From assembly GCF_004006175.1 (NCBI RefSeq), contig NZ_CP033219.1, forward strand, positions 1,054,001 through 1,118,000: 64,000 nt of DNA, written 5' to 3'. Every line of letters begins with the position of its first letter. Positions within the stretch are counted from its first letter, which is position 1. A model generated the notes under the pieces. The model was not told where the DNA came from, did no database searches, and worked only from the letters and a program-made list of their open reading frames with translations. This stretch comes from Parasedimentitalea marina (GTDB taxonomy: Bacteria; Pseudomonadota; Alphaproteobacteria; Rhodobacterales; Rhodobacteraceae). This document shows positions 1 through 64,000 of the stretch, one piece after another. A program made the translations under genes and the position numbers.

Positions 1-846
1 GCCTTTCTGGTGGCCTTTGCCGTCAAGGTGCCGATGGTGCCGCTGCACACCTGGTTGCCGGATGCCCATGTGCAGGCGCCCACAGCGGGCAGTATCATTC
101 TGGCCGGTGTGCTGTTGAAAATGGGCGCCTATGGCTTCCTGCGGTTCTCGTTGCCGATGCTGCCCGATGCCGCGCATTACTTCGCGCCTTTAATGATTGC
201 GCTGTCGGCTGTGGCGATTGTCTATGGCGGCTTTCTGGCGCTGGTGCAGCGCGACATCAAGAAGCTGATTGCCTATTCCAGCGTCAGTCACATGGGGTTT
301 ATCACCCTTGGCCTGTTCACATTCGACACCATGGGCCTGTCTGGCGCGGTGATCCAGATGTTCAACCACGGCATCACCACCGGCGCGCTGTTCCTGTGTG
401 TCGGGTTGATATACGAGCGCACCCACTCACGCGAAATTGCCAGTTACGGCGGGCTGATCAAGGCGGTGCCGCTGTTTGGCATCCTGTTCGCGGGGTTCCT
501 GCTGGCCTCGATGGCGGTGCCGGGCCTGAATGGGTTCATCGGCGAGCTGCTGGTGCTGGCGGCCGCCTTTGGGGTCAGCAGCTGGGCCGGGGCCGCCGGG
601 GTCTTGGGCGCGCTGACCGGTGCTGCCTATCTGCTGGGGGTCTATCGTCAGATGTTGCTGGGACCGACTGCGGCGCCGGGGGATGCAATCCTGTGGGACC
701 TGAACCAACGCGAGCTGATCTGTGCGCTGCCACTGCTGATGTTTGTGGTCTGGTTCGGGCTGTATCCCAAACCGTTTCTCAACATTCTGCAGCCCTCGCT
801 GGACCATCTGATGATTCAGACGACCCTATCAGTGGTGACACCATGA
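1..846 (+). CDS. nuoM: NADH-quinone oxidoreductase subunit M, C-terminal part (start outside window)
   Basis: Last 281 or so residues of NuoM, one of the antiporter-like proton-pumping membrane subunits of complex I. The frame is already open at base 1, so the start lies upstream; whole NuoM proteins are about 500 residues. Seen here are the family segment VPLHTWLPDAHVQAP and the helix with the conserved lysines (DIKKLIAYSSVSHMG), followed by a run of hydrophobic helices to the C terminus. nuoN follows 10 bases after the stop, so the two are surely co-transcribed. The assignment is secure; only the missing N terminus is unknown. Confidence 0.96.
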   Translation, partial: AFLVAFAVKVPMVPLHTWLPDAHVQAPTAGSIILAGVLLKMGAYGFLRFSLPMLPDAAHYFAPLMIALSAVAIVYGGFLALVQRDIKKLIAYSSVSHMGFITLGLFTFDTMGLSGAVIQMFNHGITTGALFLCVGLIYERTHSREIASYGGLIKAVPLFGILFAGFLLASMAVPGLNGFIGELLVLAAAFGVSSWAGAAGVLGALTGAAYLLGVYRQMLLGPTAAPGDAILWDLNQRELICALPLLMFVVWFGLYPKPFLNILQPSLDHLMIQTTLSVVTP

Positions 847-856
847 GGAGGGCAGC

Positions 857-2308
857 ATGGATCTAACACGGATCATGGTTTCGGTGCTGCTGTCTGGCCC
901 TGAAATTATCGTTATTCTCGGCGCCTGTGTTGTATTGATGTTGTCGCTGGTGCCGCGACCGGGGCAGGGCGGGCTGCTTGCCGGGCTTAGTCTGGTGATG
1001 ATCGCATTGGCCGCCGGGATGAGTGCTACATTGGGCCACACCCCACAATCGGGCTATCAGGGAATGTTCGTGGTCGACGGTATCGCGACCTATTTCAAGC
1101 TGCTGCTTTATTTGGGCACAGCGCTGACCGTGCTGATCTCGGGTGGGTATCTGGGGGCCGAAAACACTGACAAGGGCGAATACTACGCGCTGTTGTTGTT
1201 TGCCCTGTGCGGGGCGATGATCATGGTGTCCGGCACCGATTTGCTGATCATCTACATCGGGCTCGAGCTGCAGGCGCTGGCGATCTATGTGCTAGTGGGA
1301 TTCCTGACCACAAATGCCCGCTCGAATGAGGCGGCGTTGAAATATGTCATTCTGGGTGCGTTCTCTTCGGGGCTGCTGCTGTTTGGCCTGTCAATGTTCT
1401 ACGGGCTGACCGGCACCACGCAGCTCAGTGCAATGGCCCTGGCGCTGGGTACGGCAGATGCAGGTGACCCACTTCTGGTGCTGGCAACTCTGTTCTTGCT
1501 GGTGGGCCTGTTGTTCAAGGTCGGCGCGGTGCCGTTTCACATGTGGCTGCCTGACATCTACGAGGGCGCTCCTTCGCCGGTGACCGGTCTTATGTCCACT
1601 GTCGGCAAGGTCGCCGCCTTTGCTGTTGTCCTGCGTTTGCTGTTGCATGACCTCTCGGCGCTGACCCCGATCTGGCACGACATTGTGGTGATTGCGGCAG
1701 TGCTGACCATGGCGGTGGGCAGTTTGGCAGCGCTGGTGCAGACCAACATCAAACGGATGCTGGCCTATTCCTCGATTGCGCATGGTGGCTTTCTGCTGCT
1801 GGGCCTACTGGCGGGCGGCAGCGACGGGCAGGCCAGCGTCATGTTCTATCTGTTGGTGTTTACCTTCATGAACCTGGGTCTGTTTGCGGTGATTGTCTTG
1901 CTGAACCAGGGGGCAGATCGCGGCGAGCCGATCTGGGACTTTAGCGGGCTTGCCAAAACCCATCCCGGACTGGCGCTGATCACTCTGATCTTTCTGCTGT
2001 CGCTGGCCGGTATCCCTCCGACGGGTGGGTTTTTTGCGAAATTTTATGTGCTGGTTGCCTTGGTCGAGACGGGCCAGGTCGCGCTGGCGGTGATTGCGGT
2101 TTTGTTCAGCGCCGTCTCGGCCTGGTTCTACCTGCGTATCATCATGTTGATGTATATGGACGAAACGGCTCATCCAGCACAGGTTCTGGTCGCTCCCGCT
2201 ATGCGTGTGGTTCTTGCTGTGACACTGATCGGCACAGTCCTGACCGGAGGGCTGCCTGCTATGTTCCTGGATGCTGCACAGGCGGCGGCAAGGGCAGGCT
2301 TGGGTTGA
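857..2308 (+). CDS. nuoN: NADH-quinone oxidoreductase subunit N
   Basis: Complete 483-residue NuoN, an antiporter-like membrane subunit of complex I that takes part in proton translocation. The protein is almost wholly hydrophobic, consistent with about 14 transmembrane helices. It carries the family block KVGAVPFHMWLPDIYEGAP and the lysine-containing NIKRMLAYSSIAHGG helix. A GAGG sequence just before the ATG supports the start. It lies 10 bases after nuoM. The next gene is nuoA, not the end of the operon, so the gene order is rotated from the usual A-to-N arrangement. Length is normal for the family. Confidence 0.97.
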   Translation: MDLTRIMVSVLLSGPEIIVILGACVVLMLSLVPRPGQGGLLAGLSLVMIALAAGMSATLGHTPQSGYQGMFVVDGIATYFKLLLYLGTALTVLISGGYLGAENTDKGEYYALLLFALCGAMIMVSGTDLLIIYIGLELQALAIYVLVGFLTTNARSNEAALKYVILGAFSSGLLLFGLSMFYGLTGTTQLSAMALALGTADAGDPLLVLATLFLLVGLLFKVGAVPFHMWLPDIYEGAPSPVTGLMSTVGKVAAFAVVLRLLLHDLSALTPIWHDIVVIAAVLTMAVGSLAALVQTNIKRMLAYSSIAHGGFLLLGLLAGGSDGQASVMFYLLVFTFMNLGLFAVIVLLNQGADRGEPIWDFSGLAKTHPGLALITLIFLLSLAGIPPTGGFFAKFYVLVALVETGQVALAVIAVLFSAVSAWFYLRIIMLMYMDETAHPAQVLVAPAMRVVLAVTLIGTVLTGGLPAMFLDAAQAAARAGLG

Positions 2309-2399
2309 AATTGTCCAGTTCGATTTACGTTATTCACAAGGTCCTGGCGTCACGGTTTTGACCCGACATGCAATAGGACCACAGCAATAAGGATACGAC

Positions 2400-2762
2400 A
2401 TGCCTATTGACTACCTACCGGTGTTTTTGATGGTTGCGGCGATTGTCGCCTTGTCGGCCTTCATCCTGACCCTGTCCCGATTGATCCGCCCAAATAATCC
2501 ATATCCCGAAAAGAACCGCCCCTATGAGTGCGGCGTCGACCACGTGGGCGAGGCCTCGGCTGGGTTATTCAAGGTGCAGTATTTTGTGATCGCCATCCTG
2601 TTTGTGGTCTTCGATGTGGAAACCATGTTCTTGTTTCCCTGGGCTGTTGTGCTGCGCGACATGGGGATGTTTGGTTATATCGAGATGTTCGTCTTCATCG
2701 TGCTGTTGCTGGTGGGGTTTGCCTATGCCTGGATCAAGGGGGCATTGGAATGGGAATCCTAA
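2400..2762 (+). CDS. nuoA: NADH-quinone oxidoreductase subunit A
   Basis: NuoA (120 residues) is a small membrane subunit at the junction of the membrane and peripheral arms of complex I. Three hydrophobic helices are visible. The [15 protein letters not shown] loop and the acidic [11 protein letters not shown] helix are diagnostic for the family. An AAGGAT Shine-Dalgarno sequence precedes the ATG. The 91-base gap after nuoN is the longest in the operon and could hold an internal promoter, though none is clear by eye. The stop codon overlaps nuoB by 13 bases. Confidence 0.96.
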
Positions 2763-3259
2763 GCAATCAATTTCAAGACAACGTCTTTTTCGCCTCTTCA
2801 GATGCCATCATAAACTGGAGCCGCAAGTCGTCGTTATGGCCGCAGACCTTCGGCATTGCCTGCTGTGCGATCGAAATGATTTCGGCCGGTTGTGCGCGCT
2901 ATGATCTGGACCGGTTCGGCGTGGTGTTTCGCCCGTCGCCCCGGCAGTCGGATGTGATGATCGTGGCAGGCACCGTGACCCGAAAAATGGCGCCGATTGT
3001 GCGGCGTCTGTATGATCAGATGGCCGAGCCCCGCTATGTGATCGCTATGGGTACCTGCGCCATTTCCGGTGGGGTCTATAACACTTACGCGGTGGTACAG
3101 GGGGTGGATCATGTGGTGCCCGTCGACATCCATGTCGCCGGCTGTCCACCGCGCCCCGAGGCCCTGTTGCATGGATTTGTACAGCTTCAGGAAAAGATCT
3201 CCGGCACCAAGGTTTTGCGGGCAGAGACCCCGATTGATGCTGCGATGGAACCCTCCTGA
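2750..3259 (+). CDS. nuoB: NADH-quinone oxidoreductase subunit B
   Basis: NuoB (169 residues) holds the terminal [4Fe-4S] cluster N2 that passes electrons to quinone. The ligands are present: adjacent Cys38 and Cys39 in GIACCAIEM, Cys103 in GTCAISGG and Cys132 in AGCPPRPE. The frame stays open further upstream inside nuoA, but the ATG at 2750 gives the usual length and the family-like start MGILSNQF. It overlaps nuoA by 13 bases and its TGA shares a base with the nuoC ATG, so translation is probably coupled. Confidence 0.97.
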
Positions 3260-3780
3260 TGGTTGCGAGTGACAGGCCTCTGACGGCGCCCCTGACCACG
3301 GCGGTGCAGCGCTATGGTCAAAGGGTCAGCATTGACCACAGCGCGTCGGATATGACCTGTTTGGTGGTGGCCCCTGAAGATTTGGTTGCTCTGTGCACCC
3401 ATTTACGCGATGACCCGGCGCTGCGGTTTGATTTTTTGTCGGATATCTGCGGTGTAGACATCTTCCCGCAAACGCCACGGTTCATGCTGGTCTATCACCT
3501 GTTCTCGGTGCCGCATAAATGGCGTCTTCGTCTGAAATGCCGCCTTGGTGACCCGCCAAATGCGCCGACGGTGATCCCGGTGTGGCCCACCGCCAACTGG
3601 CACGAGCGCGAGGCCTATGACATGTATGGCATCACCTTTGACGGTCACCCGGATCTGCGGCGGATTTACATGTGGGATGGCTTTGACGGCTACCCGATGC
3701 GCCGGGATTTCCCTCTGCGCGGATATAAGGATGACTACAACCCCTTGGGTGTTACGCGACCGTCAGAGGCAGGCGAATGA
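3259..3780 (+). CDS. nuoC: NADH-quinone oxidoreductase subunit C
   Basis: NuoC (173 residues) is the 30-kDa hydrophilic subunit of the complex I peripheral arm and packs against NuoD. The signature WPTANWHEREAYDMYGI and the C-terminal RRIYMWDGFDGYPMRRDFPL region are both visible. It is a separate gene, not fused to nuoD as in E. coli. It starts with an ATG that shares one base with the nuoB stop and ends in an ATGA overlap with nuoD. Confidence 0.97.
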   Translation: MVASDRPLTAPLTTAVQRYGQRVSIDHSASDMTCLVVAPEDLVALCTHLRDDPALRFDFLSDICGVDIFPQTPRFMLVYHLFSVPHKWRLRLKCRLGDPPNAPTVIPVWPTANWHEREAYDMYGITFDGHPDLRRIYMWDGFDGYPMRRDFPLRGYKDDYNPLGVTRPSEAGE

Positions 3781-4994
3781 CTGAGGCAACTGTCATCAGC
3801 GAGGTCAGTACCGACACCGGCCTGTCGCGCGAAGTGTTGTTGAACCTTGGACCTCAGCACCCCAGCACCCACGGCGTGTTGCGGCTGCTGCTGCAGATGG
3901 ACGGCGAGATCGTCGAGCGGATTGAACCGCACATCGGCTTGCTGCACCGGGGCACCGAAAAGCTGTTTGAAAGCTTTACCTATACCCAGATTTTCCCCCT
4001 GACGGACCGGCTCGACTATCTGTGTCCACCGGCCAACAACCTGGGCTACGCGCTGGCGGTTGAGGGGCTGCTGGGCATCAAGGCACCGGAACGGGCGCAG
4101 TATATCCGGGTGATGATGGCCGAACTGTCGCGTATCTCTGGGCATCTGCTGATCACCGGCGCGCTGCCAATGGATGTGGGGGCGATGACATCGCTGCTCT
4201 ATACCATGCGCGACCGTGAAATGGTCATGGACCTGATGGAGATGATCACCGGGGTGCGTATGCATACCTCGTTTTGCCGCGTCGGTGGGGTGCGCGAAGA
4301 CCTGCCCGAAGGCGCCGAGGCCCGCATACTTGAGTTCTGCGATATCTTCACGGCGCGAATTTCTGACTATGAGACCCTGTTGGAAAACAACCGGATCTTT
4401 CTGGCGCGGGTCGAAAACATCGGCAATATCACCGGCGAAGATGCCATAGCACTAGGCCTTAGCGGCCCTAACTTGCGCGCCTCGGGGGTGGATTGGGATA
4501 TCCGTCGCGATGAGCCTTATGAAATTTACGGGCAGGTCGAATTTGACGTCATCACCCGCAAGGACGGCGATTGTTATGACCGCTGGAAATGTCGGGTGGA
4601 CGAAATGCGCGAAAGCCTGAAGATCATCCGGCAATGCATCGGTCAGATGCCCAAAGGCGACATCCTGATCGACGATCCCAAAATTGCCTTCCCTGTCGAT
4701 AAAGACCTGCTCGCCCATTCTATGGAGACCCACATTCACCATTTCAAACTGTCTGCCGATGGCATCCAGGTCCCCGCGGGTGAGTTCTATGCCGCGACCG
4801 AGGCCCCAAAGGGGGAGCTGGGGTATTATCTGATCTCGGACGGCGGTGAAAAACCGTTTCGCTTAAAAGTGCGCGCGCCGTCCTTTGTGAACCTTCAGGC
4901 GCTGTGCGAACGGACCACCAACATCAAGTATTTGGCAGATGTGATTGCCATGCTCGGCAGTCTGGACCCGGTGATGGGAGAGGTGGACAAATGA
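3777..4994 (+). CDS. nuoD: NADH-quinone oxidoreductase subunit D
   Basis: NuoD (405 residues), the 49-kDa subunit, forms the quinone-reduction cavity with NuoB. The N-terminal NLGPQHPSTHGVLR loop, whose His contacts quinone, is intact, as are the GLLHRGTEKL and the terminal DPVMGEVDK segments. It is about the usual length for a stand-alone NuoD. It overlaps nuoC and nuoE by ATGA at its two ends. It has the sequence features of the respiratory protein and lacks the Cys pairs of a [NiFe] hydrogenase large subunit. Confidence 0.97.
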   Translation: MTEATVISEVSTDTGLSREVLLNLGPQHPSTHGVLRLLLQMDGEIVERIEPHIGLLHRGTEKLFESFTYTQIFPLTDRLDYLCPPANNLGYALAVEGLLGIKAPERAQYIRVMMAELSRISGHLLITGALPMDVGAMTSLLYTMRDREMVMDLMEMITGVRMHTSFCRVGGVREDLPEGAEARILEFCDIFTARISDYETLLENNRIFLARVENIGNITGEDAIALGLSGPNLRASGVDWDIRRDEPYEIYGQVEFDVITRKDGDCYDRWKCRVDEMRESLKIIRQCIGQMPKGDILIDDPKIAFPVDKDLLAHSMETHIHHFKLSADGIQVPAGEFYAATEAPKGELGYYLISDGGEKPFRLKVRAPSFVNLQALCERTTNIKYLADVIAMLGSLDPVMGEVDK

Positions 4995-5503
4995 GCAATG
5001 CCCGCAGTCTGGCCGACATCAAAATCGACCTCGCTCCTGAGGTGCAGACAATCATGGCCCGCTATCCCACCAGCCGCAGCGCCATAATGCCAGTGCTGGA
5101 GCTGGCCCAGCAGAAATATGGCGTTGTCGATGGTGACGTCTATCAAACCGTGGCCGAGTTGCTGGATGTCCCTGAAATCTGGGTGTTTGAGGTGGCCAGC
5201 TTTTATACTCTGTTTGATCGCACTGTGACCGGTCGTCACCATATCCGGCTTTGCACAAACCTGTCGTGCCAGTTGCGCGGGTCGGATGCCTTGTTGATCC
5301 ACCTGCAACGCCGACTGGACGTTGAATCGGGGGGGACAACCCGGGATGGCATCTTTACCCTGTCTGCGGTGGAATGCCTTGGCGCCTGCGAGGTGGCCCC
5401 GGTTTTGATGGTCGACAGGCAGTACATTGGGGATCTGACCGTAGAAAAACTGGATGCGCTGCTGGCATCGCTTGCGGATCAGCCGGCCGAGGAGATGTCA
5501 TGA
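4991..5503 (+). CDS. nuoE: NADH-quinone oxidoreductase subunit E
   Basis: NuoE (170 residues) is the 24-kDa thioredoxin-fold subunit that binds the [2Fe-2S] cluster N1a next to the FMN site. The four ligands are visible: Cys88 and Cys93 (LCTNLSC) and Cys129 and Cys133 (VECLGACE). The ATG at 4991 overlaps the nuoD stop as ATGA and gives the right length; a longer in-frame reading would run back inside nuoD. It ends in another ATGA overlap with nuoF. Confidence 0.97.
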   Translation: MSNARSLADIKIDLAPEVQTIMARYPTSRSAIMPVLELAQQKYGVVDGDVYQTVAELLDVPEIWVFEVASFYTLFDRTVTGRHHIRLCTNLSCQLRGSDALLIHLQRRLDVESGGTTRDGIFTLSAVECLGACEVAPVLMVDRQYIGDLTVEKLDALLASLADQPAEEMS

Positions 5504-6759
5504 GCGAGCTGGTTCTGCTGAAAAACATCCATGATCCAAACGCGCACCAGATCGCGACCTATGAGGGTTCGGGCGGTTATCAGGGGCTGCGCCTTGCCCT
5601 GCGAGACTTTTCCCCAGACGAGGTGATCGACGAGGTGAAATCGGCAAATCTGCGTGGTCGCGGTGGGGCTGGATTTCCAACCGGGCTCAAATGGGGCTTT
5701 GTGCCCAAGGACAGCCCGTTGCCACGCTATCTGTGCTGTAACGCGGACGAGGGTGAGCCGGGCACTTTCAAGGACCGCATCCTGATGGAGCGTGACCCGC
5801 ACCAGCTGATCGAAGGCATGGTGATCGCCGCATATGCCATCGGTTGCCGGACGGCTTATCTGTATATTCGCGGTGAATACCAACTGTCGATCGACCACTG
5901 TCAGCAAGCCATTGATGAGGCCCATGCGCGCGGCTATCTGGGGCCAGATATTCTGGGCAGTGGCCATGGGCTGGACATTCACATCCACAAAGGGGCCGGG
6001 GCCTATATCTGCGGCGAAGAAACCGCGCTGCTGGAATCCATCGAGGGGCGGCGCGGGCAGCCCAAGCTGAAGCCACCGTTCCCGGCGGTGGCGGGTCTCT
6101 ATGAATGCCCAACTGTGGTCAATAACGTCGAAACGCTGGCCTGCCTGCCGCATCTGTTTCGTCGTGGCAGTGAATGGTTCGCCGCAATCGGCCCAGACCA
6201 TTCACCGGGGCCGAAACTGTTTGGGCTTAGTGGGCAAGTCAAACGACCCGGCGTCTATGAAATGCCTATGGGCCTGTCTCTGGGCGAGCTGCTGGAAGAA
6301 CACGGCGGCGGCGCGCTGAACGGCCAGTTCAAGGCCGCGATCCCCGGCGGGGTCTCGGCGCCGATGTTTCCCCGCAGCGAATTTGACGTAAAAATGGACT
6401 TTGGCTCGCTGGCGGCGGCGGGCAGCATGTTGGGTTCGGCAGGAGTGATCGGTCTGGACGAAACCGCCTCGATCCCAGTGGTGGCACGGCGCATCACCGA
6501 GTTTTTCAGCCACGAAAGCTGTGGCAAATGCACCCCTTGCCGCGAAGGGCTGACCTGGGCTGCGAAGATCCTGCGCCGGATCGAAGCCGGACAGGGGCAG
6601 CCGGGCGATGTGGAACAGCTGGAAATGCTGTGCGGCGGGATTTTCGGCAATTCGTTTTGCGCGCTGGGCGACGGGGCAGCCTGGGCGCTGGGCGCTACAG
6701 TAAAACATTTCCGGCCTGAATTCGACGCCTTGATTCCAGCACAGGCCCAAGCAGGCTGA
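5500..6759 (+). CDS. nuoF: NADH-quinone oxidoreductase subunit F (NADH- and FMN-binding)
   Basis: NuoF (419 residues), the 51-kDa subunit, oxidises NADH through FMN. The glycine-rich nucleotide loop GRGGAGFPTG is at residues 53-62 and the FMN-binding NADEGEPGT at 81-89. The [4Fe-4S] N3 ligands are Cys341, Cys344 and Cys347 (SCGKCTPCREG) with Cys387. The start at 5500 overlaps the nuoE stop by ATGA; a longer frame upstream is only nuoE read in another frame. nuoG follows 14 bases later behind an AGGAG sequence. Confidence 0.97.
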   Translation: MSELVLLKNIHDPNAHQIATYEGSGGYQGLRLALRDFSPDEVIDEVKSANLRGRGGAGFPTGLKWGFVPKDSPLPRYLCCNADEGEPGTFKDRILMERDPHQLIEGMVIAAYAIGCRTAYLYIRGEYQLSIDHCQQAIDEAHARGYLGPDILGSGHGLDIHIHKGAGAYICGEETALLESIEGRRGQPKLKPPFPAVAGLYECPTVVNNVETLACLPHLFRRGSEWFAAIGPDHSPGPKLFGLSGQVKRPGVYEMPMGLSLGELLEEHGGGALNGQFKAAIPGGVSAPMFPRSEFDVKMDFGSLAAAGSMLGSAGVIGLDETASIPVVARRITEFFSHESCGKCTPCREGLTWAAKILRRIEAGQGQPGDVEQLEMLCGGIFGNSFCALGDGAAWALGATVKHFRPEFDALIPAQAQAG

Positions 6760-6773
6760 AAGGAGCCCCGACG

Positions 6774-9197
6774 ATGGTAAGCTGCACATTTGATGGTCAA
6801 ACACTTGAGGTGGACCCGGGCACAACCATCCTGACGGCCGCCCGCATGACAGGGGTCGAAATTCCGACGTTTTGCTATCATGAGCGGCTGTCCTTGTCGG
6901 CCTCATGCCGCATGTGCCTGGTCGAGGTCGAAGGCCGCAACAAGCTTGAACCGGCCTGCGCCACAGTCATCGCCCCCGACATGGTGATCCACAGCCAATC
7001 TGCTCGGGTCGTCTCTACCCGCCAGGATATGTTGGAAATGCTGCTGGCCAATCATCCCCTGGATTGTCCGGTCTGTGACAAGGGGGGCGAATGCGAGTTG
7101 CAAGATACCGTGTTTGACTACGGCAAAGGCAGTTCGCGATTACGCGACGACAAACGGGTGTTTCGCAAAGATGACATCGAGCTGAACGCGGTGATCGTGT
7201 TCAACGCCAACCGCTGCATTCAGTGCCAGCGATGTGTCCGGGTCTGCGAGGAGGTCGTCGGGGACGTGGCGCTGGGCACTGCTGAACGGGGGCTGGACAG
7301 TGAAATCACCGGAGTCGGCAACAGCCTGAAAGACTGTAGCCATTGTGGCAATTGTATCGAGGTCTGCCCGGTTGGCGCGCTGATGAGCGTCCCTTACCGC
7401 TATAAAGCGCGGCCCTGGGACCTGGTGAAAACCGAAACGATTTGCGGCATGTGCGGCACTGGCTGTTCCATGTCAGTGGAATTCAGCGAAGGCCGTTTCA
7501 AACGGGTCAAAAGCGACCCGGAAACCGGCCTCAACGGGGAACTGCTCTGTGCCAAGGGTCGGTTTGGGTTTGATGCCATCGACGGCGGCAAGCGGATCGA
7601 ACAGCCGATGATCCGCAAGAACGGCGTGTTGAAACCGGTCAGCTGGGGCGAGGCGATCGAGTGTATCGCCAGTACAGCCCGCGATATCAAAACTCGAAAA
7701 ACCCGCATTCAGGGCTCTATTTCTGCGCGCCAGACAACCGAGACCGGCTTTGTGTTTCAACAGCTCATGCGACAGGTTTTTGGCACGCAGGATATCCGCT
7801 CCAGCACCCGGTTTGGCGGCTTGGACACGCCAGATGCGGTCACTGCTTTGGCGCAGGTGATGACGGGGGGTATGCAGCGTAAACCGTTGCAGTCATTGCT
7901 GGAGGCGGATTGCATTTTTCTGTTGGGGTCCAACATTACCGACGAAAATCCGGTCTCTGGTTACCTGCTCCGCTCTGCCATGAGCGATCCCAACAAGCGG
8001 TTGATCATCTCTTCGTCCAGACCCTGTGGCCTGGATCCTCTTGCCGCGGCCACGCTGCGTCTGCTGCCCGGGGAAGAGGCCGGTCTGCTGTCGGATTTGA
8101 TCCGGGAGGACCCGCAGATTTCGGATAGCGCGGCGGGTGCATTCACCCATAAGGCCCGTAGCATTCTGACCGAGGCACAAGACATTGCACTTCTGATCGG
8201 CACTGAGTTCTTGCGCTCCTCCAAGGCCGAGGCGTGCCTGAGATGGATTGAGCAGCTTGTCGACCATTTTGGTGCACAGGGCAAAGCCGTCAGATTGCAG
8301 TTCTTGTTCGACAGGCCAAACCAACTGGGTCTTTGGGACATCGGCTGCCTGGCAGGGGCCGCGCCGGGATGGCAAGCCATTCATACGACCCCGCCAGATC
8401 CCGATGCGCACGTTGATCTGCATTACGTGCTTGGCGCTGACCCTATGTCCCAGGATACGCAAACCAGTTCTTCGTTCTTGGTGTTTCACGGCTCGCACTA
8501 TAATCATACGGCAAAGCTGGCAGATGTGGTGTTGCCTGCGGCGTCTTATGGTGAAGAAGCCGGGCATTTTACCAACCATGAGGGACGGGTGCAGGCGCTG
8601 CGGTCCGTCCGATCACCTGACCAGAATCTGGTTCCCACCCGGGAGGTTTTTAATCAAATTTCCCAGGCTATGGGGCAGGGGGCATTGCCCGTTGCAGCAG
8701 ATCAGGTCCGCAATAAAATCACCGCCGAATACACTGGGTTTGGCCAGTTTGATCAGCCCGCAGATCACGGCGGCAATGATTTGGCCTACAATTGGCCAAA
8801 GACTCATTCGCCGCTGGCCCCTCTCGACCATCTCCCGCAGCCCCCCCCGGCGACAGAGCGCCGCCGCTTTTTGGTAACTGGTGATAGCCTGTTCCAGTCT
8901 GGTCAGCTGGCTGCCCGGTCCTCGGTTTTGTCGTCATTGGACGATGGGCCATATGTGGAAATGAACCCGGGGTCGGGGTCCGACAGGGCCTTTGAGGGGA
9001 TGATGGTCACGATTTTCTCGGCTGGGGGAAACTTTACTGCGCCGCTCAGGATCAACCGCAGTTTCGACGAGCAGATCGTTTTTATCCCCGAACGGTTTTT
9101 GATGGAACACGGTAAAAGAAATCTGGCCTGTGTTGAGTATCCAAGGACTGTGGATGTGGTCTTATCCGGTCGAAGAGATCCGTCAAAATATGGGTAA
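6774..9197 (+). CDS. nuoG: NADH-quinone oxidoreductase subunit G, long form with N7-cluster ligands
   Basis: NuoG (807 residues), the 75-kDa iron-sulfur subunit. N1b ligands are Cys34, 45, 48 and 62; the N5 site has His94 and Cys98, 101 and 107; N4 ligands include Cys148, 151, 154 (with 158), plus the CSHCGNCIEVCP block near 188-198. A further C-x2-C-x3-C-x27-C set (Cys224, 227, 231, 259) matches the N7 cluster site known from E. coli and Thermus. The rest is a molybdopterin-oxidoreductase-like domain. The mitochondrial/Paracoccus-type NuoG is shorter and usually lacks N7, so this copy resembles the E. coli type. It is the last gene of the operon in the window and ends 10 bases from a convergent gene. 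Confidence 0.95.
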   Translation: MVSCTFDGQTLEVDPGTTILTAARMTGVEIPTFCYHERLSLSASCRMCLVEVEGRNKLEPACATVIAPDMVIHSQSARVVSTRQDMLEMLLANHPLDCPVCDKGGECELQDTVFDYGKGSSRLRDDKRVFRKDDIELNAVIVFNANRCIQCQRCVRVCEEVVGDVALGTAERGLDSEITGVGNSLKDCSHCGNCIEVCPVGALMSVPYRYKARPWDLVKTETICGMCGTGCSMSVEFSEGRFKRVKSDPETGLNGELLCAKGRFGFDAIDGGKRIEQPMIRKNGVLKPVSWGEAIECIASTARDIKTRKTRIQGSISARQTTETGFVFQQLMRQVFGTQDIRSSTRFGGLDTPDAVTALAQVMTGGMQRKPLQSLLEADCIFLLGSNITDENPVSGYLLRSAMSDPNKRLIISSSRPCGLDPLAAATLRLLPGEEAGLLSDLIREDPQISDSAAGAFTHKARSILTEAQDIALLIGTEFLRSSKAEACLRWIEQLVDHFGAQGKAVRLQFLFDRPNQLGLWDIGCLAGAAPGWQAIHTTPPDPDAHVDLHYVLGADPMSQDTQTSSSFLVFHGSHYNHTAKLADVVLPAASYGEEAGHFTNHEGRVQALRSVRSPDQNLVPTREVFNQISQAMGQGALPVAADQVRNKITAEYTGFGQFDQPADHGGNDLAYNWPKTHSPLAPLDHLPQPPPATERRRFLVTGDSLFQSGQLAARSSVLSSLDDGPYVEMNPGSGSDRAFEGMMVTIFSAGGNFTAPLRINRSFDEQIVFIPERFLMEHGKRNLACVEYPRTVDVVLSGRRDPSKYG

Positions 9198-9207
9198 TGC
9201 CAGTGGC

Positions 9208-11130
9208 TTAGGTCAGCTCCACACGCAGGACCCCAGCAGCGGGCAATACTCCGGCTTCCGTTGCGATTGGCTCAGCGTTGTAATTGAACCAGAATCGTTC
9301 CGTTGCGGTATCGCGGATGCGGACCCCATCTGGCAGCGCCATGGTGGCTAGACCGGCGCGGGTGCACAGATCGCTGATCAGGACATCCAGCGCGGCATCA
9401 TCGCCCCAGCCGCCCATGTAAGTCACCGGACCCGCCCGCATTGCCACGGCAGAACCGGTTGTGGTTTGCGTGATGATGTCTGCCGTGCCCTCCAGCTCTT
9501 CCAGATATCCGGTGATCGCCCCGCCTGATGTCAGCGCAACGGGTTGGTCGGGCCTTAGTGTTTCCACCCGTGAAACTGTGACGTCTAATCCGGGAAAGGC
9601 GGGCGGCAGGGGCACAGGAATCGACATATTGGCATCACGCGCGGCGCTACGTGGCCCGATCAGCACCTGCGCGTTGCCACCAGTCAGGGCCTGTTTCAGA
9701 TCCCCCGGCATATGCATCATACCGGGGGCCAAAACCAGATCGTAGCCGCTGAAATCACGGCAATGGGCTGGCAGAATATCAACTGATATACCGGCGCGGC
9801 GCAGCGCGCGATAGTGGTCAAAGATCAGACCGAAATAGCTAAGCCCAACACCCTGAGGCTGTACCGACCAGGCCCAGTCAGCGTCATAGTCAAAGATCAG
9901 CGCGACACTGGCCTGCACCATCTGCACCTCAGGCGCCTGTTTCAACTCATCCGCGACCTGACGCGCCTCATGGATGGCCGGGGCATCAACACTATCCGGC
10001 CGCAACATGCCGGCATGCATCTGCTCTTGTGCAAACGGTGCTTGGCGCCAGCGGAAATAGCAGACTGCCTCGGCGCCGTGGGCAAAGGCCTCCCAGCTCC
10101 ATAAACGCACCATGCCGGGCAGGGGCGAGGGGTTGTAGGGGGCCCAGTTCACCGGTCCCGGTTGTTGCTCCATCACCCACCATCGGCCCCGCCCGACGGC
10201 ACGGTACAGATCGTGGTGAAAAGCCTGAAAATCGGGATGGCCCTGATTGGCAAATTTGCGCTGCTGTTCGACACTGGCCCCAACGCGATCTTCCAGGAAC
10301 CCCAGCGGGTAACTGTCCCAGCTGGCGATATCCAGATCAGCACCGACCTTGAAGTGATCGAAATCGGTGATCCGGCCCATGTAGTTATGGGTCACTGGTG
10401 CCTGCGAATGGGCCCGGATGATCTCCACCTGGGCGCGGTTGAACGCCACCACCTGATCCGAGGTATAGCGGTGAAAGGCCAGCACATGGGACGGGTTTGG
10501 GTCTGTCACAGTCAGGTTGGGCAGGTCGATGTCATCAAAGTCGTTGTACTCCATTGACCAGAATACATTGCCCCAGGCCGCGTTTAGTGCTGCGATGCCG
10601 TCATTCTGGCCCTGCGCAGAGAACTGTTCACGCAGCCAGCCGCGAAACCCCTGACGCGCCGCATCTGAATAGGACAGGGTGGTGTCGTGACAACCGTATT
10701 CGTTGTCTGTCTGCCAGGCCGCCACATGGGGGTTTTGGCCATAACGTTCGGCGACAAGCCCGACAATACGACGGCATTCCTCCAGGTATCCTGCATGACT
10801 AAAGCAGTAATGCCTGCGCGATCCAAATTTACGGGGGCGTCCCTGATCGTCCACTGCCAGCATGTCGGGGTGTTTGTCTAAAACCCATTTCGGCGGCGTG
10901 GCGGTTGGGGTGCCCAAGACCACCTTTAGCCCAGCCTGACCCAGGGTCTCGATCGCTTGATCCAGCCAGTCCCAGGTTAACGCATCCGGTGTCGGCTCTA
11001 TCCGCGACCAGGCAAACTCACCGATCCTGACCCAGGTCAATCCGGCCTCGGCCATACGGCGCGCATCTTCGGCCCAAATGTCCGAGGGCCAGTGTTCCGG
11101 ATAGTAGCAGGTGCCAAGGGTGCGTTTCAT
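9208..11130 (-). CDS. GH42 beta-galactosidase
   Basis: A 640-residue glycoside hydrolase of family 42 that releases galactose from beta-galactosides. The TIM-barrel N terminus (GTCYYPEHWP) is typical. The acid/base Glu144 sits in QTDNEYGCH and the likely nucleophile Glu321 in WWVMEQQPG; a trimerisation-type middle domain and a small C-terminal domain follow. No signal peptide is seen, so it should act on imported sugar. It is the last gene of the galactoside operon, 8 bases after the lactonase gene, and converges on nuoG. Arabinopyranosidase activity is known in the family, but the galactonate genes beside it favour beta-galactoside. Confidence 0.92.
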   Translation of the reverse strand: MKRTLGTCYYPEHWPSDIWAEDARRMAEAGLTWVRIGEFAWSRIEPTPDALTWDWLDQAIETLGQAGLKVVLGTPTATPPKWVLDKHPDMLAVDDQGRPRKFGSRRHYCFSHAGYLEECRRIVGLVAERYGQNPHVAAWQTDNEYGCHDTTLSYSDAARQGFRGWLREQFSAQGQNDGIAALNAAWGNVFWSMEYNDFDDIDLPNLTVTDPNPSHVLAFHRYTSDQVVAFNRAQVEIIRAHSQAPVTHNYMGRITDFDHFKVGADLDIASWDSYPLGFLEDRVGASVEQQRKFANQGHPDFQAFHHDLYRAVGRGRWWVMEQQPGPVNWAPYNPSPLPGMVRLWSWEAFAHGAEAVCYFRWRQAPFAQEQMHAGMLRPDSVDAPAIHEARQVADELKQAPEVQMVQASVALIFDYDADWAWSVQPQGVGLSYFGLIFDHYRALRRAGISVDILPAHCRDFSGYDLVLAPGMMHMPGDLKQALTGGNAQVLIGPRSAARDANMSIPVPLPPAFPGLDVTVSRVETLRPDQPVALTSGGAITGYLEELEGTADIITQTTTGSAVAMRAGPVTYMGGWGDDAALDVLISDLCTRAGLATMALPDGVRIRDTATERFWFNYNAEPIATEAGVLPAAGVLRVELT

Positions 11131-11138
11131 GTAGGGCC

Positions 11139-11987
11139 TCAGAGAATGACTTGGTGTTCGCGTTGTCCGGTGATTTCGGTGGCAAAGCTAAAAGTTTGAC
11201 CAGCTTGTGCATCCCTGCTGTCTATTGCAGCTGTGGTGACAAACAGCGTGGTCAAGTCAGGGCCGCCAAACCCGGGGCAGGTGACCTGCGAGGGCGGCAG
11301 TGGCCAGGTCGACAACAGCGTTCCGGACGGGGAATATCTGGCCACCCGCGCAGCCCCCCATTGGGCGTTCCAGAAACAGCCTTCGGCGTCGACCACGGCG
11401 CCATCGGCGCCAAAATCTTCGCCCGAGACATCCAGAAAAACCTGCGGATCGCCCAGAGGCCAACCGTGCGTTTGGTCCAGTGGTTGCCGCATGATACACC
11501 CATCGGTGGTGTCAGTGTAATAGGCACAGGAATGATCTGGAGCAAAGCAGATCGCGTTGCTGATGGTGATCTCGCCGACAAGCTGTCTGAGTTCTCCGCG
11601 ATAATACCGATAGATCGCGCCGGCACCGGGCTCGGCGTTGAATCCCATGGTACCAATCCAAAACCCGCCCCAGGGATCGGCGCGGCCGTCGTTTGACCGG
11701 GTAACCGGGTTGTCAGCCTCTAGTGGCACCGCCAATTCGCGCCGTCCTGACGGGATGTCGAACCGGTACAGCCCGTTTTCGCTGGCCATTAACAGCGTAT
11801 CGTAATCGATCCAGCCGGCAGCTGAGACATGATCGTCAAAACTCCAGCTTTGCGCGCCTGTTGTTGTGCGGGTCAGCAGCTGTTTTGACAGGATATCGAA
11901 CCAGAACAATTGCTTGCGCTCAGGATGCCACAGCGGGCCCTCACCAAGGGCACAGGCTGTGTCGCTAAAAACCTGCGCTGCTGTCAT
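11139..11987 (-). CDS. SMP-30/gluconolactonase-family sugar lactonase, probable galactonolactonase
   Basis: A 282-residue six-bladed beta-propeller of the SMP-30/LRE family. These are metal-dependent enzymes that open sugar lactones. Visible landmarks are the metal-ligand Glu in ALGEGPLWHP near residue 16, and the SNDGRADPWGGFWIGTM segment. Its start overlaps the dgoA stop by ATGA. Between a sugar dehydrogenase and galactonate genes, the natural role is hydrolysis of galactono-lactone to galactonate. Substrate choice within this family cannot be read from sequence, so the specificity rests on context. Confidence 0.88.
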   Translation of the reverse strand: MTAAQVFSDTACALGEGPLWHPERKQLFWFDILSKQLLTRTTTGAQSWSFDDHVSAAGWIDYDTLLMASENGLYRFDIPSGRRELAVPLEADNPVTRSNDGRADPWGGFWIGTMGFNAEPGAGAIYRYYRGELRQLVGEITISNAICFAPDHSCAYYTDTTDGCIMRQPLDQTHGWPLGDPQVFLDVSGEDFGADGAVVDAEGCFWNAQWGAARVARYSPSGTLLSTWPLPPSQVTCPGFGGPDLTTLFVTTAAIDSRDAQAGQTFSFATEITGQREHQVIL

Positions 11988-12589
11988 GGAAAAACCTTAT
12001 CATAGGCGATGACAATCTCGTCGGCCCGCTTCGCCACGTCTGCGGCGCTGAACCCGACCTTGTAAATCCCCGTCCCGATGCCAAATCCGGTGATGCCAGC
12101 CGCCTGCCAATCGGCAAAATTGTCAGGGCCCACCCCGCCAACCGCATAGGTTTTGGCCGCAACAGGCAGAACTGATTTCACGGCGGCAAAGCCATCGACG
12201 CCGATCTTGAAGGCCGGGAACAGTTTGATCCCATCGGCGCCGGCGCGCAGGGCTGCAAAGCACTCGCTTGGGGTCATGACGCCGGGATAAGACAGCATTT
12301 CGGCCGCTTTGGTGGCCCGGATAACCTCGGCGCAGGTGTCGGGCGAGACCACCATCTGCGCGCCAATGTCGGCCAGACGTGTCACCGCATCGGTCTCCAG
12401 AACTGTACCTGCGCCGACTACCGCGCGATCGCCTGCGTGTTTGACCAGCAAGGCGATGGTGGCAAAGGGGTCGGGCGAATTCAGCGGCACTTCGATTTTG
12501 GTGATACCGGCAGCGATCAGCACATCAGCGATATCACAGATTTCATGGCTTTGAATGCCGCGCAGGATGGCAATGATTTCGCGTGTCAT
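11984..12589 (-). CDS. dgoA: 2-dehydro-3-deoxy-6-phosphogalactonate aldolase
   Basis: A 201-residue class I aldolase of the KDPG/KDPGal family. It splits 2-dehydro-3-deoxy-6-phosphogalactonate into pyruvate and glyceraldehyde 3-phosphate. The catalytic glutamate region (KIEVPLNSP, Glu33) and the Schiff-base lysine in GADGIKLFPA (Lys122) are both present. IAILRG near the N terminus and FGIGTGIYKVG near the C terminus fit the DgoA branch. It overlaps dgoK and the lactonase by ATGA at its two ends. Sequence alone separates KDPG from KDPGal aldolases poorly; the adjoining dgoK decides it. Confidence 0.93.
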   Translation of the reverse strand: MTREIIAILRGIQSHEICDIADVLIAAGITKIEVPLNSPDPFATIALLVKHAGDRAVVGAGTVLETDAVTRLADIGAQMVVSPDTCAEVIRATKAAEMLSYPGVMTPSECFAALRAGADGIKLFPAFKIGVDGFAAVKSVLPVAAKTYAVGGVGPDNFADWQAAGITGFGIGTGIYKVGFSAADVAKRADEIVIAYDKVFP

Positions 12590-13509
12590 GGGGTCGTCTC
12601 AATCAGTTTGGTATAGGCCGCGCGTAACCCGTTCAGGGTCATGTTGGCAGCGGTGACATTGCGCGCCATGGCGCCTTGTTGGGACAGACCCGCGCTATAA
12701 GCCGTGGCAATGCCGCTTTCTCCGACAACCACCACATCCTGCCCCAGCCAATAGGGCCGTGCTGCTGCCAGTTCGATACCGATCAGCAATCCAGAAATTC
12801 GCGAGCGGGCTGCCGCACTATCGAGATCACACAGCAGCGTTTCAGCGCGGATGGAAAACAGGTTGCCCGCCACTGCTGACGGTCTGGACATTGCATCGGA
12901 CACCGCCGCTTCAAAGGCTGCGGCGTCCCAGCCATCATCCCCAACCGAATGCCGCAGAACCGAGGCGTCGCAGAGCAGCGCAAACAACTCGCCGGTCATG
13001 AAAGTGCGAAAGCTGACGACCTCTCCAGCGCTGATATGGGCCCACTTGCAATGGGTGCCGGGCAAGCAGATCACCCCGTCAAACTTGGGGTTTTCAGACA
13101 AGAAACCGGCAATCTGGGTCTCTTCGCCCCGCATAACATCTGCGGCAGGCAGTTGTTTTATCCCAGGAAGAAGAAAAACCGAGATCCGCGGATCAGCGGT
13201 TTGCACCCGTGTCGCCTGATCGATCGAGGGCGGCTCGCAGGGGGCTTTGCTATAGGGGGCTTCAGCCCAGCCCTGGCGCGATCCAGCCATGCCACAGCAG
13301 ACCACCGGAATGCTGCCCTGATCAGGCAGGCTGTCGCCAATCAAGTCTATCAATGTGGGTTCGAACTCTTGTGGAGCAAGGCTCGACATGCCCCGGTCCG
13401 ACCCAATGTGGCGCAGCACGGTGCCCTGATCGTCCATCAGCCAGAGCCGCAGATGTGATGTGCCCCAATCAGCGGCAATCCAGCATAGGTTATCCATAGT
13501 CTGTGTCAT
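12586..13509 (-). CDS. dgoK: 2-dehydro-3-deoxygalactonokinase
   Basis: A 307-residue DgoK-family kinase. It phosphorylates 2-dehydro-3-deoxygalactonate, the step before the DgoA aldolase. The N-terminal phosphate-binding motif IAADWGTSHLRLWLMD, the LPGTHCKWAHI segment and the VVVGESGIATAYS region near the C terminus are characteristic. The ATG shares one base with the TAA of the SDR gene and the stop overlaps dgoA, so the three are probably translationally coupled. Length and motifs leave little doubt. Confidence 0.94.
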   Translation of the reverse strand: MTQTMDNLCWIAADWGTSHLRLWLMDDQGTVLRHIGSDRGMSSLAPQEFEPTLIDLIGDSLPDQGSIPVVCCGMAGSRQGWAEAPYSKAPCEPPSIDQATRVQTADPRISVFLLPGIKQLPAADVMRGEETQIAGFLSENPKFDGVICLPGTHCKWAHISAGEVVSFRTFMTGELFALLCDASVLRHSVGDDGWDAAAFEAAVSDAMSRPSAVAGNLFSIRAETLLCDLDSAAARSRISGLLIGIELAAARPYWLGQDVVVVGESGIATAYSAGLSQQGAMARNVTAANMTLNGLRAAYTKLIETTP

Positions 13510-14279
13510 TATCCCGATACCACCACACCGCCATCAATCGCCATGGTCTGGCCTGTCATCATCCGGCTGGTTTTGGAGGCCAGGAACAACACCGCGTCGA
13601 CGATATCCTGCGGTTTTAGATGATCTTTCAGGCATTGCCGTTCCAGATGCGCAGACAGCGCCTCGGGAGTGGCCCATTTCTCTAATTGCTTATCGGTCAG
13701 CACCCAGCCTGGCGCCAATGCGTTGACGCGGATACCGTCGGGGCCAAATTCGCGGGCCAGCCCGCGGGTCATGCCGGTGATGCCAGCATTGGCCGAAACA
13801 TAGGCAGGGTAGCCAGTGTTGCCCATCATATAGCTGATAGATGAGAAGTTGATGATGGATCCAGCGCCAGTCTCCTTCATTCCCGTCAAAACCGCCTGAC
13901 AGGCAAAGAAATAGGCCTTTAGATTGATCGCTTGCATCCAATCCCAAAACTCTTCGGTGACATCCAGCGTCTCATGGCGCTGGTCGTTGGCGGCGTTGTT
14001 CACCAGAATATCGATGGCGCCGTTCACCTGCGCGCTTTCGGCGATGGCGGCCTGCAAGGCCGTGGTATCGGTAATGTCACACTGGATGAACAGCGGTCGT
14101 TGGCCGGTCTCTTGCTGCATCTGATCGACAAAATCTGACGCATCCGAGCGCCCGACAAAAGCCACTTTGGCCCCCTGACGCAAGAACCCTTCGGTCAACG
14201 AGGCTCCAATGCCCGATCCGCCGCCGGTGATAAAGACCGAAGCACCTGCAAGATCATGAAATGTGGCTGTTTTGCTCAT
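13509..14279 (-). CDS. SDR-family sugar dehydrogenase, candidate D-galactose dehydrogenase, with Asn in place of the catalytic Lys
   Basis: A 256-residue short-chain dehydrogenase. The NAD(P) loop TGGGSGIG is at 18-25, LVNNAA at 92-97, Ser147 and Tyr160 fit the active site, and the tail has the MMTGQTMAIDGG signature. The expected YxxxK reads YVSAN (Tyr160 to Asn164), so the usual lysine is asparagine. The start at 14279 (MSKTATF) was chosen because the longer frame adds 45 residues unlike any SDR. Set between an alpha-galactosidase and dgoK, it is the best candidate for oxidising galactose to its lactone. Oxidation of another released sugar cannot be excluded. Confidence 0.85.
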   Translation of the reverse strand: MSKTATFHDLAGASVFITGGGSGIGASLTEGFLRQGAKVAFVGRSDASDFVDQMQQETGQRPLFIQCDITDTTALQAAIAESAQVNGAIDILVNNAANDQRHETLDVTEEFWDWMQAINLKAYFFACQAVLTGMKETGAGSIINFSSISYMMGNTGYPAYVSANAGITGMTRGLAREFGPDGIRVNALAPGWVLTDKQLEKWATPEALSAHLERQCLKDHLKPQDIVDAVLFLASKTSRMMTGQTMAIDGGVVVSG

Positions 14280-14302
14280 TGTTGGGTCTTTCGTATGAAT
14301 AG

Positions 14303-14321
14303 GGTGAGGGAGAGTCTCACC
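14303..14321 (-). other. small intergenic hairpin between melA and the SDR gene
   Basis: GGTGAG and CTCACC form a six-base stem with a seven-base loop in the 70-base gap between two genes of one operon. There is no T-run after it on the transcribed strand. It could protect or separate transcript segments; function is inferred only from position. Confidence 0.35.
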
Positions 14322-14349
14322 AAATTGGTTTGCCACGTTCGTGAATTTC

Positions 14350-15708
14350 TCATGAGGTGATCTTACCGCTGACCCAATCGGGCATCCAGTCCCCATGGGC
14401 TGCCAGCAACTCATCCACCAACTTGCGGATCTGGCGCAGATCCAGCTCGGCGGCGGTGCGAGGGTCCATCATCGCCGCATGGTAAATATGCTCGCGGTTC
14501 TCTGTCAGCAGCGCCTGCACTGTCAGTTCCTGTACATTGATATTGCTTCGCATCATCGCAATCAGCTGAGGCGGGATGTCGGTGACAGTGGTGGGCTGGA
14601 TGCCATTTGCATCCACCAGACAGGGCACCTCAACCGCGGCGCCCAGTGGCAGTTGTGGAATTTGGCCACTGTTTGGAATGTTGCCATAGATCACCGCAGG
14701 CGTGCCGGTGGTGATCGCGTTCATGATAGTTGCGGCATATTCGTGGCTTTGTTCCACCTCGATTGCAGGGGCCTTGCGCAGCGCCTTGGCCTGGGTGATC
14801 CACTCGGCAATCTGTTCTTCACAGCGCAGCGGGTATTCATCCAGTGGGATCTGGAACTGTTCAATCAGGTCAGGACGGTGTGACTTGATGAACCAGGGCA
14901 CATATTCCGCGAAATGTTCGGACGATTCCGTGACGAACAGGCCAAAGTGCTTCATCACCTCATAGCGCACATAATTGGGACAGCGCGCATTGGCCCCGGT
15001 GGCGGTGGGAAAACGGCCCTCGTCATAGCCCGCCTTCAGGGCAGGATAAAGATCCCGGCAGGTGCCATCCTTCAGGCGCTCTTCGAAGTCCAGATAAAAG
15101 GCCATGTGATTGATGCCGGCCGCGCGATACCGCAGATCGCTGGTTTCAACACCCAGATCCCGCGCCAGTTCCTCGGCGGTGCCCTGAACGGAATGGCACA
15201 GCCCCACCTGTTTGATCTGCGGATACCGGGCGCCAATCGCCCAGGTGTTGATCGCCATCGGATTGACATATTGCAGCAACGTCGCATCGGGGCAGACCTG
15301 CAACATGTCTTCGCAGATCGACCACAGATGCGGCACCGTACGCAATCCCCGCATGATGCCACCAATGCCCAGTGTGTCGGCAATCGTCTGATCCAGGCCA
15401 TAGCTTTTGGGAATATCGAAATCGGTGACAGTGCAGGGCCTGTAGCCGCCAATCTGAAACGCCACAACAACGAAATTCGCGCCCTCCAGCGCTGCACGCT
15501 GATCGGTATAGGGGGTGACCTTTGCTGCCACACCCATCGATGTAATCATTTTTTTGGCCACCAGCACCGAGTCCTCTAGCCGGGTGGCGTCAATATCCAT
15601 CAGGGCGATATCCGCATCGCGCAAGGAAGGGTGGTGCAGCACATCTCCGATGATGTTCTTCATAAAGATGGTCGAGCCAGCGCCGATAAAGGCAATCTTG
15701 ATAGCCAT
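14350..15708 (-). CDS. melA: GH4 alpha-galactosidase (NAD- and metal-dependent)
   Basis: A 452-residue family 4 glycoside hydrolase. It cleaves alpha-galactosides such as melibiose by an oxidation-elimination mechanism needing NAD+ and a divalent metal. The Rossmann loop FIGAGSTIF is at residues 7-15, the VNPMAINTW block at 148-156, the metal-site Cys171-His172 in GLCHS and a further His201 in GINH. An AGGAAAG sequence precedes the ATG. No export signal is present, matching hydrolysis after ABC import. GH4 also contains glucosidases and glucuronidases; CHSVQGT and the galactose genes around it point to alpha-galactosidase. Confidence 0.92.
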   Translation of the reverse strand: MAIKIAFIGAGSTIFMKNIIGDVLHHPSLRDADIALMDIDATRLEDSVLVAKKMITSMGVAAKVTPYTDQRAALEGANFVVVAFQIGGYRPCTVTDFDIPKSYGLDQTIADTLGIGGIMRGLRTVPHLWSICEDMLQVCPDATLLQYVNPMAINTWAIGARYPQIKQVGLCHSVQGTAEELARDLGVETSDLRYRAAGINHMAFYLDFEERLKDGTCRDLYPALKAGYDEGRFPTATGANARCPNYVRYEVMKHFGLFVTESSEHFAEYVPWFIKSHRPDLIEQFQIPLDEYPLRCEEQIAEWITQAKALRKAPAIEVEQSHEYAATIMNAITTGTPAVIYGNIPNSGQIPQLPLGAAVEVPCLVDANGIQPTTVTDIPPQLIAMMRSNINVQELTVQALLTENREHIYHAAMMDPRTAAELDLRQIRKLVDELLAAHGDWMPDWVSGKITS

Positions 15709-15741
15709 TGGCTTTCCTATTCGAATGTCCGCCGTTGCGGA

Positions 15742-16590
15742 TTACTTGACAGCGCCCAGGGTCAGGCCCGCGATAAAGTGCTTTTGCAGCAGAAAGAAGA
15801 TCGCAACCGGCGGCAGGGCTGCCACAATCGATCCGGCTGAAACCAGGTGCCATGCGGCAACCCACTGACCGTTCAGTGAATAGAGGCCGGCGGTAACTGG
15901 CTGGCTTTCGGCGCCCTGGGTCAGCACAGTGGCCCAGAAATAGTCGTTCCAGATGAAAGTGAATATCAACACGGCCAGCGCCGCAATCGCCGGGCGCATC
16001 AGGGGCAGGATGATGAACCAGAAGATCCGCCATTCCTTGACGCCCTCAACCCGCGCCGCCTCGATCAGTTCGACCGGCAGCGAGCGGATGAAATTGCGCA
16101 TGAACAGGGTGCAGAACCCGGTCTGAAAGGCGATGTGAAACAGGGCCAGCCCGGTGATGGTGTTGTAGATACCCATCTGCAGCGTCAGGTCGCGCACCGG
16201 CACCATCAGAATCTGAAAGGGTACAAAGTTGCCCGCGACAAACATGAAGAACACCAGCATGTTGCCTTTGAACTTGTAGACCGCCAGCGCAAAGCCCGAC
16301 ATGCACGACAGTGCCAGCGTGCCGATCACCGTGGGAATGGTCACCCGGACGGAATTCCACATGTAATTGCCCAGCGGCGTATTGGTGAAAATGTCCGAAT
16401 AGTTCTGCACCAGATTGAACGAGGTCGGCCAGCCCCAGTAATTGCCGGCGGTGATGTCTCCGGCCGATCGGATAGAGGTCAGCGCCACCGCAATCAGTGG
16501 CAACAGCCACAGGATCATGGCAAAGGGCAGGGCGGTTTTATACAGCCGTTGCAGCGCAAGTGAGCGGCGTTCAATGGGGGTGGGGAACAT
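15742..16590 (-). CDS. sugar ABC transporter permease (MalG type)
   Basis: A 282-residue inner-membrane permease of the carbohydrate-uptake-1 family with about six transmembrane helices. The EAA loop reads EAARVEGVKEWRIFWFIILP, the contact point for the ATPase. The C terminus (FIAGLTLGAVK) is typical of MalG-like subunits. It sits 3 bases after the partner permease and just upstream of the alpha-galactosidase. The ATPase is encoded on the other side of the divergent regulator. Confidence 0.93.
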   Translation of the reverse strand: MFPTPIERRSLALQRLYKTALPFAMILWLLPLIAVALTSIRSAGDITAGNYWGWPTSFNLVQNYSDIFTNTPLGNYMWNSVRVTIPTVIGTLALSCMSGFALAVYKFKGNMLVFFMFVAGNFVPFQILMVPVRDLTLQMGIYNTITGLALFHIAFQTGFCTLFMRNFIRSLPVELIEAARVEGVKEWRIFWFIILPLMRPAIAALAVLIFTFIWNDYFWATVLTQGAESQPVTAGLYSLNGQWVAAWHLVSAGSIVAALPPVAIFFLLQKHFIAGLTLGAVK

Positions 16591-16593
16591 GGG

Positions 16594-17487
16594 TTAGTGG
16601 CCCTTTTCGTCGCGGTACATCTTCACCAGGAAGACGGTGATGTAGATCATCATGATCAGGAACAGAACAACGGCAATTGCGGCGCCATAGCCCATGCGGA
16701 ACCCGTATTCTGAGAAGGCTTTTTCATACATGTAATAGGCCAGTACCCGCGAACTGCCCCAGGGGCCGCCCGCAGTCATGATCGAGACCAGATCGAAACT
16801 GCGCAGCGCGCCGATGACGGTGACGACGATGGCAATGAATGTGGCCGGTTTCAACTGTGGCAGAATGATATACCACAGCATGTTCCAGCCCTTGGCATTG
16901 TCCAGACGCCCGGCCTCGATCTGTTCGGGGTCAACGGCGTTCAGCCCGGTGATATACAGGATCATGCAATAGGCGGTCTGCGGCCAGAGGCCCGCAAAAA
17001 TAATGCCATAGGTCACCCAGGTCTCATCGCCCAGAATGGTCACCGGCCCCAGGCCAAACCAGCCCAGAATTACGTTTAGCAAGCCAAAGGACGGATCGTA
17101 GAACCAGGTGAATACCAGGCCGACGACCACTTGGCTGATGACAAAAGGAAAGAAGAACAAAGACTTGTACAGGCGCATGCCAAATACAGTTTGGTTCAGG
17201 AATAGCGCAATGAACAGACCCGCAGGGATCGCCAGCATATACAGAACCAGCCATATCACGTTGTTCTTCAGCGAGGTATAGAAGGCCTCATCGTCCATCA
17301 GCTCGACATAGTTGTCCATGCCAACAAAGGTTTTGTCGCCAAGGCCGTCCCAGTCATACAGCGAGATTTGCATCGACTGAAAAATTGGGAAAATCACATA
17401 GAACATGAAAAACAGAATGGCCGGTGCCAGGAACAATACCGGAGCAAGGCTGCGCTGATTGAAACGGGATGCGCGAGACGCTGACAT
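16594..17487 (-). CDS. sugar ABC transporter permease (MalF type)
   Basis: A 297-residue permease, the MalF-like partner of the next gene, with about six transmembrane helices. The EAA-type segment IEAGRLDNAKGWNMLWYIIL is present. The N terminus (RFNQRSLAPVLFLAPAILFFMFYVIFP region) is characteristic of the family. An AGGAT sequence lies before the ATG. It follows the binding-protein gene after a 91-base gap that contains a strong hairpin. Confidence 0.93.
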   Translation of the reverse strand: MSASRASRFNQRSLAPVLFLAPAILFFMFYVIFPIFQSMQISLYDWDGLGDKTFVGMDNYVELMDDEAFYTSLKNNVIWLVLYMLAIPAGLFIALFLNQTVFGMRLYKSLFFFPFVISQVVVGLVFTWFYDPSFGLLNVILGWFGLGPVTILGDETWVTYGIIFAGLWPQTAYCMILYITGLNAVDPEQIEAGRLDNAKGWNMLWYIILPQLKPATFIAIVVTVIGALRSFDLVSIMTAGGPWGSSRVLAYYMYEKAFSEYGFRMGYGAAIAVVLFLIMMIYITVFLVKMYRDEKGH

Positions 17488-17537
17488 AGGTCAATCCTGT
17501 TTGTTTGTGGATGGAGTGAGACTGCCCAAGGCAGGTT

Positions 17538-17559
17538 CGCAGGACCCGAAGGTCCTGCG
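17538..17559 (-). other. UUCG-type hairpin between the binding-protein and permease genes
   Basis: CGCAGGACC and GGTCCTGCG form a perfect nine-base stem with a four-base loop. On the transcribed minus strand the loop reads TTCG, a very stable tetraloop. No T-run follows on that strand; the CTTTTT lies on the other side. Such hairpins often protect the upstream binding-protein message and lower expression of downstream permeases. Confidence 0.6.
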
Positions 17560-17578
17560 CCTTTTTGTGGTGCTGCTC

Positions 17579-18817
17579 TTATTTGTAGACGCGCAGACGT
17601 GTCTTTTCGAGACGGGCCAGAATGGCGTCCAGACGATCAGGCTTGACCATGAACTCCTGAAAACCTTCCATGCCGATCTTGGCCATTTCAGCTGGCGCAT
17701 CCCGGTCAAAGAACTGCGCGATACCGCCGTCTGTTGTCGACAACATGGTATAGCCAGCCTGCAGGAACTTGTCGTCGCCAACGGTCGAGTCCTTGTTGAT
17801 CGGCAACTGACCAAGGACCTCGTTGATCTTGGTCTGCGCTTCCGCTGATGCCAGGAAGGCCAGGAACTTCTTGGCGTCTTCCTTATTGGTGGCGTTTGCC
17901 GGGATGTGCAGCGTATCGGTGGGGGCCTCTTCAGCCAGCGGGACATCAGGGTTGATGACAGGGAACTGGAAGAAACCCAGTTGGTCATCGGTCAGACCTG
18001 CTTCACGCAGGGGGGCTACGGCAAAGTTACCCATGACATACATGGCTGCATCGCCAGCCACCATCGGCGCCAAGGCTTCCTGCCAGGAATACGAGGTGTG
18101 GTTTTCCAGGAAGAAACCGGCGTCGATCAGCTGTTTCCAGTTGTTCATGGTTTCGACAACGCGCGGGTCGGTCCACTCGACCTCACCCTTGGTCAGCGCC
18201 ATGTGGAAGTCATAGCCATTGGTGCGCAGGTTCAGGTAATCAAACACGCCGCCAGCGGTCCACAGATACTTGGTACCGATGGTGATTGGGGTCACGCCCG
18301 CTGCTGTCAGCGTTGCACCCGCTGCCTTGAACTCGTCCCAGTTGGTGGGCACTTCGATGTTATTGGCTTCGAAAATGTCCTTACGATAGTACACGCCCCA
18401 CTGGTAATACGTGTAAGGCACACCCCATTTTTTGCCGTCAATGGTCATCGACCCGGCGGCCGAGGCCAGCGAGTCATTCAGACCATTGTCTTCCCAGACA
18501 TCGCTGACGTCTTCAAATAGGCCAGCGTTGACGTAGGGCAGCATCCGGTTGCCGGCATACCAATTGGCCAGATCCGGTGCATCCGCTGTCAGAAAGTTGC
18601 GGATCGAGGTTTTATAGCCCTCGTGGTCGAACAGGTTCCATTTGACGGTGATGTCCGGATTGGCCGCCTCAAAATCGGCGATCAATTGTTCAAAGGCCGC
18701 CTTTGGGGCCGGATCGGATGTGTCGGTGTTGATCACCAGCTCGCCTGCAAATGCAGATGTCGCAAGGATCGTCGAGGCAGCTAGCGCCGCGATGGTTGTT
18801 TTGAATTTGGTAACCAT
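17579..18817 (-). CDS. extracellular sugar-binding protein of the galactoside ABC transporter
   Basis: A 412-residue periplasmic solute-binding protein of family 1, first gene of the operon. An N-terminal signal peptide ends near AFAGELVIN. The start at 18817 (MVTKFK) is fixed by a GGGAGG Shine-Dalgarno sequence 6 bases upstream; an earlier frame start would destroy that spacing. The body has the family's NWDEFKAAGATLTAAG and AAMYVMGNFA segments. It should deliver alpha- or beta-galactosides to the two downstream permeases. Confidence 0.92.
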   Translation of the reverse strand: MVTKFKTTIAALAASTILATSAFAGELVINTDTSDPAPKAAFEQLIADFEAANPDITVKWNLFDHEGYKTSIRNFLTADAPDLANWYAGNRMLPYVNAGLFEDVSDVWEDNGLNDSLASAAGSMTIDGKKWGVPYTYYQWGVYYRKDIFEANNIEVPTNWDEFKAAGATLTAAGVTPITIGTKYLWTAGGVFDYLNLRTNGYDFHMALTKGEVEWTDPRVVETMNNWKQLIDAGFFLENHTSYSWQEALAPMVAGDAAMYVMGNFAVAPLREAGLTDDQLGFFQFPVINPDVPLAEEAPTDTLHIPANATNKEDAKKFLAFLASAEAQTKINEVLGQLPINKDSTVGDDKFLQAGYTMLSTTDGGIAQFFDRDAPAEMAKIGMEGFQEFMVKPDRLDAILARLEKTRLRVYK

Positions 18818-18855
18818 GATGCCCTCCCAAGGCGGTTTCATTATTCGAAACTTGA

Positions 18856-18870
18856 TTTCACATATTGAAA
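18856..18870. promoter_or_regulatory. candidate IclR-family operator in the divergent promoter region
   Basis: TTTCA and TGAAA flank a five-base centre in the 128-base region between the binding-protein gene and the iclR-type gene. IclR-family proteins bind short AT-rich palindromes of this kind in shared divergent promoters. Only this one clear palindrome was found by eye, and binding is inferred. Confidence 0.4.
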
Positions 18871-18945
18871 ATATAACCGCAACTCGCTATGACTTGTCAA
18901 TGCTTTCGTCCTGCTCGCGGGTCGAAGTTGTGAAAGGAATTGCGA

Positions 18946-19755
18946 ATGGCAGAACGGCAAACAGCAGACGGAACCGTCGGAAAAGCACTGGAGGTGCTTG
19001 ATATGGTGGCAAGTTTTGAACGCCCGGTGCGATTCTCTGAGGTGCTCGAGGGCAGCCCCTATCCCAAAGGAACATTGTACCGACTGTTCCAGACGCTCAC
19101 AAATCAGGGCATGTTGTCCTTTGATCCGGATCGCCAAACATATGGCTTGGGTGTCCGGTTGGTACGACTGGCCCATGCCGCCTGGCAGCAAAGTTCGCTT
19201 GCGCCGATTGCCCGCTCTTATGTGGATGCCCTGTCCGAAACCACCGGTGAGACGGTGCATCTGGCGCAGCTCGACAATGCTCAGGTTCTGTATCTGGACA
19301 AGCGTAACGCCTTGAAGCCAATTGAAATGTATTCACAGGCAGGCAAGGTTGGCCCGGCTTATTGCACCGGTGTTGGCAAGTCGATGCTGGCCTTTTTGGC
19401 CGAGGACGAGGTTGCCCGGGTTATTTCTCAGCAGAGCTTTCACCGTTTCACCGAACACACCCTGACCTCCGAGGCCGAGTTGAGGGCGGATCTGGCCGAT
19501 ATCCGGGCTAAGGGATTCGGAATGGACCGGGAAGAGCACGAACCCGGAATTATCTGCATCGCCGTGCCGATCCTGACGCCACGCGGCAGGGTTCTGGGCG
19601 GGTTATCTGTCACATCAACCACAGCTCAAAAATCACTGGCAGACCTCGCGGCATTGGCGCCGCAGGTTCAGGCCACAGCAAACAGCATCGCGGTCGAGGC
19701 CCAGAACTGGCGCTTTCCCGACCAAGCCACTGACACGACTAGAACGGGGACATAA
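18946..19755 (+). CDS. IclR-family transcriptional regulator of the galactoside genes
   Basis: A 269-residue IclR-family regulator. A winged helix-turn-helix lies around residues 10-70 (KALEVLDMVASFERPVRF..YPKGTLYRLFQTL). The effector domain follows, including the PAYCTGVGKSMLAFL segment typical of the family. The ATG at 18946 follows AAAGGA at the right distance; the open frame begins only two codons earlier with a TTG. It is divergent from the galactoside operon and 3 bases from the transporter ATPase gene. It very probably controls both sides in response to a sugar or pathway intermediate; repressor or activator cannot be told. Confidence 0.9.
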   Translation: MAERQTADGTVGKALEVLDMVASFERPVRFSEVLEGSPYPKGTLYRLFQTLTNQGMLSFDPDRQTYGLGVRLVRLAHAAWQQSSLAPIARSYVDALSETTGETVHLAQLDNAQVLYLDKRNALKPIEMYSQAGKVGPAYCTGVGKSMLAFLAEDEVARVISQQSFHRFTEHTLTSEAELRADLADIRAKGFGMDREEHEPGIICIAVPILTPRGRVLGGLSVTSTTAQKSLADLAALAPQVQATANSIAVEAQNWRFPDQATDTTRTGT

Positions 19756-19758
19756 CAT

Positions 19759-20820
19759 ATGTCGGGACTGACACTAAACAACGTGATCAAGAAATATGGC
19801 GACATTCAGGTGATCCACGGCGTTGACCTGACGATCGAAGACGGTGAATTTTGCGTCTTTGTGGGGCCATCAGGCTGCGGTAAATCCACGCTATTGCGGA
19901 TGGTGGCCGGGCTGGAAGAAACCACTGCCGGACAGATCACAATTGGCGCCCGCGATGTCACCGCCATCGATCCCGCCGAACGCGGCGTGGCCATGGTGTT
20001 CCAGACCTACGCACTTTACCCGCATATGACGGTCGAAGAAAATATGGGCTTCGGCCTGAAAATGACGGGCCACCCCAAGGGGGAGGTTCAGGAAAAGGTC
20101 GCCGCTGCTTCGAAGATCCTGAAACTGGACGATTATCTGTCGCGCAAACCCAAGGCTCTGTCTGGCGGCCAGCGCCAGCGGGTGGCCATCGGCCGCGCCA
20201 TTGTCCGTGGCCCCGAGGTGTTCCTGTTTGACGAGCCCTTGTCCAACCTCGATGCCGAGTTGCGTGTGGATATGCGGATCGAAATCGCCCGGTTGCACAA
20301 GGAAATCGGCGCCACCATGATCTATGTGACCCATGATCAGGTCGAGGCGATGACGCTGGCCGACAAGATTGTTGTGTTGCGTGATGGCCGGATTGAACAG
20401 GTCGGCAGCCCCATGCATCTGTACAAAGATCCGGACAACAAATTCGTGGCCGGTTTCATCGGCTCTCCCAGCATGAACTTTATCGATGGCGTGGTCGAGG
20501 GCGGCAAAGTCCGTGTGCCTGCGTTGGGTGATGCGGTAGTTGCGGCCTCGGTTGTTTTGCCGGGCGAAGGACAGCCGGTCTATGTTGGCCTGCGCCCACA
20601 GCATCTGAACATCACCGAGGGGGACAGCGATATCACACTCGATATCCGCGAGCGTCTGGGTGGTGTTGCTTATGACTACCTGACCGCGCCGGGCGGCGGT
20701 CGCATCACCGTCGAAACCCGTGGCGACGAAGAGATCCCCGAGGGCTGTACGGTCAAGTTGAGCTTTGACGATTCTGATGTGTTGTTCTTTGACAAGACAA
20801 CCGAGCAGCGCCTGCGGTAG
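19759..20820 (+). CDS. sugar ABC transporter ATP-binding protein (MalK/UgpC type)
   Basis: A 353-residue ATPase of the MalK/MsmK/UgpC group. Walker A GPSGCGKST is at 36-44, the signature LSGGQRQR near 134, Walker B VFLFDEP near 155 and a switch His in VTHDQ. A C-terminal OB-fold regulatory domain (YVGLRPQHLNI) follows. It lies 3 bases after the regulator and is the natural partner of the two permeases across the divergent promoter. Such ATPases can serve several importers. Confidence 0.93.
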   Translation: MSGLTLNNVIKKYGDIQVIHGVDLTIEDGEFCVFVGPSGCGKSTLLRMVAGLEETTAGQITIGARDVTAIDPAERGVAMVFQTYALYPHMTVEENMGFGLKMTGHPKGEVQEKVAAASKILKLDDYLSRKPKALSGGQRQRVAIGRAIVRGPEVFLFDEPLSNLDAELRVDMRIEIARLHKEIGATMIYVTHDQVEAMTLADKIVVLRDGRIEQVGSPMHLYKDPDNKFVAGFIGSPSMNFIDGVVEGGKVRVPALGDAVVAASVVLPGEGQPVYVGLRPQHLNITEGDSDITLDIRERLGGVAYDYLTAPGGGRITVETRGDEEIPEGCTVKLSFDDSDVLFFDKTTEQRLR

Positions 20821-20872
20821 CACGCCAGACGGCCTGCCCGCCAATTGTGCGGGTTCAGCACAAAGCTCTGTG

Positions 20873-20896
20873 CCAGAGGGCCAGTTGGTCCTCTGG
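20873..20896 (+). other. strong hairpin after the sugar ABC ATPase gene, possible terminator
   Basis: CCAGAGG and CCTCTGG pair as the outer stem, and CCA with TGG inside, joined by one G-T pair. It lies 53 bases after the ATPase stop. The nearest T-rich stretch (ATTTTATT) begins about 16 bases further on, so intrinsic termination is possible but not clear-cut. Confidence 0.45.
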
Positions 20897-20918
20897 AGTG
20901 CCCTGAGTGCGAATTTTA

Positions 20919-20934
20919 TTGACCGATTGGTTAA
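20919..20934. promoter_or_regulatory. imperfect palindrome upstream of the nucleobase transporter operon
   Basis: TTGACCGATTGGTTAA reads as two near-matching arms (TTGACC and GGTTAA) around a four-base centre. It lies 44 bases before the binding-protein start. It resembles sites for dimeric repressors such as GntR-type proteins. No regulator gene is in this operon, so the binder is unknown; the left arm could also serve as a -35 element. Confidence 0.3.
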
Positions 20935-20977
20935 ATAAATGCCTCATTGTGTCATTCACACAACCGGGGATTGGCAA

Positions 20978-21970
20978 ATGAAGAGCAAATTTTCTATTTC
21001 ACGACGGGCTATGTTGGCCGGAACGGCAGCGCTGGCGCTTATGATGCCCGCCGGGGTCGCCCTGGCAGGAACCGTCAAAGTCGCAGCCATTTACACGCTG
21101 CCCGTCGAACAACAATGGATCAGCCGAATTCATTTGGCGCTGAATGGCGCCAAGGATCGCGGCGAGATTGACTATGTGTTCTCAGAAAACGTCGCCAACA
21201 CCGACTACGAGCGGGTGATGCGCGAATACGCCGAGCAAGGCGTGCAATTGGTGGTGGGCGAGGTCTTCGGTCTGGAACGCGCTGCGCGTAAAGTGGCCGC
21301 GGATTATCCTGAAACCGGGTTCCTGATGGGCTCGTCCTTTGGTCCGGTCGCGCCAAACTTCTCGGTGTTTGACAACTGGATCCACGAGCCAAGCTACCTG
21401 TCTGGAATGGTGGCCGGGGCCAGCACCGAAAGCAACGTGATCGGCATGGTCGGTGGCTATGCCATCCCCGAAGTGAACCGCCTCATGAACGCCTTTATGG
21501 AGGGCGCGCGCGCCACCAACCCCGACGTCAAGTTTCTCGTGAACTTCATCGACAGCTGGTATGATCCGCCCAAAGCCAAAGAAAGCGCCTTTGCGATGAT
21601 GGATGCGGGTGCTGACATCATGTTTGCGGAACGCTTTGGCGTCGCAGATGCTGCGGTTGAACGCGGTGTTAAGGCTGTCGGCAATGTGATTGACACCTCA
21701 GGTGATTATCCCAACACTATTTTGACCTCGGCCCTGTGGCATATGGAACCCACGATCGACCGCGCTGTTGCGGCCGTGGCTGGGGGCACTTTTGAGGCTG
21801 CTGATTATGGCCAATACAGCTTTATGGGCTACGGCGGTGGCTCGCTGGTAGTGGATAAAACGCTGGTGTCTGCCGAGGTGCTATCCCGGGTCCAAGAGAC
21901 CGAAACGTCGATCATGGAAGGCATGTTCCGTGTCAATGTGAACGACGAGCGTCCGGTATCGGATAAGTGA
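20978..21970 (+). CDS. BMP-family ABC transporter substrate-binding protein (nucleoside/nucleobase type)
   Basis: A 330-residue BMP/PnrA-family binding protein. The signal has the twin-arginine-like motif SRRAML followed by a hydrophobic stretch and an ALA cleavage site, so Tat export is possible. The ATG at 20978 has GGGGA upstream; the longer frame adds 13 unlikely residues. Family landmarks are KVAAIYTLPVEQQ, ENVANTDYERVMREYAEQG and a DTSGDYPNTILTS loop. BMP proteins bind nucleosides or bases; the deaminase at the operon end suggests a pyrimidine base. Confidence 0.9.
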   Translation: MKSKFSISRRAMLAGTAALALMMPAGVALAGTVKVAAIYTLPVEQQWISRIHLALNGAKDRGEIDYVFSENVANTDYERVMREYAEQGVQLVVGEVFGLERAARKVAADYPETGFLMGSSFGPVAPNFSVFDNWIHEPSYLSGMVAGASTESNVIGMVGGYAIPEVNRLMNAFMEGARATNPDVKFLVNFIDSWYDPPKAKESAFAMMDAGADIMFAERFGVADAAVERGVKAVGNVIDTSGDYPNTILTSALWHMEPTIDRAVAAVAGGTFEAADYGQYSFMGYGGGSLVVDKTLVSAEVLSRVQETETSIMEGMFRVNVNDERPVSDK

Positions 21971-21988
21971 TTGGTAGACAGTAACCGA

Positions 21989-22051
21989 GGACAGCGCCTG
22001 AGCCTGGGTGGGTGCGAAGCGCCCTCCCGTGGGGAGGGTCGGGCGCTGTCC
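21989..22051 (+). other. long intergenic hairpin between binding-protein and ATPase genes
   Basis: GGACAGCGCC (21989-21998) pairs perfectly with GGCGCTGTCC (22042-22051). Inside it, CCCTCCC (22022-22028) pairs with GGGAGGG (22032-22038), and GCGCCC with GGGCGC offers an alternative pairing. No T-run follows. It probably stabilises the binding-protein message relative to the membrane components. Confidence 0.55.
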
Positions 22052-22097
22052 GGAACGCTATGCGTCCCGGACAAACAAAAAATCGGCTAATAGACCA

Positions 22098-23615
22098 ATG
22101 ACCGTACAAAAAATTCTCTCCTTAAACGCGCTGTCCAAGCGGTTTGGCTCTGTGGTGGCCAATGATGCCGTCAATCTTGAATTGCATCGCGGCGAAGTTC
22201 TGGCCCTGTTGGGTGAAAACGGCGCGGGCAAGACAACGCTGATGAACATGCTGTTTGGCCACTACATGCCCGACGGTGGCAGTATTGATGTGGCGTCACC
22301 AAACGGCGAGATGCAGCCGCTGACCCTCGGCCATCCGCAGGCGGCCTTGTCGGCGGGTATTGGCATGGTGCACCAGCACTTTACCCTGGCGGAAAACCTG
22401 TCAGCGCTGGACAATATCACCCTTGGTTCCGAGCCGCTGTTTTCACTGCGCCGTGACCGGGCGGGCGCGCGCGCTAAGGTGCAGGGGATCATGGATCGCA
22501 CCGGGTTGACTGCGCCACTGGACACGCCGGTTGGCAGGCTGTCGGTGGGCGAACGTCAGCGGGTTGAGATCCTCAAGGCGCTGTACCGCGATGCCCGTAT
22601 TCTGGTGCTGGACGAACCCACCGCCGTGCTGACTCCGCAAGAGGCCGATACCCTGTTTGAAAACATCGGCGCCATGACCCGCGACGGGCTGGCGGTGATC
22701 TTTATCTCGCATAAACTGCGCGAAGTGCTGGCATTCTCTCACCGCATCGCGGTGCTGCGCCACGGTACAAAAGTCGGCGAGATCGCCACCTCGGAGGCGG
22801 ATGAACGGGTCATTGCCCGGATGATGGTGGGCGAGGATACGCCTGCACCAACACGGGACGCGATGACACCCGGCGCACCGGTTCTGACATTGACGGGCCT
22901 TGGCATTCGAGACGCGGCGGCGCGTGACAGTCTGACCGATGTGAACCTGACCGTGCATGCCCATGAAATCCTTGGCATTGCAGGGGTTTCGGGCAACGGT
23001 CAATCGGCGTTGGCAGCTGTTATTTCCGGATTGCGCCGACCAGACAGCGGCAGCATTCAGGTCGACGGCGTTGCTATCCTGAACCCAGATCCCAAAGTCA
23101 TGATCAAAGCTGGCGTAGGCCGCATCCCCGAAGACCGCCACCACGACGGCATTGTCGGCGCCATGTCGGTGGCTGAAAACATGGTCATTGAACGGCTGGA
23201 CGACCCCGCAGTGCAAACCAATGGATTATTGAACCGCAGCGCAATTGAGGCCAACGCTGAAACGCTTAGCCAATCTTATGACGTGCGCGGCCCCGGCATT
23301 ACCGCCCGCGCCCAGCTGTTGTCTGGCGGCAATATCCAAAAACTCATCTTGGCTCGGGTGTTTGAACAAAACGCCCGGCTGATCCTGGCCAACCAACCGA
23401 TCCGAGGCCTCGACATGGGCGCCGCCGCCGAGGTCAGCCGCCGCCTTCTCGAGGCGCGGGCAGCTGGGGCCGGGGTGCTGCTGATATCTGAGGATCTGGA
23501 TGAAATTCTGGGGCTGGCGGACCGCATCATGGTGATCCACGATGGGCAGCTGACCGAAGTTACCAGCCGCAACCGCGAAGACATTGGCCTGAAAATGGCA
23601 GGAGAGCAGATATGA
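22098..23615 (+). CDS. ABC transporter ATP-binding protein with two nucleotide-binding domains (BMP transporter)
   Basis: A 505-residue tandem ATPase. The first domain has a full Walker A (GENGAGKTT), signature LSVGERQR and LVLDEPTAVLT. The second has a degenerate Walker A (GVSGNGQS), an LSGGNIQK signature and a Walker B ending in NQP instead of DEP, as is usual for this family. The ATG at 22098 was chosen because the longer frame adds 30 residues encoded within the intergenic hairpin. It is coupled to the first permease by ATGA. Confidence 0.93.
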   Translation: MTVQKILSLNALSKRFGSVVANDAVNLELHRGEVLALLGENGAGKTTLMNMLFGHYMPDGGSIDVASPNGEMQPLTLGHPQAALSAGIGMVHQHFTLAENLSALDNITLGSEPLFSLRRDRAGARAKVQGIMDRTGLTAPLDTPVGRLSVGERQRVEILKALYRDARILVLDEPTAVLTPQEADTLFENIGAMTRDGLAVIFISHKLREVLAFSHRIAVLRHGTKVGEIATSEADERVIARMMVGEDTPAPTRDAMTPGAPVLTLTGLGIRDAAARDSLTDVNLTVHAHEILGIAGVSGNGQSALAAVISGLRRPDSGSIQVDGVAILNPDPKVMIKAGVGRIPEDRHHDGIVGAMSVAENMVIERLDDPAVQTNGLLNRSAIEANAETLSQSYDVRGPGITARAQLLSGGNIQKLILARVFEQNARLILANQPIRGLDMGAAAEVSRRLLEARAAGAGVLLISEDLDEILGLADRIMVIHDGQLTEVTSRNREDIGLKMAGEQI

Positions 23616-24685
23616 TTCGTATCGAGCCACGCACTGCGCCGGGCCGTTTAATGACGCTGGGCGTGCCGGTCTTGTCGGCGGTGATTGCGCTCGCTCTGGC
23701 CGCTATCCCGTTGGCATTGGCTGGGGCGGATATCACCCTGGCCTACGCCGAGATGGTCAAGGGCGTGTTTGGCTCGGTGTTTGCGTTTTCCGAAATGCTG
23801 ACCCGCGCCACGCCTTTGATGTTCACTGGCCTTGCCGCTGCCTTGGCCTTTCGCGCCAAGCTGTGGAACATCGGCGCCGAGGGGCAGCTGTATCTGGGTG
23901 CCATGGCCGCCGTTGCCATTGGCGCGGGGGCAGTAGACATTCCGGGTATCTTCTTGATCCCGCTAATCATTATCCTGGGCGCCGCCGCTGGGGCGGCTGG
24001 CATGGCGGTGCCGGCGCTGTTGAAAACCCGTTTTGGCGCCGACGAGGTTGTGACGACCCTGTTGCTCAACTTCATCATCCTGATCTTTGTACAGATGATG
24101 TTAGAGGGCGCGTTGAAAGATCCCATGAGCCTGGGCTGGCCGCAGTCTGCTCCGGTGCTGGATCAGGGTATGTTGCCGCAATTGATGCCCCGGATGCGGG
24201 TGCACTCGGGGCTGATTCTGGCGCTGGTGCTGGCCGGCATTGCGCAGTTCATGCTGGCACGATCCGTTTGGGGGTTCCGCCTGCGCGCGGTTGGTGAAAA
24301 CGCCGCTGCTGCGCGTCACGCCGGTATCGGCGTCAACCGCTCGCTGTTTGGTGTCGCGATCCTGTCCGGCGGTCTGGCCGGCCTGGCCGGCGTTAGCGAG
24401 GTTGCGGGGCTAAAGGGCTATCTGACCGCCGACCTGTCGCCCGGCTTTGGCTATACCGGCATCGTTGTTGCCATGCTGGCAGGCCTGTCACCGGTGGGCG
24501 TGGTGATCTCGGCGCTGTTCATCGCATCGGTGTTCGTTGGCGCCGACAGTATGAGCCGCGCTATGGGGGTCTCGTCTTACCTGGCGGATCTGGTGGTCTC
24601 AATGTCATTGCTCTGTGTGCTGATCGGCGGCTTTGTTGCGCGCTATCGCATCACCCGCAGCACGCCAACGGTGGGGGCAGCCTGA
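23612..24685 (+). CDS. ABC transporter permease (BMP nucleoside transporter), subunit 1
   Basis: A 357-residue inner-membrane permease of the branched-chain/BMP superfamily with about ten hydrophobic helices. The LWNIGAEGQLYLGAM and GFGYTGIVVAMLAGLSPVG segments are diagnostic. It overlaps the ATPase gene by ATGA, and its TGA shares a base with the next ATG. With the following gene it forms the heterodimeric channel. Confidence 0.93.
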   Translation: MIRIEPRTAPGRLMTLGVPVLSAVIALALAAIPLALAGADITLAYAEMVKGVFGSVFAFSEMLTRATPLMFTGLAAALAFRAKLWNIGAEGQLYLGAMAAVAIGAGAVDIPGIFLIPLIIILGAAAGAAGMAVPALLKTRFGADEVVTTLLLNFIILIFVQMMLEGALKDPMSLGWPQSAPVLDQGMLPQLMPRMRVHSGLILALVLAGIAQFMLARSVWGFRLRAVGENAAAARHAGIGVNRSLFGVAILSGGLAGLAGVSEVAGLKGYLTADLSPGFGYTGIVVAMLAGLSPVGVVISALFIASVFVGADSMSRAMGVSSYLADLVVSMSLLCVLIGGFVARYRITRSTPTVGAA

Positions 24686-25626
24686 TGGATATTCTGCAAA
24701 TCCTGCTCAGCGAATCGTTCTGGGCCGCCTCGCTGCGCATCGCCACCCCGCTGATCTTTGGCGTGCTCGGCGCGCTGTTGTGCGAAAAATCAGGAGTGCT
24801 GAACCTTGGCATCGAGGGCATCTTTGCCGCCGGGGCCATGTGCGGCTGGATGGCCGTCTGGTTGGGCGCCGGTCTGTGGGGCGGAGTGCTGATTGCCGCC
24901 CTTGCCGGTGCGTTCTTTGGTCTGATCCACGGTATTCTGACGGTGCCGCTGGGCCTGTCGCAACATGTCTCCGGGCTGGGGGTGACCCTGTTTGCCACCT
25001 CGCTGAGCTATTTTACTTATCGCACTGCATTGCCCAATGTATCATCGCCGCCACGGATCGAACCCTTCCGGGCGCTGGATATCCCGCTGCTGTCGGATCT
25101 TCCGTTTCTTGGCCCGGTGGTATTCCAACAAACCGCACTGACCATGCTGGCTCTGGGGCTGGTGGGGCTGGTCTGGTATGTGCTGAACCGCACCGCGCTT
25201 GGCGTGGCTTTGCAGGCGGTGGGCGACAACCCCGACAGTGTCGACGCGCAGGGCCTGTCTGTCTACGGATTGCGCATCGGGGCCGTCATGGCCGGATCGG
25301 CGCTGATGGCGCTGGGAGGCGCGTTTCTGACCATGTCGGCCTTTGATGCGTTTTTCTTTGGCATGGTCAACGGGCGCGGCTGGATTTGCATCGCGCTGGT
25401 GATCTTTGCCAGCTGGAAGCCGGGTAAGGCGCTGCTGGGGGCACTTTTGTTCGGGGCTTTTGATGCGCTGCAAGTTCGCCTGCAGACCGAGGTTGGCGCC
25501 ATGGTGCCGGGGCAGGTATTCTTGATGGCGCCTTATGTGCTGTCGATCTTTGCGCTGGTCATTGCCGCGCGCAAAGCGGAATATCCGCGTGCTTTGCTGA
25601 CCCCTTGGTTCAAAGGCCAAAGGTAA
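24685..25626 (+). CDS. ABC transporter permease (BMP nucleoside transporter), subunit 2
   Basis: A 313-residue partner permease with eight to ten hydrophobic helices. Family segments are LCEKSGVLNLGIEGIFAAGA near the N terminus and GRGWICIALVIFASWKPG in the middle. The start codon shares one base with the previous stop. Downstream lies a 130-base gap containing a palindromic repeat and then the deaminase gene. Confidence 0.93.
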   Translation: MDILQILLSESFWAASLRIATPLIFGVLGALLCEKSGVLNLGIEGIFAAGAMCGWMAVWLGAGLWGGVLIAALAGAFFGLIHGILTVPLGLSQHVSGLGVTLFATSLSYFTYRTALPNVSSPPRIEPFRALDIPLLSDLPFLGPVVFQQTALTMLALGLVGLVWYVLNRTALGVALQAVGDNPDSVDAQGLSVYGLRIGAVMAGSALMALGGAFLTMSAFDAFFFGMVNGRGWICIALVIFASWKPGKALLGALLFGAFDALQVRLQTEVGAMVPGQVFLMAPYVLSIFALVIAARKAEYPRALLTPWFKGQR

Positions 25627-25630
25627 AAAC

Positions 25631-25721
25631 GGGCATTGCCCGACCTTCCCGTCAAACCGAAGGTTTGCCTTTGGCAAAATGCGAAGGCGCTTTGTACCTC
25701 CCCAAGGTCAGGCGCACCCGG
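25631..25721. repeat. palindromic intergenic repeat, diverged copy A
   Basis: This shares its core (GAAGGCGCTTTG, then CTCCCCAAGGTCAGGCGC) with copies near 55262 and 57779. Its arms are GCCCGACCTT (25638-25647) and AAGGTCAGGC (25704-25713). Unlike the other two copies, it holds an inserted small hairpin (CAAACC, GAA, GGTTTG). It lies between the permease and deaminase genes of one operon. Confidence 0.7.
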
Positions 25722-25756
25722 ATGACTAAATACACAAACCCTCATGAGGCACCCAA

Positions 25757-27049
25757 ATGTTCGATCTGATCCTCAAAAACGCCACCCTGCCAGACGGTCG
25801 CACCGGAATGGATATCGCTTGCAAGGGCGGCATGATCGCATCCGTCGAGGCAGATATCTCTGCCGAGGCGCAAGAGGTGATCGACGCCACTGGCTACCTC
25901 GTCTCACCGCCTTTTGTGGACCCACATTTCCACATGGACGCGACCCTGTCGCTGGGCACGCCACGCATGAACACATCGGGCACATTGCTTGAGGGCATCG
26001 CCCTTTGGGGCGAGTTGAAGCCGATCCAAAGCGTTGAAGACATTGTCAGCCGCGCTCTGCGGTACTGTGATCTGGCGGTCTCTATGGGAATCGGGGCCAT
26101 TCGCAGCCACGTGGATGTTTGCGATGATGCACTTACCGGGGTTCAGGCCCTGTTAGAGGTGCGCAAACAAGTGGCGCCCTATCTGGACCTGCAACTGGTG
26201 GCCTTTCCGCAAGATGGCGTGCTGCGCGATGCCACCGCGATGGAGAACCTAATCCGGGCGCTGGACATGGGCGTCGATGTGGTCGGCGGCATCCCGCATT
26301 TTGAACGCACCATGGCAGACGGTGCCGATTCGGTGCGCCAGCTGTGTGAAATTGCTGCAACGCGCGGCTTGATGGTGGACATGCACTGCGACGAAAGCGA
26401 CGATCCGCATAGCCGCCATATCGAAACTTTGGCCTATGAAACGCAGCGCTTAGGACTGCAGGGCAGGGTGGCCGGCTCGCATCTGACCTCGATGCATTCG
26501 ATGGACAACTACTATGTCTCGAAACTGATCCCGCTGATCGCCGAGGCTCAGGTGCACGCCATCCCCAATCCGCTGATCAACATCATGCTGCAGGGGCGTC
26601 ACGACAGCTATCCCAAACGTCGCGGCCAAACCCGGGTGCCGCAACTGCGCGAGGCCGGAATCACGGTTGGCTTTGGCTCGGATTGTGTGATGGACCCGTG
26701 GTACTCGCTGGGGCGCGCCGACATGCTGGATGTGGCCTCGATGGGGCTGCATGTGGGGCAATTGTCCAGCCGCGCCGATATGGCCTGGTGTTTTGAGGCT
26801 GTGACCGAAAACTCGGCCAAGATCATGGGGCTACAGGGTTACGGACTGACCAAGGGCTGTGCGGCCAACATGGTGCTGCTGCAGGCTCAGGACCCGATTG
26901 AGGCCATTCGCCTGCGCGCCACCCGTCTGGCAGTCATCCGCGCTGGCAAGGTGATTGCCCGCACTGCGCCACAGGTCACCGAATTGACGCTACCCGGCAG
27001 GCCGACGCCACTGAACCCGGCCGATTATGCACCAAAGCAGTCCAGTTGA
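25757..27049 (+). CDS. codA: CodA-type amidohydrolase, predicted 5-methylcytosine/cytosine deaminase
   Basis: A 430-residue metal-dependent deaminase closely similar along its length to E. coli cytosine deaminase. Metal ligands are His57, His59 (DPHFHMD), His210 and Asp309; the catalytic Glu213 is in HCDE. The E. coli GHDDVFDPW loop reads GSDCVMDPW here, so the residue matching Asp314 is Cys310. As I recall, CodA homologues lacking that Asp, including one from Rhodobacter sphaeroides, deaminate 5-methylcytosine to thymine. Placed after a BMP transporter, it probably deaminates an imported base. Strict cytosine or isocytosine use is the alternative. Confidence 0.88.
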   Translation: MFDLILKNATLPDGRTGMDIACKGGMIASVEADISAEAQEVIDATGYLVSPPFVDPHFHMDATLSLGTPRMNTSGTLLEGIALWGELKPIQSVEDIVSRALRYCDLAVSMGIGAIRSHVDVCDDALTGVQALLEVRKQVAPYLDLQLVAFPQDGVLRDATAMENLIRALDMGVDVVGGIPHFERTMADGADSVRQLCEIAATRGLMVDMHCDESDDPHSRHIETLAYETQRLGLQGRVAGSHLTSMHSMDNYYVSKLIPLIAEAQVHAIPNPLINIMLQGRHDSYPKRRGQTRVPQLREAGITVGFGSDCVMDPWYSLGRADMLDVASMGLHVGQLSSRADMAWCFEAVTENSAKIMGLQGYGLTKGCAANMVLLQAQDPIEAIRLRATRLAVIRAGKVIARTAPQVTELTLPGRPTPLNPADYAPKQSS

Positions 27050-27067
27050 GCCGGCTGTTGGCCTGGA

Positions 27068-27850
27068 TCATGCCGCGATAATCAGTCGTTTGACCCGCTC
27101 GGTTACACTTTGCACCAGGTCCGCTTGCTTGCGAATTTGGGCATCCGTCACCAGCGCATCCATCTGCTCAAACCGGCAATAACGATAATTGCCACTGGTC
27201 GAGAATTTGGCGGCATCCGCCAACACCACACTCTCGCGACTGTTTTCCAGCATTGCCAGGGCAACCTCGGCCTCGGATTCGGCGGCATTCACGGCGCCAT
27301 GCTCAGGGTCGATTGCAGTGGGCGAAACAAAGGCAATATCTGCCTGAATGCGCGAGATCTGACGCAATGTCTGTTGTCCCGCCGTGGCAAAATCAAACGC
27401 GGTCAGGCTGCCCCCCAGTAAAGTCACCCGGCTGGAAATGCGATTGGCGTCAAAGTCTTTCTGCAGGCGGCTTGCCGCCTCCAGCGAATTCGAAATAACA
27501 TGCAATCCGTGAATTGTTGCCAGTTGCCGGGCCAGGGAAATGGTCGTGCTGCCGGTGTCAAAAAAGATCACCTTGTGATCGGTGATCAGATCACAGGCGG
27601 CCCGGGCAATCGACTGCTTTTCCTTGACGTGCAAGCTGGAGCGCACATGTAACGGGGGTTCTGAATGGGCATCCGCAGACACCGCGCCGCCATGTACCCG
27701 CCGCAACAGGCCCAGGGCCTCCATATCCAGCAGGTCCCGGCGCACCGTTTCACGCGATACCGACAGATCTTCGACCAGATCATCGGTGGTGACGCTTTGC
27801 AGCTCTTCGAGGCGTCTGAATATTCTTTGGTGTCGTTGGTTTTTCCACAT
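27068..27850 (-). CDS. DeoR-family transcriptional regulator
   Basis: A 260-residue DeoR-family protein. It has an N-terminal helix-turn-helix (QRIFRRLEELQSVTTDDLVEDLSVSRETVRRDL region) and the family's RVHGGAV turn. A sugar-phosphate sensor domain follows, with FFDTGSTTISLARQL and the tail ADAAKFS. The start at 27850 (MWKNQRHQ) fits the family; the open frame extends 24 residues further into the upstream gene. It lies 13 bases after the phosphatase gene, so the two form an operon, and it converges on codA. Its effector is unknown; phosphorylated sugars are usual. Confidence 0.9.
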   Translation of the reverse strand: MWKNQRHQRIFRRLEELQSVTTDDLVEDLSVSRETVRRDLLDMEALGLLRRVHGGAVSADAHSEPPLHVRSSLHVKEKQSIARAACDLITDHKVIFFDTGSTTISLARQLATIHGLHVISNSLEAASRLQKDFDANRISSRVTLLGGSLTAFDFATAGQQTLRQISRIQADIAFVSPTAIDPEHGAVNAAESEAEVALAMLENSRESVVLADAAKFSTSGNYRYCRFEQMDALVTDAQIRKQADLVQSVTERVKRLIIAA

Positions 27851-27863
27851 GGCGCTATCTGTG

Positions 27864-28667
27864 TCAGATCTGTTGCAGTATTTCCAGCGCAGCCTGGTGT
27901 AATTGCGGTGTTGCTGCGGCAATCACCCGTCCGTCCGAGGCCTGATGCAATGGGTTTCCGGACCAATCGGTAATAACACCGCCGGCGCTCTCGACAACGG
28001 GGATGAGGGCGAAATAGTCGTAAGGCTCCAGTTTTGCCTCTACCACCAAATCCACATGACCCGAGGCAAGCAGCCCGTAGGAATAGCAATCGCCGCCAAA
28101 CCGCGGCACTGCCGCTGACTGCAGCAACGTCTCAATTTTGACCCGGTCGTCGGCGTCAAAGTACAGGATGTTGGTGGTGTAGAACCGTGCCTGGGCCAGT
28201 GTCTCACAGGTTGAAACCCGGCAATCGTGTCTGGCCCCGCTGCTGTCCTCAAATGTACAAGTTTTTCCACAAATACCCAGCCACCTTTCCCGAATCGCCG
28301 GCATATCGATCAGGCCAATCTCGGGGTTTCCGCCATTAAGTTTGGCCAGAAGCGTGCCCCAAATGGGCCAGCCGGTGATAAAACTGCGGGTTCCATCGAT
28401 CGGATCCACAACCCACAATTCCTCGGCGTCCAGGTTAAGTGAGCCAAATTCCTCGCCTAAAAACCCATGTGTCGGATAGGTCTTTTTCACCATCTCGCGC
28501 ACAAATGATTCGACGTTCCGATCGATCTCGGTGACGGGGCTAAGGTCATTTTTCTTGACGATTTCAACATCTTTGCGAAATCCTGGCAGCGAAACCAGCC
28601 TGGCTTGATCGGCCAGATAGCTGGCGAAATCCACAGTGCTTTGCGATACGATGCGCGTGTTGGTCAT
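27864..28667 (-). CDS. inositol monophosphatase-family phosphatase (HisN-like)
   Basis: A 267-residue metal-dependent phosphatase. Metal ligands lie in GEEFGS and VVDPIDGTRSFITGWPIWG, the latter close to histidinol-phosphatase HisN proteins. A third site sits in KLEPYDYFALIPVVESAGG. GGGAA upstream supports the ATG at 28667. Paired with a DeoR regulator and next to phosphonate uptake genes rather than histidine genes, it may act on another phosphomonoester. The substrate cannot be decided from sequence. Confidence 0.85.
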   Translation of the reverse strand: MTNTRIVSQSTVDFASYLADQARLVSLPGFRKDVEIVKKNDLSPVTEIDRNVESFVREMVKKTYPTHGFLGEEFGSLNLDAEELWVVDPIDGTRSFITGWPIWGTLLAKLNGGNPEIGLIDMPAIRERWLGICGKTCTFEDSSGARHDCRVSTCETLAQARFYTTNILYFDADDRVKIETLLQSAAVPRFGGDCYSYGLLASGHVDLVVEAKLEPYDYFALIPVVESAGGVITDWSGNPLHQASDGRVIAAATPQLHQAALEILQQI

Positions 28668-29126
28668 GGTTGTTCCCAAGTGTGACAGCTCTGAGCAAGC
28701 GCACAAATGAGCGTCTTGCCGTAGGGCGTAATTGCATCAGAGTCCTATTTGTCTAGGTTCTAGACAGAAAAGCACAATTATGCAAGAAAACATAGAAATA
28801 CACATGATAACGCAGTAGGGTGTCCGAATAGGAGGCTAAACTCCCGATCTCGTTAGCGGCTGGTAATGTTGTGATCTCAACTTGTTGTCAGTGATAGATA
28901 TGCCTGCGTAAATTGCGTCGGCAGTCTCACAAGGGATCTTCCGCAGTTTGGGAGATCGGGGAATGATCAGAGTCGCAACTATAGGCTCAACTAATGAAGT
29001 TGTAGGTTTAATCGATTTTTCTTGTTAAAAAATCATGCCAAACTGACCGCGGCTTCGCAAAAATCTTACAAAGGGGTGATCAACAACCCCGTATGAAGTT
29101 CACTAAGAAAAACAGAGGAGACTAAA
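28668..29126. other. 459-base divergent intergenic region
   Basis: This is the longest gap in the window and is visibly AT-richer than the genes. It must hold the promoters for the phosphatase-deoR operon (minus) and for aepX (plus). It contains the palindrome listed at 28750-28766. A nine-base inverted pair, CCCGATCTC (28843-28851) and GAGATCGGG (28952-28960), lies about 100 bases apart. A GAGGAG sequence stands before the aepX ATG. I see no open frame of note and no clear Pho box by eye. A small RNA cannot be excluded. Confidence 0.6.
28750..28766. promoter_or_regulatory. palindromic operator candidate upstream of the phosphatase-deoR operon
   Basis: TGTCTAG and CTAGACA are perfect arms around a three-base spacer, 83 bases before the phosphatase start. 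The neighbouring DeoR-family protein is the obvious candidate binder, by autoregulation. This is inference from position and symmetry. Confidence 0.45.
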
Positions 29127-30146
29127 ATGAAACTCAAGGTATCAACTCTCACATCTCTGGTCGCGGGTGCGTTCCTGGCGACATCGGTATCGGCCGAGAC
29201 AGAGCTGACCGTTTATACCGCAGTCGAGGCCGAGGATCTGGCCCGCTATGCGGAAACGTTCAACAAGACAAACCCGGACATCAAAATCAACTGGGTGCGC
29301 GATTCGACTGGTATTATTACTGCTAAACTGCTGGCCGAGCGTGACAACCCGCAGGCTGATGTGGTCTGGGGATTGGCCGCAACTTCGCTGCTGCTGCTCA
29401 AAGCCGAAGGCATGCTGGAAGCTTATGCACCTGCCGGTGTTGAACAGCTGGACGCCAAGTTTGTGGATGGCGACAATCCACCCGCATGGGTTGGCATGGA
29501 TGCCTGGGTGGCGTCTGTTTGCTACAACACTGTAGAGGCCGAAAAGGCTGGTCTGACACCGCCAACATCCTGGCAGGACCTGACCGACCCACAGTATGCC
29601 GGTCACCTTATCATGCCGAATCCGAACTCCTCGGGTACGGGCTTTCTGGATGTGTCCAGCTGGTTGCAGATCTTCGGTGAAGAAGGCGGCTGGGAGTATA
29701 TGGACGCGCTGCACAACAATATCGCGCGCTATACCCACTCTGGTTCCAAGCCTTGTAAACTGGCGGCAGCTGGTGAAATCCCAATCGGTATTTCCTTTGC
29801 CTTCCGCGGTGCCAAATCCAAAGCGGCCGGCGCACCACTGGATATCATCGTGCCAAGCGAAGGTGTTGGCTGGGACATGGAGGCCACTGCGATTGTAGCA
29901 GGAACCGCCAATCTGGAAGCCGCGCAGAAACTGGTTGATTTCACAGTCACGCAGGGTGCCAACGAGATGTACAACACCGGTTATGCGGTTGTTGCCTATC
30001 CTGGAGTTGCCAAGCCGGTCGAGCACTTCCCCGCCGGTCTGCTGGATGCCATGATCGACAACGATTTCGAGTTTGCGGCCAACAACCGCGCTGCGATCCT
30101 GTCCGAATGGCAGTCGCGCTACGACGGCAAGTCGGATCCTAAGTAA
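29127..30146 (+). CDS. aepX: 2-aminoethylphosphonate-type ABC transporter substrate-binding protein
   Basis: A 339-residue periplasmic binding protein of the iron(III)/phosphonate-type group, with a signal peptide ending SVSAETELTVYT. Motifs such as DVVWGLAATSLLLLKAEGMLE and IMPNPNSSGTGFLDVSSW match the binding proteins annotated for 2-aminoethylphosphonate uptake. An ATPase and a fused double permease follow, matching the AepXVW layout described in marine bacteria. A strong GAGGAG precedes the ATG. Ferric-ion uptake is the alternative for the superfamily; the phnWAY genes downstream argue for aminoethylphosphonate. Confidence 0.85.
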   Translation: MKLKVSTLTSLVAGAFLATSVSAETELTVYTAVEAEDLARYAETFNKTNPDIKINWVRDSTGIITAKLLAERDNPQADVVWGLAATSLLLLKAEGMLEAYAPAGVEQLDAKFVDGDNPPAWVGMDAWVASVCYNTVEAEKAGLTPPTSWQDLTDPQYAGHLIMPNPNSSGTGFLDVSSWLQIFGEEGGWEYMDALHNNIARYTHSGSKPCKLAAAGEIPIGISFAFRGAKSKAAGAPLDIIVPSEGVGWDMEATAIVAGTANLEAAQKLVDFTVTQGANEMYNTGYAVVAYPGVAKPVEHFPAGLLDAMIDNDFEFAANNRAAILSEWQSRYDGKSDPK

Positions 30147-30156
30147 CCAATCTTAG

Positions 30157-30182
30157 GTCGGGGGGCAGATCTGTCCCCCGAC
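30157..30182 (+). other. hairpin after aepX
   Basis: GTCGGGGG pairs with CCCCCGAC about 11 bases after the aepX stop. No T-run follows, so it is more likely an mRNA-stabilising element that lets binding protein exceed ATPase and permease than a full terminator. Confidence 0.55.
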
Positions 30183-30276
30183 ATCTCACAATATTTCAAA
30201 TTCCCTACAGTGTATGGTTGCCGCGCCGACGGTGTGTCGACTGGTGCCGACTAAGCTGACTAAAGGACCACGCCCC

Positions 30277-31386
30277 GTGACGCATATAGCATCTGGTGAT
30301 CTCTACCTGAGCATCTCTAACCTTTGGAAAGCCTTTGGCGAATTCCTTGCCCTCAAGGACATTTCGTTAGACATCAATGAAGGTGAATTCATTTGTTTCC
30401 TTGGGCCATCTGGCTGCGGAAAAACCACCCTGCTGCGGGCGATTGCCGGGCTGGATCTGCAAACCAAGGGGGCGGTCCTGCAAGATGGCAAAGACGTGTC
30501 GAACCTGCCTCCGTCGGAACGCGACTTTGGCATTGTGTTTCAGTCTTACGCCCTATTCCCCAACCTGACGATTGAGAAAAACATCGCCTTTGGTCTGGAA
30601 AACACTGGTCGTGGTAAGGCTGAAATTACAGCCAGGGTCAGTGAATTGCTTGAACTGGTCGGACTGCCAGATCAGGGCAGTAAATACCCGGCGCAGCTGT
30701 CCGGCGGGCAGCAGCAGCGGATCGCGCTGGCGCGGGCTATTGCCACCAAACCGGGGCTGTTGCTGCTGGACGAACCCCTGTCGGCACTTGATGCCAAGGT
30801 GCGGGTGCATTTGCGTCATGAAATCAAGGAACTACAGCGTAAACTGGGGGTGACCACCGTGATGGTGACCCATGACCAGGAAGAGGCGCTGACCATGGCT
30901 GACCGCATCGTGGTGATGAACCAGGGCGTGATCGAGCAAGTCGGATCTCCCACCGAAATCTATCGCGAGCCGGCCAATCTGTTTGTGGCCGACTTTATCG
31001 GTGAAATGAACCAGATAACCTCTGCTGTTGCGGCGAATGGGGATTTGTCACTGGGTTCGACCGCATTTTCCTGCATTGCGCATGACTTTGCTCAGGGCAG
31101 TCAAGTGGTTGCGGCTATCCGCCCCGAGGACATCATCCCCCATGAGGCCGGATATCAGCCCGGCGCTGATAACAGCAATTGCATCGAAGTGCAGTTAGAG
31201 GAAATGGAATTCCTCGGGTCTTTCTGGCGTTGCCATCTGCGCAACGAAGGCTTTGGCAACTCCGAGCTTATCGCGGATTTTTCAATCAACGCAGTGCGTC
31301 GTCTGGAACTGGCTTCCGGTAAGCCGATGATCGTTGAACTGCCCGAGGATCGCCTGATGGCCTTTGCCCAGCCGGAGGCAAACTGA
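30277..31386 (+). CDS. aepV: 2-aminoethylphosphonate-type ABC transporter ATP-binding protein
   Basis: A 369-residue ATPase with Walker A GPSGCGKTT, the Q-loop FQSYALFPNLT, signature LSGGQQQR, Walker B LLLLDEP and a C-terminal TOBE-like domain. I prefer the GTG at 30277 because AAAGGA lies 9 bases upstream; the ATG at 30214 would add 21 residues and has no Shine-Dalgarno sequence. The stop shares a base with the permease ATG. It belongs to the polyamine/iron/phosphonate ATPase branch, and the neighbouring genes give the substrate. Confidence 0.86.
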   Translation: MTHIASGDLYLSISNLWKAFGEFLALKDISLDINEGEFICFLGPSGCGKTTLLRAIAGLDLQTKGAVLQDGKDVSNLPPSERDFGIVFQSYALFPNLTIEKNIAFGLENTGRGKAEITARVSELLELVGLPDQGSKYPAQLSGGQQQRIALARAIATKPGLLLLDEPLSALDAKVRVHLRHEIKELQRKLGVTTVMVTHDQEEALTMADRIVVMNQGVIEQVGSPTEIYREPANLFVADFIGEMNQITSAVAANGDLSLGSTAFSCIAHDFAQGSQVVAAIRPEDIIPHEAGYQPGADNSNCIEVQLEEMEFLGSFWRCHLRNEGFGNSELIADFSINAVRRLELASGKPMIVELPEDRLMAFAQPEAN

Positions 31387-33407
31387 TGAGCAGCCAGACC
31401 ACTGACCTCACCAAAATGCCGCCCGGTCCGGTGATCAAGGGCAAGCTTAGCCGGGATGACATTGTCATGCGCGGCGGCATGATCGTGATTGCGCTGTATC
31501 TGATTGTGACACTGGCTTTCCCGCTCTACGCAATGCTGTCAAAGTCCTTCTCGACCTATCGGTTTGAGCTGTCGCAATATGAAATGCAGGTGTCAGATCA
31601 GGACGGTGTGTTTGATGGCACGATATTGAACCCGGTAGATCTGAATGCCGCCACAGGTGCATTTGACACCAGTGACCTCAGTACTGGATCAGATGGCCGC
31701 CTGCCTGTCGCCAAGTTGTTCCCTGACTTCAGTTTCCGCAGCCCGGTGATGTACCAGATCCGCAATGCGCAGCCCGGTGGCCGGTTCCTGGTCGGGTCCA
31801 CTCTGCATGACGAAGACACCTGGCTGGAACTGGACAGCAATAATTTCCGCCGAGTTCAATTGCGGCCGATGAAATCAACAGGCTTTGACAACTTCGTCAA
31901 TTATTTCTCGACGCCGGCCCTGTCAAATTCGATCAAGAACTCGCTGGTCATTGCTGTCATCAGTACGGTGATCACAGTGACGCTGGCCTTCTGGTTTGCC
32001 TATGCGCTGAACCGCAGCTGTATGAAGTTCAAAGGTGTGTTCCGACTGATCGCCATGGCACCGATCCTGGTGCCGTCGCTGCTGCCCGGTATCGCGCTGG
32101 TCTATCTGTTCGGCAATCAGGGCATGCTCAAAGAGCTGCTGTTTGGCGCCAGTATTTATGGTCCCATCGGCATCGTTATCGGCTCGGTGTTCTTCACCTT
32201 TCCGCATGCCTTCCTGATCATCTCAACCGCGCTGGCGATATCTGACGCCCGCCTGTACGAAGCCGCGGTGTCGCTGCGCGCCTCGCCCTGGCGTACCTTC
32301 TGGACTGTTACCATCCCCAGCGCCCGTTATGGTCTGATCTCGGCGGGGTTTGTGGTGTTCAACTTGGTGATCACCGACTTTGGTCTGCCCAAAGTGATCG
32401 GCGGTCAGTTCAATATGCTGGCAGTGGACATCTATAAGCAGGTGATCGGCCAGCAGAACTTTGAAATGGGCGCCGTGGTCTCGGTGGTGCTGATTGTGCC
32501 GGCGATCTTTGCCTTCGCACTGGATCGCTATGTGCAAAGCAAACAGGTGGCAACACTGTCGGCGCGCTCGGTGCCGTTCCAGCCCAGCCCAGATGCCAAA
32601 ATGGACCGGATCTTTCTGATTTATTCCAGCCTTGTGGCCGTGTTCATCGTTGGTATCCTGGCGGTCTGTCAATTTGCAGCCCTGATCAAGTTCTGGCCCT
32701 ATGACCTGTCCTTAAGCCTGAACAATTATCAGTTCGACAAGATGGATGGCGGCGGTTGGGCGTCGTATTTCAACTCGATCAAACTGGGGTTGATCACCGC
32801 TGTCGTCGGCACCGCAGTGATCTTTTTCGGCGCCTATCTCGTTGAGAAGTCCAACGGCTTTCGGGTGGGGCGCTCGCTGTTCCAGATGATCGCGATGCTG
32901 CCGATGGCGATCCCCGGAATGGTACTGGGCCTGGCCTACATCTTCTTCTTCAACAATCCTGCCAATCCGTTGAACTGGATCTATGGCACCATGGCCATTC
33001 TGGTGATCTCGGCTGTCACTCACTTTTACACGGTATCCCACCTGACGGCGGTGACGGCCTTGAAACAGATGGACCGCGAGTTTGAATCGGTCTCGGCCTC
33101 GTTGAAGCAACCAACCATGAAGCTGTTCAGCCGCGTGACGGTGCCGGTCTGCCTGCCGGCGGTGCTGGATATCTCGATCTATCTGTTCGTCAATGCCATG
33201 ACCACGGTGTCGGCGGTGGTGTTCCTGTATTCACCCAAAACCTCGCTCGCCTCGATCGCGGTTCTGAACATGGATGACGCAGGCGATATCGCTCCGGCGG
33301 CGGCGATGGGGATGATGATCTTTTACACCAACGCAGGCGCGCGCATTATTCACCTGATCCTGTCCAAGGGTGTTTTGGCGCGTACCCAGGCCTGGCGCGC
33401 GCGCTAA
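31386..33407 (+). CDS. aepW: 2-aminoethylphosphonate-type ABC transporter permease, fused double unit
   Basis: A 673-residue permease with two binding-protein-dependent transport units in one chain, so no second permease gene is needed. About 12 hydrophobic helices can be counted. Two EAA-type loops are visible: YEAAVSLRASPWRTFWTVTIP in the first half (shortened: EAAVSLRASPWRTF) and FESVSASLKQPTMKLFSRVT in the second. A large extracytoplasmic loop lies after the first helix, around residues 50-165. It is coupled to the ATPase gene by TGATG and followed by a terminator-like hairpin. Confidence 0.88.
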   Translation: MSSQTTDLTKMPPGPVIKGKLSRDDIVMRGGMIVIALYLIVTLAFPLYAMLSKSFSTYRFELSQYEMQVSDQDGVFDGTILNPVDLNAATGAFDTSDLSTGSDGRLPVAKLFPDFSFRSPVMYQIRNAQPGGRFLVGSTLHDEDTWLELDSNNFRRVQLRPMKSTGFDNFVNYFSTPALSNSIKNSLVIAVISTVITVTLAFWFAYALNRSCMKFKGVFRLIAMAPILVPSLLPGIALVYLFGNQGMLKELLFGASIYGPIGIVIGSVFFTFPHAFLIISTALAISDARLYEAAVSLRASPWRTFWTVTIPSARYGLISAGFVVFNLVITDFGLPKVIGGQFNMLAVDIYKQVIGQQNFEMGAVVSVVLIVPAIFAFALDRYVQSKQVATLSARSVPFQPSPDAKMDRIFLIYSSLVAVFIVGILAVCQFAALIKFWPYDLSLSLNNYQFDKMDGGGWASYFNSIKLGLITAVVGTAVIFFGAYLVEKSNGFRVGRSLFQMIAMLPMAIPGMVLGLAYIFFFNNPANPLNWIYGTMAILVISAVTHFYTVSHLTAVTALKQMDREFESVSASLKQPTMKLFSRVTVPVCLPAVLDISIYLFVNAMTTVSAVVFLYSPKTSLASIAVLNMDDAGDIAPAAAMGMMIFYTNAGARIIHLILSKGVLARTQAWRAR

Positions 33408-33417
33408 CAAAACCAAA

Positions 33418-33449
33418 CCCCCCCGCCTGAGACTTTCGGTGGGGGGCTT
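33418..33449 (+). terminator. terminator after the aminoethylphosphonate transporter operon
   Basis: A C-rich arm (CCCCCCGCC) pairs with GGTGGGGGG, with a loop of about ten bases, followed by CTTT. The hairpin lies between the permease and the convergent LysR gene and may act on both strands. The T-run is short, so strength is uncertain. Confidence 0.6.
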
Positions 33450-34316
33450 TCAACGCTGCAGACTGCGGGCACAGTCCATGAAAGAGCGGATGACTTTCAC
33501 ATCCCGGCGCTGGGATAGATGCACCAGCGATTCACTCATGTTGATGTTGTGACCGTCGATTTTCAGCGGCACCAGCCGTACGTCGCTGCCAAACTCTGCC
33601 CGCGAGACAAAGCCAATGCCAGCCCCCGAGGCGACAACCTCGCGCACAGCTTCACGTCCCTCAGCTTCGATTGCGGGGCGTAGAGTGATTTTCTGTTTGG
33701 CCGCTTCCTGAACCAGTTTTTCGCGGGTCTTTGATCCAATCTCACGAAAGATCAGTGGCAGTTTCGACAGTTCCTTCAAAGTAACCGAAGTCTTCCCCTT
33801 TGGCAGCAAGTCCTTGCTGGCAAAGCCGATAATTTCGGTTGCGCCCAGATCCAGCATATCCATGTCCTTACCCGGTGACGGGCTGCCAGCGACACCAATC
33901 TCGGCATTATAGGCCCGCAACTCTTCCAGGATCTCTTCGGTATTGCCGACCCGCAGGCTGAGCGTGACGTTGGGATAGCGCTGACGATAGACGCGCAGGA
34001 TGTCGGTGACGTGATGTGCGGAATCGGCGACGATGCGCAGGGTTCCGTGAACGGCGGCGCTGGTTTCGGTCAGGTAATCGTGGATCTGCAATTCAATTTC
34101 AAAATACTGTTTGGTTCTCAGGAACAATTGCTCGCCGGCCTCGGTCAATTGAACCCGCTTACGGTCGCGGCTGAACAGCAAGACATCATGTTCCTGTTCC
34201 AATTTGCGCACCTGTTCCGAAATTGCAGGCTGGGTCAGGTGCAGCGCTTCTGCCGCGCGTGAGAACCCACCCAGCAGGGCCACATGGTGAAAGGCCTTCA
34301 ACTGGCTATGACGCAT
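33450..34316 (-). CDS. LysR-family transcriptional regulator of phosphonate catabolism
   Basis: A 288-residue LysR-type regulator with an N-terminal helix-turn-helix (RHSQLKAFHHVALLGGFSRAAEALHLTQPAISEQVR region) and a periplasmic-binding-protein-like effector domain. The ATG at 34316 has GGAGA upstream. It is divergent from phnW and converges on the transporter genes, so it sits between uptake and catabolism. By analogy with other phn clusters it should activate phnW-phnA-phnY in response to a phosphonate or pathway intermediate. The effector is not readable from sequence. Confidence 0.88.
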   Translation of the reverse strand: MRHSQLKAFHHVALLGGFSRAAEALHLTQPAISEQVRKLEQEHDVLLFSRDRKRVQLTEAGEQLFLRTKQYFEIELQIHDYLTETSAAVHGTLRIVADSAHHVTDILRVYRQRYPNVTLSLRVGNTEEILEELRAYNAEIGVAGSPSPGKDMDMLDLGATEIIGFASKDLLPKGKTSVTLKELSKLPLIFREIGSKTREKLVQEAAKQKITLRPAIEAEGREAVREVVASGAGIGFVSRAEFGSDVRLVPLKIDGHNINMSESLVHLSQRRDVKVIRSFMDCARSLQR

Positions 34317-34335
34317 TTTCCGGTCTCCTGAGCTG

Positions 34336-34352
34336 TATAGGTTCAACTTATA
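34336..34352. promoter_or_regulatory. LysR-type operator candidate between lysR and phnW
   Basis: TATAGGTTCAACTTATA is a near-perfect palindrome (arms TATAGGTT and AACTTATA, one mismatch), including the T-N11-A pattern typical of LysR sites. It lies 20 bases from the lysR start and 80 from the phnW start. Confidence 0.55.
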
Positions 34353-34431
34353 GAATGATCGTTTTTTGCAATTTTACATATAGATGGGAATGTCGCAATG
34401 CTTGCCTTGAAACGAGTGTCCGGAGATGAAC

Positions 34432-35619
34432 ATGACCAGCCTAGACAATACGCTTCCTGCCCCCCGTTTGGGTGAGCCATATTTGTTGACACCGGGGCCG
34501 CTGACGACCTCATACGCCGTCAAAGAGGCGATGCTGCGCGATTGGGGCAGCTGGGATGACGACTTCCGCGCCATGACCGCCGAGCTGCGCACACGACTGC
34601 TGGCGATGCTGGGGAAGGGGGGCGACGACTTCGATTGCGTTCCGATGCAGGGCAGTGGCACCTTTTCGGTTGAGGCGATGTTGTGCAGCTTTGTGCCGCG
34701 TGATGGCAAAGTATTGGTTCTGGCCAATGGCGCCTACGGTCAGCGCACCGCGCAGACCCTTGCCTATCTTGGCCGTGACCACGTGGTGCTGGACAAAGGC
34801 GACTACCTGCCGCCCCGCGGCGTTGAGGTTGCACAGATCCTGGCGGACGACCCGGAAATCACCCATGTTGTGGCAATCCACTGCGAAACCAGCTCGGGCA
34901 TTCTGAACCCAGTCGAGGAAATCTCCGAAGCGACTTATGCCGCGGGCCGCAAACTGCTGGTTGACAGCATGTCCGCCTTTGGGGCGCTGCCGCTGGAAGT
35001 GGCGCAGGTGCGCTACGAGGCACTGGTCTCGTCGGCCAACAAATGCATCGAGGGTGTGCCCGGATTTGGCTTTATCATTGCCCGCAAAAGCGAGCTGGAA
35101 CTGGCCAAGGGCAACAGCAACTCAATGAGCCTGGATGTGCATGCACAATGGGCCACGATGAACAAGACTGGCCAATGGCGGTTCACGCCGCCGACCCATG
35201 TGGTCGCAGCCTTTCTGGTCGCTCTGCGGGCCCATGAAGCCGAGGGCGGCGTCGCCGGCCGTGGGGCACGCTACACCCGCAACCGCGATGTGATGGTGGC
35301 CGGAATGCGTGAATTGGGCTTTGAAACCCTGCTCAAGGATCGCTGGTTATCACCGATTATCGTGACCTTTTTCTGCCCGGCAGATCCCAAGTTTGTCTTT
35401 GCCGATTTTTACGCCTTGATGAAGGCAAAAGGCTTTATCATATATCCCGGCAAGCTCACCGTGGTGGACAGTTTCCGCGTCGGCTGCATCGGGCAAATGG
35501 ATGAACATGTCATGCGGCGGGTGACTGCTGCTGCCAAGGAAACTCTTGAGGAGATGGGCGTGAAATCCGCGACCCCACCCTCCCGAGCACTGGAAGAACG
35601 CGCCAAGCTGGCGGCCTGA
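34432..35619 (+). CDS. phnW: 2-aminoethylphosphonate-pyruvate transaminase
   Basis: A 395-residue class V aminotransferase. PLP-dependent PhnW transfers the amino group of 2-aminoethylphosphonate to pyruvate, giving phosphonoacetaldehyde and alanine. Motifs are [41 protein letters not shown] and the PLP lysine in [15 protein letters not shown] (Lys204). Two ATGs lie six bases apart; the one at 34432 has the better distance from GGAG. The C-terminal IGQMDEHVM is family-typical. phnA follows 18 bases later. Confidence 0.94.
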
Positions 35620-35637
35620 ATACACAAAGGAAGACCC

Positions 35638-36882
35638 ATGACAACTCAATCTCCCATCGAAGCCAACGGCCGCAGCTATCCTATGCCGAAAGTCTGCGCC
35701 ATTGCGATTTGTCTGGACGGCTGTGAGCCCGAGTATCTGGACAAGGCCATCGCTGACGGCCTGATGCCGACGCTGAAGCGGATGCGCGAAACCGGCACCG
35801 ACCGTCTTGCGCACTCGGTGATCCCGTCTTTCACCAACCCCAACAACCTGTCGATCGCCACAGGTCGCCCCCCCGTTGTGCACGGTATCTGCGGCAACTA
35901 CCTGTACGAGCCGGAAACCGGCGAAGAAGTGATGATGAACGATGTGCGCTTTTTGCGCGCTCCGACCGTGTTCAGCAAATTCTACGATGCAGGCGCCCGG
36001 GTTGCGATCGTCACCGCCAAGGACAAGCTGCGCGCCCTGCTGGGGGCCGGTCTGAAGTTTGACGAAGATCGCGCCAAGTGCTTCTCGGCTGAAAAATCCG
36101 ACACCTCGACCCAGGCAGAACATGGCCAGGACGCGGCCAGCAATTGGCTGGATATGGCACAGCCCGAGGTTTATTCGGCAGAACTGTCCGAATTTGTCTT
36201 TGCCGCCGGTGTCAAACTGCTGCGCGACTGGAAGCCAGACGTGATGTATTTGACCACCACGGACTATGTGCAGCACAAATATGCGCCGCATCAGGCCGAG
36301 GCCAAAGCGTTTTATGAGATGTTCGACAAGTACCTGACCGAATTGGACGCCATGGGTGCGGCGATTGTGGTCACGGCTGATCACGGCATGAAGCCCAAGC
36401 ACCACGCGGATGGCTCACCTTCGGTGGTCTATGTTCAGGACCTGCTGGACGAATGGCTGGGCGAGGCCGCTGCACGTCTGATCCTGCCAATCACTGACCC
36501 CTATGTCGTACACCACGGTGCCTTGGGATCCTTTGCGACCGCTTATCTGCCGGCTGATGCCGACCACGCCGAGATCATGGCGAAACTGCGGGCCACTGAC
36601 GGCATCACCGATGTCCTGACCAACGCCGAGGCGGTTGCCCGGTTTGAGCTGCCAAGCGACCGTATTGGTGACGTTGTTCTGGTCTCGGGTGAAAACATCT
36701 GCATCGGCACGTCCGAGCACCGCCACGATCTGGCCGCTTTGAACGAACCGCTGCGCAGCCATGGTGGCCTGACCGAGCAGGAAGTGCCGTTCATCGCCAA
36801 CCGTGTGTTGCCCTTGCCCGAGCGTCCGGTTCTGCGTAACTTTGACGCTTTCTTCTACGCCACCGCTGCTGCGGCCCTATAA
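35638..36882 (+). CDS. phnA: phosphonoacetate hydrolase
   Basis: A 414-residue enzyme of the alkaline-phosphatase superfamily that splits phosphonoacetate into acetate and phosphate with two zinc ions. Seen are the metal Asp in [10 protein letters not shown] (Asp27), the nucleophile Thr66 in [13 protein letters not shown], and later ligands in [13 protein letters not shown] and [11 protein letters not shown]. An AAGGAAG sequence precedes the ATG. The presence of phnA and phnY but no phnX shows that this cluster takes the oxidative phosphonoacetate route. Confidence 0.94.
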
Positions 36883-36884
36883 GA

Positions 36885-38345
36885 ATGGACGGTGCAATGA
36901 GCAAAACAGAAATCCGCAACGAAGGTATGCGCATCGGTGGTGAGATCGTCTTCACCGATGCCGTCATCGAGGTGAAATACCCCTATACGGACGAAGTGAT
37001 CGGAACTGTGCCTGCGGGCACGGCCGAACACGCGGCCCGCGCCTTTGAAATCGCGGCCAATTATAAATCCAAGCTCAGCCGCTATGAGCGCAGTCAGATC
37101 CTGCAACGCGCAGGTGAGCTGATCGGCGAGCGGCGCGAGTATCTGGCCAAATGGCTGGTGCTGGAGCTGGGCATCTGCCACCAGCACGCCATCTACGAGA
37201 CCAAACGCGCGCAGGATGTCTATCTGTTCGCCGCAGCACAGGCCCTGCAGGACGATGGCCAGATCTTCTCGTGTGATCTGACCCACAATGGCAAAGAGCG
37301 TAAGATCTATACCAAGCGCGAGCCGGTACGGGCGATTTCTGCGATCACCCCGTTCAACCATCCGCTCAACATGGTCAGCCACAAGATCGCGCCGTCGATT
37401 GCCACCAACAACTGCATGGTGTGCAAACCAACCGAGCTGACACCGCTGACGGCGATTGCGCTGGCAGACATTCTGTACGACGCCGGGCTGCCACCTGAAA
37501 TGTTCCAGATCGTCACCGGCTTGCCGCAGGATATCGGCGAAGAGATGATGATGAATGATAACATCGACATCATCACCTTCACCGGCGGTGTTCCGGTGGG
37601 CAAGCTGATCGCCTCTAAGGCGGGCTATAAACGTCAGGCGCTGGAGCTGGGCGGCAATGACCCGCTGATCGTCTGCAACGACCTGACGGATGCCGACCTG
37701 GAAAAGGCCGCCACCATTGCTGTGGCGGGCGCCACCGGCAACTCGGGTCAGCGCTGTACTGCGATCAAGCGTATTTTGGTTCAGGAAAGCGTCGCCGACA
37801 GGTTTGTGCCTCTGGTGCTGGAAAAAGCCAAAGCGATCAAGTTTGGCGATCCGCAGGATCCGGAGACGCAACTGGGCTGTGTGATCCATGCCCAGGCGGC
37901 GGAATTGTTTGAGAACCGGGTTTATCAGGCGGAAAAAGAAGGGGCCAAGATCCTCTATCATCCGGGCCGTCAAGGCGCGCTGTTGCCACCGATCGTGGTG
38001 GATCACGTGCCCCATGGCAGCGAATTGGTGATGGAAGAGACCTTTGGTCCGATCATTCCGATCGTGCGGGTGCCGGACAATGATGACGCGGTGATGGAGA
38101 TTTCGAACTCGACTGACTTTGGTCTGTCCTCCGGGGTTTGCACCAACGATCTGAACCGGGCGATATCTTATATCAACGGATTGGACGTGGGCACTTGCAA
38201 CATCTGGGAACAGCCCGGCTATCGCATCGAAACCTCGCCATTCGGCGGCATCAAGGACAGCGGTAACGCCGTCAAAGAGGGCGTGACCGAGGCGATGAAG
38301 TTCTTCACCAATGTGAAAACCTACTCACTGCCCTGGCCCGGCTGA
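36885..38345 (+). CDS. phnY: phosphonoacetaldehyde dehydrogenase
   Basis: A 486-residue aldehyde dehydrogenase that oxidises phosphonoacetaldehyde to phosphonoacetate with NAD+. The catalytic Cys291 is in [12 protein letters not shown] and the general base Glu254 in LELGGNDP. Arg108, Arg290 and Arg447 fall where the phosphonate-binding arginines of Sinorhizobium PhnY are reported, as I recall them. That agreement supports the ATG at 36885, although a second ATG at 36897 is possible and neither has a strong Shine-Dalgarno sequence. It lies 2 bases after phnA. Confidence 0.93.
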
Positions 38346-38364
38346 ACTGAAACCTCCCCAACTT

Positions 38365-38393
38365 CGGGGCCTGTCCGTGGGCCCCGATTTTTT
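38365..38393 (+). terminator. intrinsic terminator after phnY
   Basis: CGGGGCC (38365-38371) and GGCCCCG (38380-38386) form a seven-base stem with an eight-base loop, followed at once by a run of six Ts. It separates phnW-phnA-phnY from the next two genes, which are then read at a lower level or from their own promoter. Confidence 0.8.
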
Positions 38394-38417
38394 CTGATAC
38401 CCGTGCGAGGCATTAAG

Positions 38418-39773
38418 ATGACCCAAATCGTTCACACCGAAGGGGAGTCCAATACCTCGGACGCCCGCAAAGCCTGGCTGAAACAGTCCATCGGCCCCAA
38501 TTCCGCGCCCCTGTTGGCCCGCGATTCAGATGCGTTCCTGCATCAAAGCCTGTCCAGCCCCTGCGTCAGCACCATCGCCAAGGCGGATGGTATCTGGATC
38601 GAGGACAAGGACGGCCGCCGCTTCATGGATTTCCACGGCAACTCGGTGCATCACATCGGCTATGGTCATCCGCGCTTGGTTCAGGCGATCAAGGACCAGC
38701 TGGATGATCTGCCCTTTGCGCCGCGCCGCTTTACCAATGAACCCGCGGTTGAACTGGCCGAGAAGCTGGCCGAAATAGCCCCCGGAGACCTGAGCAAGGT
38801 CCTGTTCACCACTGGCGGCTCGGACGCCAATGAAGTGGCGTTGAAAATCGCCCGTGCCGCAACAGGTCGGTTCAAAACCCTATCGTTCTGGGATGCGTTC
38901 CACGGCGCCGGGATGGGCGCGGCTTCGGTTGGCGGCGAAGCCACATTTCGCAGTCACATCGCCGGGCCGCTGCTGGCCGGAACCGAGCATGTGGCGCCGT
39001 TCCACCCCACCCGCTGCCCCTATGGTCATAAGACACTGGAAGACAGCGCCATGGCCTGTGCCAATATGCTTGAATACGTGCTGGAACGCGAAGGCGACGT
39101 ATCAGCCGTGATCGCCGAGGCGATGCGCGCGGTGCCGATTGTTCCGCCTCCGGGGTTCTGGAAAGCCATCCGCGCCGCCTGTGACCGTCACGGCGCGCTG
39201 TTGATCCTGGACGAAATCCCCACGGGCCTGGGAAAAACCGGCAAGATGTTCTGCTGCGAGCATGATGAAATCGTGCCGGATATCCTGACTGTTGGGAAGG
39301 CACTGGGCGGTGGCATCCTGCCCATTGCAGCCTGTATTGTCCGCCCCGAGTTGGACGTCTGTGGCGATTTCGCCATCGGCCACTACACCCACGAGAAAAA
39401 TCCGGTCACCGCCCGTGCCGCGCTGACTACAATCCAGATCATCCAGGACGAGGGTCTGGTGGATCGCGCCGCCGAGCTGGGGCATTATGCGCTGGAGCGG
39501 TTGAACAACCAGTTGGGCGATTGTCCCATCGTGGGCGATATCCGCGGTCGTGGATTGATGTTCGGGATTGAGATCGTCACCAACCGCACTGATAAAACTG
39601 CGGATGTGTCCCGCGCCGAGACGATCTATTATGCGTCATTGGCGGCTGGTCTCAGCTTTAAGATCTCGGCCGGATCAGTTTTGACCTTGTCACCACCGCT
39701 GACCATCTCGCGGGATGATCTGGACCGGGCGCTGGATATTGTAGTCAGTGCCATCAAGGATTCGCTGGGGTGA
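38418..39773 (+). CDS. pbfA: class-III PLP enzyme, probable (R)-1-hydroxy-2-aminoethylphosphonate ammonia-lyase
   Basis: A 451-residue fold-type I PLP enzyme of the class III aminotransferase group. The PLP lysine is in TVGKALGGGILP (Lys294) and the cofactor-binding Asp in LILDEIPTGLGKTG (Asp265). In phnW-phnY-phnA clusters this family is reported as PbfA, which removes ammonia from (R)-1-hydroxy-2-aminoethylphosphonate to give phosphonoacetaldehyde, feeding PhnY. The ATG at 38418 has GAGG upstream; an earlier GTG adds five residues. An ordinary aminotransferase cannot be ruled out without alignment. Confidence 0.82.
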   Translation: MTQIVHTEGESNTSDARKAWLKQSIGPNSAPLLARDSDAFLHQSLSSPCVSTIAKADGIWIEDKDGRRFMDFHGNSVHHIGYGHPRLVQAIKDQLDDLPFAPRRFTNEPAVELAEKLAEIAPGDLSKVLFTTGGSDANEVALKIARAATGRFKTLSFWDAFHGAGMGAASVGGEATFRSHIAGPLLAGTEHVAPFHPTRCPYGHKTLEDSAMACANMLEYVLEREGDVSAVIAEAMRAVPIVPPPGFWKAIRAACDRHGALLILDEIPTGLGKTGKMFCCEHDEIVPDILTVGKALGGGILPIAACIVRPELDVCGDFAIGHYTHEKNPVTARAALTTIQIIQDEGLVDRAAELGHYALERLNNQLGDCPIVGDIRGRGLMFGIEIVTNRTDKTADVSRAETIYYASLAAGLSFKISAGSVLTLSPPLTISRDDLDRALDIVVSAIKDSLG

Positions 39774-40609
39774 GCAGCACAACTGTCCTCATCGTTCTGG
39801 GCGCGGCCTTTTTGCATGCCTTCTGGAATGCTGTGGTCAAAGGGGCAGGTGACCGGACTGTCACATTGGGGTTGATTGCACTGGGGCATGTGGTCCCAGG
39901 CCTGATCCTGGTAACGATGTTTCCCTCGCCGGGCTGGGATGTGCTGCCCTATGTGATTGCGTCAACCGTGATCCACTGGGGGTATTATGTCCTGCTGAAT
40001 GTGGCCTACCGGCTGGGTGATCTTAGCATGATCTACCCAATCACCCGGGGCATGTCGCCGGTGTTGATCGCGCTGGGGGCACAGTTTTGGCTGGGTGAGA
40101 CACTGCCCGCTCTGGCCTGGGCCGGTGTGCTGATCATTTCAGTCGGCGTGTTGATCCTGACCAAAGGTATCGTGCGCGGTGGCATGTCGCGCACAGGCGT
40201 TGTTGCCGCCATGGCGGTGGCGGTGATCGTCGCATCGTATTCCCTGGTCGATGGCGTTGGGGTCCGTCTGGCTGATAATGCCATGAGTTATATCGGTTGG
40301 CTCTATGTCTCGGAGCTGGCAGTGGTGGTGTTCGTCTTCGCCACCCGCTGGCAGCGGGTTCGGCAAATGCCGTGGAAAAGCTGTGTGCTGGGCTATCTGG
40401 GCGGGGTGTTGTCGGGCACCGCTTACGGGCTGGTGCTGTATGCCAATACGCTGGCGCCACTGGGCATGGTCTCAGCCGTGCGTGAAACCTCGGTTATCTT
40501 TGCGGCGATGATTGGGGTGATGTGGTTTGGCGAAGGTCCCAAACGCCGCCGCCTGCTGGCTGCGGTGGTGGTGTCGCTGGGCATCATCTGTATCGGATTG
40601 ACGAAGTAA
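39770..40609 (+). CDS. EamA/DMT-family transporter
   Basis: A 279-residue membrane protein with two EamA repeats and about ten helices. The LGDLSMIYPITRGMSPVLIALGA segment (core: YPITRGMSPVLIALGA) and the matching one in the second half are family-typical. It starts with GTG, overlapping the pbfA stop by four bases, so it is translationally coupled to that enzyme. Transport of a phosphonate, or export of a product such as an amine, is plausible but not shown. It converges on cobF. Confidence 0.88.
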   Translation: MSSTTVLIVLGAAFLHAFWNAVVKGAGDRTVTLGLIALGHVVPGLILVTMFPSPGWDVLPYVIASTVIHWGYYVLLNVAYRLGDLSMIYPITRGMSPVLIALGAQFWLGETLPALAWAGVLIISVGVLILTKGIVRGGMSRTGVVAAMAVAVIVASYSLVDGVGVRLADNAMSYIGWLYVSELAVVVFVFATRWQRVRQMPWKSCVLGYLGGVLSGTAYGLVLYANTLAPLGMVSAVRETSVIFAAMIGVMWFGEGPKRRRLLAAVVVSLGIICIGLTK

Positions 40610-40612
40610 TGC

Positions 40613-40639
40613 GCTGGCCAGCCGGGTCTCAGGGCCAGC
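40613..40639 (+). other. hairpin between convergent eamA and cobF genes
   Basis: GCTGGCC (40613-40619) and GGCCAGC (40633-40639) form a seven-base stem just after the transporter stop. No T-run follows, so it is at best a weak terminator. Confidence 0.4.
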
Positions 40640-40688
40640 CAGCTGGATCAGTGGCTATGCAAAACGGATGGGTCAGTTGCAGCGGCTC

Positions 40689-41438
40689 TCACCTGCGCAG
40701 AAGGTAGATATCCATGATCCAGCCGTGATCCGCGCGGGCCGTTGCGCGGGTTTTTATGATCTGGTCCGATACATCGCTGAGTGCCCCGGAAATCAGGATC
40801 TCTTCGGGCATGCCGGCATAGGCTGACCACCAAATCTGCACATTTTCCGCATCGAGGCTTTGGAAGGAACAATCGCCGTCCAGCATCACCACCAGCGTAT
40901 CCGCACTGTCGGGCCAGCCGTGATCGCGCAGCTGGCGACCTGTGGTCACGGTGAACGGGGCGCCGATCTCGTTGATGGGAATGGCATGGGAGGCAGTCAG
41001 GGCCTGAACCGAAGTAATGCCGGGGATCACCGTCAGAGCAATCTTTTGCTGGCGCTGCAGACGGTCAGCGATGCGCATGGTGCTGTCGTAGAGCGAGGGA
41101 TCACCCCAGACCAGGAACCCGACCTTGCCGCCCTTTGGCAGATGGGCCGCAATGGTTGCGCTCCAGACTCCGGCGATGGCGTCGTGCCAGTCATCAACAC
41201 GCTGGCGGTAATCCGGCGTTTTTGGATCGCGGGTGGGCAGGTCGAATTCAACGATTTTGACGTCTTGTTTTTTGATCACCTGATCACAGATCTGACGGCG
41301 CAGTCCGGCCAGATCATCTTTGCCCGCGCCCTTGTTGGGGATCAGGATCAGATCCACCCCATTCAGGGCGGCACTGGCCTGCAATGTCAGGTGCTGCGGA
41401 TTGCCGGTGCCAATTCCAATGAGGGTCAGGTCGATCAT
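40689..41438 (-). CDS. cobF: precorrin-6A synthase (deacetylating)
   Basis: A 249-residue S-adenosylmethionine-dependent methyltransferase of the aerobic cobalamin pathway. CobF methylates C-1 of precorrin-5 and releases acetate, giving precorrin-6A. The N-terminal LIGIGTGNPQHLTLQA loop and the LVWGDPSLYDS motif are characteristic. It is an enzyme of the oxygen-dependent route only. It is the last gene after cbtB-cbtA and the 166-residue protein, away from the other methyltransferase genes. Confidence 0.94.
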   Translation of the reverse strand: MIDLTLIGIGTGNPQHLTLQASAALNGVDLILIPNKGAGKDDLAGLRRQICDQVIKKQDVKIVEFDLPTRDPKTPDYRQRVDDWHDAIAGVWSATIAAHLPKGGKVGFLVWGDPSLYDSTMRIADRLQRQQKIALTVIPGITSVQALTASHAIPINEIGAPFTVTTGRQLRDHGWPDSADTLVVMLDGDCSFQSLDAENVQIWWSAYAGMPEEILISGALSDVSDQIIKTRATARADHGWIMDIYLLRR

Positions 41439-41497
41439 GTCTGGTCTCCAGGAACGAGAGGGGGGGTGCGCGCCGTCCCGAGGGGAAGGGCAGGTGC

Positions 41498-41516
41498 GGC
41501 CCGGCGATGCCGGGCC
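41498..41516 (-). other. perfect hairpin between the 166-residue protein gene and cobF
   Basis: GGCCCGGC and GCCGGGCC form an eight-base stem around a three-base loop, extendable by three pairs past a bulged A. It lies 7 bases after the upstream stop. No T-run follows on the transcribed strand, so it is a likely mRNA-stability element. Confidence 0.5.
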
Positions 41517-41522
41517 AGCACA

Positions 41523-42023
41523 TTATTTGACTTGGACTGTGACCGATGCCTCGACCGGAACATCATCGACCATCAGTGGGCTGTGGCCATTGCCGTTCAG
41601 CGAGACTTTCACTTCGGCATCCCCCTTGGGCAAGTCACCGATATGCAACCAGTTGCCATAGAGGCGGCCCAGTTTGACGCCGTTGATATAGACATGCGCA
41701 TGGCCTTCGCCACTGATGTCAGCCGTCGAGGCGTTCTCGGGGGCGAAGCGGAAATTCTGCGGTATCACCTGCAGATTCCATCCGGCCATAGGGTCTTTGG
41801 TCAGCTTGATTTCCAGACCTGGGGCATCAGCCCCGGCGGGCAGGTTCACGGCACTGGAGTGATCGTGGCTGGTCATCTCGGCCTGCATTTCCATGCTGGT
41901 GTGTTGCGATGGGTCGTCGTGGTCGTGACCTTCGAAAGTGACACCGTTACCGGCGGCGATGACAAAACCAGCGCCGCCGCCAAACAGCAGGCCAATTGCA
42001 AAAAGTGCGAGTGGGCGGGACAT
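41523..42023 (-). CDS. membrane-anchored His/Met-rich periplasmic protein of unknown function in the cobalt/cobalamin cluster
   Basis: A 166-residue protein I cannot place in a named family. Residues 7-24 form a membrane anchor or signal. Next comes a metal-binding-like stretch with His33, 35, 41, 53 and 55 plus Met44, 46 and 50. A beta-rich domain follows with the conserved-looking GEGHAHVYINGVKLGRLYG (His108, His110) and NWLHIGDLP. The start at 42023 has GGAAG upstream; the open frame extends back into cbtA. It lies downstream of cbtB-cbtA behind a terminator and before cobF. I infer a role in periplasmic cobalt handling; copper binding is an alternative. Confidence 0.75.
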   Translation of the reverse strand: MSRPLALFAIGLLFGGGAGFVIAAGNGVTFEGHDHDDPSQHTSMEMQAEMTSHDHSSAVNLPAGADAPGLEIKLTKDPMAGWNLQVIPQNFRFAPENASTADISGEGHAHVYINGVKLGRLYGNWLHIGDLPKGDAEVKVSLNGNGHSPLMVDDVPVEASVTVQVK

Positions 42024-42039
42024 TATGTCTTCCTTTGAT

Positions 42040-42077
42040 AAAAATCCTCCGCCAGGACTGATCCCAGCGGAGGATTT
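42040..42077 (-). terminator. intrinsic terminator after cbtA
   Basis: AAATCCTCCGC (42042-42052) and GCGGAGGATTT (42067-42077) form a perfect eleven-base stem with a 14-base loop. On the transcribed minus strand the stem runs into five Ts. It should end or attenuate the riboswitch-controlled cbtB-cbtA message before the next gene. Confidence 0.75.
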
Positions 42078-42087
42078 GGAAGTTTGA

Positions 42088-42780
42088 TCAGGCAGCAGTC
42101 TCGGCGCGCTCGCCTTCGATCTGCCAGAAAAATCCGGCAAAGGTGCCCACCAAGGCCCATGCGGCCAGACCAACGCCAAAGGCGCGGGCGGCAAACAGGG
42201 CGCCGATCTCGGTTGGGACCGGACCCGAGAAGCTGTCGGGTTCAGGGGCCCCTACCAAATGCGGCGCCATCAGCAAGGCAGCGGCGATCAGGTAGCTGAT
42301 CTTGTTGCCACCAAAGGCAATCAACCACATGGCGATACCAGCCGTGACCACGGTTGCGGTCCACCAGACCTGACGGTCGCCAACATCAGCGGCGGCCACG
42401 CCCGGAACCTCGGGGGCAAGGGTGAACCCTGGTGCCAAGTGGAAGGTGATGAACCCGGCCAATCCCCAAATCAGGCCTGTACGGGCGTTGATTTCAGCGC
42501 CCCGGCCTTCGGCCACAGACATCAGCGCCACCATCACCAGTGTATATCCGGTGTAGGTCAGCATGGTGAAGACGATGCTCAACCCGTCACGCATCAGGTC
42601 AAACCCCGGCAGTTCGGGATGGGCAGACACAGACGTGCCGCCAAAATGCACCAGTTCACCGGTCTCATAGAGCTCGGCGTGGAGCAGAACAGGCTGCACA
42701 AATACCAACTGCAGCAGGGCGGCTATCAACCCTGCTGCAGCACCAGCGAACAACGCGCTGATCAAAATGCGGCTATACAT
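42088..42780 (-). CDS. cbtA: cobalt transporter subunit CbtA
   Basis: A 230-residue inner-membrane protein with five to six hydrophobic helices, matching the CbtA family predicted to import cobalt. Conserved-looking His residues lie in the LVHFGGTS region and in the FITFHLAPGFTLAPEVPG helix. It follows cbtB by 3 bases. Both are downstream of a cobalamin riboswitch, which agrees with repression of cobalt uptake when B12 is plentiful. Transport itself is a family prediction from genomic context. Confidence 0.93.
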   Translation of the reverse strand: MYSRILISALFAGAAAGLIAALLQLVFVQPVLLHAELYETGELVHFGGTSVSAHPELPGFDLMRDGLSIVFTMLTYTGYTLVMVALMSVAEGRGAEINARTGLIWGLAGFITFHLAPGFTLAPEVPGVAAADVGDRQVWWTATVVTAGIAMWLIAFGGNKISYLIAAALLMAPHLVGAPEPDSFSGPVPTEIGALFAARAFGVGLAAWALVGTFAGFFWQIEGERAETAA

Positions 42781-42783
42781 TGG

Positions 42784-42954
42784 TTAGTGGCAGGGAAAGC
42801 CAGTTGCGTGACGCACGTCATGTGCGGCGTCATGCAGAGCGGCGGCCTGTACGTGGCCAGTCAGGGTGACAACACCCAGGCCCAGAACAATTGCGAAAAC
42901 AGCTGGCAGAAAACCAAGGCCAGTTGCGGAAGCGTTCAGTGTTTTAGTCGTCAT
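42784..42954 (-). CDS. cbtB: cobalt transporter subunit CbtB
   Basis: A 56-residue protein with one transmembrane helix (about residues 12-33). Its tail is rich in His (His34, 41, 45, 49, 56) and ends in FPCH, the metal-binding pattern of CbtB. The ATG at 42954 has a perfect AAGGAG upstream; the open frame that runs further back passes through the riboswitch and is not coding. It is the first gene of the riboswitch-controlled operon. Confidence 0.93.
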   Translation of the reverse strand: MTTKTLNASATGLGFLPAVFAIVLGLGVVTLTGHVQAAALHDAAHDVRHATGFPCH

Positions 42955-42961
42955 GTTTATT

Positions 42962-42985
42962 CTCCTTACCGTCACACCCGACGGT
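42962..42985 (-). promoter_or_regulatory. hairpin abutting the cbtB Shine-Dalgarno sequence
   Basis: ACCGTC and GACGGT form a six-base stem with a six-base loop directly next to AAGGAG of cbtB. It lies between the riboswitch aptamer and the start codon, where an expression platform is expected, so it may gate translation. Confidence 0.45.
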
Positions 42986-42994
42986 ATAAATTTC

Positions 42995-43195
42995 GTTCCA
43001 CATGGCCGGTCTCCTGACTCGTGGGTCACAGCCAACTTTCCCCTTCCCACCGGACATATGTCCGACAGTGGTTTGGAAAGCCGCTCGCCACTCACAGTCG
43101 CGGGGGCGGTTGAGGTCTCGACGCCGCAATTGGGTCCGCCGTTCCTCATTCCCGTTTCAGTCCTAACGCTCTGCGCCGTACGAACACCATATTCA
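42995..43195 (-). promoter_or_regulatory. cobalamin riboswitch upstream of cbtB-cbtA
   Basis: Read on the minus strand, the leader has the conserved cobalamin-aptamer blocks in order: an AAACGGGAATGAGGAA segment, the B12 box core CCGCCCCCGCGACTGTGAG, a GGGAAGGGG stretch and the 3-prime block GAGTCAGGAGACCGGCC. The distance to the cbtB start is about 45 bases. Binding of adenosylcobalamin should lower cbtB-cbtA expression. The ends are approximate. Confidence 0.92.
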
Positions 43196-43263
43196 GGTAA
43201 TGTGCCTTATCGCATGTTGTCGGGTCAAGTTTGAAACCGACCGTTCAGAGGCGATATTGCGAC

Positions 43264-43611
43264 TTATTGCGGTGTGGGCGCGGTGTTTGCCGGAATTCGC
43301 GCAATCGCTTTGAACCGCAACCCGCCCAAAGGGCGCGCGTCGGCGATATTGCCGTCCGGTGATTCAGTGTAAAGGCGCAGGAAGGTCAGCACATCGGGGA
43401 TGTCATCCAGGCTGATCTCGCCAAACATATAGGCGGTCTTGCCGCTCTGGCGCACCGCAAGGGTTTGCGGGCGCTTGCAGCCGGACATGCAATCCACCTG
43501 TTGCAGGCTGGCCTCTAATCCCATGCCAGACAGGGCCTCGGAGAGTTGACCCGCCAAGGTGGGATCGGCAGTCTTGCAGGTCCGGCACAGGGTTATCGTA
43601 GGCGCGCTCAT
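43264..43611 (-). CDS. DUF1636 protein, copy 1 (cobalamin-associated, Cys-rich)
   Basis: A 115-residue DUF1636 protein with a thioredoxin-like ferredoxin look: CRTC near the N terminus and CMSGC near residue 43, suitable for an Fe-S cluster or metal. It overlaps cobA by ATGA and ends the cobL-cobE-cobM-cobB-cobA block. A second copy lies at 56381. The family recurs in cobalamin gene clusters, but its biochemical role is not established; a metal or electron-transfer role is inference. Confidence 0.88.
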   Translation of the reverse strand: MSAPTITLCRTCKTADPTLAGQLSEALSGMGLEASLQQVDCMSGCKRPQTLAVRQSGKTAYMFGEISLDDIPDVLTFLRLYTESPDGNIADARPLGGLRFKAIARIPANTAPTPQ

Positions 43612-44330
43612 TCCGGAACGGCCAGGGGACCATAGAGGATCAGCACCGGAGCGGTGGTCTGCAGGCCGCGCAGCAGGTCGGGCAACTCGCCGATGGTGTG
43701 ATGCGACAGGACCTGATCAGGGGTTGAGACCGCCAGTGCCAACAGGGCCCGGGTTTGCGGCGGTAACCCATGGGTTACCAGCAGCTCTGCCAGTGACGCA
43801 AAGGTGCGCTTGCCCATATAGACCACAGTGGTGGCATTGGGGTCCGCCAAAGCGGTCAGGTTCAGATCTTCGGGCAGCTCACCGGTGACGTCATGGCCAG
43901 TGATATACTGCAACCGACGTGCGGTCAGGCGGCGGGTCAGTGGAATGCCAGCCGCCGCAGCAGCCGCAGAGGCGGCGGTGACACCGGGGATGATCTCGTA
44001 CGTGATGCCAGCGGCGCGCAGGGCGGTGATTTCTTCCTCGAGGCGGCCAAAAACGCCTGAGTCGCCGGATTTTAGCCGCACCACGGTGGCGCCGGACAAA
44101 GCGTAATCCACCAGCAGTTTGCTGACGTGATCCTGCTTGGGCGAGGGCCGACCGGCGCGTTTGCCGACGCCGACCAGATCGGCATCCTCGCGCGCGTGGC
44201 TAAGGATCGGGCCCGAGGACAGATCGTCGAACAGAACCGCATCGGCGGCTTCCAACCGTTTCACCGCCTTGACGGTCAGCAGCTCGGGGTCGCCGGGACC
44301 AGAGGAGACAAAGCTGACAAAACCAGTCAT
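43608..44330 (-). CDS. cobA: uroporphyrinogen-III C-methyltransferase
   Basis: A 240-residue SUMT that twice methylates uroporphyrinogen III to precorrin-2, the branch point to cobalamin. The GPGDPELLTVKAVKRL loop, VRLKSGDSGVFGR and the ITGHDVTGELPEDLN segment are diagnostic. No CysG dehydrogenase domain is attached. Both ends overlap neighbours by ATGA (cobB before, DUF1636 after). A dedicated copy inside the cob cluster suggests it serves B12 synthesis rather than sirohaem. Confidence 0.95.
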   Translation of the reverse strand: MTGFVSFVSSGPGDPELLTVKAVKRLEAADAVLFDDLSSGPILSHAREDADLVGVGKRAGRPSPKQDHVSKLLVDYALSGATVVRLKSGDSGVFGRLEEEITALRAAGITYEIIPGVTAASAAAAAAGIPLTRRLTARRLQYITGHDVTGELPEDLNLTALADPNATTVVYMGKRTFASLAELLVTHGLPPQTRALLALAVSTPDQVLSHHTIGELPDLLRGLQTTAPVLILYGPLAVPE

Positions 44331-45643
44331 GAGGTTTCGCCGGTGATCAGGTGGAAGAAGCTGCCAGTGACATTGCCCTTGATCGATCCGGTTTCCGGCA
44401 CCGGATTGCCATCGGCGTCGAACACCTGCGCCAGCGGTGCGTCGGGTTCATCCAGGATGGTGGTATAATGGAACTCGTGGCCGCGCAGGGCGTCGCCGGC
44501 GGCGAACCCGGGCATGGCGCTTTGCAGCACGGCGCGGCGATAGCCGAGGTGGAATTTGCGCTTCTCATAGGATGTGACCAATCCCAGCAAGCCAGCCATC
44601 TGGTGGCGGTTGCCCTCCTTGTCGATCAGCGCCTCGCCCAGGGCCATGTAGCCTCCGCATTCACCATGCACGGGTTTGGTCGCCGCGTGCTTTTGCAACC
44701 CGGCGCGGAATTTTGCAGCAGCGGCAAGGGTGCCACCGTGCAGCTCGGGATAGCCGCCGGGCAACCAGACCAGATCGGCATCCGGAGCCGGGGCCTCGTC
44801 GGCAAGCGGCGAGAACGGCAGGATCTCGGCGCCTGCGTTGCGCCAGCCGGTCAGCAGGTGTGGATAGGTGAACGAGAAGGCCGCGTCGCGGGCCAGTGCG
44901 ATGCGTTGTGCCGGTGGTTTGGGCAGCGGCCGCGCAACCGGCGCCGCACCAGACAGTGCTGCGGATTTGATCGCGGCAAGGTCGACGTTGTCACGCAGGA
45001 AAGTGGCATAGCCGGCAATTGCCGCCTCAAGATCGGGGTGCTCGACCGCCTGGATCAGGCCAAGGTGGCGTTCAGGCAGCGACAGGTCGCCGCGACGGGG
45101 CAGCGAGCCGAGCACCTTGATACCGGCTTTTTCCATACCCAGACGGGTCAGGCGTTCGTGGCGCGGGCTGGCCACACGGTTCAGGATCACGCCGGCAAAG
45201 GGCACGTCGGTGTCATAGTTTTTGAACCCCAGCGCGGTGGCCGCAGCGCTCTGCGCCTGACCACCCACATCGACCACCAGAATGACCGGCCAGCCCATGC
45301 GTTTGGCGGTTTCGGCGCTGGTGCCAAAGGCGGTTTGGCCACGGGTGGCAACCCCGTCGTACAGCCCCATCGAGCCCTCGCCGATGCAGATTTCCGCGCC
45401 AATCGCCTGACTGGCGACAGCGTCCAGCAGATCGGGGGCCATGGCCCAGGTGTCCAGATTGAACGAGGGGCGCTTGGCGGCGGCAAGGTGAAAGGCCGGA
45501 TCGATATAGTCGGGGCCGGATTTATAAGGCTGAACGATCATGCCGTCCTCGGCCAGGGCCCGCAGCAGGCCCAGCATCACCGTGGTTTTGCCAGTGCCCG
45601 AGGAGGGCGCGGAGATCATCAGACCGGGAGGATTCTGCGTCAT
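44327..45643 (-). CDS. cobB: hydrogenobyrinic acid a,c-diamide synthase
   Basis: A 438-residue ATP-dependent amidotransferase that amidates the a and c side chains of hydrogenobyrinate with glutamine. The P-loop SSGTGKTT is at 14-21. The glutaminase half carries WLPGGYPELHGG and the nucleophile Cys in VHGECGGYMALGE. Its start shares a base with the cobM stop and its end overlaps cobA by ATGA. With CobN in the cluster, the aerobic substrate (hydrogenobyrinate) is expected. Confidence 0.95.
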   Translation of the reverse strand: MTQNPPGLMISAPSSGTGKTTVMLGLLRALAEDGMIVQPYKSGPDYIDPAFHLAAAKRPSFNLDTWAMAPDLLDAVASQAIGAEICIGEGSMGLYDGVATRGQTAFGTSAETAKRMGWPVILVVDVGGQAQSAAATALGFKNYDTDVPFAGVILNRVASPRHERLTRLGMEKAGIKVLGSLPRRGDLSLPERHLGLIQAVEHPDLEAAIAGYATFLRDNVDLAAIKSAALSGAAPVARPLPKPPAQRIALARDAAFSFTYPHLLTGWRNAGAEILPFSPLADEAPAPDADLVWLPGGYPELHGGTLAAAAKFRAGLQKHAATKPVHGECGGYMALGEALIDKEGNRHQMAGLLGLVTSYEKRKFHLGYRRAVLQSAMPGFAAGDALRGHEFHYTTILDEPDAPLAQVFDADGNPVPETGSIKGNVTGSFFHLITGETS

Positions 45644-46428
45644 TATTCGGTCCCTTCTGGAAAGCGCGGGTCGGTGCCGACGGGGCGATAGCGGCGATCA
45701 TAGTCACCAGCATATAGACAGCTTTCGTCGAAGTCCTCAGCCCCAATTGCGCGGCCCACAAGGATCAGCGCGGTGCGACCACGTTCGCCCTCGGTGGCGT
45801 CTTCCAGGGTTTCCAGCGTGGCCTTGACCACCCGCTGGTCTGGCCAAGTGGCGCGCCAGACGATGGCGACGGGGCAATCGGCGCCGTAGTGCGGCGTCAG
45901 GCGGGCGATCACGTCCTCGAGCACATGCACGGACAGGTGGATGGCCAATGTGGCACCGGTTTTGCCAAAGTTTTCCAGTGTTTCCCCGTCAGGCATCGAC
46001 GAGGCGCGGCCGGAGGTCCGGGTCAGGATCAGTGACTGTGCCACGCCGGGCAGGGTCAGTTCAGCCCCCAGCGCGGCGGCGGCGGCGGCAAAGGCAGGGA
46101 CACCGGGAGTGACGTCATAGGCGATATTCAGCGCCCGCATGCGGCGCAGCTGTTCGCCCATGGCGGACCAGACCGACAGATCGCCCGAATGCAGCCGGGC
46201 CACGTCCTGGCCTGCGTCATCGGCGGATTTGATCTCGGCGATGATTTCATCCAGCGACATCGAGGCGGTGTTGACGATGCGGGCGCCATCCGGGCAGTGC
46301 TGCAGCAGCGCCTCGGGGACCAGCGATCCGGCATAAAGACAGACAGGGCAGGCGGCGATCAGGTCGCGGCCACGCAGGGTGATCAGGTCGGCGGCACCGG
46401 GTCCAGCGCCAATGAAATGTACGGTCAT
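45643..46428 (-). CDS. cobM: precorrin-4 C11-methyltransferase
   Basis: A 261-residue SAM-dependent methyltransferase that adds the C-11 methyl to precorrin-4. The N-terminal [18 protein letters not shown] loop, [17 protein letters not shown] and [15 protein letters not shown] blocks match CobM/CbiF. It overlaps cobE by ATGA and shares a base with cobB. Length is normal. Confidence 0.95.
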
Positions 46429-46805
46429 AGGGTCGTCCTTTCGGCAATTGCCGCTGTGGCAAGGCCATTGTCAGTTTTTACGCGGGGGCCGGTCAGGCGC
46501 GCGGAGCTATGGGGCTGACCCTTGCGGGCCGCAACCAGCGCAGCGGCTTCGGCCAGGGAACCTGTGCCAAAGCGGGCTTTGATCCGGGGCGAGCAGGTGA
46601 GGGTCGGGGTGCTGGCGATCTCGTCTTCAGACAGGGCGATCACCGGCAGGTTCATCTCGGTTGCGAGTTGCTGCAGTTGCGGGGCCGTTGCCTTATGCGC
46701 CACCGAGGCAAGGGCGTCGGGCTGGGCGCAGCCAGTCAGGGTCAGCGCCGCGCGCAGGTCGTCGGCGCTGGCATTTTGGCGAAATCCGAAGCCGGCGATC
46801 TTCAT
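46425..46805 (-). CDS. cobE: cobalamin biosynthesis protein CobE
   Basis: A 126-residue protein matching CobE, which corresponds to the C-terminal domain of Cbi[35 protein letters not shown] and the end VAERSALLA-like [10 protein letters not shown] region fit the family. The start at 46805 overlaps the cobL stop as ATGA; the longer open frame is cobL read in another frame. CobE is needed for the aerobic pathway; its exact step is debated. Confidence 0.9.
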
Positions 46806-47989
46806 CGGGTGACGCTCCATTGCAGGACAGGGCGGGCGCGCTGCCAGCCGCGCATGGATCCCAGCGGGCTGACCTCGGCGATTTCGGCCTTCATCAAATG
46901 GCCGCCGTGTTGGGCATGGGCTGTCATCAGCAGGGTCTCGGTTTCCAGGGTCACGCCATTTGCCACCACGCGGGTGCCGGTGGGCAGGATCTGCCACAGT
47001 TGGTCCAGCAGCGCCTGCGAGGCGCCGCCGCCGATGAACACGGTGTCGGGCAGCTCTTGCGCCTCCAGTATCTTTGGTGCCTGTCCAATGACCAGGCTCA
47101 TGCGGTGAGTCAGGCCGAACTTTGCCGCGTTCAGATTAATATTTTCAGATCGCTGCGTGCGTTGCTCGAAGATCAGGGCGCGCGCACCAGGGGCGGCGAG
47201 GCACCATTCGACCGAGATCGAGCCCGAGCCGCCGCCGATGTCCCAGAGCAACTGGCCGGGGCGCGGCGCCAGCGCTGACAGGGTCAGGGCGCGGATGGGG
47301 CGCTTGGTGATCTGGCCGTCGCTGTGGAACATGTCGTCCGCCAGACCCGAGGCACGGGACAAGCCGCCACGGCCGATGGCGGTAATGGCAACAGCAACCG
47401 GGGCCTGAATATCGTCGAGGTCAAACCCATCGGCCTGCGCAGTGCGCAGCCGCTGCTGCGGGCCGCCTAGACGCTCCATGATGGTCAGCTGAGAGGCTCC
47501 GAACCCTTGCTGGGTCAGCCAGCTGGCCAGTTCCGACGGGGCAGCGCCGTCGCGCAGGGTGCAGATCAGGCGCGTCTTGGGGGCCAGCAGCGGCAGCAGG
47601 CGCTGAAACGGCGCGGCGTGCAGGCCCAGACAGAGGGTGTCCTCAAGCCGCCAGGCCAGGTGATTGGCAGCCAGCGCAAAGGTTGAGGGCACAGGGTAAG
47701 AGAGCCACTCGCCCGGTTCCAGATGGGCCGCCAGCGAGCCGCCGGCGCCGTGCCAGAACGGATCTCCCGAGGCGAGCACAGCGACCTTTTTGCCACGCGC
47801 GGCCAGCACCGGGGCGATGGAAAAGGGTACGGGCCAAGGTTGGCCTTTGTCGGCGGCGCTGACCAGATCCAGATGGCGCGGACCCCCAAAGATGATTTCA
47901 GCCTCTTGCAGTGCGGTTCGGCTTGCATCTGTCAGCCCGGCTGGTCCATTTTCGCCCAGACCGATAATTGACAACCAGGGATCAGACAT
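46802..47989 (-). CDS. cobL: precorrin-6Y C5,15-methyltransferase (decarboxylating)
   Basis: A 395-residue fusion of a CbiE-like methyltransferase (IIGLGENGPAGLTDASR at the start) and a CbiT-like domain (LLWDIGGGSGSISVEWCL in the second half). It methylates C-5 and C-15 and decarboxylates the acetate side chain. The ATG at 47989 lies in a CATG that is also the start of cobK on the other strand. AAGGAT sits 8 bases upstream, inside cobK. It begins the minus-strand block cobL-E-M-B-A-DUF1636. Confidence 0.94.
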   Translation of the reverse strand: MSDPWLSIIGLGENGPAGLTDASRTALQEAEIIFGGPRHLDLVSAADKGQPWPVPFSIAPVLAARGKKVAVLASGDPFWHGAGGSLAAHLEPGEWLSYPVPSTFALAANHLAWRLEDTLCLGLHAAPFQRLLPLLAPKTRLICTLRDGAAPSELASWLTQQGFGASQLTIMERLGGPQQRLRTAQADGFDLDDIQAPVAVAITAIGRGGLSRASGLADDMFHSDGQITKRPIRALTLSALAPRPGQLLWDIGGGSGSISVEWCLAAPGARALIFEQRTQRSENINLNAAKFGLTHRMSLVIGQAPKILEAQELPDTVFIGGGASQALLDQLWQILPTGTRVVANGVTLETETLLMTAHAQHGGHLMKAEIAEVSPLGSMRGWQRARPVLQWSVTR

Positions 47990-48722
47990 GACGCGTATCC
48001 TTTTGCTGGGCGGTACCACTGAAGCCTCGGCCCTGGCGCGGGTGCTGGCCGGGGCCGGGCGGGACGCTGTGTTCTCTTATGCGGGCCGTACCGCGCGCCC
48101 GGTGCCGCAACCGCTGCCCCAGCGGCAGGGCGGGTTTGGTGGTGTGGCGGGGCTGGTCGCATATCTGCGGGCCGAGGGCATCAGTCATGTGGTGGATGCC
48201 ACCCATCCCTTTGCCGCCCAGATGAGCACCCATGCGGTTGCCGCCTGTGCCGAGGCCGGGGTGGACCTGTGTGCCCTGGAGCGGCCGCCGTGGCAGGCGG
48301 GCGCGGGGGACGACTGGAGTATGGTTGCGGATATGGCGGCAGCGGTTGCGGCATTGCCCGAGCAGGGCGCGCGGGTGTTTCTGGCGATCGGCAAGCAGAA
48401 CCTGGACGGTTTTGCCGCCAAGCCGGGCAATCACTATCTGTTGCGGCTGGTGGATGCGCCAGAGGCGGCACTGCCCCTGCTGGACGCCACTGTGGTGCTG
48501 GCGCGTGGCCCCTTTGACGCCGCGGCGGACACCGCATTGCTGCAAGACCATCACATCAGCCATATTGTATCCAAGAACGCAGGCGGTGTGGGCGCTGAGG
48601 CCAAACTGATCGCGGCGCGCGCCTTGGGGCTGCCGATCATTATGATCGACCGCCCACAGGTGCCCGAGCGGCATATACTGCGCAGCATCGACGAGGTAAT
48701 GGCCTGGCTGGATCATTGTTAG
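47988..48722 (+). CDS. cobK: precorrin-6A reductase
   Basis: A 244-residue NADPH-dependent reductase of precorrin-6A. ILLLGGTTEASALARVL at the N terminus, VVDATHPFAAQMS and SKNAGGVGAEAKLIAARALG are diagnostic. The ATG at 47988 has AGGGA upstream within cobL; the open frame further back is only the reverse of cobL. It is the only pathway gene here on the plus strand besides cobO. It is divergent from cobL with overlapping start codons and convergent with cobJ, overlapping its 3-prime end by four bases. Confidence 0.94.
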   Translation: MTRILLLGGTTEASALARVLAGAGRDAVFSYAGRTARPVPQPLPQRQGGFGGVAGLVAYLRAEGISHVVDATHPFAAQMSTHAVAACAEAGVDLCALERPPWQAGAGDDWSMVADMAAAVAALPEQGARVFLAIGKQNLDGFAAKPGNHYLLRLVDAPEAALPLLDATVVLARGPFDAAADTALLQDHHISHIVSKNAGGVGAEAKLIAARALGLPIIMIDRPQVPERHILRSIDEVMAWLDHC

Positions 48723-49474
48723 TCCTCGACGGCGAAACGCGGCGTGTAGACGTGGCGACCCACCCGGCGGGTATCGGCGTTGCCAACGATCACCACGGTG
48801 CGCATGTCGGCCATGTCGGGCGTGGCCTCGTTTAGAGTGACGGTGGTGATTGTCTCGCCGGGTTTGGACACATCGCGAGCGAAAGAGATCAGCGTTTCGC
48901 CACCGCAAGCCTCGCGCAGGATTTCCAAGGCGCGGCCAAACTGGTGTGGGCGCGACTTGGAGCGCGGGTTGTAAAAGCCCATGGCAAAGCCGGCCTCACC
49001 GGCCAGACGCAGGCGTTTTTCGATCAGGGACCAGGGTTTGAGGTTGTCGCTGAGGTTGATGGCGGCGAAGTCGTGGCCCATGGGGGCGCCGATGCGGGCC
49101 GATGCGGCGAGCATGGCGGTGATGCCGGGCAGCACCTGAATGTCGAGATCGAGCCAGTCGGGCGCTCCTGCTTCCAGCGCTTCGAACACCGCAGATGCCA
49201 TAGCAAAGACACCGGGATCACCGGAGGAGACCACCACGACGCGCTTGCCAGCTGCTGCCATTTCCAGCGCATGGGTGGCGCGTTCGATTTCGACCCGGTT
49301 ATCGGTGGCGTGCAGGGTGAGGCCTGGGCGCGGTTCGACCCGTTTTACGTAGGGGATGTAGCCGACGATGTCGGTCGCCTCGGTCAGAACCTCGTGAACC
49401 TGGGCGGTGACCATGGTGTCATTGCCGGGGCCGAGGCCTACGATTTTCACCCAGCCTTTATCTGCATGGGTCAT
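48719..49474 (-). CDS. cobJ: precorrin-3B C17-methyltransferase
   Basis: A 251-residue SAM-dependent methyltransferase that methylates C-17 with ring contraction to precorrin-4. VGLGPGNDTMVTAQVHEVL, VVSSGDPGVFAMAS and MGFYNPRSKSRPHQ match CobJ/CbiH. It overlaps cobI by ATGA at its start. Its stop codon overlaps that of the opposing cobK, so read-through from cobJ would be antisense to cobK. Confidence 0.95.
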   Translation of the reverse strand: MTHADKGWVKIVGLGPGNDTMVTAQVHEVLTEATDIVGYIPYVKRVEPRPGLTLHATDNRVEIERATHALEMAAAGKRVVVVSSGDPGVFAMASAVFEALEAGAPDWLDLDIQVLPGITAMLAASARIGAPMGHDFAAINLSDNLKPWSLIEKRLRLAGEAGFAMGFYNPRSKSRPHQFGRALEILREACGGETLISFARDVSKPGETITTVTLNEATPDMADMRTVVIVGNADTRRVGRHVYTPRFAVED

Positions 49475-50187
49475 GGGCGGCGTCCCTGTCCGTGAAGGAT
49501 GACGATCGAGAAATAGGGGACTTTGCCGGTGATATCAGTGAGTTTCTGCACAGTTTGGTCGCTCATGGTGCCGCGCTCGACCAACCAGGCGTCATCGAGG
49601 CGTCCGGCGCGTTCCAATGCCCGGCGCAGTTTTGGCAGGTTGCGGCCGATCTTCATCACCACAAGCGCATCGGTGTTGGCGGCGCGCTCGGCCAGTTCGT
49701 CCTCGGGGAGGGTGGCCATGGCCACGGTCAGCACGTCGTCGCCCCAGGTGATCGGCATTCCGGTGGCGGTCCAGCAGCCAGACATGCCGGTGATGCCAGG
49801 GATGACCTCGACCTCGGCGCGGCCCTGCAGGCGAGTGTAGAGATGCATGAAAGAGCCATACAGGAAGGGGTCGCCCTCGCAGAGCACCACCACGTCGTCG
49901 GTTTTGACCATCTCGGCCAGGGTGTCGGCCCATTCATCGTAAAAGGCACCGAGGATCCGGTTGTATTCCGGGTCCGAGAAATGGATCTCGGTGGTGACCG
50001 GGTATTCCATTGCATGTTCGACCACGCCCTCGGGCATCATGCCATTGACCAGTCGTCGCGCCTGACCTTCGTACCCGGCTTTACGGAAATAGGCGATGTG
50101 GCACGCGCCTTGGATGGCACGGTACGAGCGCAGGCTCATCAAGTCGGGATCGCCGGGGCCGAGGCCCGCGCAGATGATTTTACCCAT
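49471..50187 (-). CDS. cobI: precorrin-2 C20-methyltransferase
   Basis: A 238-residue SAM-dependent methyltransferase that makes precorrin-3A. AGLGPGDPDLMSLRSYRAI, VVLCEGDPFLYGSFMHLY and VIPGITGMSGCWTATGMP match CobI/CbiL. The ATG at 50187 is the family start; the open frame further back is cobH in another frame. It lies 2 bases after cobH and overlaps cobJ by ATGA. Confidence 0.95.
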   Translation of the reverse strand: MGKIICAGLGPGDPDLMSLRSYRAIQGACHIAYFRKAGYEGQARRLVNGMMPEGVVEHAMEYPVTTEIHFSDPEYNRILGAFYDEWADTLAEMVKTDDVVVLCEGDPFLYGSFMHLYTRLQGRAEVEVIPGITGMSGCWTATGMPITWGDDVLTVAMATLPEDELAERAANTDALVVMKIGRNLPKLRRALERAGRLDDAWLVERGTMSDQTVQKLTDITGKVPYFSIVILHGQGRRP

Positions 50188-50189
50188 GG

Positions 50190-50819
50190 TCACTCTTTCC
50201 AGCTGGCCAGCGCGTTGACAGCGGCCACGGTGATGGCGGATCCGCCCAAACGGCCCTGTACGATCATTGACGGCACCGGCAGGTCCTGCATCAGTGCGTC
50301 TTTGGATTCCATGGCGCCGACAAAGCCCACCGGGCAGCCGATGATGGCGGCGGGGCGGGGGCAGGTGGGGTCCTGCAGCATGTTCAGCAAGTGAAATAGC
50401 GCTGTGGGGGCGTTGCCGATGGCGACCACTGCGCCGTCCAGATTGGGGCGCCACAATTCAAGCGCAGCGGCTGAACGGGTGTTGCTCATCTCTTTGGCCA
50501 TCTCGGGGACGCGTGCGTCGCGCAGGGTGCAGATGACCTCGTTGTTGGCGGCTAGGCGGGGGCGGGTGATACCCTCGGAGACCATATAGGCGTCACAGAG
50601 GATTGGCGCACCTGCCGCCAGTGCGGCACGGGCGGTCTTGGCCATGTCGGGGGAGAAGCGGATGTGCTGTTCCAGCCCGACCATGCCGGCGGCGTGGATC
50701 ATCCGCACGGCGACGCTTTCCTCGTCTTTGGAAAAGCGGGCCAGGTCAGCCTCGGCGCGGATGGTGGCAAAGCTTTCTGCGTAGATGGCAGCGCCGTTGG
50801 TTTGGTAGGTATGGAGCAT
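50190..50819 (-). CDS. cobH: precorrin-8X methylmutase
   Basis: A 209-residue methylmutase that moves a methyl from C-11 to C-12, giving hydrogenobyrinate. The catalytic His is probably in RMIHAAGMVGLEQHIRFS. DAYMVSEGITRPRLAANNEV and IGCPVGFVGAMESKDAL are typical. It starts one base after the cobG stop and runs into cobI two bases further on. Confidence 0.95.
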   Translation of the reverse strand: MLHTYQTNGAAIYAESFATIRAEADLARFSKDEESVAVRMIHAAGMVGLEQHIRFSPDMAKTARAALAAGAPILCDAYMVSEGITRPRLAANNEVICTLRDARVPEMAKEMSNTRSAAALELWRPNLDGAVVAIGNAPTALFHLLNMLQDPTCPRPAAIIGCPVGFVGAMESKDALMQDLPVPSMIVQGRLGGSAITVAAVNALASWKE

Positions 50820-50820
50820 G

Positions 50821-51984
50821 TCAGCTGCCCTTTGTCAGAATGTCGGGAGCGGCACGCAAAGTGGTGGCGCTGAGGTTTGTGAGGGCGGGGCGATCCGAGG
50901 CTTTGCCGTTGCGGATAAGGTCGAAGGTATCAGTGGCGGTGGCGGTCAGGGTCTGCGCAGCCGCGTTGGGGCGGGCACATCCCTTGGTGCAGCCGGACAC
51001 GTGCAAGGTGCTGTCCGCTGGCACATAGGGTGCAAGGTCACGGGCCAGTTGACGCGTGGGCGAGAGCGCCTGCAGGCAGCCGGGCGCTCCGGTGCAGGCA
51101 CTCACTTGCAGGCGCGGATCCGTGGCGTCAAGGATCAAACCAGGCTGGGCGGGGATCTCTTCGGCGTGTTCAACCAGCAGCATCCGCCACGGAGTGAGGC
51201 GCAGCGGGCCGAGGTTGGCCAGCGCTGCAAAGTCGGTGGCCGCGATCTGGCCGAACTCCAGCCCGACCAGCCTGCCGGCGGCGACCTGTTCCAATCGCTG
51301 TTGTGGCGCGGGGGGAGCAAGGGCAGCGCTATGCGCCGAGGGCGGAGCGCGGCGCGCAATGAGCGGGTGCATCCTGCCGCGACCGTCTGGTGCGCCGCCA
51401 TGGGTCAGGAACCAGCGGGCCAGGGTGAGGGCTTGCACGACCACGGTGTCCATCGTCACCTGAAGTCCGGTTTTGGCACCGTCGGCGACAAGGACAAGGC
51501 CGTCATTATTTCTTTCAATCCGAATATCGGCAGCGGTGTCGCGCAGGACAGGCGCGGGTCCGGTATCGACGGCAAATCCGAATTTGCCCGGTAAGGTCAG
51601 GTCTGTCGCCTTTACCAGCGCGTTGCTGAGGTGCCGGGCCAGAGTGTGGGTTTCGTCTCCAGCGCACCAGAACGGAGCGACCAGTACATTGCGGCGCGCC
51701 TCGGCTGCGGGGTCGGTGTCGGCCAGGCCAAGATCCTGAAGTGCGCTGATCAGCGTGGGGTGATGGTCTTTTGTCACACCACGCATTTGCAGATTGGCGC
51801 GGGCCGAGACCTCCAGAATGCCATTGCCATAGTACTGCGAGAGGGCAGCTACGCCGCGGGCCTGATCTTGCGACAAGCGGCCCAGTGGTGCGCGGATGCG
51901 GACCACCAGCCCGTCACCCGACATCATCGGGCGCAGCGCTCCGGGGCACCAGCCATAGACCTTTGGGGTGGCTATTTTGCTCAT
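50821..51984 (-). CDS. cobG: precorrin-3B synthase (oxygen-dependent)
   Basis: A 387-residue member of the nitrite/sulfite reductase fold. CobG uses O2 to hydroxylate precorrin-3A and form the lactone before ring contraction. The N terminus (YGWCPGALRPMMSGDGLVVR) is characteristic. The [4Fe-4S] ligands are visible as C-x5-C in CTGAPGC and C-x3-C in SGCTKGC near residues 295-340. Its presence fixes the aerobic pathway; some alphaproteobacteria use CobZ instead. It overlaps cobN by ATGA. Confidence 0.93.
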   Translation of the reverse strand: MSKIATPKVYGWCPGALRPMMSGDGLVVRIRAPLGRLSQDQARGVAALSQYYGNGILEVSARANLQMRGVTKDHHPTLISALQDLGLADTDPAAEARRNVLVAPFWCAGDETHTLARHLSNALVKATDLTLPGKFGFAVDTGPAPVLRDTAADIRIERNNDGLVLVADGAKTGLQVTMDTVVVQALTLARWFLTHGGAPDGRGRMHPLIARRAPPSAHSAALAPPAPQQRLEQVAAGRLVGLEFGQIAATDFAALANLGPLRLTPWRMLLVEHAEEIPAQPGLILDATDPRLQVSACTGAPGCLQALSPTRQLARDLAPYVPADSTLHVSGCTKGCARPNAAAQTLTATATDTFDLIRNGKASDRPALTNLSATTLRAAPDILTKGS

Positions 51985-54900
51985 GCGGCGCCCTCGAGAT
52001 CTGCGATGATCGAGTTGCGGCGTGTGACCCAGAGCCCGGCCAGCTGCAGGGCACGAAAGCGGTCGCGCATCGCCTGCAGCGCCTGTGGGTTTTCGGCCTG
52101 CATGAAGGCCACCAGATCTTCGCGGCCCAACGTGGCCTCATAATACAGATCAAACAGGTGGGGCGGTACCGCTTGGGCCAGGTGGGCAAAGGCGGCCATA
52201 TGGTCGAGGGTGGCTGAGATCTCGGCACCACCGCGAAAGCCGTGCTGCATCATCGAGCTGGCCCAGTCCGGGTTGGCGGCGCGGGCCCGGGTAACCCGGG
52301 CGATTTCCTCGCCCAGAGACCGCGCCTGCGGGGTATCAGGCCGGGTCATATCCATGTGGTAGAGCGCCGGTCCAGGTTGGCCCAGCCGCGCCATTGCGGC
52401 GGCAAACCCGGCCTCGTGGGCGGCATAATCGGCGGCCATCAGCAGGTCGGTTTCGGGCAGATCCTGCAGGTGTACAAAGCTGTCGGCGTCTTGCAGGCGG
52501 TTTTCCAGCGCATCACGGGCCGGAGCGATATCGCCTTTGGCGTTGATGGCGTGGGACGAGGCATTGAGCCAGGCCTCGCCCGCGGCCTGACGGGCTGTGT
52601 CGGTATAGACATCAAGATGCGCGCCCATATTGAGCCCGTATTGACCCGGCTTGGGACCAAAGACCCGAGGCGTCTGGGTCAGGTAGGGATTATCGGTCAG
52701 GTCTTCTTCGCGCAGGGCCAGCGCGGCGGCAGCGGATTCAAACATTTGTGCCAGACCGGGAAAGACATCGCGGAACAGGCCGGACACCCGCAGAGTGACG
52801 TCGATGCGGGGGCGACCCAGCAGCGCCAGTGGAATCACTTCGAAGCCGGAGACGCGATCAGATCCGTCGTCCCATTTGGGGGCCAGACCGGCCAGATGCA
52901 GCGCCATGGCGAACTCTTCGCCCGCGGTGCGCATGGTGGCGCTGCCCCAAAGATCGATCACCAGACCTTTGGGCCAGTCGCCGTGGTCCTGAAGGTGGCG
53001 GCGCAACAGCTCTTCCGCCAGTTTGACCCCCTGCGCCTGCGCCGCGCGCGACGGCACCGCGCGGGGGTCGGTGGTAAAGAGGTTGCGCCCGGTGGGCAGC
53101 ACATCCGAGCGACCCCGGTAGGGGGAGCCGGAGGGGCCGGGCGCGACCAGTTGGCCAGACAGCGCCGCCAGAAGACCACCCTGTTCTTGCGCCCCGCAGG
53201 TGCCAGTGCCAAAGATATGCAGGCCTTCGCCATATTGGCTTTCTTTGATGTCGCAGACAAAGCGGTCAATGCGGGTCAGGGCCTCGGCGGCAGAACTGTC
53301 CTCATCGAGGCCCAGATCGGCCTCGACCCCGGTGCCCTGGGCCTCAACCCGGATGTCGGCGATCAGGCGGTCGCGGCGCGCCGGGTCCAGGCCTTCGGCA
53401 GTGGAGTATTCATCAAGCAGGCTTTCAAGCCGGCCCATACCGTCGGGCAGCGTGGTTTGCGCCAGCGGCGGTGGCAGGTGACCCAGAGTGACGGCGCCGA
53501 TGCGGCGCTTGGCCTGGGCGGCCTCGCCCGGGTCATTGACGATGAAAGGATAGGCTACGGGCAGCGCAGCGGTCAGTGCCTCAGGCCAGCACTCGGATGA
53601 CAGGGCCACGGATTTGCCGGGCAGCCATTCCAGGGTGCCATGCGCGCCGATGTGGACCACTGCGTCGACCTGCTGTTGCAGCCAGAGGTAGAAGGCGACA
53701 TAGGCGTGACGCGGGGTGCGATCCAGATCATGGTAGTCGACGCTGCGGGTAGAGACCTCGCCGCGCTCGGGTTGCAGGGCGATCAAGGCTTTACCGGCGC
53801 GCAGGGCACTAAACCGAAAGGCGCCGTGGCTGAAGTCGGGGTCACTGTCCGGATCTCCCCAGGCCAGCGTCAGATCCTCAAGCAGGGTTTGCGGCAGCCG
53901 GGTCAGGGCGGACCGGTAGTCATCCAGCGAGAACGAGAGCGTCTCAGCCATCAGGCGCAGGGCAAGGGGGCCGGGCTGCTCCAGGTCGTAGCCCTGCGCC
54001 GCCAGCGCAGTTAGAATCGTCTCAGCCGAGGCGAGCGCATCCAGCCCCACAGCATGGGCCAGTTGATGGGTCTTGCCGGGGTAAGTTGACAGCACCAGTG
54101 ACAGGCGCTTGTCGGCGTTGTCCAGTGATACGAGGCGGTGCCAACCTACAACTCGGTCAACCACTGACTTAATCCGGCTGGGGTCCGGGTGATGGGCAAA
54201 ACGCGCAAATTGCAACGCAGGGTCTTTGCGGCCCGGCGATTTGAAACTGACAACACCTGCAAAGACGCGGCCATCGACCTCGGGGAGGACTACATGCATG
54301 GCCAGATCAGCAGGCGAGAGACCTCGGGCGGCACTGGCCCAGTCCTTGCGCCGTGCAGTGGACAGGGCGACCTGAAATACCGGGCAGCCAGTTGTATTCA
54401 GCGGCGAGGCGCTGCCGTTGCTGTCGATGGCAGAGAAGGCGGTGGCGTTGATGACGGCTGCGGGGGTCAGCTGTGGCAGGGTATCGCGCAGCCAAGCGGC
54501 AGCAGCGGGCGCCTTTAGACTGGCGGCAAAGACACCGTAGGCGGCAAAACCCCGGCTGCGGAGTTCGGCTATCAACGCGTCCACGGGGCCAGTGTCGGCG
54601 GCGGTTAGGTACGAGCGGTAGAAGCTGACCATTACCAAGGGCTTGTCAGTGGCATCGATGGATGGAACCACGCCACGGGCCGGATCGTAGAACCCGAAGT
54701 CGGGCGTGACCTTAAGGCCGATGACCGGCCCGGCATAAAGCCCGGCGGCCAAAGACAGTTGCGCCAATGCGGCCTGTGCCGCCACCGCGCCGCCTGCGTC
54801 ACATAGGGATTGCAACCGGCGCAGGGTGGATACGGGCAAGGTCGAGAGTTCGTCCAGACGCGGGTCGGGGCGGCCATCTGCGGGCAGGACGGCGAGGGCA

Positions 54901-55226
54901 ATGCCCTTGCGCCGGGCCAGATCCTGCAGCGTGGCAAGCCCATAGGACCAATAGCTTTCGCCACCAATCAGGCGCACCAGAATACCTTTGACGCCGTCCA
55001 GTGTTTGATCGGCATAGACATCCACCGACAGCGGATGTTTCAGCGCCACCAGGTTGGCCAGCCGCAGCGAGGGCAGCTTGCCGTCGGCGCGGTGCCAGCC
55101 GGCCGCAAAGGCGCCGAGGTCGCTGTCGGAAAACGACAGCACCACCAGATCTGCCGGTGTCTGGGCCAGATCTTGTGGAGTCTCACTTTCTTCGAGACCG
55201 TGGCTTTCGCGGAAGACGACGTGCAT
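51981..55226 (-). CDS. cobN: cobaltochelatase large subunit
   Basis: A 1081-residue CobN, the large subunit that with CobS and CobT inserts cobalt into hydrogenobyrinic acid a,c-diamide. The magnesium-chelatase-H-like domain is recognised by HIGAHGTLEWLPGKSVAL, FGTGTCGAQEQGG and SHAINAKGDIAPARDA. It is shorter than the roughly 1,250-1,275 residues of the best-studied CobN, with no internal frame break seen. CobS and CobT are not in this window. A palindromic repeat separates it from cobW. Confidence 0.94.
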   Translation of the reverse strand: MHVVFRESHGLEESETPQDLAQTPADLVVLSFSDSDLGAFAAGWHRADGKLPSLRLANLVALKHPLSVDVYADQTLDGVKGILVRLIGGESYWSYGLATLQDLARRKGIALAVLPADGRPDPRLDELSTLPVSTLRRLQSLCDAGGAVAAQAALAQLSLAAGLYAGPVIGLKVTPDFGFYDPARGVVPSIDATDKPLVMVSFYRSYLTAADTGPVDALIAELRSRGFAAYGVFAASLKAPAAAAWLRDTLPQLTPAAVINATAFSAIDSNGSASPLNTTGCPVFQVALSTARRKDWASAARGLSPADLAMHVVLPEVDGRVFAGVVSFKSPGRKDPALQFARFAHHPDPSRIKSVVDRVVGWHRLVSLDNADKRLSLVLSTYPGKTHQLAHAVGLDALASAETILTALAAQGYDLEQPGPLALRLMAETLSFSLDDYRSALTRLPQTLLEDLTLAWGDPDSDPDFSHGAFRFSALRAGKALIALQPERGEVSTRSVDYHDLDRTPRHAYVAFYLWLQQQVDAVVHIGAHGTLEWLPGKSVALSSECWPEALTAALPVAYPFIVNDPGEAAQAKRRIGAVTLGHLPPPLAQTTLPDGMGRLESLLDEYSTAEGLDPARRDRLIADIRVEAQGTGVEADLGLDEDSSAAEALTRIDRFVCDIKESQYGEGLHIFGTGTCGAQEQGGLLAALSGQLVAPGPSGSPYRGRSDVLPTGRNLFTTDPRAVPSRAAQAQGVKLAEELLRRHLQDHGDWPKGLVIDLWGSATMRTAGEEFAMALHLAGLAPKWDDGSDRVSGFEVIPLALLGRPRIDVTLRVSGLFRDVFPGLAQMFESAAAALALREEDLTDNPYLTQTPRVFGPKPGQYGLNMGAHLDVYTDTARQAAGEAWLNASSHAINAKGDIAPARDALENRLQDADSFVHLQDLPETDLLMAADYAAHEAGFAAAMARLGQPGPALYHMDMTRPDTPQARSLGEEIARVTRARAANPDWASSMMQHGFRGGAEISATLDHMAAFAHLAQAVPPHLFDLYYEATLGREDLVAFMQAENPQALQAMRDRFRALQLAGLWVTRRNSIIADLEGAA

Positions 55227-55261
55227 TGTGGTTTCACTCTTAGTATTGAGAATGTTCTAGT

Positions 55262-55336
55262 CCGGCCGATAGGCCGGGCGCGTCTGACCTTCCCCACGGG
55301 AAGGCGCTTTGCACCTCCCCAAGGTCAGGCACGCCC
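55262..55336. repeat. palindromic intergenic repeat, copy B
   Basis: It begins with the small hairpin GGCC-GATA-GGCC. The arms GGGCGCGTCTGACCTT (55276-55291) and AAGGTCAGGCACGCCC (55321-55336) follow, pairing with one mismatch and one G-T pair. The core between them (GGAAGGCGCTTTGCACCTCCCC) is shared with copy C. It sits between cobW and cobN inside one operon. Confidence 0.8.
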
Positions 55337-55342
55337 TTTGTC

Positions 55343-56377
55343 TTATGCACCCAGCTCGGCACGGATGGCGGCGGCGTCAATGTTATCATGCTCGGCAATG
55401 ACCACCAGTTGGGTGCGGCGGAGATCGCTGCCCCAGGGCTTGTCATATTGGGCGCGCAGACGCTCACCTACTGCTTGAATCAACATCCGCATCGGCTTTC
55501 CCTCTACCGCAACATAGCCTTTGACGCGCAGGATATTGCGGGTCCGGGCGAGTTTCACGATGGCATCTTGCAGCGCCTGCGGATCAGATACTTCGCCCAT
55601 TTCGACCACTATGCTTTCAAAATCGTCATGTTCGTGGTCGTGGTGGCCGTCGTGGTGCGAGGGGCGGGCATCCAGATCATCCTCGGCGGCGGCGTTCAGC
55701 CCCAGCACGATGCGCGGATCAATGACGCCTTCGGTCATTGGCAGGATTGGCAGTTTGCGCGGGCTTTCTTTCTCGATCACGGCGCGCGCGGTGGCAACAC
55801 CGGTTTCGCCGGCCAAATCAGCCTTGGACAGCAGAATGATATCGGCACATGAAATCTGATCCTCGAACACCTCGGACAGGGGGGTCTCGTGGTCGATGCT
55901 GTCATCCGCGTCGCGCTGGGCCTGGACCGCCTCCAGATTGGGGGCGAACTGACCGCTGGCCACGGCCTCGGCGTCAGCCAGGGCGATCACCCCGTCGACG
56001 GTAATGCGCGAGCGGATAGCGGGCCAGTCAAAGGCCTTGAGCAGCGGCTTGGGCAGCGCCAGACCAGAGGTTTCGATCAGGATATGCTCGGGCGGCTCGG
56101 GCAGGGCCATCAGCGCCTCGATTGTGGGAATGAAATCATCCGCCACCGTGCAGCAGATGCAGCCATTGGCCAGCTCGATGATGTTGTTCTCCGGGCAGTT
56201 TTCATCGGCGCAGGATTTCAGGATGTCGCCATCAACCCCCGCAGTGCCAAACTCATTGACCAGCACGCCCAGGCGTTTGCCTTGCGGATTTTGCATCAGG
56301 TGACGGATCAGCGTGGTCTTGCCCGCGCCCAGAAATCCGGTGACGACGGTGACCGGTATCTTATTGAGATCGCTCAT
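55343..56377 (-). CDS. cobW: CobW GTPase, putative cobalt chaperone
   Basis: A 344-residue G3E-family GTPase. The P-loop GFLGAGKT is at 14-21 and the metal-site CxCC at 73-76 (GCICC). A His-rich linker (HHDGHHDHEHDD) lies near residues 235-255, before the CobW C-terminal domain. It is thought to load cobalt toward the CobN chelatase using GTP. It lies 3 bases after DUF1636 copy 2 in the riboswitch-controlled operon. Zinc-directed paralogues exist, but the position next to cobN supports cobalt. Confidence 0.94.
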   Translation of the reverse strand: MSDLNKIPVTVVTGFLGAGKTTLIRHLMQNPQGKRLGVLVNEFGTAGVDGDILKSCADENCPENNIIELANGCICCTVADDFIPTIEALMALPEPPEHILIETSGLALPKPLLKAFDWPAIRSRITVDGVIALADAEAVASGQFAPNLEAVQAQRDADDSIDHETPLSEVFEDQISCADIILLSKADLAGETGVATARAVIEKESPRKLPILPMTEGVIDPRIVLGLNAAAEDDLDARPSHHDGHHDHEHDDFESIVVEMGEVSDPQALQDAIVKLARTRNILRVKGYVAVEGKPMRMLIQAVGERLRAQYDKPWGSDLRRTQLVVIAEHDNIDAAAIRAELGA

Positions 56378-56380
56378 GAG

Positions 56381-56755
56381 TTACTCCTGGGTAGGGCTGT
56401 CGACCGGCGGAATGCGGGCGATGGATTGTTTGCGAAAAATGACCGGGCGGGCGCGCCAAGGCACCAGCCCGTCGTCGGTGGCGGCGTAGGCCGCCGCACC
56501 GGCAAGGATGTCGTCGACATGTTCGTCGGGATTTAGATCGCCATAGACATAGGTCCAGCGCTTGTCACCACCGCTGAGTACCATGGAACAGCCACGGGTA
56601 CAGGCGGACAGGCATTCGACACCGCGGACCTTGACGCCTTCGGGCAATCCGGTCTCGCGCAGTGCGGCAAGAAGAATTGATCCCGGACGCGTCGCCTCGG
56701 GGTCCACATCTGCACGGCGGCAGGTGGTACAAACGGTTAGTGTTACGTCACCCAT
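56381..56755 (-). CDS. DUF1636 protein, copy 2 (first gene of the cobW-cobN operon)
   Basis: A 124-residue DUF1636 protein, paralogous to the one at 43264. It has CTTC near residue 8 and CLSACTRGC around residues 46-54. The start at 56755 (MGDVTLT) has AGGAG upstream; the longer open frame enters the leader. It is the first gene after the second riboswitch. Copy 2 has an additional Cys (CTRGC) beyond the pattern in copy 1, so the two may not bind the same cofactor. Function unknown. Confidence 0.87.
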   Translation of the reverse strand: MGDVTLTVCTTCRRADVDPEATRPGSILLAALRETGLPEGVKVRGVECLSACTRGCSMVLSGGDKRWTYVYGDLNPDEHVDDILAGAAAYAATDDGLVPWRARPVIFRKQSIARIPPVDSPTQE

Positions 56756-56862
56756 AGGGGCCCGTCTCCTTGGCTTGGCAAAAAGGGTGGGGCCAGAAGA
56801 GGAGCCCGTCACGCAGGATCCCTCAACCGGTTGCGAAACACCCCGTTCGCCCGTTGACTTCG

Positions 56863-57040
56863 TGCGTTGGCAGGTCTCCCGGCTTGCGGAGTCAAAAGGC
56901 GGTTGGCCTTTTTACGGTGCTCTTGCCTTCCCGGCCATAGGCCAGTGGCATCAGAGACCTCTCCGGTCACGGTCGCGGGGGCGGCTGTGCTTGCACCTGG
57001 CAACCCCGGACGGATCACTGGCCACATCACATTCCCTCTT
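56863..57040 (-). promoter_or_regulatory. cobalamin riboswitch upstream of DUF1636-cobW-cobN
   Basis: On the minus strand the leader shows, in order, CCAGGTGC, the B12-box core CCGCCCCCGCGACCGTGACC, a GCCACTGGCC stem side, GGGAAGGC and the 3-prime block AAGCCGGGAGACCTGCC. The aptamer ends about 105 bases before the DUF1636 start, leaving room for an expression platform. It should repress the cobW-cobN-cobG-cobH-cobI-cobJ operon when B12 is abundant. cobO diverges on the other strand. The ends are approximate. Confidence 0.92.
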
Positions 57041-57131
57041 CGCCTGTCAAAAAACAGGAACCAACAAAACCCCCTTGCGTCATCGCCCATGTCCTTGTCA
57101 AGTCATAGCTGGAATCAGCAGGAGACACGCC

Positions 57132-57767
57132 GTGAGCGACACCCCGAAAAAAGACGCCCCCATCGATGATGAGGCCCGTCATGCGAGTAAAATGGCCAAG
57201 AAAAAAGCCGCCCGTGACAGGATGATGGCGACCAAAGATGGTGAGAAGGGCCTGATCATTATTCACACAGGACCGGGCAAGGGCAAATCCAGCTCGGGCT
57301 TTGGTATGATCATGCGTTGCATTGCCCATAAGATGCCGTCAGCGGTGGTGCAGTTCATCAAGGGCGGCTGGCAGACCGGCGAGCGGACGCTGATCGAAGA
57401 GAACTTCTCGGATCTGTGCCAGTTTTACGCGATGGGTGAAGGTTTTACCTGGGAGACTCAGGACAAGGCGCGCGATATCGCGGCGGCCAAGGCAGGCTGG
57501 GAAAAGGCCAAAGAGATGATCCGGGACGATCGCAATACCATGGTGTTGCTGGACGAGATCAACATTGCGCTGCGCTATGAATACCTGGATCTGGCTGAAG
57601 TTGTTGAATTTTTGCAGACCGAAAAACCACCGATGACCCATGTGGTGCTGACTGGGCGCAATGCCAAGGAAGAGCTGATCGAGATTGCCGATCTGGTGAC
57701 CGAGATGGGGCAGATCAAGCATCCGTTCCGGGCTGGTATCAAGGCGCAGAAGGGCGTTGAATTTTAA
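57132..57767 (+). CDS. cobO: cob(I)yrinic acid a,c-diamide adenosyltransferase
   Basis: A 211-residue CobO/BtuR-type corrinoid adenosyltransferase that attaches the adenosyl ligand from ATP to cob(I)alamin precursors. The P-loop GPGKGKSS is at 47-54; VQFIKGGWQTGE, MVLLDEINIALRY and VVLTGRNAKEEL are typical. The GTG at 57132 has AGGAG at the right distance; the open frame upstream runs through the riboswitch. It is divergent from the minus-strand operon and lies outside that riboswitch's transcript. Confidence 0.93.
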   Translation: MSDTPKKDAPIDDEARHASKMAKKKAARDRMMATKDGEKGLIIIHTGPGKGKSSSGFGMIMRCIAHKMPSAVVQFIKGGWQTGERTLIEENFSDLCQFYAMGEGFTWETQDKARDIAAAKAGWEKAKEMIRDDRNTMVLLDEINIALRYEYLDLAEVVEFLQTEKPPMTHVVLTGRNAKEELIEIADLVTEMGQIKHPFRAGIKAQKGVEF

Positions 57768-57778
57768 AACGTTTTGTT

Positions 57779-57852
57779 CGGCCGATAGGCCGGGCGCGCC
57801 TGACCTTCCACCCGGGAAGGCGCTTTGCACCTCCCCAAGGTCAGGCGCGCCC
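57779..57852. repeat. palindromic intergenic repeat, copy C (best-formed)
   Basis: CGGCC-GATA-GGCCG is followed by a perfect 16-base inverted repeat, GGGCGCGCCTGACCTT (57792-57807) and AAGGTCAGGCGCGCCC (57837-57852). The core is nearly the same as in copy B. It lies between convergent cobO and glpD and is followed by TTGATTTT, so it may double as a terminator for cobO. Confidence 0.85.
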
Positions 57853-57858
57853 TTGATT

Positions 57859-59427
57859 TTATGTCGCCACTTGGCTGGTGATGTAACCGTCCACCGCTGC
57901 ACGTTGCTCCTCGGTCAGGCGCAGGCCCAGTTTAGTTCGCCGCCATAGATAATCCTCGCCCGAGCGGACCCATTCGCGGGCTATCGCCCAGTCCAGTTCA
58001 CGCGCGGTAATGGTGGCGCCAAAATCCTGCCCCAGATCACTGGCAGACGTGGCATCACCCAGCACCGTCCAGGCCTCGGTGCCGTAGGCGCGTATCAGGC
58101 GTCGGGAGGCATAAGCGGTCAGGAAAGGATAGTCGGCGGCCAGTTTGTCTTGCAGTGTCTTCACATCCGCGACCGCGAAATCACCGCCGGGCAGGGCCAC
58201 ACCTGCGGTCCATTTGGGCTTCACACCGGGCAGCGCCTCGCCGATTTTGACCAGCGCGGCCTCGGCCAGTTTGCGGTAAGTGGTGATCTTGCCGCCAAAG
58301 ATGTTCAGCAGCGGCGCGGCATCGTTGTCCAGTGATAGCACATATTCCCGCGTTGCCGCCGTGGCCGAGCTGGCCCCGTCATCATATAGTGGGCGCACGC
58401 CGGAATAGGTCCAGACGATCTGATCCCGCGTTACTGGCTTGGCGAAATATTCGGATGCAAATTTGACCAGATAGTCCTGTTCTTGTTCCGAACATTCAGG
58501 GGCGATGTCGGCATCGCTGTGATCCGCATCGGTGGTGCCGATCAGGGTGAAATCTTCCTCGTAGGGGATGGCGAAAATGATCCGCCCGTCGGTGCCTTGA
58601 AAGAAGTAGCAGCGGTCATGATCGTAGAGTTTGGGCACCACGATGTGACTGCCGCGCACCAGCCGCACGGTTTCGCGACTTTTGATTTTCAGCTGATTTT
58701 TCAGCAGCTCAGCCACCCAGGGCCCGCCTGCATTGACCAGCATCCGGGCGCGGCGGGTATGGGTCTTACCGCTGTCGCGATCTTGCAGTGTGATCACCCA
58801 GTGATCGGGTTGACGGTCGGTCGCGATCACCTTGGTGCGCGGCAGGATCGTGGCGCCACGGGCCTGCGCGTCGCGGGCGTTCAGCATCACCAGACGCGCG
58901 TCCTCGACCCAGCAATCCGAATACTCGAATGCGGTTTTGAATTTGTCGTTCAGCGGTTTGCCAGCCGCGTCTGTGGTCAGGTCCAGCTTGGCCGTGCCGG
59001 GCAGGATGCCGCGTTTGCCCAGAGTGTCATACATGAACAGGCCCAGACGAATCAGCCAGGCCGAGCGGCGGCCCTTCATCCATGGCATGATGCCGGACAG
59101 CAGCTTGGACGTCGGAGTGTCGTTGTCAAACCGCATATCGCTGTGGAATGGCAGTACAAAGCGCATTGGCCAGGAAATATGCGGCATCGCCTTCAGCAGC
59201 ACTTCACGCTCGATCAGGGCCTCGCGGACCAGACGAAATTCAAAATACTCCAGATAGCGCAAGCCGCCATGGAACAGTTTGGTCGCAGCCGAAGAGGTGG
59301 CCGAGGCCAGATCGTTCATTTCAGCCAGGGTGACGGACATGCCGCGCCCGGCAGCGTCGCGGGCAATGCCGCAGCCGTTGATACCGCCGCCGATGATGAA
59401 GAGGTCTGTGATTGGGTGATCAGTCAT
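57859..59427 (-). CDS. glpD: glycerol-3-phosphate dehydrogenase (FAD-dependent)
   Basis: A 522-residue membrane-associated flavoprotein that oxidises glycerol 3-phosphate to dihydroxyacetone phosphate and passes electrons to quinone. The FAD fold IIGGGINGCGIARDAAGRG is at residues 11-29. SSAATKLFHGGLRYLEYFEF and FTLIGTTDADHS are typical of GlpD. It overlaps the upstream regulator gene by eight bases, forming a glpR-glpD operon. No glycerol kinase or transporter gene is in the window. Confidence 0.95.
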   Translation of the reverse strand: MTDHPITDLFIIGGGINGCGIARDAAGRGMSVTLAEMNDLASATSSAATKLFHGGLRYLEYFEFRLVREALIEREVLLKAMPHISWPMRFVLPFHSDMRFDNDTPTSKLLSGIMPWMKGRRSAWLIRLGLFMYDTLGKRGILPGTAKLDLTTDAAGKPLNDKFKTAFEYSDCWVEDARLVMLNARDAQARGATILPRTKVIATDRQPDHWVITLQDRDSGKTHTRRARMLVNAGGPWVAELLKNQLKIKSRETVRLVRGSHIVVPKLYDHDRCYFFQGTDGRIIFAIPYEEDFTLIGTTDADHSDADIAPECSEQEQDYLVKFASEYFAKPVTRDQIVWTYSGVRPLYDDGASSATAATREYVLSLDNDAAPLLNIFGGKITTYRKLAEAALVKIGEALPGVKPKWTAGVALPGGDFAVADVKTLQDKLAADYPFLTAYASRRLIRAYGTEAWTVLGDATSASDLGQDFGATITARELDWAIAREWVRSGEDYLWRRTKLGLRLTEEQRAAVDGYITSQVAT

Positions 59428-60205
59428 TTTCGTTACTTTCGTTTTGACCGACAGTCAGGATGCGAGTGCCAGACAGGGTCGCGGCCTTGGCAAAGTCAGT
59501 TGGGACAGGCTGATCGGTGATCACCACGTCCAGATCGGCCACCGAACAGATGCGCACCGGGGCCGAAAGTTGGAATTTGCTGCTGTCGCAGACCAGAACC
59601 TTGGTGCGGGCATTCCGCAGGATGGCGCGGGCCACCGAAACCTCGCGGGCGTCGTGGTCCATCACGGCACCATCGGCGTCCAGGGCCGAGGCACCGATGA
59701 TGGCAAAGTCCACCTTGTAGCGGGAGATGAACTCCACCGCGTCCTCGCCGACAATGGCGCCATCGCTTTGGCGCACTGTTCCGCCAACCAGGATCAGCTC
59801 TTTGGTCTGGCCGCCAATCATTGCGTTGATGATGTTTATGTTGTTCGACAGGACGGTGAGCCCCCGGTGACCGGCCAGGGCGCGGGCAACCTGTTCGGTT
59901 GAGGTGCCGATATTCAGCGAGATCGAGCAGTTTTCCGGGATCAGATCCGCCGCGATATCCGCCATTCCGCGTTTGCCAGTGGCGTTGATCTTGCGGCGGT
60001 CAGCGTAGACGCGATTGGCAGCCGAGCTGATACGGACAGCACCACCATGCACCCGCGACAGCGCGTTGCGCGCGCTTAGGTCGCGCAGGTCTGCCCGTAT
60101 GGTTTGCAGGGAGACGTCAAACCGGGTGGCCAGGTCTTCGACCTCGACCCGGTCTTGGGTGTCCAGAAGTTTCAGAATTTCGGTGTGGCGGCTGTCAGCG
60201 TCCAT
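59420..60205 (-). CDS. glpR: DeoR-family regulator of glycerol-3-phosphate metabolism (GlpR-like)
   Basis: A 261-residue DeoR-family repressor with an N-terminal helix-turn-helix (RHTEILKLLDTQDRVEVEDLATRFDVSLQTIR region), RVHGGAV, and a sensor domain with NIGTSTEQVARAL and DSSKFQLSAPVRI. The ATG at 60205 has AAGGGA upstream; a GTG five codons earlier is the alternative. It overlaps glpD and is the first gene of the operon, as in many GlpR systems where glycerol 3-phosphate relieves repression. The effector is inferred from glpD. Confidence 0.9.
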   Translation of the reverse strand: MDADSRHTEILKLLDTQDRVEVEDLATRFDVSLQTIRADLRDLSARNALSRVHGGAVRISSAANRVYADRRKINATGKRGMADIAADLIPENCSISLNIGTSTEQVARALAGHRGLTVLSNNINIINAMIGGQTKELILVGGTVRQSDGAIVGEDAVEFISRYKVDFAIIGASALDADGAVMDHDAREVSVARAILRNARTKVLVCDSSKFQLSAPVRICSVADLDVVITDQPVPTDFAKAATLSGTRILTVGQNESNEND

Positions 60206-60238
60206 GGGATGTCCCTTCACCGGCGTTCTAGTGGGTTA

Positions 60239-60276
60239 TTTTCGTAATGTCACTAATTGTTTTCGAGTCACTTTCG
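60239..60276. promoter_or_regulatory. phased TTTTCG repeats, candidate GlpR operator
   Basis: TTTTCG occurs at 60239-60244 and 60260-60265, and CTTTCG at 60271-60276. The offsets are 21 and 11 bases, close to whole helical turns, so all three face the same side of the DNA. They lie 34 to 71 bases before the glpR start. DeoR/GlpR-type proteins often use such direct repeats; binding here is inferred. Confidence 0.5.
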
Positions 60277-60324
60277 AGTTGGCAATTTTAGCCGGTGGCG
60301 GTTTAACGGGACAGGCCAGTGATC

Positions 60325-61404
60325 TTAGATCAGGCGGATCAGGTGATTGTCCCAGCGCAGGTTGGCTTGGGCCAAAGGCGTCATCGTGGTTCTGGTCAGC
60401 GCGACAAGGCTGCCGGTGCCGCTGCTGGCAAGGAAGCCGCTCTTGTTGGTGGCCAACCCGCAGACGTCATTAAGATGGTGTTCTTGCAGTAAACCCCCAG
60501 AGGCCACGTTGAAGATTTGCACCACGCCGCCACGGGGCGAGGTGACGGCGATGGTCGTTCCGTCCGCCGAGAACTGAAGAGAGCCGCCATAGCCATTCAG
60601 ATTGCGCAGGCGGGGGTCATCTTCGGCCAGCAGGCGCGGTGCAGAACCGGGTCTATGGACACCAACGATGGGCACGTCGGCGCCCGGCGCACCCTGCCAT
60701 TGCATGGCAAAGCCAACTGTGCCGTCAGCCCGCATCGCCAGGTGGCGGATCGAGCTTTGGTGCAGGTCATCTGGTAGCTGGATTTGGTCATCGACGCTGC
60801 CGTCAAACCCCAGATAGGACAGGTTGGGCCGCATGGTGTCGAGGTTCAGCTTGTCGCGGCCCTTGTCGGGATGGGTCTGGATGCCGCCATTGGCAACGAC
60901 CAGGCCGGGTGCATCCTGTCGCAGCAGCACCTCATGGGGCCCGATGCCGCCCGAGGCAAAGCTGGTGATGCGGCGGTAGCTGTCAGTGCTGTCCCAAACC
61001 CCGATCACCCCGCGGCTGGTGCCATATTCGTTTTCAGTGGTATACAGGCGGCTGCCGTCGGGACTAAAGCAACCGTGCCCGTAAAAATGATGCCCGGTGG
61101 GGGGCGTTAGCCGGGCCAGCCGTGTCCCGCTGCGACAGTCGATGACATCTGCAAAACGCCCCGGACGGCGGGCAAACCCAACCACTTCGGGGCGGATGGG
61201 ATGGGCACTGGCGGCGTGGCCACGATCTGGCAACGGGCAGGAAAACAGCAGGTCTCCCTGCGCGGCCAGCCCGGCAAGGACATAGGCTCCGCCTGATTGT
61301 TTGGCAGCTGACAGATAGGTCGGGCAGCCCAAATCCGCCCAGCTGGCTTGCGGCGCCAGTCCGGTGGCCAGCAGGCCAGCGAGGAACTGTCTGCGAGACC
61401 CCAT
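60325..61404 (-). CDS. DUF1513 protein with Tat signal, iron-cluster associated
   Basis: A 359-residue DUF1513 protein with beta-propeller-like repeats (for example HHFYGHGCFSPDGSRLYTTE). The N terminus MGSRRQFLAGLL is a twin-arginine signal, so it should be exported folded. The start at 61404 uses that signal; the longer open frame adds 48 residues from the preceding gene. It is the last gene after an imelysin-like protein and a di-haem oxidoreductase. The family recurs in such clusters, but its function is not established. Confidence 0.85.
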   Translation of the reverse strand: MGSRRQFLAGLLATGLAPQASWADLGCPTYLSAAKQSGGAYVLAGLAAQGDLLFSCPLPDRGHAASAHPIRPEVVGFARRPGRFADVIDCRSGTRLARLTPPTGHHFYGHGCFSPDGSRLYTTENEYGTSRGVIGVWDSTDSYRRITSFASGGIGPHEVLLRQDAPGLVVANGGIQTHPDKGRDKLNLDTMRPNLSYLGFDGSVDDQIQLPDDLHQSSIRHLAMRADGTVGFAMQWQGAPGADVPIVGVHRPGSAPRLLAEDDPRLRNLNGYGGSLQFSADGTTIAVTSPRGGVVQIFNVASGGLLQEHHLNDVCGLATNKSGFLASSGTGSLVALTRTTMTPLAQANLRWDNHLIRLI

Positions 61405-61405
61405 A

Positions 61406-62410
61406 TCAGTCACCGTCCAGTGAATTGAAACCCGCATCAACCCCCAGTGACGGGCCCAGATCGGTTTCGGCAAGGCCGCGCAGCGCGTTGACCTGGTTTT
61501 GCAGGGCTTCAATCCGGAACCGGCTGCTGGGATCTGCGACACCGGCAAAGCTGGGATCGTCCAGACGGGCGGTGGCGCTAAGGGCCGTGGCGAACCCGGC
61601 CCGGAATGCTTCGGCCAGATCTGCGTTGTCGCCGGCCAAAGTCACGGCAAGCGGCTCTAGTGCTTGCAGGGACAGCCGAACATGGCGCAGGCTGCGGCCT
61701 GACCGGCGGGCTTCAGCGCGGTTGGGGCGGGGCTGGTCAAAGCTGCCCAGCGGGCGGCTCAGACGCATATCGGCAGTGACCTGAAAGCCCGTGGTCAGGG
61801 CTTTGAATAGTTCCTGTTTGATCTCGGCCTCGGATTGATAGCGGTCTGTGGGGCTGCGCATCTGCGCGGCGTAGGTGTCCTGCCAGTCGGACAGGATGGC
61901 GTCAGTGGTGCTGGCGATGTCCTGCGCGATGGCCCGTGTCAGGCGGCAGCGCGCTGCTGCTGTGCCGTGACTGCTCAACACCGAATCATAAAGCAGGAAC
62001 TCCAACGCATAGAACCCGCGTGCCGCGATCGAGTAGCTGGCAAACTCTGAGGGCAGGTCCAGTGACGGTGCGGGCTTGGTGATGATCTGGGACAGTACCT
62101 TGGGGATCTTGCTGCGGCTGTCTGGCCAGAAGGCCAGTGCAAAGGCGCGGTTGTCGGTCTCGGTGGGGCCGAAACGAAGGTGGCTGACCGAGATCCAGGC
62201 ATCAAAGGCAACCCCATAGGCGTCACGCAATTGGGCTGAACCGGGCTGGCAGTCGGTCTGCGCGACCTGCGACAATTGGTGGGCACTGCTGGCAAGGGTT
62301 GTCATGCCGGGCAGTATCTGCTGGTCCAGGATATCGTCCACCATATCTGCGCGGGCGCAGAGTGACGACAGGCTGAGGCCAACAGCAAGGGTGAGGACTG
62401 TGACGCGCAT
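61406..62410 (-). CDS. imelysin-family periplasmic protein
   Basis: A 334-residue protein with a signal peptide (MRVTVLTLAVGLSLSSLCARA) and an imelysin/IrpA-type alpha-helical domain. HLRFGPTETDNRAFALAFWPD and ARGFYALEFLLYD are typical. Family members are found with high-affinity iron uptake genes; despite the name, peptidase activity is doubtful. It lies 3 bases after the di-haem oxidoreductase gene and nearly abuts the DUF1513 gene. Role in iron binding is inferred from family context. Confidence 0.86.
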   Translation of the reverse strand: MRVTVLTLAVGLSLSSLCARADMVDDILDQQILPGMTTLASSAHQLSQVAQTDCQPGSAQLRDAYGVAFDAWISVSHLRFGPTETDNRAFALAFWPDSRSKIPKVLSQIITKPAPSLDLPSEFASYSIAARGFYALEFLLYDSVLSSHGTAAARCRLTRAIAQDIASTTDAILSDWQDTYAAQMRSPTDRYQSEAEIKQELFKALTTGFQVTADMRLSRPLGSFDQPRPNRAEARRSGRSLRHVRLSLQALEPLAVTLAGDNADLAEAFRAGFATALSATARLDDPSFAGVADPSSRFRIEALQNQVNALRGLAETDLGPSLGVDAGFNSLDGD

Positions 62411-62413
62411 GAT

Positions 62414-63988
62414 TTAGAGACTTTCCAGAAAGCGAATAAGGGCAGCGCGGTCTTCGGGGGCGAGTTGCACAACGGTGTCGCGTGCGACCTGTGCCTCGCC
62501 CCCATGCCAAAGCACCGCCTCGAGCAGGGTGCGGGCGCGGCCGTCGTGCAGAAAGCCGGCCTGCTCCGAAACCTGCTGAGTGAGGCCAACACCCCAAAGC
62601 GGCGGCGTGCGCCATTCACGCCCTGTGGCACGCCCCTCGGGGCGGTTGTCGGCCAGATCCTCACCCATGTCATGCAGCAACAGATCCGAGTAGGGCCAGA
62701 TCAGCTGAAAACTGTGTTCGGGGCGGTCGGTCAGGCGGGCGGTAACAAATTTAGGTGTGTGGCAGCTGGTGCAGCCGGTGTCATAGAACACTTGTTTGCC
62801 GCGCAGAACCTGTGGATCGTCGCGATCACGCCGGGCAGGGACGCCGAGATTGCGGCTGTAGAAAGTCACCAGATCCATGTTGGGCTGGTCGATTTCGGTA
62901 TCGCGGGCATCTTCGTCACCGTGGGGTGCCGCGCGGCAGTCTGTTTGCGCCTCGGTGCATTCGCCCCATGGGTCTGGAAACAGCGGGGTTGAAATGCCGA
63001 TATCGCCGGAAAAAGCGCCGGCGGATTGCTGGTGCACCGTGGGTTGGCCCGATTTCAGGCCAAAGCGGCCCAGCATGACCTGATCATACTCAGCCGACCA
63101 GGTCAGATTGGGGCGCCCGGAAATGCCGTCACCATTGGCGTCGTCTTCATCGGCTTGGGCCAGAATGTCCTCAACAGGAATGGCCTCGAGTAAACCCAGG
63201 CCGATCATCGGCGGGGCCACTCTTGGCGACAACATGGCATCAGCATGCAATGGTCCATAGCCCAGGTTGAGAGCCTGATAGCTGGGCGCGCGCAGTGTCG
63301 CGACCTCGCCACCGGACAGGGAGACTTCGACATCCTTATAGGTGACCGAGAACTGATATTCCGGCGCCATGCCCGGTGGCGAGAAGTCCTGTAATTGGGT
63401 GCCGTAGTTGGGATCTGGAGCCATGCCGATGTAGTCGTGCACCGCAGCCATTTCAGCAGGTGTATCACCGGGAATGGAGATGCGCAGGAACATCGAGACG
63501 GCGCTGTCATCGGCGCCTTGCGGGATATGGCCGCGACCATCTTTGATGTGGCAGCGCTGGCAGGACCGGGCGTTATACAGCGGGCCTAAGCCATCAGAGG
63601 CAAGGGTGGAAGCCGGCGAAAAGACCCAGATTTTCTTGAACAACCCGTTGCCGAGTTTGAACTCCAGCTCTTGTTCAAAGCTGATATTGGCCGAGTGCTG
63701 GGAAAAGGCCTCGTCATCGATGCGGGCGCGTACAGTGGCGGCGCCTGCCTGATTTTGTTCGAATTGCTCTGCTGCATCAAATGAAACAGCCGGTGCAGTC
63801 ACGGATGTGATCCGGGTCTGTTCGGTATCGGTGCGCGGAGTGATGTTGAGGTGGGGGTCACTCAATTGCAGGGCATTCAGGTCCAGTGCCTGAACGGGGG
63901 TGGTCGCTGCAAGGGCGGCAACCGTTGTTGCCTTAATCTGCGTCTTCCAATTTGGTCGCGTTGAGTTGAACAAAGTTTTCAGCACCAA
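62414..63988 (-). CDS. di-haem oxidoreductase (DUF1111/DHOR family), N terminus uncertain
   Basis: At least 524 residues of a periplasmic c-type di-haem protein. The haem sites are CQRCH (Cys143, Cys146, His147) and CTSCH (Cys406, Cys409, His410). An EF-hand-like DDANGDGISGRPN near 282-294 may bind calcium. A hydrophobic stretch ending in TTPVQA looks like the end of a signal peptide. The frame stays open to the window edge; near the edge only TTG (63988) and GTG (63985) occur, so the true start may lie outside. It heads the minus-strand set with imelysin and DUF1513. Confidence 0.85.
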   Translation of the reverse strand: MVLKTLFNSTRPNWKTQIKATTVAALAATTPVQALDLNALQLSDPHLNITPRTDTEQTRITSVTAPAVSFDAAEQFEQNQAGAATVRARIDDEAFSQHSANISFEQELEFKLGNGLFKKIWVFSPASTLASDGLGPLYNARSCQRCHIKDGRGHIPQGADDSAVSMFLRISIPGDTPAEMAAVHDYIGMAPDPNYGTQLQDFSPPGMAPEYQFSVTYKDVEVSLSGGEVATLRAPSYQALNLGYGPLHADAMLSPRVAPPMIGLGLLEAIPVEDILAQADEDDANGDGISGRPNLTWSAEYDQVMLGRFGLKSGQPTVHQQSAGAFSGDIGISTPLFPDPWGECTEAQTDCRAAPHGDEDARDTEIDQPNMDLVTFYSRNLGVPARRDRDDPQVLRGKQVFYDTGCTSCHTPKFVTARLTDRPEHSFQLIWPYSDLLLHDMGEDLADNRPEGRATGREWRTPPLWGVGLTQQVSEQAGFLHDGRARTLLEAVLWHGGEAQVARDTVVQLAPEDRAALIRFLESL

Positions 63989-64000
63989 TTCTGTCGTGTA

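Follow-up and report, generated by a model that had tools for sequence, protein, structure and literature searches.

A BMP-type importer and a CodA-type deaminase with cysteine at the Asp314 position: a probable uptake and deamination unit for cytosine-like bases in Parasedimentitalea marina

Genes of the importer and the deaminase

Five genes lie on the forward strand at 20939-27049 of the window, by which we mean the whole stretch of 64,000 nucleotides that was analysed. The first of these (20939..21970) encodes a BMP-family (PnrA-like) periplasmic substrate-binding protein of 343 amino acids (PF02608, 125.3 bits), whose two best matches among solved chains are AtzT (6pi5) and 3s99. Its true start may be the in-frame ATG at 20978 (M14), which stands before the residues SKFSISRRAML, a twin-arginine-like signal. 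The following gene (22008..23615) encodes an importer ATPase of 535 amino acids with two ABC domains, matched by PF00005 in two stretches and by NF047930 at 431 bits, below the cut-off of 670. Two permease genes complete the set, one of 357 amino acids (23612..24685; PF02653, 124.5 bits) and one of 313 amino acids (24685..25626; PF02653, 103.9 bits). A PF02608 binding protein, a two-domain ATPase and two PF02653 permeases make up a BMP-type ABC importer, and a complete importer of this type upstream of the deaminase on the same strand, as described in the initial annotation, is indeed what is found at 20939-25626 (+).

We also considered the 'putative B6 ABC transporter' of NCBIfam (NF047927 to NF047930) as a name for these proteins. 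The B6 models are the best or near-best NCBIfam models for the importer proteins, yet all four scores fall under the curated cut-offs (90.5 against 400, 431.2 against 670, 192.4 against 400 and 189.5 against 465), and the name was rejected.

The fifth gene (25757..27049, +) encodes a predicted CodA-type cytosine/5-methylcytosine deaminase of 430 amino acids. Among NCBIfam models it is matched best by NF005748 (PRK07572, cytosine deaminase), where its 784.7 bits lie well above the cut-off of 438. This match places the whole protein among the CodA-type cytosine deaminases of the amidohydrolase superfamily. A BLASTP comparison with CodA of E. coli K-12 gives 174 identical residues out of 407 (43%). 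The metal and catalytic set is complete, with His61, His63, His214, Glu217, His246 and Asp313 of CodA corresponding to His57, His59, His210, Glu213, His242 and Asp309, and Gln152 aligns with CodA Gln156. No terminator-like site was found on the + strand in the 130-base gap between the importer and the deaminase. In one relative, locus L019, the deaminase gene nearly abuts that of the last permease.

The region just before this unit (15742-20820) holds two divergent groups of genes: those of a sugar-type ABC importer (permeases and a binding protein) on the - strand, and those for a UgpC-like ATPase and an IclR-type regulator on the + strand.

The residue opposite CodA Asp314

CodA residues 313-314 lie opposite Asp309 and Cys310 of the deaminase (codons GAT and TGT, 26681..26686, +) with no gap nearby, both in a phmmer alignment to 1k6w and in a BLASTP alignment to K-12 CodA (FGsDcVmDPWY against FGhDdVfDPWY). 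The TGT codon of Cys310 occupies 26684-26686, and the local codons read ttt ggc tcg gat tgt gtg atg gac ccg tgg. The initial annotation had named an open reading frame at 25757-27049 (+) with His57, His59, His210, Glu213, Asp309 and Cys310, had called the protein close to E. coli CodA and had put the cysteine at the Asp314 position. All of these residues are where it placed them, the identity and the NF005748 score agree with the likeness to CodA, and the gap-free alignments settle the position of the cysteine in its favour.

This position is of interest for substrate choice. A passage of PMC6186785 describes CodA as essentially unable to deaminate 5-methylcytosine, reports that an Asp to Ala change at this site confers the activity, and gives Ser as the residue here in the Klebsiella 5-methylcytosine deaminase, in a numbering one higher. 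A table in PMC4580623 uses CodA structures with D314S, D314G and D314A as test cases for specificity redesign. The solved Klebsiella chain (4r7w) reads Asp-Ser at the Asp313-Asp314 position. With Cys310, the deaminase is a CodA homologue in which the Asp314 position is not Asp, as in the bacterial 5-methylcytosine deaminases.

The known systems can be set beside the present one in further respects. E. coli CodA shares all of the metal residues and most of the substrate residues, and differs in having Asp314 and in being paired with the permease CodB. The Klebsiella enzyme (Kpn00632) has the same CodA-type fold and metal site and likewise lacks Asp at the Asp314-equivalent, although it carries Ser where the deaminase carries Cys. 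A close plasmid relative, 40% identical to the deaminase, lies beside codB and a PucR-type regulator, without a BMP importer.

How common is the cysteine? It is present in 80 of 80 GTDB relatives (68-92% identity), a biased sample, since DCVMDPWY was one of the six search patterns used. A search of 292 genomes of the order with the whole protein gave matches in 104 at E <= 1e-40. The residue was read in 76 of these, and the 28 left out include most matches near 30% identity. Among the 76 there are 73 with Asp-Cys, one with Asp-Ser (G117, whose protein is about 41% identical), one with Asn-Asn (G247, a distant protein at 28%) and one without a letter at the site (G133), because the deaminase gene there is in two pieces. 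Cys is the rule in this deaminase subfamily, and the idea that Cys310 is an unusual substitution is ruled out by the order genomes together with the biased GTDB sample. The interrupted gene of G133, at locus L154, appears as two adjoining pieces that match residues 1-236 and 236-427 of the query.

Bacterial 5-methylcytosine deaminases include Kpn00632, Rsp0341 and NCgl0075. Rsp0341 of Rhodobacter (Cereibacter) sphaeroides is reported to convert 5-methylcytosine to thymine (Hitchcock et al. 2014, Biochemistry 53:7426). A protein of Rhodobacter sp. AKP1 (P0268) is 65% identical to the deaminase and likewise has Asp-Cys, and the protein at locus L148 (genome G094) is 99% identical to P0268. We take G094 to be R. 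sphaeroides 2.4.1, in which case the L148 and P0268 proteins are probably Rsp0341 or a near copy. The deaminase is a probable ortholog of Rsp0341, judging by identity, the Asp-Cys pair and the same order of BMP protein, ATPase, permease, permease and deaminase genes at L148. Activity on 5-methylcytosine would therefore be expected, to the extent that our assignment of L148 holds.

A tree of 54 proteins adds some detail to this picture. A fully supported branch parts 51 Cys-type proteins from CodA, the Klebsiella-type protein and the G117 protein. Within the Cys-type group the deaminase and the Cereibacter/Rhodobacter proteins, and with them the presumed Rsp0341, fall into different sub-clades, while the L019 protein belongs to the deaminase's own ten-row clade. 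The bootstrap of this tree is not fully settled, three of its rows are on long branches and the root is a midpoint root only. The deaminase is of an already described type; the initial observation about it is right, and the biology is mostly known.

Conservation of the pairing and neighbouring genes

We examined whether importer and deaminase travel together in the same 292 order genomes, counting a deaminase at >= 349 bits, dropping 11 genomes with weaker matches only, and counting a BMP protein at E <= 1e-60. The deaminase is found in 93/292 genomes and the BMP protein in 89/292. Both are present in 87, and in 86 of these 87 they lie within 9 kb of each other on one strand, with the BMP gene upstream in 61 and downstream in 25. 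Six genomes have the deaminase only, two the BMP protein only and 197 neither. Fisher's test on this co-occurrence gives 3e-64, a value to be read with the relatedness of the genomes in mind, as they are not independent. The two genomes with a BMP protein and no deaminase of this type are G198 and G139.

The individual loci give a similar, if less uniform, picture. All four importer genes lie upstream of the deaminase in 42 of 80 GTDB loci and downstream in 8; a further 8 loci have some of them and 22 have none, although 9 of these 22 are cut by a contig end. The corresponding numbers for 60 loci of the order are 38 upstream, 14 downstream, 2 weak or partial and 6 without importer genes (1 cut by a contig end). 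The pairing is conserved, given same-strand neighbours in 86 of 87 genomes and the same order at L148, and the co-occurrence together with the locus survey rules out that it is private to this genome. The transporter-deaminase linkage proposed in the initial annotation is thus near-obligate in the order sample. A limited literature search found no paper on a BMP transporter-deaminase pairing, and none for RSP_0341.

Neighbouring genes can provide further hints of function. We surveyed nine context genes in 148 loci (80 from GTDB, 60 of the order and 8 plasmid records), and pyrimidine genes were found near the deaminase in eight. These belong to two unrelated routes, with reductive catabolism in three loci and uracil catabolism or salvage in five. 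In L019 the genes for PreT, PreA, a carbamoylase and a dihydropyrimidinase directly follow the deaminase on the same strand; L042 has PreT and PreA on the deaminase strand, and L036 has PreT on that strand, at a contig end. A further locus, L135, was not counted, as it has only a distant carbamoylase on the opposite strand. The gene for uracil phosphoribosyltransferase (UPRT) is present in L073, L077, L079, L177 and L194, URC4 in L077, L177 and L194, and URC1 in L077 and L194. The whole importer is also found in L019, L177 and L194, and L036 has one permease, which is all that its contig end allows; in the remaining four (L042, L073, L077 and L079) the locus contains no importer.

URC is a uracil-catabolism route, and uracil is the product of cytosine. 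URC and UPRT use uracil and not thymine, whereas the reductive pyrimidine pathway takes thymine too. The URC and UPRT neighbours, which handle uracil, therefore suggest that cytosine is among the natural substrates of the relatives concerned. Overall, the neighbours fit a pyrimidine base and point to cytosine as much as to 5-methylcytosine.

One plasmid deserves a separate mention. In L194 (Azospirillum argentinense plasmid AbAZ39_p4) the genes for GTP cyclohydrolase II, URC4/urg3 and upp directly precede the BMP importer and the deaminase, an arrangement that links the uracil route to the importer-deaminase unit.

An amidase gene is found in or near the unit in 23/148 loci, often between the BMP protein and ATPase genes (e.g. 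at 4009-5457 of L061). Its substrate may be a product with an opened ring, or something related.

Probable substrates of the importer and the enzyme

The deaminase can be placed in the metabolism of its host, whose genome has 5.08 Mb. A reductive pyrimidine cluster lies about 0.5 Mb from the importer-deaminase unit and contains PreA (724 bits, cut-off 335), dihydropyrimidinase (607 bits, cut-off 393) and a carbamoylase-family protein (TIGR01879, 400 bits, cut-off 204). It further holds a glutamate-synthase-small-subunit-like protein in the place of PreT (best model below cut-off), a RutR-like regulator (also below cut-off) and an ABC transporter with an NMT1-type binding protein. UPRT scores above its cut-off elsewhere in the genome, and a thymidine-phosphorylase match falls below (522 of 570.7). 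The host genome has no RutA above cut-off, no PF02133 (NCS1) permease and no second CodA-like match at E <= 1e-3. As the only such match, the deaminase may simply be the host's cytosine deaminase.

A BMP importer specific for pyrimidines would be the part of this system that has been explored least, and no ligand data were found for the BMP protein. The best available comparison is with AtzT. In the passages of PMC6834077 on this protein, purines and triazines are the good ligands: guanine is bound at 0.11 uM and adenine at 2.5 uM, whereas the values for thymine and cytosine are 620 uM and 800 uM. The pocket described there is made up of Tyr45, Ser97, Phe98, Glu165, Trp194, Asn218 and Asn220. 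Phe98, Glu165 and Trp194 are kept in the BMP protein as Phe110, Glu178 and Trp207, whereas Ser97, Asn218 and Asn220 of the guanine-preferring AtzT are replaced by Val109, Glu231 and Phe233; the full set of pocket residues of a guanine binder like AtzT is not present here. The Tyr45 side of the pocket is uncertain, since Tyr45 aligns to Ile61, with Trp60 adjacent.

These replacements are widespread. The full importer gene set is present in 102 loci, of which 76 have a BMP protein resembling the one described here (>= 54% identity, upstream) and 26 have another type (22 downstream, 4 upstream). At the Asn218 and Asn220 positions the former have Glu and Phe in 73 of 73 aligned rows (three are gapped), and all 26 proteins of the latter type have Glu and Ile. 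Judged from these residues, the pocket would appear to bind a ring through edge contacts other than those of the guanine binder, which does not in itself name the ligand.

We think it fairly likely that the five genes at 20939-27049 form a unit for pyrimidine-base uptake and deamination, with cytosine and 5-methylcytosine probably both natural substrates. The BMP protein would capture a cytosine-type base in the periplasm, and the two permeases and the ATPase would import it. The CodA-like enzyme would then convert cytosine to uracil and, as its orthology suggests, 5-methylcytosine to thymine; its Cys310 takes the place of Asp314, the residue by which CodA bars 5-methyl substrates. Both products, uracil and thymine, could enter the reductive pyrimidine pathway, whose genes are present in the separate host cluster and whose flux we infer. 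In short, the unit probably imports cytosine-like bases including the methylated form and removes the amino group for use as food, with cytosine as the likelier bulk substrate. Several observations count against this reading: no more than 8/148 loci have pyrimidine genes in the neighbourhood of the deaminase, half of them without the importer; the importer is missing from 22 of the 80 GTDB loci, with the contig ends noted above; AtzT, a relative of the BMP protein, is a purine binder with little affinity for cytosine or thymine; and the amidase is unexplained by a plain base-deamination route.

Other readings share some of this evidence. The initial annotation had suggested a salvage system for 5-methylcytosine from decaying DNA; in a system dedicated to that base, cytosine would be a minor substrate. 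The cysteine in 73 of 76 genomes of the sampled subfamily, the probable orthology to a published 5-methylcytosine deaminase and the thymine-taking pathway beside the deaminase in L019, L042 and partly L036 would all suit such a system. However, in 5/148 loci the neighbours of the deaminase or of its importer are UPRT and URC genes, which use uracil and not thymine, and the deaminase is the single CodA-like match in the host. Dedication to the methylated base is not favoured and seems unlikely to us. What survives of the proposal is the predicted 5-methylcytosine activity, with Cys at the Asp314 position here and in P0268 and Ser in the Klebsiella enzyme; a role of 5-methylcytosine as the main substrate is not supported.

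The importer could also serve for purines or nucleosides, in keeping with other BMP proteins, and have no more than a loose functional tie to the deaminase. The PnrA-like description of PF02608 and the affinities of AtzT lean this way. The near-obligate partnership with a pyrimidine deaminase, the three replaced pocket residues, two of them constant in the aligned relatives, and the absence of any nucleosidase gene seen in the unit make this distinctly improbable. More improbable again is an enzyme whose main substrate is a different cyclic amidine, for example creatinine or isocytosine. On its side are the label 'cytosine/creatinine deaminase' that close relatives carry in some source databases and the amidase in 23/148 loci; against it stand the pyrimidine genes in eight loci and the substrate-site residues held in common with CodA.

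Returning to cytosine-type bases as the imported ligands, a broader proposal can be made, which we hold tentatively and put a little short of likely. The BMP protein may represent a new ligand class, a high-affinity importer of cytosine-type bases including 5-methylcytosine that replaces CodB-type permeases across many Alphaproteobacteria together with the Cys-type deaminase, so that cytosine and its epigenetic form, taken up from decaying DNA, are both burned via the reductive pyrimidine pathway. If 5-methylcytosine is indeed imported and deaminated, many Alphaproteobacteria would recycle an epigenetic base from dead cells, the deaminase being present in nearly a third of the order genomes, and, with the co-conserved importer, a pyrimidine would join the ligands of the BMP family. 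The question is cheap to test, given the pairing and a tractable organism, R. sphaeroides, that probably has the same unit.

Further along the window, two cobalamin riboswitches (RF00174) are found at 42987-43206 (-) and 56852-57080 (-), with 100 and 97.7 bits. Both lie upstream of same-strand cobalamin genes (CbtA, CobF, and CobW with CobN), with CobB nearby.
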